NCBI GenBank assembly: GCA_903854535.1
Contig: CAINWR010000068.1
Location: forward strand, 1 to 33,718
Reading direction: 5' to 3'
Length of the DNA stretch: 33,718 bases
DNA from: Candidatus Staskawiczbacteria bacterium
GTDB lineage: Bacteria > Patescibacteriota > Minisyncoccia > Minisyncoccales > Staskawiczbacteraceae
Below the pieces are notes generated by a model, which was not told the origin of the DNA, ran no database searches, and saw only the letters and a program-made list of their open reading frames with translations. The position numbers and the translations under genes were made by a program. Below are positions 1 through 33,718 of this stretch, piece by piece; within the stretch, counting starts at the first letter, position 1; every line of letters begins with the position of its first letter.

Positions 1-410
1 GCTCAACTGGCAACAACTCAGGCTGGATACAAACAAACACATGGCAAGAAACAAATCTCAACTATGACAAAGAATACACATACACAGTAAAATACAGAAA
101 CGGCAACGCAATAGAAACCTCCACAATCTCAACAACTCAATCAACCCCATTTGCTTCTTTTGGCACAGTTGTTCTTCAACCGCAAGCTTCAGAACCAACT
201 CCAACACCACAAGAAGTCATACCAACACCAGAATCACAAGAACCTCAAACAGAGCTACAACAACCTCAGCCAGAACAATCAACAGAACAACCAACTCCTC
301 AAACAAATCAACAACAAACTCAAGCTTTAATCACAGAAATCAAAGCTAAGCTTGTAGAGTTAATCACACAGCTAATAGTGTTACTTCAAGAAAAGATAAA
401 TAACAGATAA
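1..410 (+). CDS. 3' end of a large extracellular/surface protein (FN3-like segment, P/Q/T-rich linker, C-terminal amphipathic helix); 5' truncated by window
   Basis: Codons in frame 3 are open from the window start to TAA at 408-410: ...SGWIQTNTWQETNLNYDKEYTYTVKYRNGNAIETST...PTPTPQEVIPTPESQEPQ...IKAKLVELITQLIVLLQEKINNR*. Absent from the ORF track because it has no start. Confidence 0.75.
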   Translation, partial: STGNNSGWIQTNTWQETNLNYDKEYTYTVKYRNGNAIETSTISTTQSTPFASFGTVVLQPQASEPTPTPQEVIPTPESQEPQTELQQPQPEQSTEQPTPQTNQQQTQALITEIKAKLVELITQLIVLLQEKINNR

Positions 411-421
411 ATATTTAAAGC

Positions 422-451
422 AAAAACCACTTTTAAATAAAGTGGTTTTTT
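422..451. terminator. Bidirectional intrinsic terminator between convergent genes
   Basis: AAAAACCACTTT-taaat-AAAGTGGTTTTTT: perfect stem flanked by A and T runs. Confidence 0.8.
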
Positions 452-468
452 GAGATTATTTTTTGCAA

Positions 469-1500
469 TTATTCTTTTTCTGAAAGAATTGCTTTTAATT
501 CAATATTCTGGCCATTTCTTAATATTTCAAAAATTGTTTCTTTGCCTACTTCGCACTTTTGTAAAATTTGCCCCAAAGGGTTTTCTAAATTAATTTTTTC
601 TCCATTACAAGAAAGCAAAATATCAAATTCTTTTATCCCAGCTTTATCTGCTGCTGAATCTTTGATTACTGGGCTTTCTCCCAACGCTTCTCTTACTACA
701 ATAGCACCTTCTTCTACTGGCAATTTGTTGGCCTTAGCCATTTCTTTGGAAATTAATACATATTTTATTCCTAAGAAAGGTATAACTATTTTGCCAAATT
801 TCTTAATTTCTTGCAGATCTTTTTTGGCATAATTTATAGGAATTGCAAAACCAATATTTTGAGCACCCATAATTGTAGCTGTGTTAATACCTATAACTTG
901 GCCTTGCATATTTACTAAAGGACCGCCAGAATTTCCTGGATTTATAGCTGCATCTGTTTGGATTAAACCTCTTAAATTTTGAGATTGATTTTCAATTCCA
1001 CCAAAAGCTGTAATGTATCTTGATAAGCCAGACACAATGCCAGTAGATAAAGTATCTGTAAATTCTCCAAGAGCATTACCTACTGCCATAACTTCTTCAC
1101 CAATTTCTATTTTATCAGAATTTGCCATATCTAAATAAGGTAAATTATATGAATCAATTTTCAGAATTGCAAGATCATTAATTGGATTACGAGATAAAAC
1201 TTTAGCAGGAAATTTTTTAGTTGGTTCAATAATTACCGTATAATCTGCTGTTGTATCAGCTACTACATGATTTGAGGTTATAATATATCCATCTTTTGAA
1301 ATAATAAACCCAGATCCACCACCAATTTGTGTAGATTCTAAATTATTTTTCTCTCCATTTGTTTTTGGCATAATATATTCTTTGCCACCAAATGGGAAAG
1401 AATAAAAATCCTCAACCTTTGGAAGGTCTTTGGAAACAATTATTGTAATTACAGCGGGGCAAACTTTTTTGGCAATTTGAACTATTGGAGATTTAAACAT
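469..1500 (-). CDS. HtrA/DegP-family trypsin-like serine protease with C-terminal PDZ domain
   Basis: GSGFIISKDGYIITSNHVV (His), NDLAILKID (Asp), TDAAINPGNSGGPLVN (Ser), then a PDZ-like tail. Confidence 0.9.
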   Translation of the reverse strand: MFKSPIVQIAKKVCPAVITIIVSKDLPKVEDFYSFPFGGKEYIMPKTNGEKNNLESTQIGGGSGFIISKDGYIITSNHVVADTTADYTVIIEPTKKFPAKVLSRNPINDLAILKIDSYNLPYLDMANSDKIEIGEEVMAVGNALGEFTDTLSTGIVSGLSRYITAFGGIENQSQNLRGLIQTDAAINPGNSGGPLVNMQGQVIGINTATIMGAQNIGFAIPINYAKKDLQEIKKFGKIVIPFLGIKYVLISKEMAKANKLPVEEGAIVVREALGESPVIKDSAADKAGIKEFDILLSCNGEKINLENPLGQILQKCEVGKETIFEILRNGQNIELKAILSEKE

Positions 1501-1534
1501 ATTTTTATAGTTAATTTTGATTAATTATAATTCT

Positions 1535-1562
1535 TTGACAATATTTTTGCAAGGAGTATAAT
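1535..1562 (+). promoter_or_regulatory. Sigma70-like promoter for the Cys-rich protein gene
   Basis: TTGACA (1535-1540), 16-bp spacer, TATAAT (1557-1562), 30 bp upstream of the ATG at 1592. Confidence 0.7.
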
Positions 1563-1591
1563 AAATAAATAAAATTAAAAAATAAAAAGAT

Positions 1592-4500
1592 ATGAAAAAA
1601 ATATATTTAATAATGGCATTGTCTTTAGTATTATTTCTTGGGGCAGATAAAATATTATCTGCAACAACTAATTGTGTAGATTCTGATGGTGGTAAAATTT
1701 TTAATATAAAAGGTACGGTAACATATTTATATAATGGATTAAGTAGATCAGCTACTGATTATTGTTTTAGCGATACATCTTTAGTTGAAAGATATTGCGC
1801 TCAAGGTAGTGCTTTTAATATGACGCAAGTTTGTGAATATGGGTGTGATGTAGCTAATAGCGTGTGTAAAGCATCTCCAGCTGTTGATAACCAGGAAAAT
1901 CCTGGCACAACCACAGGTGGTGACACAACCACTGGCACAGGGACCACTGGAACTCAAGTTAAATGTTCAGAAACAGATAGTGGTAATAACATATGGAAAT
2001 ATGGAATTTTAAATGATCCAAAAGGTGGCCAGAAGTTTGATTATTGTGTTGGTTCTGGGCCAGGAAGCTCTGTGGGTGAATATTATTGTACTGGAGATTA
2101 TGCTTATACTTTTGCATATTTTAGATGTGATTATGGTTGCGAATCTGGTGCTTGTAAAACAAGAATTAATTTTACTTCACCTTTATCTGCTTCAAGCGCT
2201 AATACAAAATTAAATTTTGGGAGTAAGTATGATATTGTATGGCAAGGCCAAGGCTCAATAGGAAAAAATATATCCTTAGATATTTATAAAATGCAATTTA
2301 GACCAGAAGGAAATTTTTGGACAACTTGGACAAAAGTAAAGACCTTAAAATTAATAAATATTTCTGATACGCTGTTTTCTGGATCTTTAAATGGCTGGAC
2401 AAATGATTTGGCTGTAAATGATGATTCACATGGTTATGCATTTGTTATGAATGACTTGGCACTAGTTTCTGGAGAAACATCAATTGTTGGTTACCAATTT
2501 TTTCAAGTGGTGAGTTCGGGTGGTGTTGAAGGGGTTGGTGGTGGTTTAAATGGTTTCGAATGCACTGACTCTGATGGAGGTGTTAAAGCTTTTACAAAAG
2601 GAACTGTTAGCACAACTGCAGGACAATCTTATGTAGATGTATGTAATGTAAATTATGTTAAAGAATATTTTTGTGATGGTGCAAATATAAGATCAAATGA
2701 TGTTTATTGTTCTGCTGGGTGTAGTAATGGATCTTGCAATATAGATTGTACAGATTCAGACAATGGTAAAGACATTTTCACTAAAGGATTTTTATCAAGA
2801 AAAAGTACCAGTGTTCAAAATTATGATAGTTGTACAAGTTCTAACACAAAAGTTATAGAAAATTTTTGTAATGCAGAAACTGGTTTAATTGATAGTGAAA
2901 TTATTGATTGTAAAAATGGCTGTATAGATGGAGCTTGTAAACTAGATTGTAATCCAGATTGGCAGGCAAGAGAATGGTCTTCTTGTTCTTCGGCTACTTT
3001 GACGCAAACAAGAGAATACTATGATAAAAATAATTGTAATATAACAAAAGATAAGCCAGCAACTGAAACTAGGAATTGTTCTATAATTGATGTAAATAAT
3101 ACTGGAGATAATACTAATAATCTTACTTGCACTGATACAGATAATGGTAGAAATTATTTTACAAGAGGTATTACTTATTTATCTGATGTACTTGTTAATA
3201 GGCCTACAGATGTATGTTCTGCTGATAGAAAGAGTCTTACAGAATATTATTGTGAAGAAGGGGTTGTTAAAAGTGAAATAGTGCCATGTCAGAACGGTTG
3301 CTTGAATGGTGTTTGTAATTCATCTTGCACAGATTCAGATAATGGTAAAGTTTATAATATAAAAGGAACTACAGTCTATGGATCTTCTACTGTTGTTGAT
3401 AAATGTTATGATAAAAATCCAAAATGGCTTCAAGAATATTATTGTGATGTTGATGGAGTGAGAAAATATGAATGGAAGTTTTGTTCTTTGGGTTGTGATA
3501 CAGAAAAAGCAATTTGTAGGCAAGCAGAAAATACTTGCGAGCCAAACTGGAATTGTACAGCTTGGAGTACTTGCTCAAACTCAAGTCAAGTGCGAACTTG
3601 CACAGATAGCAATAACTGTGGAGTAACAACTAACAAACCAGCAGAAACTCAGTCTTGTGGAACATCAGGATCTTGCAGTGATTCTGATACGGGAAAGGAT
3701 TACTTTACCAAAGGTTTTACAATAAATGCTTTTAATCAGAGGTCAGATGATAGTTGTTCTGGTAATGATTTGACCGAATATTATTGTAAAAATGATGGTA
3801 GTGGTGCCTCTATGTTTGAAATTAAAAAATGTGATTATGGTATTGGTGCTTACAAATGTGAAAATGGTGCTTGTGTAGCTACAACTTGCACTCCAAACTG
3901 GACTTGTACAGCTTGGAGTACTTGCTCAAACTCAAGTCAAGTGCGAACTTGCACAGATAGCAATAACTGTGGAGTAACAACTAACAAACCAGCAGAAACT
4001 CAGTCTTGCTCTGTTTCTCAAACTTGTACTGACCCAGATGGAAAAGATTATTTTAGAAAAGAAACATTAGTTTATAGAGGTACGTCATATGCAGATCGTT
4101 GTGACTCAAGATATCCAAACCACGTATTAGAATATTATTGTGATAGCACAGGAACAGGTAAGGCTGAATGGGGTTCATGTCCAAATGGATGTGATGGTGA
4201 TGGCGCTTGCAGGCCTGTAGATACCTGTACTCCAACTTGGATGTGTGGTCCTTGGGGTGCTTGTTCAAATTCGAGCCAATCAAGAACTTGTGTTCAAGGA
4301 AATTGTGTTAATCAAGTTGGGACAAAAACAGAAAATCGAAGTTGCAACGTAACAGGGGCCTGTACTGATTCAGATGACGGAAAAAATTATTATAAAGAAG
4401 GAATAGTAACCGAAGCTAGTGGTAATACTTATGATGATATTTGTACTGGCAACAGACTTTTAGAATATTATTGTGATGGGAATAGTGTTGGAGTTGAAGA

Positions 4501-6010
4501 AAAACTTTGTATATGTAAAAATAATAAGGCATGTAACCAAGCAGTTTTATGTGAGGATTCTGATGGAAAAAATTACTTTACTGATGGATTTGTTTTATAT
4601 TCAGGCAATTTAGTTCACGATTATTGTTCGGGTGATTTATTGCAAGAAAGATACTGTACTACTGCTGGGACACAAGCTAGTGAGACAATAAGATGTCAAT
4701 ATGGTTGTAATAATAGTAATAAGGCTTGTAATGTTTCATCAACTTGCTCTCCAAATTGGACTTGTGGAGCTTTTGGAGTTTGTAGGAATGGAACATGGGA
4801 AAGAACATGCACTCAAACTAATTGTCCATATTTAGAGAAAACAAAAACAGAAACTCAATCGTGCGCAACTTGTAATGAATCTGATGGTGGAGAAGTATAT
4901 TCTATTAAGGGGGTTTTAAATTATATAGATATAGCTGGTAAAACAGAAACAAAAGAAGATGTTTGTATTGATAGTTCTAATTATGGTAAGGATAAATTAC
5001 TTAAAGAATATTATTGTCAAACTGTAGGTGGTTATACACATTGGACTTCGAAAGAAAAGTTATGCGAAAATGGTTGCATTAATGGATCTTGTAATACTCA
5101 TACAGAATGTCAAAATCAGAAATGTGTTTCGGTGAGTGGCACTGGATCAAATAGTTGTACTTTTGGTAATGATTCAACTTGTAGCGGAGGTAATGGGACT
5201 TGTACAGATACTGATGGCGGAAAAGATTACTTTGTCCGAGGAGAAGTAAATGCTTTTAGCGCTACTGGCAATAGGAAGGTTTCTGATTCTTGTTCAGGAA
5301 ATTATCTTACAGAAGAATATTGCGAAGGAGGTATTGCTAAAACTGAAGCTAATCATTGGTGCGCCGATGGATGCTCTAATGGTGCTTGTATAGCACCAGT
5401 TTGTAGTGAAACAGATTCAGGGAGAGACTATTTTAATCCAGGAGTAACAACTGGTTCTAATGGAGAAAGACATTATGATGTTTGTGCAAATGGTATTCTT
5501 GGAGAATTTTATTGTGGTAGTGATAATAGAACAGCATTTTATGAGTCAGTAACTTGTGGAGAAGGATGTGATAGTAGTAATAAAGCATGTAAACAGACAG
5601 TACCAACTTGTACAGAATCTGATAATGGAAAGGATTACCTTGTAAAAGGAACTACAAGCATCTTAACCGGCAGCTCTTTAATGGATCAATGTCTTGATGC
5701 CTATCAACTTCAAGAATATTATTGTGCGTCACCTGCTGCTACTGCTATTTCAACTGAATTTAAAAATTGTGAAAATGGATGTGCAAATGGATTTTGTAAG
5801 CCAGGCGTATCTCAATCCTGTGTTGATCCAGATGGTAAAAATTATAATAGAAAAGAAACAATGGCCTATTTAGGACTAACATATACAGATTATTGTGACT
5901 CTAGGTTTCCTGGATATGTAGTGGAGTATTATTGTAATGATGAAGGGGTTGGTAAGGCGCAATATGGATCTTGTGGTAATAGTACTTGTTTCTCGGGAGC
6001 TTGTAAATAA
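1592..6010 (+). CDS. Giant secreted Cys-rich modular protein (about 15 six-Cys modules, five TSP1-like inserts, one Ig/KRE9-like domain)
   Basis: N-terminal signal peptide MKKIYLIMALSLVLFLGADKILSA; recurring C.DSD.GK.Y..KG.......D.C.....L.EYYC......C..GC..G.C and C.PNW.C..W..CSNSSQ.RTC.....TETQSC. Confidence 0.85.
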   Translation: MKKIYLIMALSLVLFLGADKILSATTNCVDSDGGKIFNIKGTVTYLYNGLSRSATDYCFSDTSLVERYCAQGSAFNMTQVCEYGCDVANSVCKASPAVDNQENPGTTTGGDTTTGTGTTGTQVKCSETDSGNNIWKYGILNDPKGGQKFDYCVGSGPGSSVGEYYCTGDYAYTFAYFRCDYGCESGACKTRINFTSPLSASSANTKLNFGSKYDIVWQGQGSIGKNISLDIYKMQFRPEGNFWTTWTKVKTLKLINISDTLFSGSLNGWTNDLAVNDDSHGYAFVMNDLALVSGETSIVGYQFFQVVSSGGVEGVGGGLNGFECTDSDGGVKAFTKGTVSTTAGQSYVDVCNVNYVKEYFCDGANIRSNDVYCSAGCSNGSCNIDCTDSDNGKDIFTKGFLSRKSTSVQNYDSCTSSNTKVIENFCNAETGLIDSEIIDCKNGCIDGACKLDCNPDWQAREWSSCSSATLTQTREYYDKNNCNITKDKPATETRNCSIIDVNNTGDNTNNLTCTDTDNGRNYFTRGITYLSDVLVNRPTDVCSADRKSLTEYYCEEGVVKSEIVPCQNGCLNGVCNSSCTDSDNGKVYNIKGTTVYGSSTVVDKCYDKNPKWLQEYYCDVDGVRKYEWKFCSLGCDTEKAICRQAENTCEPNWNCTAWSTCSNSSQVRTCTDSNNCGVTTNKPAETQSCGTSGSCSDSDTGKDYFTKGFTINAFNQRSDDSCSGNDLTEYYCKNDGSGASMFEIKKCDYGIGAYKCENGACVATTCTPNWTCTAWSTCSNSSQVRTCTDSNNCGVTTNKPAETQSCSVSQTCTDPDGKDYFRKETLVYRGTSYADRCDSRYPNHVLEYYCDSTGTGKAEWGSCPNGCDGDGACRPVDTCTPTWMCGPWGACSNSSQSRTCVQGNCVNQVGTKTENRSCNVTGACTDSDDGKNYYKEGIVTEASGNTYDDICTGNRLLEYYCDGNSVGVEEKLCICKNNKACNQAVLCEDSDGKNYFTDGFVLYSGNLVHDYCSGDLLQERYCTTAGTQASETIRCQYGCNNSNKACNVSSTCSPNWTCGAFGVCRNGTWERTCTQTNCPYLEKTKTETQSCATCNESDGGEVYSIKGVLNYIDIAGKTETKEDVCIDSSNYGKDKLLKEYYCQTVGGYTHWTSKEKLCENGCINGSCNTHTECQNQKCVSVSGTGSNSCTFGNDSTCSGGNGTCTDTDGGKDYFVRGEVNAFSATGNRKVSDSCSGNYLTEEYCEGGIAKTEANHWCADGCSNGACIAPVCSETDSGRDYFNPGVTTGSNGERHYDVCANGILGEFYCGSDNRTAFYESVTCGEGCDSSNKACKQTVPTCTESDNGKDYLVKGTTSILTGSSLMDQCLDAYQLQEYYCASPAATAISTEFKNCENGCANGFCKPGVSQSCVDPDGKNYNRKETMAYLGLTYTDYCDSRFPGYVVEYYCNDEGVGKAQYGSCGNSTCFSGACK
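2160..2520 (+). other. Cys-free beta-sandwich domain (possibly KRE9-like/Ig-like) inserted after Cys module 2
   Basis: INFTSPLSASSANTKLNFGSKYDIVWQGQGSIGKNISLDIYK resembles the 'I.V.SP..G..W..G....I.W' pattern; no Cys across about 120 aa. Confidence 0.45.
3542..3657 (+). repeat. Copy 1 of a 116-bp near-perfect intragenic direct repeat (TSP1-like module)
   Basis: Matches 3893-4008 at a fixed 351-bp offset; 105 bp (3553-3657 vs 3904-4008) read as identical, one mismatch in the remaining 11 bp. Confidence 0.9.
3893..4008 (+). repeat. Copy 2 of the 116-bp near-perfect intragenic direct repeat
   Basis: See copy 1 at 3542-3657. Confidence 0.9.
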
Positions 6011-6017
6011 TAAAATA

Positions 6018-6058
6018 TTACAAAACAAATCCGCATTTTTGCGGATTTTGTTTTGTAA
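6018..6058. terminator. Intrinsic terminator after the Cys-rich gene
   Basis: TTACAAAACAAATCCGCA-ttttt-GCGGATTTTGTTTTGTAA long stem-loop immediately after the TAA. Confidence 0.75.
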
Positions 6059-6153
6059 AAAATGGTATAATTTAGTAATCGCTTTCGCTTGAAATCAAAA
6101 ATTAGATGTGATAAAATGATTAAATGATACTTTAAAATTAATTATTCTTTACT

Positions 6154-6840
6154 ATGGCAAAAATATCTTGGAGAGGGCAATCTTGTTTTGAAATTTCTGT
6201 ATCTAACTCAAAAGATCATGAAGCAAATATTATAATTGATCCTTTTGATGAAGAAATAGGTTTGCGAGTGCCAAATTTATCTGGTGATGTGCTTTTAATT
6301 ACGCATAATCATCATGATCATAATAATGTAAAAGCAGTTAAACCTGACCCTTTTATAATTAAGGGCCCTGGAGAATATGAGGTTAAAGGAGTCTTTGTAC
6401 AGGGTATTTTATCATCTCATGATGAAAAAGAAGGTAAAGACCTGCCTAGCGTCAAGGCTGGAAAGGGTAAAAACACTATTTATACAATTGAAGCTGAAGA
6501 TATGAAGTTTTGCCATTTAGGTGATTTGGGCCAGAAAGAGCTTACTTCAGAGCAATTAGATAAAATCGGAACAGTTGATGTGCTGATGATTCCAGTTGGA
6601 GGAGAGGGTTATACTATTTCTTCTGTAGAAGCTATGAAAATAGTTTCACAAATTGAACCTAAAATTGTGATTCCAATGCATTATGAAATTCCAAAACTTA
6701 AAATCAAATTAGATCCAGTAGAAAAGTTTTTAAAAGCTATGGGTAAAAATACCGGAGCAGTTGTCCCACAAGAAAAGTTTTTAGCTAAAGAAAGCACAAT
6801 GCCAAAAGAAGGCACAGAAGTAGTAGTATTATTACCATAA
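6154..6840 (+). CDS. MBL-fold metal-dependent hydrolase (UlaG-like/COG2220 type)
   Basis: HNHHDHNN metal motif, GPGEYEVKGVFV, CHLGDLG, IPMHYE. Confidence 0.85.
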   Translation: MAKISWRGQSCFEISVSNSKDHEANIIIDPFDEEIGLRVPNLSGDVLLITHNHHDHNNVKAVKPDPFIIKGPGEYEVKGVFVQGILSSHDEKEGKDLPSVKAGKGKNTIYTIEAEDMKFCHLGDLGQKELTSEQLDKIGTVDVLMIPVGGEGYTISSVEAMKIVSQIEPKIVIPMHYEIPKLKIKLDPVEKFLKAMGKNTGAVVPQEKFLAKESTMPKEGTEVVVLLP

Positions 6841-6848
6841 TTTTCAAA

Positions 6849-7103
6849 ATGAAAATTCATGAATTCATAAGTAAACTTCAGTCTTTATCAGATGAACAGA
6901 AGAAAACAATAATAATTATTATTGTTATTGTTCTAGCTTTTATTTTTGGATTTTTTTGGTTTAGATCTTCTGCAGAAAGATTAAATAAATTGGGCGAAGT
7001 TACAAAAGATATAAAACTTCCAGAAATGAAAATACCTGAAATTAATTTACAGGAAACGCAAACCCCCACAACAAATGATTCTACAAATAATATTACAAAA
7101 TAA
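6849..7103 (+). CDS. Small single-TM protein of unknown function
   Basis: 84 aa; hydrophobic IIIIIVIVLAFIFGFFWF segment; sits between the MBL gene and gyrA on the same strand. Confidence 0.65.
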   Translation: MKIHEFISKLQSLSDEQKKTIIIIIVIVLAFIFGFFWFRSSAERLNKLGEVTKDIKLPEMKIPEINLQETQTPTTNDSTNNITK

Positions 7104-7118
7104 TAAATAAGTGAAAAC

Positions 7119-9656
7119 ATGATAAAAGAAAAAGAGGAGGACAAGCAAATAAATAATATAGGTAGTGTAAAGCAAAGAGAGATGGTAGAAGAGCTCAAAG
7201 AATCATATATTGATTATGCGATGTCTGTTATAGTAGCTCGTGCTTTACCAGATGTAAGAGATGGTTTTAAGCCTGTGCATAGGAAGATTTTGTTTGCAAT
7301 GAATGAATTGGGGCTTGGATCATCTGCAAAATTTAGAAAATCAGCTGCAGTTACAGGAGATGTTTTAGCTAAATATCACCCACATGGAGATGTGGCTGTA
7401 TATGAATCTATGGTAAGAATGGCTCAAGATTTCAATATGAGATACCCATTAATTAATGGGCAAGGTAACTGGGGATCAATAGATGGTGATGGAGCTGCTG
7501 CTATGAGGTACACAGAATGTAAATTAACTAAAATTGGGGATTTGATGCTTCAAGATATTGAGAAAAATACAGTTAATTTTATTGATAACTATGATGGCAC
7601 TCGTCAAGAACCTGTTGTTTTGCCAAGTCCTGTACCACAACTTTTATTAAATGGTAGTTTGGGAATTGCAGTTGGAATGGCTACTAATATTCCGCCTCAT
7701 AATTTAACAGAAGTTTTAGATGCTACAATTCATTTATTAGATCACCCTAAAGCAGAAACTTCAGATTTATTCGAATTTGTTCAAGGGCCTGATTTTCCAA
7801 CAGGCGGAATAATTTATGATAGAAAGGAAATTATTTCAGCTTATTCTCAGGGAAAAGGAGCTATTATAATGCAAGGCAAGGCTGAGATTGTAGAAAGCAA
7901 ATCAGGAGTAGACCAAATAGTAATTACAGAAATACCCTATCAAGTTTTAAAATCTACATTAGTTGAGCAAATGGCAGATTTAGTTTCTGAAAAGAAAGTT
8001 GAAGGCATAAAAGATATTAAAGATTTATCAGATAGAGAAGGAATGAGGATTATTATTGATGTAAAAAAGGGATTTGAACCTCAAAGAATTTTAAACAAGC
8101 TTTATAAATTTACTAATTTACAAAAAACTTTTCACTTGAATTTATTAGCTTTAGTAGATGGCATACAGCCAGAGATCTTATCTTTGGTAGATGTTTTGAA
8201 ATATTTTATTGATCACAGAAAGCAAGTAACTACTCGTAGGGTGCAATATGATTTAGATAAAGCCAAAGAAAGAGCGCATATTTTAGAAGGCTTAATGATT
8301 GCTTTAAAAAATATTGATGCTGTTATTCAAACAATCAAGAAATCAAAAGATAAAGAAGAAGCTAAAGAAAATTTAATTAAAAAGTTCAAGCTTACAGAAA
8401 GACAAGCAGTGGCAATTTTGGAAATGAAATTGCAAACTTTAGCTGGTCTTGAAAGATTAAAAATAGAAGAAGAATTAGAGAATTTAATGAAGCTTATCAA
8501 GGAATTGACTGCTATTTTAAAAAGTCCTGAGAAGCTAAAAGATATAATTAAAAAAGAATTTCAGGAATTAAAAGAAAAATTTGGGGATAAAAGAAGGACA
8601 AAAGTTGTAAAAGGTAAATTAGGTGAGATCTCAGAAATTGATTTAATTCCACTTGAAGAAACTATAGTTACTCTTACAACTGGTGGTTATATAAAAAGAA
8701 TTAATCCAGATACATATAAAGCTCAGCATAGAGGTGGCAAAGGTCTTGTAGGAATGAAGACAATGCAAGATGATATTGTAGAACATTTTCTTACAGCTTC
8801 TACTCATGACAACTTAATGTTTTTTACAGATTCTGGTAAAGTTTTTCAAACACAAGTTTATGAAATACCAGAAGGCAATAGAGTAGCTCGTGGCAGAGGA
8901 TTGATGAATTTTTTGGAAATATCAACAAATGAAAAAGTTCTTTCTATGGTCCCTACCACAGGAGCTCCGCAAGGAAAGCCTACAGAGAAACAGGGCCAGC
9001 TTTTAGAAAATACTGATAAATTTTTAGTAATGATTACCAAAGATGGCACTATTAAGAAAACAGCTCTTGAAGAATTTGGTAATGTGAGAAAGTCAGGAAT
9101 TATTGCTATTAAATTAGATAAAGGAGATTTGTTGAGAAAAGTAGTTAAAACAACAGGGAACGATGATTTAATTATTGTAACCAAAAAAGGAATTGCTATT
9201 AGATTTAAAGAAAAAGATGTAAGACCAATGGGCCGTTCAGCCTCTGGAGTAAGAGCTATCAAGCTTAAATCAGGAGATGAGATTGTGGGAATGGATGTAA
9301 TTTCCCCCTCCGCTAAAGCTTCGGGGGACAAGCCTGCTGAAAAACAATATTTATTAGTTGTTATGGAAAACGGATATGGTAAAAGAACAGAAGTATCTCA
9401 ATATAAAACTCAAAGCAGAGGAGGCTCTGGTATTATTACAGCTAAAATAACCTCTAAAACAGGGCCAGCAGTATTATCTTCTATATTAAGAGGTAGTATT
9501 GAACAAGAAGATTTAATTGTTATCTCGCAAAAAGGGCAAGTTATTAGAACAGGTGTTACTTCAGTTTCTTTGCTTGGAAGAGCTACTCAGGGTGTAAGAA
9601 TTATGCGCTTAGATGATGGGGATAAAGTAGCTTCAGGTGCCTGTGTAAAAGAATAG
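7119..9656 (+). CDS. gyrA: DNA gyrase subunit A
   Basis: [33 protein letters not shown]..., AAMRYTE, and a C-terminal beta-propeller with the GyrA-box-like QHRGGKG. Confidence 0.95.
9302..9349 (+). repeat. Small palindrome-like insertion inside gyrA, translated as [15 protein letters not shown]
   Basis: CCCCCTCCGCTAAAGCTTCGGGGG (outer CCCCC/GGGGG, inner GCT/AGC) in an otherwise AT-rich coding region, at an inter-strand loop of the CTD. Confidence 0.55.
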
Positions 9657-9686
9657 TTGACTTACTCTAATAAAAATTTGTATAAT
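9657..9686 (+). promoter_or_regulatory. Sigma70-like promoter for the pilin array, overlapping the gyrA stop
   Basis: TTGACT (9657-9662), 18-bp spacer, TATAAT (9681-9686); ATG at 9693 lies 6 nt after the -10. Confidence 0.6.
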
Positions 9687-9692
9687 AATACT

Positions 9693-10043
9693 ATGAAGAG
9701 AATATTTATTAGTTATTTAGTTTTATTTGTCATATTATTTGCTTTTAGTTATACATCTGTTAATGCTGTTGGTATAATTAATCCTTTGGGAGCAAATAAT
9801 TTCTGCGAATTATTAACAGGTTTATCTAGTAAGATTGCTGGACTAGTTGCAACTTTATCTGGTATAATGATTATAATAGCAGGTATGATGTATTTAACTT
9901 CTGCAGGAGATCAGCAAAAAATGACTACAGCTAAAACAGCTTTAAAATATGCTATCATGGGTATTATTATAGCATTATTAGCTATTCCAATAGTTGAAAT
10001 AATTAAAGAAGTTCTTAATGTAAGTGTGCCAGGTGGTTGTTAA
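9693..10043 (+). CDS. VirB2/TrbC-like small two-TM pilin-family protein (paralog 1)
   Basis: MKRIFISYLVLFVILFAFSYTSVNA signal peptide, two TM segments separated by TSAGDQQKMTTAKTALKYAIMG. ATG at 9693 preferred over the track's 9657. Confidence 0.75.
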   Translation: MKRIFISYLVLFVILFAFSYTSVNAVGIINPLGANNFCELLTGLSSKIAGLVATLSGIMIIIAGMMYLTSAGDQQKMTTAKTALKYAIMGIIIALLAIPIVEIIKEVLNVSVPGGC

Positions 10044-10080
10044 TTAAAAAAAGACAAATATTAAAAGGTCGAATTAATTA

Positions 10081-10193
10081 AACAGATTACACAGATTAAT
10101 TACGGATTTACACAAATCACAGATTGTCGCAGGCTTTGCAGATATTTATCTGTGACCTGTGAAAATCTGTTTATAATTTTGTGAAAATCTGTT
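10081..10193. repeat. Intergenic imperfect palindrome rich in ACAGATT/AATCTGT motifs
   Basis: Outer AACAGATT (10081-10088)/AATCTGTT (10186-10193); inner TCACAGAT (10117-10124)/ATCTGTGA (10148-10155). Confidence 0.6.
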
Positions 10194-10204
10194 GTTTCAA
10201 AAAT

Positions 10205-10519
10205 ATGAAAACATCAAAAATAATAGTTAGTTTATTACTTTTATCAGTAGCTCTTTTGCCAGTAGTTGCATCAGCTCAGCCAGCTACAACAGGCCTTGAT
10301 TTTACAACATTAACAGGAACAGTAGGGACTCTTTTGTGGCAAATAGTTGGAATCGTGGCTTTGGTAATGTTTGTTATTGCAGGTTTGCAATTTATGTTCG
10401 CTCAAGGTGATCCAGGAAAAGTTGCTACAGCAAGGCAGTTTGTATTGTGGGGAGTAGTTGGAATTGTAGTAGCTATATTAGCTTACTCAATAGTTGGAAT
10501 AGTTGAAAGTATTATTTAA
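10205..10519 (+). CDS. VirB2/TrbC-like two-TM pilin-family protein (paralog 2)
   Basis: MKTSKIIVSLLLLSVALLPVVASAQ signal peptide; two TMs around FAQGDPGKVATARQFVLWGVVG. Confidence 0.75.
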   Translation: MKTSKIIVSLLLLSVALLPVVASAQPATTGLDFTTLTGTVGTLLWQIVGIVALVMFVIAGLQFMFAQGDPGKVATARQFVLWGVVGIVVAILAYSIVGIVESII

Positions 10520-10529
10520 TATATAAATA

Positions 10530-10572
10530 TTTCGTAAGTCCGGTCCCGCTTTGGCGGGACCGGCTAGCGAAA
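10530..10572. repeat. GC-rich perfect hairpin between pilin genes 2 and 3
   Basis: CCGGTCCCGC-tttg-GCGGGACCGG (10540-10563), flanked by TTTCG (10530-10534) and CGAAA (10568-10572); no U-tract. Confidence 0.8.
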
Positions 10573-10666
10573 ATTATTAAGTAAAATTTGGTATAAGAAT
10601 TATTTTAAAGATTAATTATTAAGATTTTTAAAATAGCTCTTATTTCAAATTTAATTGCAAATCAAA

Positions 10667-10984
10667 ATGTCTATTAAATCAAAATTCTTATTAACTTTAC
10701 TTGCTTGCTTGTTTTTACCGCTAATGGTTTCTGCTCAATTTACTCAGCCAATAATGGGAATTAGTTTAACTAGTCTTATAAATAGCATTTTAAATATATT
10801 TTGGGTATTAGCTACTATATTTGCTGTTGTGTGCTTTGTAATATCTGGTATTATGTTTATGACAGCAATGGGAGATGCGAATAAGGTGAAAATAGCTAGG
10901 AATTCTGTAATATTTGGAGCTATTGGGATTGCAGTAGCTATTTTAGCTTTTTCTGTTGTTAATATTATTGATAGTGTCTTATAA
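10667..10984 (+). CDS. VirB2/TrbC-like two-TM pilin-family protein (paralog 3)
   Basis: MSIKSKFLLTLLACLFLPLMVSAQ; two TMs around TAMGDANKVKIARNSVIFGAIG. Confidence 0.75.
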   Translation: MSIKSKFLLTLLACLFLPLMVSAQFTQPIMGISLTSLINSILNIFWVLATIFAVVCFVISGIMFMTAMGDANKVKIARNSVIFGAIGIAVAILAFSVVNIIDSVL

Positions 10985-11004
10985 AATTATTTAATTTAAT
11001 ATTT

Positions 11005-11322
11005 ATGCAAAAAAAATTATATTTTTCAGTACTAATATTTATTTTAGGGGTTTTAATTGTGCCGCAATTTGCTTTAGCACAACCAACTACTATTACTCAA
11101 ATAGTTACAAATTTATCTTCTTTAATAACTGGAATTGCAATTTTTGTGGTCGTTATATCTTGGATTCTTACGGGGCTTATATTTTTAACAGCTCAAGGAG
11201 ATCCAAGTAAAATTACAAAAGGTAGAACAGCTTTAATTTGGGCAGTAGTTGGTACGGCTGTAGCGTTTTTAGCGGGAACTGCAAGAATAATTATTGGCAA
11301 TGCTCTATCAACAGGATTTTAA
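11005..11322 (+). CDS. VirB2/TrbC-like two-TM pilin-family protein (paralog 4)
   Basis: MQKKLYFSVLIFILGVLIVPQFALAQ; two TMs around TAQGDPSKITKGRTALIWAVVG. Confidence 0.75.
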   Translation: MQKKLYFSVLIFILGVLIVPQFALAQPTTITQIVTNLSSLITGIAIFVVVISWILTGLIFLTAQGDPSKITKGRTALIWAVVGTAVAFLAGTARIIIGNALSTGF

Positions 11323-11340
11323 TTAAATAAATTATTTATA

Positions 11341-11652
11341 ATGCAAGACAAAAAAATATTATTTTTATCATTATTAGCAATTGTTCTAAATTTTCCGTTA
11401 TTTGTTTCTGCACAAGTAACTGCTGTAGGTATTGTAACAAACATAGCCACAGTTCTTAACAATATTATTTTGGTATTTATTATAATAGCTTGGTTGATTA
11501 CTGGACTTTTGTTTTTGATGGCAACAGGAAATCCAAATCTTGTTGGGCTGGGTAAAAAAGCAGCTTTTGCTTCAATAATCGGAACGGTAATTTATGTATT
11601 ATCGGGCGTAGCTTTGGGTATCATTAGTAGTGCAATTTTGCAAGGTCAATAA
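11341..11652 (+). CDS. VirB2/TrbC-like two-TM pilin-family protein (paralog 5)
   Basis: MQDKKILFLSLLAIVLNFPLFVSAQ; two TMs around MATGNPNLVGLGKKAAFASIIG. Confidence 0.72.
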   Translation: MQDKKILFLSLLAIVLNFPLFVSAQVTAVGIVTNIATVLNNIILVFIIIAWLITGLLFLMATGNPNLVGLGKKAAFASIIGTVIYVLSGVALGIISSAILQGQ

Positions 11653-11697
11653 AATCATTTTTGCAATTGAATTTATTAAAATTAAAATTTAAAACTT

Positions 11698-12027
11698 ATG
11701 AATAAAAAAATATTTTTATGTTTGTTTTTAGCGATTCTGATTCTACCATCATTGGTAATGGCTCAAAGTCCTGGTGGTATTGCTTGTACACATGTTAAAA
11801 ATTTTATGACTGCAATTTATACTATTGCTGTGACTTTAGTAGTTGTAGGTTGGGTTATAGCAGGTATATTATGGCTGACTTCTATGGGTAGTACAGAAAG
11901 AACTGGAACGGCAAAAAAAGCCACTACCGCTGCAATTATTGGGACGACGGTAGTTCTAGTTTCTGGGATTGCTGCCCCTGTAATTGCAAGTCTATTAAGT
12001 ATCCAAGGAGGATTATTAGGTTGTTAG
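11698..12027 (+). CDS. VirB2/TrbC-like two-TM pilin-family protein (paralog 6)
   Basis: MNKKIFLCLFLAILILPSLVMAQ; two TMs around TSMGSTERTGTAKKATTAAIIG; Cys after the signal peptide and at the C-terminus. Confidence 0.72.
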   Translation: MNKKIFLCLFLAILILPSLVMAQSPGGIACTHVKNFMTAIYTIAVTLVVVGWVIAGILWLTSMGSTERTGTAKKATTAAIIGTTVVLVSGIAAPVIASLLSIQGGLLGC

Positions 12028-12055
12028 GACAATAAAATATTATTTTAATGATTTC

Positions 12056-12088
12056 AAAACAATTCTGTTAAGAGCAGGGTTGTTTTTT
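12056..12088 (+). terminator. Intrinsic terminator after the pilin array
   Basis: AAAACAATTCTG-ttaagag-CAGGGTTGTTTTTTT, 12-bp stem with two G-U pairs, then a T run. Confidence 0.7.
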
Positions 12089-12145
12089 TGTTTACTCTTT
12101 TTTTTTTATTTAATTTTTATAATGATTATGTTTTGTAAATATTTC

Positions 12146-12173
12146 TTGACGTAGATTTTGAACAAAGTATAAT
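12146..12173 (+). promoter_or_regulatory. Sigma70-like promoter of the PaaX/Cas2-like gene
   Basis: TTGACG (12146-12151), 16-bp spacer, TATAAT (12168-12173). Confidence 0.7.
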
Positions 12174-12184
12174 AAATTAACACC

Positions 12185-12222
12185 TATCGCACAAATACGA
12201 CGATCGCTACTTTTATGCGATA
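12185..12222. repeat. 38-bp imperfect palindrome, upstream copy (operator-like position)
   Basis: TATCGCACAAATACGACGATCGCTACTTTTATGCGATA; arms TATCGCA/TGCGATA with CGATCG at the centre; 34/38 identical to 12790-12827. Confidence 0.85.
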
Positions 12223-12228
12223 AGATGT

Positions 12229-12789
12229 ATGATTAAAAATATGAAAATACATAAAAAGAAAACTAGTAAAGAAATTTTGTCAGAAAGAATTTTTAAATTT
12301 ATAATTGATAAATCAAAAGAAGCATTAGAAGGAGGTTTAGAGTTAATAATCAACCCTTCTGGCATGCAATTTAGCAACAGAAATATCGCTTCTTTTTTTC
12401 GTCAAAAAGAATATTTTAAAAGAAGCCCATACTTTGGACAAGTTAAAGGTGGTTATCAGCTTACAGGAAAGGGTAGAATTAAAGTAATAAAAAGTATTTT
12501 AATGGAAAAATTAAATAAAGAAGCAAAATGGAATGGTTTTTGGTGGGCAGTTGTATTTGATATCCCTGAGAAGAGAAGAAATATAAGAGAATTATTAAGA
12601 CGTGAATTAAAAATGATGCATTTTGTGGAGATTCAGAAAAGTATTTGGATAACGCCTTACAACATAGAAAAAGAGTTATTTATATTACTTAAATTATGGA
12701 CAAAAGATTTTACTGGGAATATAAAGGTTTTGAAAATAGAAAAAATATTAGATGACAAAGAACTTAAAGAGTATTTCGAAATAAAATAG
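12229..12789 (+). CDS. PaaX-like transcriptional regulator with Cas2-like ferredoxin-fold domain (stand-alone Cas2-like family)
   Basis: N-terminal wHTH-like part (GGYQLTGKGRIKVIKSI), then KWNGFWWAVVFDIPEKRRNIRELLRRELKMMHFVEIQKSIWITPYNIEKEL, a Cas2/PaaX-middle-domain pattern. Start could also be the ATG at 12241. Confidence 0.7.
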   Translation: MIKNMKIHKKKTSKEILSERIFKFIIDKSKEALEGGLELIINPSGMQFSNRNIASFFRQKEYFKRSPYFGQVKGGYQLTGKGRIKVIKSILMEKLNKEAKWNGFWWAVVFDIPEKRRNIRELLRRELKMMHFVEIQKSIWITPYNIEKELFILLKLWTKDFTGNIKVLKIEKILDDKELKEYFEIK

Positions 12790-12827
12790 TCTCGCACAAA
12801 TACAACGATCGTTGCTTTTATGCGATA
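12790..12827. repeat. 38-bp palindrome, downstream copy, starting on the base after the stop codon
   Basis: TCTCGCACAAATACAACGATCGTTGCTTTTATGCGATA; contains the perfect 12-bp palindrome CAACGATCGTTG; direct-repeat partner of 12185-12222. Confidence 0.85.
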
Positions 12828-12928
12828 GTAATGTAAATCTATTTTATGGATTTTTATTATTGGGTTGTTTTTTTGTGATTTTTAAGATAGAATTAAAAGC
12901 AATTAAGCAATATATTTATTTGTTTAAT

Positions 12929-13009
12929 GCCGAGGTGGTGAAATTGGCAGACACGCGTGCCTTAGGAGCACGTCCGCAAGGGTTGAGGGTTCGAGTCCCT
13001 CCCTCGGCA
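12929..13009 (+). tRNA. tRNA-Leu (anticodon UAG), 3' CCA not encoded
   Basis: GCCGAGG...CCTCGGC acceptor; anticodon arm CGTGC-CTTAGGA-GCACG; long variable arm; T arm GAGGGTTCGAGTCCCTC; followed by CAC rather than CCA. Confidence 0.95.
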
Positions 13010-13087
13010 CACTTCATTTTATTCAGCGCAAACACTTTACTTCGCTTTGTGCAAACAAAAACACGGTTTTAATTCGTGTTTTTTAGT

Positions 13088-13120
13088 CTACAAACTACTA
13101 GCTACAACCTACAAGCTAAG
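13088..13120. repeat. 33-bp dispersed repeat, copy A (intergenic, adjacent to hsp20 stop)
   Basis: CTACAAACTACTAGCTACAACCTACAAGCTAAG is the reverse complement of 17328-17360 (inside tsaD) with one mismatch. Confidence 0.85.
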
Positions 13121-13121
13121 T

Positions 13122-13547
13122 TTATGCTTCTTTGATTCCCACCTTGCCTTTATTAATATTGTTATCTATTTTAGGAAATTTTATTGTGAGAACTCCTTTA
13201 TCCATCTCAGCTTGAGCATCTTGAGAATTTATATTTTCTGGTAAAATTATTTTTTTGGAAAATGGTCCCCAATAACATTCTTGATATAAGTATTTATTAT
13301 CTTTTGAGCTGTGGGGATTTTTCCTTTCTCCTTTAATTATCATCATATCTTTTTCTATGGATATATCCACATCACTTATAGCAACGCCTGCTATTGCAGA
13401 AGAAATAACAAATTCAGCTTGAGTTTCAAATACATCTACTACAAGCTCCCCTTCTTTAGAGAATATATTTTTTTTTGTTGTATTTGATGTGTCTGAGTTT
13501 TTTTCAAGATCTGTATTGATGGCAGAATCTGATTTTATTTTTTTCAT
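13122..13547 (-). CDS. Hsp20/alpha-crystallin family small heat shock protein
   Basis: GELVVDVFETQAEFVISSAIAGVAISDVDISIEKDMMIIKGERK...YQECYWGPFSKKIILPENI...DKGVLTIKFPK. Confidence 0.9.
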   Translation of the reverse strand: MKKIKSDSAINTDLEKNSDTSNTTKKNIFSKEGELVVDVFETQAEFVISSAIAGVAISDVDISIEKDMMIIKGERKNPHSSKDNKYLYQECYWGPFSKKIILPENINSQDAQAEMDKGVLTIKFPKIDNNINKGKVGIKEA

Positions 13548-13549
13548 AG

Positions 13550-14278
13550 TTATAATTTCTTAATATTTTTTAGTTTATTTATTTTATCAAATTTTGGAAC
13601 TATTAGCAAAAACAATATTATTATAATTGCAACGGGAGCTAATATTTTTGCTTGAGTGTGTTCCATAGTCATTATAGAAAAATTATAAAGTCCATGCAAG
13701 AATGTAGCTAGCAAGATGCCCAAGATAGTAAATCTTAATTTACTTTTTGGTTTTGATAAAGAAATAGCTATAAAATATCCAATTAAAGCTGAGCAAAGTG
13801 TATGTAGTAATGTAGCGCCCAAGAATCTTCCAAAACTTACTATGGCTGTAGCTAATACAGCATCATTAAATGGAAGGTTGATTGCAGAAGAGATAACATA
13901 AAAAACATTTTCTACAGCTGCAAACCCGAGGGCTGAGACTGTCATATAAATCATTGCATCTACTGGTTCATCAAACTCTGGATTATGTAAAACTTTAAAT
14001 TTTATTACTAAATATTTAAATAACTCTTCTGTAAATGCTATTATCAAAAACCAATAAATTAAATAAATGAAAATTGATGGCAAATTAATGATTCCTAATA
14101 TTTCGATTAACTGTTTTTGAATTATGTAAACAGGAATGGTAGTTAAAGATCCTAATAGAAAAATCTTTAAAATCATTTTTTTGGATTCTGGGTGAAGGTC
14201 TTTTTTGAGATAATAAAAAAGCCAAGCTAATGACGGTAAAATTCCAAAAATAATATATAAAAAATAAATAAAAACCAT
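13550..14278 (-). CDS. PrsW-family intramembrane metalloprotease
   Basis: FTEELFKYLVIKF, FDEPVDAMIYMTVSALGFAAVENVFY, LLHTLCSALIGYF, FLHGLYNF; multiple TM segments. Confidence 0.85.
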   Translation of the reverse strand: MVFIYFLYIIFGILPSLAWLFYYLKKDLHPESKKMILKIFLLGSLTTIPVYIIQKQLIEILGIINLPSIFIYLIYWFLIIAFTEELFKYLVIKFKVLHNPEFDEPVDAMIYMTVSALGFAAVENVFYVISSAINLPFNDAVLATAIVSFGRFLGATLLHTLCSALIGYFIAISLSKPKSKLRFTILGILLATFLHGLYNFSIMTMEHTQAKILAPVAIIIILFLLIVPKFDKINKLKNIKKL

Positions 14279-14282
14279 TTTT

Positions 14283-16367
14283 TTATTTTGGCCAGTTTTC
14301 TACGATAAGTAAATTTTTCTTTTTTATTGGAAGCTCCTGCCAGATTTCTTCGGTAATAAATGGCATAAAAGGGTGTAAAAGTTGCATGCAAGTAGCATAA
14401 ATTTCTAATAAAAGCCACTTTGCAGAATTTTTCTTTGCCAAATTTTCGCCCATAATATCTTTCTTCTTTTCTTCTATTATTTTATCACAAAATACATGCC
14501 AAAAGTAGTGGTAGATTTCTTCACCTGCTAAATAGAATTTATAACTATCCATCTGCTTAGTTATTTTAGAAATTAACTTATTTAACTCAGACAAGTGTTT
14601 GGCATCTTCTTTAGAAAGTTTTGGTTTTTTAGATAAATTTACACCATCTGTATTCATCAAGACAAATCTGCCAGCATTCCAAATTTTATTGGCAAAATTT
14701 CTATAGCCTTTTATTTTATTTTCATCTAATGGCAAGGATGTGCCCGGAGTATTACCAACAACTAAATTCATTCTCAAAGCATCTGTGCCATATTTTTCAA
14801 TTAAGTCTAATGGATTTATGACATTGCCTTTAGATTTTGACATTTTTTGGCCTTTAGCATCAAGAACTAGGCCATGCATATAAACATTTTTGAATGGAAT
14901 TTTGCCCGTGCGGTACAGACTAAACATAATCATACGAGATACCCAGAAAAATATTAAATCTCCCCCAGTTTCCATAACATCTGTGGGGTAAAAATTTTTA
15001 ATATCATTTTTATTATGGCTTGCCATGAGCGTAGCGAATGGCCATTGCCCAGAAGAAAACCAAGTGTCAAAAGTATCGCCATTTTCATCTCCGGGGATTG
15101 GAATGCCCCAAGCAATTTGGCGAGAAAGTGGCCAGTCTAAAATATTATTTAGCCAGTGTAAAGCAATTTTCTTATAATGTTCTGGTATGAATTTTATTTT
15201 TCCTGTTTGAATAGCTTTTATAGCAGGTTTTGCTAAAGGTTCCATTTTCAAGAACCATTGTTCCATTATTTGAGGCTCAATTAAAGTGTTGCACTTGTAG
15301 CAAGTTTTTACTACGTGTTTATAATTTTCTTCAATTTTTACCACCAAACCTTTTGCTTGCAATTTTTCAATTATTTTTGGTCTGGCTTCTAAAATTTTCA
15401 TTCCTGCAAATTCACCTGCAATTGGCAAAAGTCTTCCTTGTAAATCAATTATTTGTTCTTGCTCTATACCTCTGCGTTGAGATAAATCAAAATCTACTGC
15501 ATCATGCCAAGGAGTAACAGTCATAGCCCCTGTCCCAAATTCTAGATCTATTGATTTTGCATCTTTTATAATAGTAGCTGTAATTGGACCATTTATCCAT
15601 TCTAATTGTATTTTTTGACCGTCTTTGTATTCTGCATATCTTTTATCATCTGGATGTACTACAACATATTTATCTCCAAATTTTGTTTCTGGTCGAGAAG
15701 TGGCAATAGTAAAAGGTCCATATTTTAAGTAATAAAATTTCTCTATTCTTTCTTCGTCTTTGGTCTCTAAATCAGATAAAGAAGTTTGATGTTTTGGACA
15801 CCAGTTTGAGATCCTTCTACCTTTGTAAATTAGGCCATCTTTTTTAAATTGATCAAAAGTTTCGTAAACAATTTTAACAATATCTTGATCTAGGGTAAAT
15901 TTTTCTCGGCTCCAATCACAAGAAGAGCCCATTTTTTTGACTTGGTTTTTGATATTAGTTTTGTTTTCTGCTGTAAAATCCCAAATTTCTTTATAAAGTT
16001 CTTCTTTAGTCATTTTAAATCTGCTTCTACCTTCTTTTTCAAGTTTTTTCTCATAAACAACTTGAGTTTCAAAACCAGCATGATCTAGCCCAGGAAGCCA
16101 CAAAGCTTTAAAACCTTTCATTCTTTTGTAGCGGGTCATAATATCTTCGATGGTCATAACCAAAGCGTGCCCTGCGTGCAAATTGCCATTGGCATTGGTT
16201 GGGGGCATTATTATAGTAAAAGGCTTGCGTTTCTTGCTGTTAGGTAATTTATCCGGATCAAAAAAACCCGACTCCTCCCAGAGTTTATAAATTTTGTCCT
16301 CTACATTTTTATGATTATATTGTCCTTCGATCATATATTGAGTAATTTTATTATGTAATAATATCAA
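14283..16367 (-). CDS. valS: Valyl-tRNA synthetase (compact); start may be ATG at 16334
   Basis: MPPTNANGNLHAGHALVMTIEDIMTRYKRMKGFKALWLPGLDHAG; TRPETKFGD and GTGAMTVTPWHDAVDFDL editing motifs; DTWFSSGQWPF; KMSKSKGNVINP. Confidence 0.92.
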   Translation of the reverse strand: MILLHNKITQYMIEGQYNHKNVEDKIYKLWEESGFFDPDKLPNSKKRKPFTIIMPPTNANGNLHAGHALVMTIEDIMTRYKRMKGFKALWLPGLDHAGFETQVVYEKKLEKEGRSRFKMTKEELYKEIWDFTAENKTNIKNQVKKMGSSCDWSREKFTLDQDIVKIVYETFDQFKKDGLIYKGRRISNWCPKHQTSLSDLETKDEERIEKFYYLKYGPFTIATSRPETKFGDKYVVVHPDDKRYAEYKDGQKIQLEWINGPITATIIKDAKSIDLEFGTGAMTVTPWHDAVDFDLSQRRGIEQEQIIDLQGRLLPIAGEFAGMKILEARPKIIEKLQAKGLVVKIEENYKHVVKTCYKCNTLIEPQIMEQWFLKMEPLAKPAIKAIQTGKIKFIPEHYKKIALHWLNNILDWPLSRQIAWGIPIPGDENGDTFDTWFSSGQWPFATLMASHNKNDIKNFYPTDVMETGGDLIFFWVSRMIMFSLYRTGKIPFKNVYMHGLVLDAKGQKMSKSKGNVINPLDLIEKYGTDALRMNLVVGNTPGTSLPLDENKIKGYRNFANKIWNAGRFVLMNTDGVNLSKKPKLSKEDAKHLSELNKLISKITKQMDSYKFYLAGEEIYHYFWHVFCDKIIEEKKKDIMGENLAKKNSAKWLLLEIYATCMQLLHPFMPFITEEIWQELPIKKKNLLIVENWPK

Positions 16368-16483
16368 AAAAAATCAGCCCAGTAAAGCCTCACCCTGTCG
16401 TATGACGGTGTTGACTTTTTAAAATAAATATGCAAATATAACACTGCGTCGAAAACTATATAGTCCTTTCTGGGGGAATTGTC

Positions 16484-16807
16484 ATGAGCAAAGAACGTCG
16501 TCCGTTTCACGAAACAATCGTACGTATTATTTCTGTTGCCGATAGTGACGACAAGCTGGCGGTGTTGGTGGAACTTTGTCTCGATACAAAGATCCCGGCG
16601 AACCACGACGCAATTATTGCGGCATGGAGGGAGCACATCGATCCCGAGCTTGGAGAGGGTGATGGCGAATACAACATCGACAGATATATGATGGATGCCG
16701 TTGCCGACCTCGAAGAACAAAAACTCGAGGCCGAGGAAAAGGCACGGCAGCGTGAAGCTGAAGAGCAGAGGCGGATCGTCGAGGACGCGAAAATTGACCG
16801 CATTTAG
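16484..16807 (+). CDS. Small GC-richer ORFan with charged C-terminal helix
   Basis: 107 aa, SD-like GGGGGA before ATG, C-terminal LEEQKLEAEEKARQREAEEQRR; composition and codon usage differ from neighbours; terminator downstream. Confidence 0.65.
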   Translation: MSKERRPFHETIVRIISVADSDDKLAVLVELCLDTKIPANHDAIIAAWREHIDPELGEGDGEYNIDRYMMDAVADLEEQKLEAEEKARQREAEEQRRIVEDAKIDRI

Positions 16808-16836
16808 CGGTCGTAGCGCAAGACGTTTCGGGTGAG

Positions 16837-16878
16837 GGCGAGTTGTGGAAACGGCGGGTTTCCTGACTCGCCGTTTTT
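16837..16878. terminator. Strong terminator after the GC-rich ORFan (between convergent genes)
   Basis: GGCGAGT-tgt-GGAAAC-ggcgg-GTTTCC-tg-ACTCGCC followed by GTTTTT. Confidence 0.8.
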
Positions 16879-16889
16879 ATTGCACAAAA

Positions 16890-18101
16890 TTATTCGCCGA
16901 TTCTCAAGTTGGAGTCGGCTTTTAAATTTTCCCAATTGGTCGGGGTCGGACCCCGATTATTTTTTATGTTAAAATAGCCGGCGATGGCGATCATGAGTCC
17001 GTTGTCGGTGCTTAAATTGGCTGGCGGATAGATGATTTGAATTTTGTATTCTGAAGCCAGAACGCTGAATTGTTTTTTTAATTCTTGATTGGCAGAAACT
17101 CCTCCGCCCAAGATAATTGATTTGGCGCCAAAATCTTTTACTGCTTTGAAAGTTTTTTTCAAAAGTACATCTATTATAGCTTGCTGGATTTCAGCTGACA
17201 TCGCAGAAATATAATCTTTATTTTTTTGAATTTTTTTTGGTTGTTTTATGTGTGAATAAAGCACTGCAGTTTTTAGACCAGAAAAACTCATATCATAATC
17301 TTTGGTATTTAGCATTGGGCGAGGAAGCTTAGCTTGTAGGTTGTAGCTGGTAGTTTGTAGGGCGAGTTTTGAGATTATGGGTCCTCCTGGATAGCTAAGC
17401 CCTAAAATTTTAGCTGATTTATCAAAACATTCACCAGCAGCATCATCTCTAGTTTCACCCAAGATTTTATATTTACCCACATCTTCAACCAAAATAATCT
17501 GCGTATGTCCACCCGATACGACTAGGGCAATAGCCGGAAATTCGGTTTTTAAAATTTGATCATTGGGATTTGATTGAAAATTGAAAATTGAAAATTGAAA
17601 ATTCGAGACTAGTATATGTCCTTCTATATGATTTACCGGAATTATGGGAATATCCCAAAAATACGACAAGGCTCTGGCAAAATTTACTCCTACCCACAAG
17701 CAGGGCTCAAGCCCAGGCCCATTAGTAACTGCAATATAATCTATATCTGGTTTTGAATATTTTTTTAAAAATGGAATTAATTTTTTTGCTAGTTCAGGCT
17801 CGCGCTCAAGGATAATTTTTAATTGAGAAATTTTATCATTGGAAAATTTATTGGAAATTGGAAATTGAGAATTGAAAATTCTAAGTATTTCTGCTTTTCT
17901 TAGTGCTTGAATAAATGTTGGAACTAGATTCTTCTGGTGTTCGCGTTTTGCCATCATAGGAAAAACACCACCATATTTTTTATGAACTTTTATTTGGGAA
18001 GCAACTTCATTTGCTAAAACCAAAAAAGCGTCATTATTTTTGACTTCCAAAATAGCTATTCCTGTATCATCGCAAGATGTTTCTATGCCAAGTATTTTCA
18101 T
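16890..18101 (-). CDS. tsaD: tRNA N6-adenosine threonylcarbamoyltransferase TsaD
   Basis: MKILGIETSCDDTGIAIL, HEKKYGGVFP-like segment, TNGPGLEPCLWVGVNFA, PVNHIEGH, LVVSGGHTQI, GEARDDAAGE-like GETRDDAAGECFDKSAKILGLSYPGG, GGGVSANQELK. Confidence 0.95.
   Translation of the reverse strand: MKILGIETSCDDTGIAILEVKNNDAFLVLANEVASQIKVHKKYGGVFPMMAKREHQKNLVPTFIQALRKAEILRIFNSQFPISNKFSNDKISQLKIILEREPELAKKLIPFLKKYSKPDIDYIAVTNGPGLEPCLWVGVNFARALSYFWDIPIIPVNHIEGHILVSNFQFSIFNFQSNPNDQILKTEFPAIALVVSGGHTQIILVEDVGKYKILGETRDDAAGECFDKSAKILGLSYPGGPIISKLALQTTSYNLQAKLPRPMLNTKDYDMSFSGLKTAVLYSHIKQPKKIQKNKDYISAMSAEIQQAIIDVLLKKTFKAVKDFGAKSIILGGGVSANQELKKQFSVLASEYKIQIIYPPANLSTDNGLMIAIAGYFNIKNNRGPTPTNWENLKADSNLRIGE
17328..17360. 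repeat. 33-bp dispersed repeat, copy B (within tsaD coding sequence)
   Basis: CTTAGCTTGTAGGTTGTAGCTGGTAGTTTGTAG; translated in tsaD as part of LALQTTSYNLQAKL. Confidence 0.85.
17574..17601. repeat. Heptanucleotide tandem repeat inside tsaD (TTGAAAA x4)
   Basis: Four exact TTGAAAA units; on the minus strand the region encodes NFQFSIFNFQ. Confidence 0.9.
17851..17880. repeat. Second degenerate heptanucleotide repeat inside tsaD
   Basis: TTGGAAA TTGGAAA TTGAGAA TTGAAAA TT; encodes IFNSQFPISN on the minus strand. Confidence 0.85.
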
Positions 18102-18172
18102 ATAGTTTATGTTTCTTTTTACCTTAAAACTTGAAAAAAATCAATTTATATTGTAATATTTAATTATATTAT

Positions 18173-18250
18173 GGCCCCGTCGTCTAGCCTGGTCTAGGAC
18201 ATCAGATTTTCATTCTGGTAACCCGGGTTCAAATCCCGGCGGGGTCACCA
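18173..18250 (+). tRNA. tRNA-Glu (anticodon UUC), CCA encoded
   Basis: GGCCCCG...CGGGGTC-A-CCA; anticodon arm TCAGA-TTTTCAT-TCTGG; T arm CCCGGGTTCAAATCCCGG. Confidence 0.93.
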
Positions 18251-19800
18251 TGGAAAAAGCAGAGTATTTAAATATATCAAAAGCTTCAGATTTAAAAAAT
18301 TTCAAAGATAGGACTATCTACCGATTTTTTGAGATTTTGCCTGGAGTTATAAGTTTGGGAACCCTAGCAGGGGTTCTTGTTTTTTCATGGCTTTTGCCAT
18401 TTTGGGTATCAATATTTATAATCTGTTTTTGTTTCTATTATCTTTTTAGAGTGTTTTATTTTTCTTTACATCAAATAGTGAGTTATTTTAAAGTAAAAAA
18501 ATATCTTAAAGAAGATTGGTTAAATAAATTAAAGAAAATTAATAACCCTACTTTAAGTACAATTAAAGATTGGAAAGATATATATCATATTATTATCTTG
18601 CCAAGTTATAAAGAATCTAAAGAATTAATTAAAGAGACATTAGATTCAATAATAAATTCTGAATATCCCAAAGAAAAAATGATTATTATTTTATCTCGTG
18701 AAGATAGAGCTGGTAAAGATTTTGCTAAAATAGATTTTGATTTGAAGGATGAATATAAAAATAAGTTTTTTGAATTTTTAACTACAGTTCACCCAGATAA
18801 TATTAAAGGTGAAATTGGCGGTAAGGGGTCAAATGTATCTTGGGCTAGCAAAGAAGCTAAGAAATTAATTGATAGATTAAAGATGCCTTATGAAAATATT
18901 TTAATTTCAAGTTTTGATATAGATACAAAAGTTTATCCAAAATATTTTGCTTGTTTGACTTACTATTATTTAACTACAGAAAATCCTACAATGGCTAGTT
19001 ATCAGCCAATACCTGTATATAATAACAACATCTGGACAGCTCCAGCATTTTCTAGGGTTGTGTCTACTTCAAATACTTTTTGGCAAATGATTCAACAAGA
19101 AAGAGCTGAGAAACTTACTACATACTCATCGCACTCTACTCCTGCAAAAACTTTTTTTGAAGTAGGATATCCTGATAATATAGTGCAAGATGATTCAAGA
19201 ATATTTTGGAGGGCTTATCTTTATTATGATGCTAATTATAAAGTAGTGCCTATTTATTATTTGGTTTCAATGGATGCTGTTATGGCCAAAGGTTTTTGGA
19301 GAACTGTAATTAATCAATACAAGCAACAAAGGAGATGGGCTTGGGGGTGCGCTGAAATTCCATATATTGCCTTTGGTTTTTTAAAAAATAAAAAAATTCC
19401 ATTTTGGCATAAATTATTTAATTTATATGTAATCATTGATGGCTTTTGGTCTTGGGCTACAGCAGCGCTTTTGCTTTTTGCTTTGGGCTGGCTTCCGATA
19501 TTTTTAGGTGGTACGGATTTCAATTATTCTATACTATCTTTTAATTTGCCTATTCTTACAGGACGTATAATGACATTATCTTTAGCTGGAATGCTTGTAT
19601 CTGCAATATTAAGCACATTGCTTTTACCAAAATTACCTCAAGGAATGAGCAAATGGAAAAAAATTTCTATATTTTTACAATGGATATTTTTGCCTGTGAC
19701 ACTTATAATTTTTGGGTCTCTGCCTGCTTTAGATGCTCAAATAAGACTTATGCTAGGACGTCATATGGGATTTTGGGTGACTGAAAAGGTAAGGAAGTAA
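18250..19800 (+). CDS. Multi-TM family 2 glycosyltransferase
   Basis: HIIILPSYKESKELIKETLDSIINSEYPKEKMIIILSRED, SSFDIDTKVYPKYF, VQDDSRIFWRAYLYY, QYKQQRRWAWGCAEIP, then C-terminal TM helices. The ATG shares its A with the tRNA CCA. Confidence 0.85.
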   Translation: MEKAEYLNISKASDLKNFKDRTIYRFFEILPGVISLGTLAGVLVFSWLLPFWVSIFIICFCFYYLFRVFYFSLHQIVSYFKVKKYLKEDWLNKLKKINNPTLSTIKDWKDIYHIIILPSYKESKELIKETLDSIINSEYPKEKMIIILSREDRAGKDFAKIDFDLKDEYKNKFFEFLTTVHPDNIKGEIGGKGSNVSWASKEAKKLIDRLKMPYENILISSFDIDTKVYPKYFACLTYYYLTTENPTMASYQPIPVYNNNIWTAPAFSRVVSTSNTFWQMIQQERAEKLTTYSSHSTPAKTFFEVGYPDNIVQDDSRIFWRAYLYYDANYKVVPIYYLVSMDAVMAKGFWRTVINQYKQQRRWAWGCAEIPYIAFGFLKNKKIPFWHKLFNLYVIIDGFWSWATAALLLFALGWLPIFLGGTDFNYSILSFNLPILTGRIMTLSLAGMLVSAILSTLLLPKLPQGMSKWKKISIFLQWIFLPVTLIIFGSLPALDAQIRLMLGRHMGFWVTEKVRK

Positions 19801-19858
19801 AATTTGACACTGGTTTTGGTAAGAGTAAAATAAAGGTATATAAATAAAATTTAGAAAT

Positions 19859-20131
19859 ATGATAGATAATAAAGATATAGAAAATTTAAAAGAAGCTTTT
19901 AAAGAAGTCTTTGAGACAAAAGATGAAGCTGTTGAATTTAAGAATGAGATTTTAACAGGTCAAGATGAAATATTAAAAAAACTTGATATTCTTTTAAGCG
20001 ATAAAGATATTAGTGATGCTCAAGATAAAAGAAAAACCAAAGTTTTGGAAATTCATAATAATGCATTGAAAAGAGAAAAGATTTTATCAGAACAGGAAAG
20101 TTTACAGGTTGATCAACTTAGCGCATTCTGA
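19859..20131 (+). CDS. Small coiled-coil-like protein of unknown function
   Basis: 90 aa, charged and helical; preceded by TTGACA-16-TAAAAT (19804-19831). Confidence 0.6.
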   Translation: MIDNKDIENLKEAFKEVFETKDEAVEFKNEILTGQDEILKKLDILLSDKDISDAQDKRKTKVLEIHNNALKREKILSEQESLQVDQLSAF

Positions 20132-20158
20132 ATAAAACTATTATTAAAATAAAAAATC

Positions 20159-20189
20159 AGCCCCTCAGCTTTACTCAGGGCTTTTTTTG
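20159..20189. terminator. Bidirectional terminator between convergent genes
   Basis: AAAAAATCAGCCC-ctcagctttactca-GGGCTTTTTTT. Confidence 0.7.
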
Positions 20190-20198
20190 TAAAATAAA

Positions 20199-22388
20199 TT
20201 ATTCAAAATGAATTTTTTTCTGCAATAGTTTTAACTTTTCTTTTAAGATTGGATAATCTTTGAGCTCTGGATCTTTTTCTAAAAGCTCTTTGGCTGAACT
20301 GCGAGTTTTTTCTACAAGAAATATATTAAACAACCCTTCCATTGCAAAATCTGGAATACCCCATTGAGTGCTACCATAAAGTGATCCTGGACCTCTTATT
20401 TCTAAATCTTTTTCTGCAAGCTTGAATCCACTATCTAATTCTACCATTGCTTTGAGTCTTTTCCTGTTTAGCTGATCTGGGCTAGTGGTGAATAAAAAGC
20501 AATAAGATTGTAAATTTGATCTACCAACTCTGCCACGGAATTGATGAAGTTGAGCAAGTCCAAAACGTTCAGCTCCTTCTATCATCATTACAGTAGCTCT
20601 TGGCACATCTACTCCAACTTCTACAACTGAAGTAGAAACTAAAATATCTAATTCTCCTTTTTGAAAATCTAGCATTATACGTTCTTTTTCTTCTGGTTTC
20701 ATTTTACCGTGGAGCATAGTTATTCTTAAATCAGGAAAAATCTCTTTAGATAATCTTTCATATTCTTCTTTTACAGCTTTTACATCATTTTGCAATAAAG
20801 ATGCAAAATTATTTGTAGGCGCATAATTCTGAGGTATAAAATTAGAAGACATGGTTGTTGTTTCATTTATTCTAGCTTCTATCTTCGAGCTTTTGCTTTC
20901 TATCTTGGGGCATATCACAAAAACACCACGGCCTTGTTTTACTTCTTTTTCTATGAATTCATAAGCTTGTTTCCTTTGACTAGGTTCTACAATTATAGTT
21001 TTTATTTTTTTTCTGTTCTTGGGCATTTCTGATATTAAAGATACATCTAAATCTCCATATACAGTTAATGCTAATGTGCGAGGTATTGGAGTAGCTGTCA
21101 TTGATAAAAGATGAGGAGTTAATTTCGCAAAATCAAAAAGTTTAGCTCTTTGTTCTACTCCAAATCTATGTTGTTCATCTACAATAGCTAGTCCCAGATT
21201 TTTGAATTCAACTCCTTTTTGAATTAAGCTGTGGGTACCTATTATAATATCAAGCTGGCCATTTTCTAAATCACCTAAAATGCTTTTTCTAGAAACATCA
21301 GATATATCTTTTTGTTTAGCAATTCTATAGTTTTTGCTAGTAAGTAGTCCGATTGAAACATCAAAATTTTCTAGTAATTTGGAAATTGTTTTGAAGTGTT
21401 GTTTAGCTAAAATTTCTGTTGGGCCCATAAAAGCTGTTTGATATTTATGTTTAGCTACATTTAAGGCTGCCATAGTAGCTACAACTGTTTTACCACTTCC
21501 TACATCGCCTTGCAAAAGTCGAGACATTGGAACTGGTTTTTCTAAATCTTTTAAAATTTGAAAAGCTGAGACTTTCTGAGAATCAGTAAGCTGGAAAGGC
21601 AAAGAATCTGTAAATTGTTTCATTAAGTCAGCATTTAGAGGGAAGGCTGGGGCTTTTTTAAGCTGTAATCTAGCTTTTTCTTTGAGAACTGAAAGTTGAA
21701 TTAAAAATAATTCTTCAAAAGAAAAGCGAGCTTTGGCTGCATCTGCATATTCAAAACTCTCTGGAAAATGTACTTGCCATATAGCTTCATTGATTGGTAA
21801 AAATTTATATTTTTTTAAAATATCATTTGGCAAAGATTCTGGAATTTGATTCTCCAAAATAGTTAGAATAGGTTTTATAATATAGCGAAGCCATCTTGAA
21901 GTTATTCCGCGAGTTTCAGGATATATTGGAATAATTCTGCCTGTATGAGTAAGTTCATTGTTCTCTACATCTTCTGTGATAAATTCATGAATTGGATTAG
22001 ACAAATAAATTCCTTCTTTACCCAAAGCCACTTTACCAGCTAAGCAAATAAATTGTCCTTCTTTTAAGCTTTTTAATAAATAAGGTTGATTAAACCACAA
22101 AGCTTTTATTTCACCAGAATTATCTTGTATGGTAATCTGGGTGATATTCATAAATTTGCGAGGAGTGTTTGCACTTTCTATTTCAATAATTTCACCTTGC
22201 ACACACACATTTTGCGAAAGTTGTTTTTTAGCTTTTGCAATTTCTATTACATCAGAAAAATCTTCATAGCGCGAAGGAAAATGATAAAGCAAATCAGCTA
22301 TAGTGTGAATACCCATTTTTTTAAGTCTTTTTTGATAAGCAGATCCGATTCTAGGAATATCTTCTATTTTAGTATGTAGTGATAACAT
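20199..22388 (-). CDS. recG: ATP-dependent DNA helicase RecG
   Basis: LLQGDVGSGKTVVA, AIVDEQHRFGVEQR, LSMTATPIPRTLALTVYGDLDVS, QFRGRVGRS, plus an N-terminal wedge/OB domain. Confidence 0.95.
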   Translation of the reverse strand: MLSLHTKIEDIPRIGSAYQKRLKKMGIHTIADLLYHFPSRYEDFSDVIEIAKAKKQLSQNVCVQGEIIEIESANTPRKFMNITQITIQDNSGEIKALWFNQPYLLKSLKEGQFICLAGKVALGKEGIYLSNPIHEFITEDVENNELTHTGRIIPIYPETRGITSRWLRYIIKPILTILENQIPESLPNDILKKYKFLPINEAIWQVHFPESFEYADAAKARFSFEELFLIQLSVLKEKARLQLKKAPAFPLNADLMKQFTDSLPFQLTDSQKVSAFQILKDLEKPVPMSRLLQGDVGSGKTVVATMAALNVAKHKYQTAFMGPTEILAKQHFKTISKLLENFDVSIGLLTSKNYRIAKQKDISDVSRKSILGDLENGQLDIIIGTHSLIQKGVEFKNLGLAIVDEQHRFGVEQRAKLFDFAKLTPHLLSMTATPIPRTLALTVYGDLDVSLISEMPKNRKKIKTIIVEPSQRKQAYEFIEKEVKQGRGVFVICPKIESKSSKIEARINETTTMSSNFIPQNYAPTNNFASLLQNDVKAVKEEYERLSKEIFPDLRITMLHGKMKPEEKERIMLDFQKGELDILVSTSVVEVGVDVPRATVMMIEGAERFGLAQLHQFRGRVGRSNLQSYCFLFTTSPDQLNRKRLKAMVELDSGFKLAEKDLEIRGPGSLYGSTQWGIPDFAMEGLFNIFLVEKTRSSAKELLEKDPELKDYPILKEKLKLLQKKIHFE

Positions 22389-22417
22389 ATAGTAATCTTA
22401 CCAAAAAATATAGTAAT

Positions 22418-22450
22418 AAAAAAGCCCAATTTTAAAATTAGGCTTTTTTT
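22418..22450. terminator. Bidirectional intrinsic terminator between recG and nrdB
   Basis: AAAAAGCCCAATTTTAAAATTAGGCTTTTTTT. Confidence 0.75.
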
Positions 22451-22452
22451 GT

Positions 22453-23439
22453 TTATTTTTTTTGGTCAGAGCCTGAATCTACTTCGTATTTGGTGTTTTG
22501 TTGTTCAAAGAAATTTACAAGTTCTAGCACATCTGTAGCAGAAGCCATCCATTTTGCTGGATTGGTAACATTGTAATGAGTTGGCAGGCCTAGTTCTTCA
22601 AGTCTGCGATCTGCTACATATTGTACATATTGATTTACATAATCTGCATTAAGTCCTAAAATTCCGCGAGGGAATAAATCTTTGTTATAAGTTGTCTCAA
22701 CATTTACCCCATCAATTATAATTTGTCTTATTTCAGAAGCAAAATCTTCTGTAAGTAAATCAGAATTTTCTTCTAAAATAGTTTGGATTAAATTAATACC
22801 AAATTTTAAATGTAGACTTTCATCTCGCAAAACCCAGTCTATCATAGAGCCAAAATTACGCAATTGATTGCGCTGGCGAAAAGATAAAGCCACCATAAAT
22901 CCAGAATAAAACCAGATTCCTTCCATAACAATATTAGTAGCTACAAGATTGCGGATAAAATCTTTTTTACCTTCTGTAGTTTGCACATCAAGCTTGTCTT
23001 CTGTCATTCTTCTTAAATATTTTAATATAAAATCTTCTTTATCTTGCATTGAAGGAGTATCTAAGTGCACATTGTAAATTTTTTCTTTGTCAAAAGGAAA
23101 AGTTTCTAAAACATATTCAAAAGCTACGCAGTGGTTGGCTTCTTCCCACATTTGTTTGGCTAAATATAAATGAGCTTCTGGGCTTTTTAAATAAGGATAA
23201 ATACCCAAAGCAATAGAGCGGTTTACAATTAATTCTGCAGGATTAAAAAACGCCATTAAAAATTTTACCGAATGTCTTTCATCTTCTGTCATTTTGGTAA
23301 AATCTTCTAAATCTTCTTTTAAAGCAATTTCATGTGGAAACCAAGTGTTTCTTACAGCTTGCTGATATAAATCATAAGCCCATTGATATTTTATTGGATG
23401 TAAATTTACATCTTCTGGTGATGCTTTTCCTAAAATCAT
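22453..23439 (-). CDS. nrdB: Class I ribonucleotide reductase small (beta) subunit
   Basis: MILGKASPEDVNLHPIKYQWAYDLYQQAVRNTWFPHEI..., KQMWEEANHCVAFEYVLE, DWVLRDESLHLKFG. Start set to ATG at 23439; the track's longer version overlaps nrdA out of frame. Confidence 0.92.
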   Translation of the reverse strand: MILGKASPEDVNLHPIKYQWAYDLYQQAVRNTWFPHEIALKEDLEDFTKMTEDERHSVKFLMAFFNPAELIVNRSIALGIYPYLKSPEAHLYLAKQMWEEANHCVAFEYVLETFPFDKEKIYNVHLDTPSMQDKEDFILKYLRRMTEDKLDVQTTEGKKDFIRNLVATNIVMEGIWFYSGFMVALSFRQRNQLRNFGSMIDWVLRDESLHLKFGINLIQTILEENSDLLTEDFASEIRQIIIDGVNVETTYNKDLFPRGILGLNADYVNQYVQYVADRRLEELGLPTHYNVTNPAKWMASATDVLELVNFFEQQNTKYEVDSGSDQKK

Positions 23440-23464
23440 AAATTTTTTTAAATTAATTATATTT

Positions 23465-26077
23465 TTATTGGCAGGAGTCGCAAGTGTATTGTTCTTGTGG
23501 GTCTGATGGGCCGTGGACTTTATATACTTTTCCATCAATTATTTTCTCTGTGGTTTTTTTAGTGTCATTCCCCTGAAAAGGGGAATCCAGAGGGTTTCGC
23601 ATATTTTGTTGTTTGTGCACGAACTCTGGATCTCCGCTTTCGCGGGGATGACGCTGTGCGACGGTTTCTTTCGCGGGAATGACAGTGGGTGATATTTTTG
23701 TGAAGGCTGAGGCAAAACCTGTTTTGCCGAGGGCTGATGATTTGTTAACTGTTACTGTGCTTTGCTCTGCAGAGTGGCGAGGTTTCATATGTAAATAATA
23801 AGTAGATTTTAAGCCTTTTTTCCAAGCTGTAAAATAAATATCCATTGTTTTTTCAACATCCCTTGAATCTAAATACATATTTCTTGATAATGCTTGATCT
23901 ACCCATTTTTGAGCTCTAGCTGCTACTTCTACAAAAGCATAAGGAGAAACTGCAAAAGAAGTTTTATAAATTTCTTTTATGTGAGTAGGAATTTCTGTAA
24001 TTTCAGAAATATCTCCTTGAAATTCTACTAGTTTATTTTTTATTTTATCCCACAAATTTAAGTTTTTTAGTTCTGTAACTAAATTGTGATTAATATCTAA
24101 ATATTTTCCTGAAATTTTATTTCTTGAAAACACTTGAGCAAATCTTGGATCTATTCCTGGAGTAGTTCCTGCTACAAGGCCAATGTTGGCATTGGGAGCA
24201 ACTGCCATTAAAGTGGCATTTCGCATACCTTGTTTTACTTTTAATCTTAAAGCTGGCCAATTAAGCCAGTTTTGTTTTGAGTTTTTATCTATATCAATTG
24301 GGAATTGGCGAGATTCTTCAAGTTTTGTTATTGTGTCAATCGGTACTTTGCCTTTGGACCATTCAGATCCAGCAAAATTTTTATAACTTCCCCTTTCTTT
24401 AGCTAAATTGCTAGACTCATCAATAGCCATATAGCTTATAAATTCAAAAATCTTATCTGCAAAATCATAAGCATGAGTAGAGTCATAAGCAATGCCTAAT
24501 TGCTCAAGAGCATCAGCAAAACCCATAACACCTAAACCAATGGCTCTGTTTTCAGAATCAGATTTAATGGCTTCAGGAATTGGAAGTTTATTTATATCAA
24601 TTAAATTATCTAATTGGCGCACAGCTAGACGTACAGATTCTTCAAGTTTTTGCCAATTAATTTGCTTTTTATTTATATGAGCTACTAAATTAAGAGAAGC
24701 TAAATTGCAAACTGCAATATTATCCTTGTCTTGAGGTAAACAGATTTCAGTGCAAAGGTTGGACATATGAATTGTGCCAGAGTTGTTGTTTAAAGCTCTA
24801 AGATTAATTGTATCTTTAAACACAAGCCAAGGGTGAGAAGTAGCTTGAAGTGAAGTGATAATTTGCCTGTATTGCTCTGTGGCTGGGACTTTTTTGAAAG
24901 TTCGCATTTTCCCCTGTTCTGCTAATTTTATGTATTCTTGATATTTTAAAGAAAATTCTTTGCCATAAAGCTCATTTAAATCAGAAGTTTCTTTTGGGTC
25001 AAACATATACCAATCTTCTTTATTTTCAACTCTTTTCATAAATTCATCTGAAATAAATACTGCAGTATCTGCTGTGCGCATTCTTAAATAATCATCCCCT
25101 GCATTATGACGCCAGTCCACAAAATCTGCAAAATCTAAATGCCAGTTTTCCATATAAAAACACAAAGCTCCTTTTTTCTTACCTCCTCTTTGAATAGCTC
25201 TTATGGCTGTATCAATTATTTTAGCAAAAGGGGTTGGGCCAGAAGAAGTAGTGTTGTTTGAAGAAAGTGGAGAACCAGTTGCTCTTAATTTGGTGATAGA
25301 AGCTCCAATTCCACCAGAAGCTTTAGAGAGCATCATTACATCTGCTACAGATTTGGAAATATGAGCCATATCATCATGAATTTCTAGTAAAAAACAATTT
25401 GATAAAGCAGGGTTTATTGTTCCAGAATTTATATTTGTAGAACCACCAGCTAAATATTCTAAATTAGACATTTTTTCATAAAATTTTATAGCCTGTTCTG
25501 TTGGCTCCGCTTCATTATAAGAAAGCCCCATAGCTGTTCTCATAAAAAAATATTGAGGAGTTTCAAAAGGTTTTTGATTTTTATCTTTTATAGAATAACG
25601 ATTAAGCAAACTTGAAAGCCCAGCATAAATAAAGAGCTCATCTTTGCTTGTATCTAAAGATTGAGATAGTTTTTCTAAATCAAATTTTTGTTCCATTCTT
25701 GGATCTAAGATTTTGTCAGATACGCCTTGTTTTATATATTTTACAAAATTTTCCTTATGTAATTTTTTAAATTTTTCAATATCTTTGCCATAATCTCCCA
25801 AAACATTTTTATAAACTGTTTTTAAAAGCAATCTTGTGGCTACTTTGTCATAATCTGGGTCATCTTTGATATTTTGAACTGCAGCATTTATTGTAGCTAA
25901 ATCCAATTCTTCTTCTGTAATGCCATCATATAAAGTGACTTGTGTATCTACAGCAATTTGAGTAACTTTAGCTATAGCATCTGGTAGGCCAAAACAAGCT
26001 CTTTCTATGGATCTATTAATTCTATCTGCATTAAATAATTCTTTGGAGCCATCTCTTTTTGTAATATAAATTTCCAT
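23465..26077 (-). CDS. nrdA: Class I ribonucleotide reductase large (alpha) subunit with ATP-cone
   Basis: Start MEIYITKRDGSKELFNADRINRSIERA (ATP cone); SNLCTEICLP; TLMAVAPNANIGLVAGTTPGIDP; HMKPRHSAEQSTVTVNKS; C-terminal CDSCQ redox tail. Confidence 0.95.
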   Translation of the reverse strand: MEIYITKRDGSKELFNADRINRSIERACFGLPDAIAKVTQIAVDTQVTLYDGITEEELDLATINAAVQNIKDDPDYDKVATRLLLKTVYKNVLGDYGKDIEKFKKLHKENFVKYIKQGVSDKILDPRMEQKFDLEKLSQSLDTSKDELFIYAGLSSLLNRYSIKDKNQKPFETPQYFFMRTAMGLSYNEAEPTEQAIKFYEKMSNLEYLAGGSTNINSGTINPALSNCFLLEIHDDMAHISKSVADVMMLSKASGGIGASITKLRATGSPLSSNNTTSSGPTPFAKIIDTAIRAIQRGGKKKGALCFYMENWHLDFADFVDWRHNAGDDYLRMRTADTAVFISDEFMKRVENKEDWYMFDPKETSDLNELYGKEFSLKYQEYIKLAEQGKMRTFKKVPATEQYRQIITSLQATSHPWLVFKDTINLRALNNNSGTIHMSNLCTEICLPQDKDNIAVCNLASLNLVAHINKKQINWQKLEESVRLAVRQLDNLIDINKLPIPEAIKSDSENRAIGLGVMGFADALEQLGIAYDSTHAYDFADKIFEFISYMAIDESSNLAKERGSYKNFAGSEWSKGKVPIDTITKLEESRQFPIDIDKNSKQNWLNWPALRLKVKQGMRNATLMAVAPNANIGLVAGTTPGIDPRFAQVFSRNKISGKYLDINHNLVTELKNLNLWDKIKNKLVEFQGDISEITEIPTHIKEIYKTSFAVSPYAFVEVAARAQKWVDQALSRNMYLDSRDVEKTMDIYFTAWKKGLKSTYYLHMKPRHSAEQSTVTVNKSSALGKTGFASAFTKISPTVIPAKETVAQRHPRESGDPEFVHKQQNMRNPLDSPFQGNDTKKTTEKIIDGKVYKVHGPSDPQEQYTCDSCQ
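23564..23652. repeat. Palindromic mobile-type element inside nrdA, translated as RHPRESGDPEF...
   Basis: Outer GTCATTCCCC/GGGGATGAC; ATTCCCC-tgaaaa-GGGGAAT (23567-23586); CCAGAG (23587-23592)/CTCTGG (23624-23629); partial further copy CGCGGGAATGACAG at 23672-23685. Confidence 0.85.
23711..23728. repeat. Perfect inverted repeat inside nrdA next to the palindromic element
   Basis: GGCAAAAC-ct-GTTTTGCC. Confidence 0.75.
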
Positions 26078-26179
26078 GTTAGTTTCTTAATTGTAATATC
26101 CGACTAATCTTGTCGGAAATTAATTATATCACTTCCAAAAATCAGGTCAACTGTGAATAACTTTTTTGTAAACAAAAAA

Positions 26180-26211
26180 GGAGAGCGTCGCCATCGTGGC
26201 GACATCTCTCC
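26180..26211 (-). terminator. Strong intrinsic terminator for the small membrane protein gene
   Basis: Stem GGAGAG/CTCTCC plus GTCGCCA/TGGCGAC; minus-strand reading continues into TTTTTT. Confidence 0.85.
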
Positions 26212-26216
26212 AATAT

Positions 26217-26414
26217 TCACTTGAGGAAAGCAGAAACCACATTCTCTGCTACTTTTTTGCTAACTGCTGTGACCACTAGAGAGCCACTAAGCAGAACGCA
26301 GAAAAATAACAAAGTTGCAATAACTGCTTTTTCTGGCTCAATGGTGCAAATTGCTATCCAAATACCAGAAAGAATAAAAAAGATCACAACTCCTGCTAAT
26401 AGGATAGCAATCAT
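26217..26414 (-). CDS. Small two-TM protein of unknown function
   Basis: SD AAGGAGG before ATG at 26414: MIAILLAGVVIFFILSGIWIAICTIEPEKAVIATLLFFCVLLSGSLVVTAVSKKVAENVVSAFLK. Confidence 0.65.
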   Translation of the reverse strand: MIAILLAGVVIFFILSGIWIAICTIEPEKAVIATLLFFCVLLSGSLVVTAVSKKVAENVVSAFLK

Positions 26415-26469
26415 GCTACCCTCCTTTGGGAAAGAGCATGTCCCCCTGCTCAAGCTCCCTATAATATTA

Positions 26470-26498
26470 ATTATATCATTTATATATCCTTATGTCAA
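26470..26498 (-). promoter_or_regulatory. Perfect-consensus sigma70 promoter for the small membrane protein gene
   Basis: Minus strand TTGACA-17 bp-TATAAT (TGTCAA at 26493-26498, ATTATA at 26470-26475). Confidence 0.8.
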
Positions 26499-26517
26499 GT
26501 TTTTTGTAATAAAAAAA

Positions 26518-26548
26518 GCTCTTCGATTGCCGTAGCAACGCGAAGAGC
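26518..26548 (-). terminator. Intrinsic terminator for the acyl carrier protein gene
   Basis: GCTCTTCG...CGAAGAGC stem with inner TTGC/GCAA; minus-strand reading continues into a T run. Confidence 0.8.
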
Positions 26549-26566
26549 ATGGATTGTGAATCCTTG

Positions 26567-26809
26567 TTATTTCTCATTGATTAGCGAAATTACGCTATCA
26601 ACGACTTGGCCGACTGTCCAGAATGACTGAGCCATTGATTCTGGAATATCGATATCAAATTCATCCTCTAAATCCAAAATTAATTCGAGGACATCTTGCG
26701 AATCTGCTCCCAATTCTAAATAAAGCGTTGTTTCGGGTTTGATTTCTTCAAGACTTATGATGAATTTTTGCCCGATAATAGCATAAATCCGAGCTTGTAT
26801 TTCATTCAT
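26567..26809 (-). CDS. acpP: Acyl carrier protein
   Basis: TTLYLELGADSQDVLELILDLEDEFDIDIPESMAQSFWTVGQVVDSVISLI; Ser in GADSxDxxEL; SD-like GGAGAG before ATG. Confidence 0.9.
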   Translation of the reverse strand: MNEIQARIYAIIGQKFIISLEEIKPETTLYLELGADSQDVLELILDLEDEFDIDIPESMAQSFWTVGQVVDSVISLINEK

Positions 26810-26995
26810 ATTTAGCTCTCCTGTGCTTGAATTGTAGGATAAACTCTAGATTTAATTTAGCAATAATCACCAAATATGTCAAGATATTGAAATACTTTGT
26901 GTAATTTGCTACAATTAGCAATCGATAAGTGAGAGTGATAAATTAAATATAATTTACTCTAAAATCGTAATATTTCTATAAAATAATAAAATAAA

Positions 26996-29713
26996 ATGAT
27001 AAACAATAATAACAATCAAGGCAATTTTACCAACAAAGCTCAAGAAGCAATTATGACAGCTCAATCTTTAGCTCAAGAAAAAGGCCAACAACAAATTGAT
27101 GCTTTGCATTTGCTTTTAGCTTTGCTTTTTCAAGAGAATAGTGTGGTTTTAACTGTTTTACAAAAACTAGGAGTTGATATAGAAAATTTAAGAAAAAAAA
27201 CAGAAGAAAGAGTAAACAAAATTCCTAATTCTTTGGGGCCACAAGCTTTTGGCCAGCTTTTTTTAACTCAAGATTTAGCTAAAGTGCTTGATAGAGCTCG
27301 TCAGGAATCTATGAAAATGGGAGATGAATTTATATCAGTAGAACATTTATTTTTAGCTATTGTAGATACTAAAACTTCTGCTAAAGATTTGCTTGATAAG
27401 ATATCTTTTGTGTCTGGAGATAGTAGTAATCTGAAAGCGTCAAAATTAGATTATGAATCAGTGCTTAAAATTTTATCACAAGTAAGAGGTGGTGAAAAAA
27501 TTACAGATCCAGAACCAGAAAGTAAATATCAAGTAATAGAAAAATATACAAGAAACTTAACTAATCTTGCATCTGCTGGTAAAATTGACCCTATAATTGG
27601 TAGAGATAATGAAATAAGAAGACTGATGCAAATTATTTCTCGTAGAACTAAAAACAACCCCGTGTTAATTGGGGAGGCAGGAGTTGGTAAAACTGCTATA
27701 ATAGAAGGTTTTGCTCAAAGAATTGCTAGAGGTAATGTGCCTGAATATTTAAGGAATAAAGAAGTAATTTCTCTTGATTTAGGTTCTTTGATTGCAGGCA
27801 CTAAATATAGAGGAGAGTTCGAAACAAGAATCAAAGCTTTGCTTAAAGAAATACATAGATCAGAGGGAAAATATATTTTATTTATAGATGAATTGCATAC
27901 TTTAGTGGGAGCAGGAGCTGCAGAAGGTGCGATTGATGCTTCTAATCTTTTAAAACCAGCTTTAGCTCGTGGAGAACTTAAAGCTGTAGGAGCTACTACT
28001 CTTAAAGAGTATCAAAAATATATTGAAAAAGATCCAGCTTTAGAAAGAAGGTTCCAGCCGATTTTTGTGCAAGAACCATCAGTAGAAGATGCAACAGCTA
28101 TTTTGCGTGGAATTAAAGAAAAATATGAAGTGCATCATGGAGTAAGAATTAAAGATTCTGCTATTAAAGCTGCAGTGGAATTATCTAGTAGGTATATTGC
28201 AGATAGATTTTTGCCAGATAAAGCTGTAGATCTAATGGATGAAGCAGCTTCTGCTTTAAGGCTTGAGATTGAATCTGATCCTCAAGAACTGGAAAAATAT
28301 GATGAAGAAATTACAAAACTTGAAATTGAAAAACAAGCTTTAAAAAGAGAAAAAGAAAAAGATTCTGAAAAGAGACTCAAAGCTATTGCCAGAGAACTTG
28401 CTGATATTAAAGAAAAAACAAAAGGTTTGAGAGCTAAGTGGTCTGCTGAAAAAGAATTAATTAATGGAATTAAAGATATAAGAAATAAAATTGATAAGCT
28501 TTCTTTAGAAACAGAAATTGCTCAAAGAGACGCAAATTTAGAAAAAGTTGCAGAAATAAAATATGGGAAAATCCCAATGCTTTTAAAAGAGCAAAAATTA
28601 ATTGAGCAAAAGCTGGTAAAATTGCAAAAGTCTCATCATTTCTTAAAAGAAGAAGTAACTGAAGAAGAAGTAGCAAAAGTTGTTTCGCGCTGGACAGGTA
28701 TTCCTGTTACAAGATTGATTACTGAAGAGGCAAAAAAACTTGAATCAATGGAAATTATTTTAAATAGACGTGTTATTGGTCAGCAGGAGGCAATCTCTGC
28801 AATTTCAAGAGCTATTAAAAGAGCTAGAGCTGGAATTTCTGAAGAAAATAAACCTTTGGGATCATTTCTGTTTTTGGGCCCAACTGGAGTTGGTAAAACT
28901 GAGACTGTAAGGGCTTTAGCTGAGTTTTTGTTTAATGATGAAAAAGCAATGATAAGATTAGATATGTCAGAATATATGGAAAAGCACTCTGTGTCTAAAA
29001 TTATTGGCTCTCCTCCAGGTTATGTGGGCTACGAAGAATCAGGACAACTTACAGAAAAAGTTCGTAGAAGGCCTTATGCTGTGATTTTGCTTGATGAAAT
29101 TGAAAAAGCAAATCCCGAGGTATTTAATATTTTATTGCAGATTTTTGAAGATGGCAGGCTCACAGATTCTAAAGGTAGAATGGTCTCATTTAAAAATACA
29201 ATTATCATAATGACTTCTAATGTAGGATCAGATTACATCAATAAAATGTCATCTATTGGTTTTAATACCAAAGAAGATGTAGCTGAAAAAGAAAATATGA
29301 AAGAAAAAGCTATGGAGTCTCTAAAAGATCAATTTAGGCCAGAGTTTTTAAATAGAATTGATGAAATAGTGATATTTAATTATTTACAAAAAGCAGAAAT
29401 TGAAAATATTGTAGAACTTGAATTTTCTAGAGTGCAGAAAAGATTAGCAAGCAAAGAAATTATGCTTAGAATTTCAGATAAAGCTAAGGAAGTTTTGCTT
29501 CGTGAAGGATTTGATCCAAATCTGGGAGCACGTCCATTAAAAAGAATTATTCAAAGATTAATTTTAGATCCACTTTCAAATAAAATTGTTTCAGGAGAAC
29601 TAAAAGAAGGGGATAATTTACTTATTGATGCACAAGCAGGTAAAATAATTTTCAATGTACCTAAATTACTGCCAAAAATAAAATATTCAGAAAAAGTTTT
29701 ATCAGGGAAATAA
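26996..29713 (+). CDS. clpB: ClpB/ClpC-type AAA+ chaperone ATPase
   Basis: Clp N domain; GEAGVGKT and GPTGVGKT Walker A motifs; [67 protein letters not shown]. Confidence 0.92.
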
Positions 29714-29724
29714 AATAATAATTT

Positions 29725-29754
29725 AAAAAATCGAGTGCAAGAGCTCGATTTTTT
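29725..29754. terminator. Intrinsic terminator after clpB
   Basis: AAAAAATCGAG-tgcaagag-CTCGATTTTTT. Confidence 0.85.
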
Positions 29755-29837
29755 GGTTGCAAAGTTATTCACAGTAATTTATCATTTATACTATACCATT
29801 GTTTGTATTTTTCTGTTAAAATAAATAAATATTTATT

Positions 29838-29975
29838 ATGCAGATTTTTCCACAAAAGATAAATGATTTATCAAAAAGAACACTAATCTCGAGTGTGTTT
29901 TTAGTATGTTTATTTTTTGTATTTGCTATATCAATATTACTTATACCAACTACTAATAATATAGCTATGGCATAG
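29838..29975 (+). pseudogene. Signal-peptide-only ORF, possible truncated N-terminus of a surface-protein paralog
   Basis: MQIFPQKINDLSKRTLISSVFLVCLFFVFAISILLIPTTNNIAMA* resembles the N-terminus of the next gene (MFDFPRNNKKPTNYKKIFLISTFLLCIIFVLFLIPTSTSAAW). Confidence 0.45.
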
Positions 29976-30040
29976 TAGGACCTAGGACAAGAGAAGCATT
30001 AAACAAGCAATAAGTTAAAAAGCAACAACAAACAAATACA

Positions 30041-33000
30041 ATGTTTGATTTTCCAAGAAACAATAAAAAACCCACAAACTACAAAAAGATATTTTTGATA
30101 TCTACATTTTTACTATGCATTATTTTTGTTTTATTCTTAATCCCCACAAGCACCAGTGCAGCATGGCTTACAGGTTGGAGTTATAGAAAACAAATCACAA
30201 TAGATCATACATACGTAGATTCAGATCTTACAGAATTTCCTTTATACGTAAAAATCACAAACGATGCAGATATCGGAGATAATGCACTTGTTACAGGATA
30301 TGATATTCGTTTTACAAGTAGTGATGGCTCTACTCTTTTAGCATATGAAATAGAAACCTGGACAGGTGGCGCAGGAGCAGATGCTTCCGCTAATATTTGG
30401 GTTAAAGTGCCGACAATTGCAGGAGCTTCAAATACTGTTGTTTATTTGTATTATGGGAATGCGGGTGCAAGCACGGATTGGACAGCAAGCGTCGTTCATA
30501 CAGGTATGAGCGCTGGTGATGTAAGTAATTGTTCGGGAATTACCAATGCTCAGTGTGTGTGGAGGGAGGGGGGTAGTCAGAATTTTAAAGGGGTGTGGCA
30601 TTTGGGGGAAGGGACGGGAGTAAATAATGCGGACTCCACAGTCAATGCTAATACAGGAACTCCAACAAATGGACCAGTTCAGGCAACAGGCAAAGTTGAT
30701 GGGGCGTTGAGTTTTGATGGGAGTAATTATACAAATAATGGTGCTAATAGTTCTCTAGATTTTGGGCTCGGTAATTTTTCTGCGAGTGCATGGATAAAAA
30801 CAACTGCAACAGTTAGACAGACGATTGTTCATAAGTTCCGATATGATGGCACAGGAAACCTAGAACAAGGATTTCTAATTGATGTGTTGGCAAATGGGAG
30901 AGTTCGGACGGTATTTGAAAGCGATAAATCTGATGGCTTTAGTAATTATAGAATTGCCGATGGAAGTAATGCAATAAATGATGGTGACTGGCATTATGTA
31001 CAGTCTGTAAGAAGTGCACAAAATACAATTAACCTTTATGTTGATGGATTGTTTAGCTCCAGCAATACATTGACATCTGGAACAGTGACGACGGTAACGA
31101 TAACACCTCCATTTATGATTGGGTATCAGGGTGATAGAGAAACTATACTCAATCCCTTCAATGTTAATTTTAACGGATCTATCGACGAAGTCCGCATCTC
31201 CTCCACAGCTCGTTCTGCAGACTGGATAAAGTTTGAATACTACAACCAATCCGAACCCGATGCCGAGCTCGCTTTCTCTTCTCAACAAGATCCATACACG
31301 TGGATAGGTTCAGGTAATTGGTCAACTGCATCAAACTGGGCAGGAGGAGTAGTTCCTACGACAAGTAACATAGCTATATTCAATGCAAGTTCAACAAACG
31401 ATTGTACTATTGATACAAATATTAGCGTAGCTGGAATAAACATCCAATCTGGATACACTGGCATAATCACCCAAGGCACAGGAAATACAGTTACAGTTGG
31501 ATCGTCAAGCTATACTCAAGCAGATGGAACTTTTAGTGGTGGAAATTCGAATATTAATATAAATAATGCATTTAGTTTAACTGGGGGATTATTTACAGCT
31601 ACAAGTGGCACAATGACATTTAGAGCCCCCGGATATACTGCGTCTACAATCATTATAGATGGAGACAGATTTAATCATAACAATGGTACAATTGCAACTT
31701 CTGGTGAATATTTAGGAACCCATATATTTAATTTTAGTAATTCTTCGGGAGCATTTTATAATTTTGTGCTTAATAATAATCAAGTTAATAAAGGGGCAAG
31801 TGCTATTTTCACAGTTGCAACTGGAGATGTGCTTGTAGTAGAAGGCACCTTAACTATGAATTATGGCAACGTTTACGTGGGCACCGTAGATGCTAGGGGG
31901 GATGTTATTATTAATACTACATTCAATTCTGGTGGTTCTACAGGCACTCTTCTTATAGGTGGTTCAAATGCACAAACAGTAACTATTAATAATGGTGTTA
32001 AATTACCAGCATTTACAATTAATAATATTTATGCAAGTGTAAATTTAGTAGCGGGTGCAACAATGTATATAGGTGCTAATTGTGGCTATGGTGTTCCAGC
32101 GCCATTTAACCTTCAGGCTGGTACTTTTACCGCTACTACTGGAAATATTTTAATCGGAACCATTGCACAAGGTACAGGTAGTTATACTCAGTCTGGTGGC
32201 ACCTTTAATGCTGGTGAGACTACCATAACTATTTATGGACAAAGTGATGATGATTTTGTTTTAAGTGGTGGTACATTTAATTCTACATCAGGTGTTTTGA
32301 CTCTTTATTGTATGTATGGAACTATGGATTTTATTCATACAGTTGGTGGTGTATTCAATCATAATAATGGAACGGTTGTTTTCATGAATAATTTATCTGG
32401 GCGTGCTCATTCTATTGATGTATCTTCTTCTGAAATATTTTATAATCTTACGCTTAATAATATTCCGAATACAGTTAATCCTATATTTACCATCGCTTCA
32501 GGAGATACATTGGTTGTTAATGGTAATCTTACTCTAACTGACGGAAATATAACTACAGGAACTATAGATACTAAAGGAAATTTATATGTAGGTAATAGTT
32601 TTGATGGAGGAACGGGAAGTCTTACTTTTTCAGGTTCTTCAGATACCACTTTTACGAATTTAGGTGGGACCATGCCTTCTGGCACATTCACTGTCAACAA
32701 AGATATTGGCAAGAAGGTATCTCTTGCATCTGCTCTTACTATTAATTCCTCTGGTCAAGATCTTATCCTCACCTCTGGTAGCCTTGGTCTTAATGGAAAT
32801 AATCTTACAGTAAATGATCAATTTATAATTAGTGCGAATGCCACATTGCAGTTAACTGGTGATGAAACACTAAACAAAGCTCCTACTACAAATTCTGGAA
32901 CTATTGAATACAATGCTATTTCTGGCACTAGAGCCATCCGCGATTGGAGTTATCAGAGTTTAAAGATAAATGGCTCTCGAGGAACTTTTACTCTGGGTGC

Positions 33001-33718
33001 TAATGAATCTGTAGCAGGAAATTTTACAATCACAGCAGGCACATTCAACCCAAGTACATACACCATCACAGGTTCAGGTACTAACACTCTCAGCATCACA
33101 GACACAGCCAATGTAGGAGCTACCACTTTCGCAGGAAGCTACGCTAGCTTTGAAACAATCACACTAAATGAAGCAAGCACAATCAACTACAACAAATCAG
33201 GAGATCAAACAATAGACAACACATTATCATATTACAATCTCACAACATCAGGAACAGGAATCAAAACCCTAGTAGGAAACACCACAGTACCAAACACGCT
33301 CACCATAGGAGCTGATACCACTCTTGCAGTAGGAACCAACTCGCTTGCAGTAAGCACCACTCTCACCAACTCAGGCACAATCACAGCTAGTACAGGAACA
33401 ATCACAATCCCTAACACATCATCAGGAGCGTGGACATTCACAGATACCAACACAATCCCACAAGCAGATTACACCACACTCACACTCTCAGGCACAGGTA
33501 AAACCTTCACACTATCAGGCAACACCACAATCCAAAACAACCTTACCATAAACACAAACAACACCTTAGATCACACAACAAACCATTACACTCTATCAGT
33601 AGATGGCACACTCACCAACAATGGCACAATACTCAACAGACAAGATTCCTACACATCAGAATGTAATCAAACCACAATCCAAGCATTTGCAATCACATCA
33701 TCTCTCACAGGTAACAAA
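30041..33718 (+). CDS. Large surface protein: signal peptide, DUF2341-like, LamG-like and beta-strand-repeat regions; 3' truncated by window
   Basis: ATG 30041 open for 1226 codons to the window end: AAWLTGWSYRKQITIDHTYVDSDLTEFPLYVKI (DUF2341-like), GVWHLGEG...ALSFDGSNY...FGLGNFSASAWIKT...IDEVRISSTARSADWIKFEYYNQ (LamG-like), then many GT(L/F)T...NNGT repeats. Not in the ORF track because it lacks a stop. Confidence 0.88.
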   Translation, partial: MFDFPRNNKKPTNYKKIFLISTFLLCIIFVLFLIPTSTSAAWLTGWSYRKQITIDHTYVDSDLTEFPLYVKITNDADIGDNALVTGYDIRFTSSDGSTLLAYEIETWTGGAGADASANIWVKVPTIAGASNTVVYLYYGNAGASTDWTASVVHTGMSAGDVSNCSGITNAQCVWREGGSQNFKGVWHLGEGTGVNNADSTVNANTGTPTNGPVQATGKVDGALSFDGSNYTNNGANSSLDFGLGNFSASAWIKTTATVRQTIVHKFRYDGTGNLEQGFLIDVLANGRVRTVFESDKSDGFSNYRIADGSNAINDGDWHYVQSVRSAQNTINLYVDGLFSSSNTLTSGTVTTVTITPPFMIGYQGDRETILNPFNVNFNGSIDEVRISSTARSADWIKFEYYNQSEPDAELAFSSQQDPYTWIGSGNWSTASNWAGGVVPTTSNIAIFNASSTNDCTIDTNISVAGINIQSGYTGIITQGTGNTVTVGSSSYTQADGTFSGGNSNININNAFSLTGGLFTATSGTMTFRAPGYTASTIIIDGDRFNHNNGTIATSGEYLGTHIFNFSNSSGAFYNFVLNNNQVNKGASAIFTVATGDVLVVEGTLTMNYGNVYVGTVDARGDVIINTTFNSGGSTGTLLIGGSNAQTVTINNGVKLPAFTINNIYASVNLVAGATMYIGANCGYGVPAPFNLQAGTFTATTGNILIGTIAQGTGSYTQSGGTFNAGETTITIYGQSDDDFVLSGGTFNSTSGVLTLYCMYGTMDFIHTVGGVFNHNNGTVVFMNNLSGRAHSIDVSSSEIFYNLTLNNIPNTVNPIFTIASGDTLVVNGNLTLTDGNITTGTIDTKGNLYVGNSFDGGTGSLTFSGSSDTTFTNLGGTMPSGTFTVNKDIGKKVSLASALTINSSGQDLILTSGSLGLNGNNLTVNDQFIISANATLQLTGDETLNKAPTTNSGTIEYNAISGTRAIRDWSYQSLKINGSRGTFTLGANESVAGNFTITAGTFNPSTYTITGSGTNTLSITDTANVGATTFAGSYASFETITLNEASTINYNKSGDQTIDNTLSYYNLTTSGTGIKTLVGNTTVPNTLTIGADTTLAVGTNSLAVSTTLTNSGTITASTGTITIPNTSSGAWTFTDTNTIPQADYTTLTLSGTGKTFTLSGNTTIQNNLTINTNNTLDHTTNHYTLSVDGTLTNNGTILNRQDSYTSECNQTTIQAFAITSSLTGNK

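Follow-up and report, generated by a model that had tools for sequence, protein, structure and literature searches.

A single-gene cassette between paired 36-bp palindromes encodes a winged-helix, Cas2-fold protein and is probably mobile in Patescibacteria

Organization of the locus

The window, that is, the whole 33,718-nt stretch of DNA analysed here, is one contig of an 844-kb CPR (Patescibacteria) genome. As listed in Table 1, it carries two 38-bp palindromes which, by inspection of the sequence and by pattern search, are identical at 34 of 38 positions, lie in the same orientation and are both centred on CGATCG. Only one gene is located between them, and the cassette as a whole measures about 640 bp. 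This layout agrees with that described in the sequence-only reading: the downstream copy begins on the first base after the TAG stop codon, and the upstream copy follows a TATAAT box by 11 nt, where about 12 nt had been claimed. The TATAAT belongs to a promoter-like pair situated just 5′ of the left palindrome. For this locus, the Rfam search at the curated threshold gave tRNA as the sole match, and PADLOC returned weak Cas2 matches and nothing more. The claim that neither cas1 nor an array is nearby also held, with no regular array among the window repeats and no Cas1 in the genome.

Several other features of the window were recorded. Five or six small two-helix membrane protein genes with a TrbC/pilin-like look stand in tandem at 9657–12027, 5′ of tRNA-Leu; the order of these genes, tRNA-Leu, hsp20, a PrsW-like protease gene and valS is conserved in relatives. 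The gene at 1592–6010 encodes a 1472-aa protein with many cysteine-rich modules (C-x-[DE]-SD-x-G-K...) and includes two 125-nt stretches that are 97% identical. Two 36-nt inverted copies of CTACAAACTACTAGCTACAACCTACAAGCTAAG (13088–13123 and 17325–17360, 94% complementary) represent a dispersed intergenic repeat with no relation to the palindromes.

Table 1. Coordinates of the cassette and its surroundings in the window
Feature	Position	Strand	Basis
15-bp direct repeat GGGTTGTTTTTTTGT, left copy	12077–12091	+	Comparison with G002; tentative
Promoter-like TTGACG (12146–12151), 16 nt, TATAAT (12168–12173)	12146–12173	+	Consensus match only
Upstream (left) palindrome TATCGCACAAATACGACGATCGCTACTTTTATGCGATA	12185–12222	+	Sequence, pattern search
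Left 36-bp unit, centre between 12203 and 12204	12186–12221	+	214 aligned palindromes
Gene for winged-helix + Cas2-fold protein, 186 aa	12229–12789	+	ORF, Pfam, structure model
Winged-helix DNA-binding region, about aa 50–98	12376–12522	+	AlphaFold2 (H50-58, H60-65, E69-72, E75-78, H80-98)
Cas2-like ferredoxin-fold domain, about aa 101–170	12529–12738	+	PaaX_M/Cas2 Pfam, AlphaFold2, Foldseek
Asp111 codon	12559–12561	+	Invariant in 83-sequence alignment; aligns with Cas2 strand-1 motif Asp
Downstream (right) palindrome TCTCGCACAAATACAACGATCGTTGCTTTTATGCGATA, directly 3′ of stop	12790–12827	+	Sequence, pattern search
Right 36-bp unit	12791–12826	+	214 aligned palindromes
15-bp direct repeat GGGTTGTTTTTTTGT, right copy	12862–12876	+	Comparison with G002; tentative

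The encoded protein combines a winged helix with a Cas2 fold

Searches against Pfam matched the window protein to PaaX_M (PF20803, E=2.6e-17) and, below that profile's cut-off, to Cas2 (PF09827, E=0.0018). All 12 diverse family members tested likewise matched PaaX_M, and none of them matched the N-terminal or C-terminal PaaX domains or the Y1 (HUH) transposase domain (PF01797). The score against the PaaX equivalog TIGR02277 was 19.5 bits vs. a cut-off of 264.55. An AlphaFold2 model built from 83 relatives (mean pLDDT 83.9) shows a winged helix joined to a ferredoxin fold. The winged-helix region gave weak wHTH matches in the PDB, and Foldseek with the model retrieved Cas2 structures at probability 1.00 (E 0.004–0.01), with E. 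coli PaaX lower down, and showed similarity to the Cas2/VapD fold. The earlier description of the protein as a wHTH joined to a Cas2 fold, of the PaaX family, was thus borne out. In the alignment of 83 sequences only G82, F110, D111, R120 and S138 are invariant. No known transposase motif was found among these residues: none is a His or Tyr and, with D111 as the sole invariant acidic residue, there is no DDE catalytic triad.

The palindrome pair is a recurrent property of the family

The window genome encodes five family members, each lying between a palindrome pair that differs from those of the others; the other four pairs have the arms ATTACTA..., CAACTACC..., CTTGTGACTACGATCGTAG... and ACGACAATA...GCGGTCGC.... 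Relatives were detected in 34 of 58 near genomes and in 90 of 287 genomes drawn across the CPR phylum, with up to 11 per genome (the database-named genomes are MAGs). Their spread is patchy, and G003, a genome of the same genus that is 99% complete, has no member even by profile search. No relative was found in IMG/VR or in phage and plasmid collections, so the gene does not belong to the phages or plasmids represented in those sets. Several members in G007, G013, G015, G018 and G020 contain an internal stop codon, i.e., they are decaying copies.

To count as a pair under our strict test, the upstream and downstream sequences had to align with a score of at least 36 and both copies had to be palindromic. 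On 80 named CPR contigs the test was passed by 56 of 84 relatives vs. 5 of 746 other ORFs, the latter five being low-complexity or tandem repeats, and the window pair is therefore not a product of chance. Matched pairs were present in 58/78 loci of a second set overlapping the first, and in 16/28 loci sampled phylum-wide vs. 0/22 controls. Five of these 28 loci repeat loci of the earlier sets, as judged by sequence; the three sets overlap and their counts are not fully independent. About eight of the 28, or about a quarter of the distant members, have no pair at all, so that, with the family defined at its broadest, the pair is typical and not universal.

Palindrome anatomy and co-evolution with the protein

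When 214 palindromes were aligned on their symmetry axis, pairing extended to ±18 nt and then ended, which defines a 36-bp unit. Base complementarity was 0.80–0.99 at ±1–4, 0.67–0.72 at ±5–8 and 0.79–0.90 at ±9–18, and about 0.35 beyond; the unit thus has a CNNNNG core, an outer arm on each side and, between core and arms, a spacer with less strict pairing. C(-3) and G(+3) are each kept in about 92% of the palindromes, the commonest cores being CGATCG, CGGCCG, CGGTCG, CTATCG and CTATAG.

Within an element, the left and right copies match at 29.6 of 36 positions on average. Between elements the value is 25.4/36 where the proteins share at least 70% identity, and about 14–15 where they are distant. 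Core classes are distributed in line with the protein tree, with 33 changes vs. 46.4±1.8 (minimum 41) after shuffling. These values indicate that the two palindromes of a pair evolve in concert, faster than the protein, and stay matched to it. As to relative orientation, among 89 elements the direct alignment was better in 40, the inverted one in 19, and both were equal in 30. At one locus (L164), two extra solo copies of an element's palindrome lie 130 nt apart near that element (8595–8628 and 8726–8757), possibly the start of a local array.

Shared ends and gene-less sites

Comparison of two species revealed a cassette (L006 in G000, L141 in G002) that is 85% identical over 714 nt; the homology is bounded by the outer palindrome edges and the flanks are unrelated. 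The genomic surroundings of family members are diverse, as 312 neighbour ORFs fell into 264 clusters. The commonest neighbour, rnhB, occurred at 5 of 80 loci. The counterpart of the window locus, with the order pilin-like gene, tRNA-Leu, hsp20, protease, valS, has no cassette gene in G002, G003, G004, G005, G006, G008 and G017; in part, these gene-less sites could be losses.

No target duplication next to the palindromes rose above chance in 86 elements. In the window, GGGTTGTTTTTTTGT occurs twice, and it is found once at the gene-less site of the sister species G002. This single case lies farther out than the palindrome edges; it may reflect either a deletion in G002 or a target duplication made when a larger unit was inserted.

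Gene-less palindromes occur in frame within conserved genes

Elsewhere in the genome, on a different contig, a third copy of the window palindrome, with two mismatches, interrupts tsaE in frame (SHKSSDRHIYAI). In G002 the palindrome lies in frame inside rnhB (SHKSSDRHICAI), together with one intergenic copy. Overall, in-frame solo palindromes were found in rnhB, tsaE, mnmA, pth, rlmN and uvrC, host genes whose names we assigned by reading the translations. Solo copies are few: in the sampled stretches of 23 genomes, to which all solo counts refer, we found 21 places. For 14 of the 21, the best match was an element of the same genome, vs. 10% expected, and for most of the others it was one from within the genus or family. 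The sequence-only reading had held that copies at unrelated loci lacking the gene would speak against its proposals; such copies do exist, e.g., in tsaE and rnhB, and turned out to be evidence for mobility.

Palindrome-bearing loops of TsaE and RnhB are longer than those without a palindrome (p=0.0015 and 0.0011, respectively), and the difference disappears once 12 residues are subtracted (p=0.5 and 0.32). As the loop lengths are then normal, the net insertion is 36 bp, i.e., 12 codons.

We also considered a functional link to rnhB, which is both a neighbour at some loci and, in its loop, a frequent insertion site. This link was rejected, since palindromes in rnhB are present irrespective of whether the genome has elements, and the neighbours vary in side and orientation; rnhB is read as a tolerant site. 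For tsaE, the association between palindrome and element presence reached p=0.06 only. A second family of coding repeats uses the same tolerant sites: a longer in-frame repeat, RGGLQTDEAIQSEGA...SPFGLARND, is located in the rnhB loop of G002 (L070), with a similar match in the tsaE loop (G002:C27:6750-7175) and 13 candidate places in that genome.

Proposed mechanism and alternative explanations

The proposal that the window holds a mobile cassette bounded by its own repeats, one of several put forward in the sequence-only reading, is strongly supported by the pair statistics, the shared ends, the gene-less sites, the solo copies and the 12-codon test. We consider it probable that the cassette belongs to a family of small CPR/Patescibacteria mobile elements whose protein recognizes the palindromes and represses the promoter of its own gene, and is probably responsible for movement as well. 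The layout is that of a 36-bp palindrome, a single gene and the same palindrome in the same orientation. Judging from its fold, the protein would bind the two-fold symmetric palindrome as a dimer. The upstream copy would be the site at which it shuts off its own promoter, and the protein would act as, or direct, the enzyme that moves both the cassette and the bare palindrome, in a manner similar to that proposed for RAYT transposases and REPs.

Autoregulation, also suggested earlier, is supported at the sequence level as a plausible second role of the upstream palindrome. Among promoter-like pairs, a -10 box lies 25–34 nt past the centre of the upstream palindrome in 22 of 107 cases vs. 4 for downstream copies, a spacing at which the right arm of the palindrome would overlap the -35 box. 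Regulation leaves the gene-less in-frame copies unexplained. The same difficulty weakens the wider view that the gene encodes an ordinary chromosomal PaaX-like repressor with operators before and after it, acting by DNA looping or by shutting off itself and the next gene, with nothing mobile involved. That view would account for the wHTH and PaaX_M domains, for two-fold symmetric palindromes that often overlap a promoter, for core classes that track the protein tree, and for one subfamily in which the downstream copy precedes rnhB. We nevertheless regard it as quite improbable, because gene-less palindromes sit in frame in tsaE, rnhB, mnmA, pth and others, homology stops at the outer palindrome edges, no target neighbour is conserved, and small genomes contain 5–12 divergent members each.

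An RNA device, with hairpins at both ends of the mRNA bound or cut by the Cas2-like part (an RNase or VapD-like toxin) in a self-regulating toxin or processing system, appears very improbable. The Cas2/VapD fold similarity and the position of the copies, one at the 5′ end and one at the 3′ end of the presumed transcript, are what it would lead one to expect. Yet G.U-tolerant mismatches on the coding strand (G.T vs. A.C) showed no strand bias beyond background, so the hairpin suggestion of the sequence-only reading found no support. In many members, moreover, the promoter lies 3′ of the upstream palindrome, which would leave that copy untranscribed, and the 12-codon insertions in housekeeping genes are not predicted by such a device. 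It is likewise unlikely, to our mind, that the palindromes owe their mobility to an unrelated enzyme acting in trans (a Y1/RAYT transposase, Cas1 or the repair machinery), with the Cas2-like gene carried along as a passenger that encodes a repressor or regulator. The protein has no catalytic triad, and Y1 transposases are encoded in 22 of 34 related genomes, including that of the window, both of which would suit an enzyme acting in trans. Against it stand G014 (nine members plus solos), G013 and G041, genomes with three to nine members of which none has a Y1 transposase, and the finding of Cas1 in only 2 of the 34 genomes; it is absent from the other 32, the window genome included. Furthermore, each palindrome goes with one particular protein, and no second gene is present in the cassette. 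Because most of these genomes lack Cas1 and some element-rich ones lack Y1 transposases, neither is needed in general, and this leaves the Cas2-fold protein as the leading candidate enzyme, for which we infer a catalytic role.

On the reading of a self-mobilizing cassette, we further suggest, tentatively and with somewhat less than even confidence, that the wHTH-Cas2 protein could be a new type of transposase or recombinase. It would cut and join at palindromes without Cas1 and would be the source of the 12-codon in-frame insertions by which loops of essential CPR proteins are extended.

Comparison with known systems and implications

In RAYT systems, the transposase is of the HUH/Y1 type and lies between inverted REPs that carry a GT(A/G)G head and usually occur in very many copies (PMC2817692). 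The cassettes described here resemble them in the placement of a small gene between two palindromic repeats of one family, in element-specific palindromes that co-evolve with the protein, in dispersed gene-less palindromes and in several paralogues per genome. Unlike RAYTs, they encode an unrelated wHTH and Cas2-fold protein without PF01797; the window pair is direct, as is the better alignment in most elements with a preferred orientation, whereas REPs of RAYTs are inverted; no head was seen, and the few solo copies often lie in coding sequence. Rickettsia palindromic elements (RPE), of about 150 bp, are in-frame insertions in conserved protein-coding genes and occur in reduced genomes (reviewed in PMC10969869). 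They share with our palindromes the in-frame position in conserved genes, but the insertions here are 36 bp long, and for them there is a known cognate gene with the same palindrome on either side. The cassette is therefore similar to both systems in the way it works and is a member of neither.

The protein follows PaaX regulators (PF20803/TIGR02277) in having a wHTH ahead of a Cas2-like PaaX_M domain and is likely a DNA-binding repressor, but it differs from them in the missing terminal PaaX domains, the TIGR02277 score far below cut-off, the absence of phenylacetate genes and the mobile, multi-copy context. It shares the ferredoxin-like fold and the strand-1 Asp with Cas2 of CRISPR systems, casposons and VapD. 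In contrast to CRISPR Cas2, it has an additional N-terminal wHTH, in a genome without Cas1 and at a locus without an array; in contrast to casposons, there is a single-gene cassette and no Cas1-type integrase. Classical DDE insertion sequences differ by their DDE triad, their terminal inverted repeats and the short target-site duplications that accompany these. The literature on Cas2/PaaX, palindromes, CPR, RPE and RAYT, preprints being outside the search, yielded no account of such a system, and the cassette is apparently a mobile DNA element of an undescribed kind.

If this interpretation is true, there would be a Cas2-fold protein that serves DNA mobility with neither CRISPR nor Cas1, a finding relevant to the origin of the pairing between Cas2 and an integrase. 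There would also be a concrete source of in-frame palindromic insertions; for those of Rickettsia, where they come from is still an open question. Many CPR genes now annotated as PaaX or as stand-alone Cas2 would have to be renamed, and about a third of the sampled CPR genomes, in a group for which few mobile elements have been described, would carry a mobile-element family of their own.
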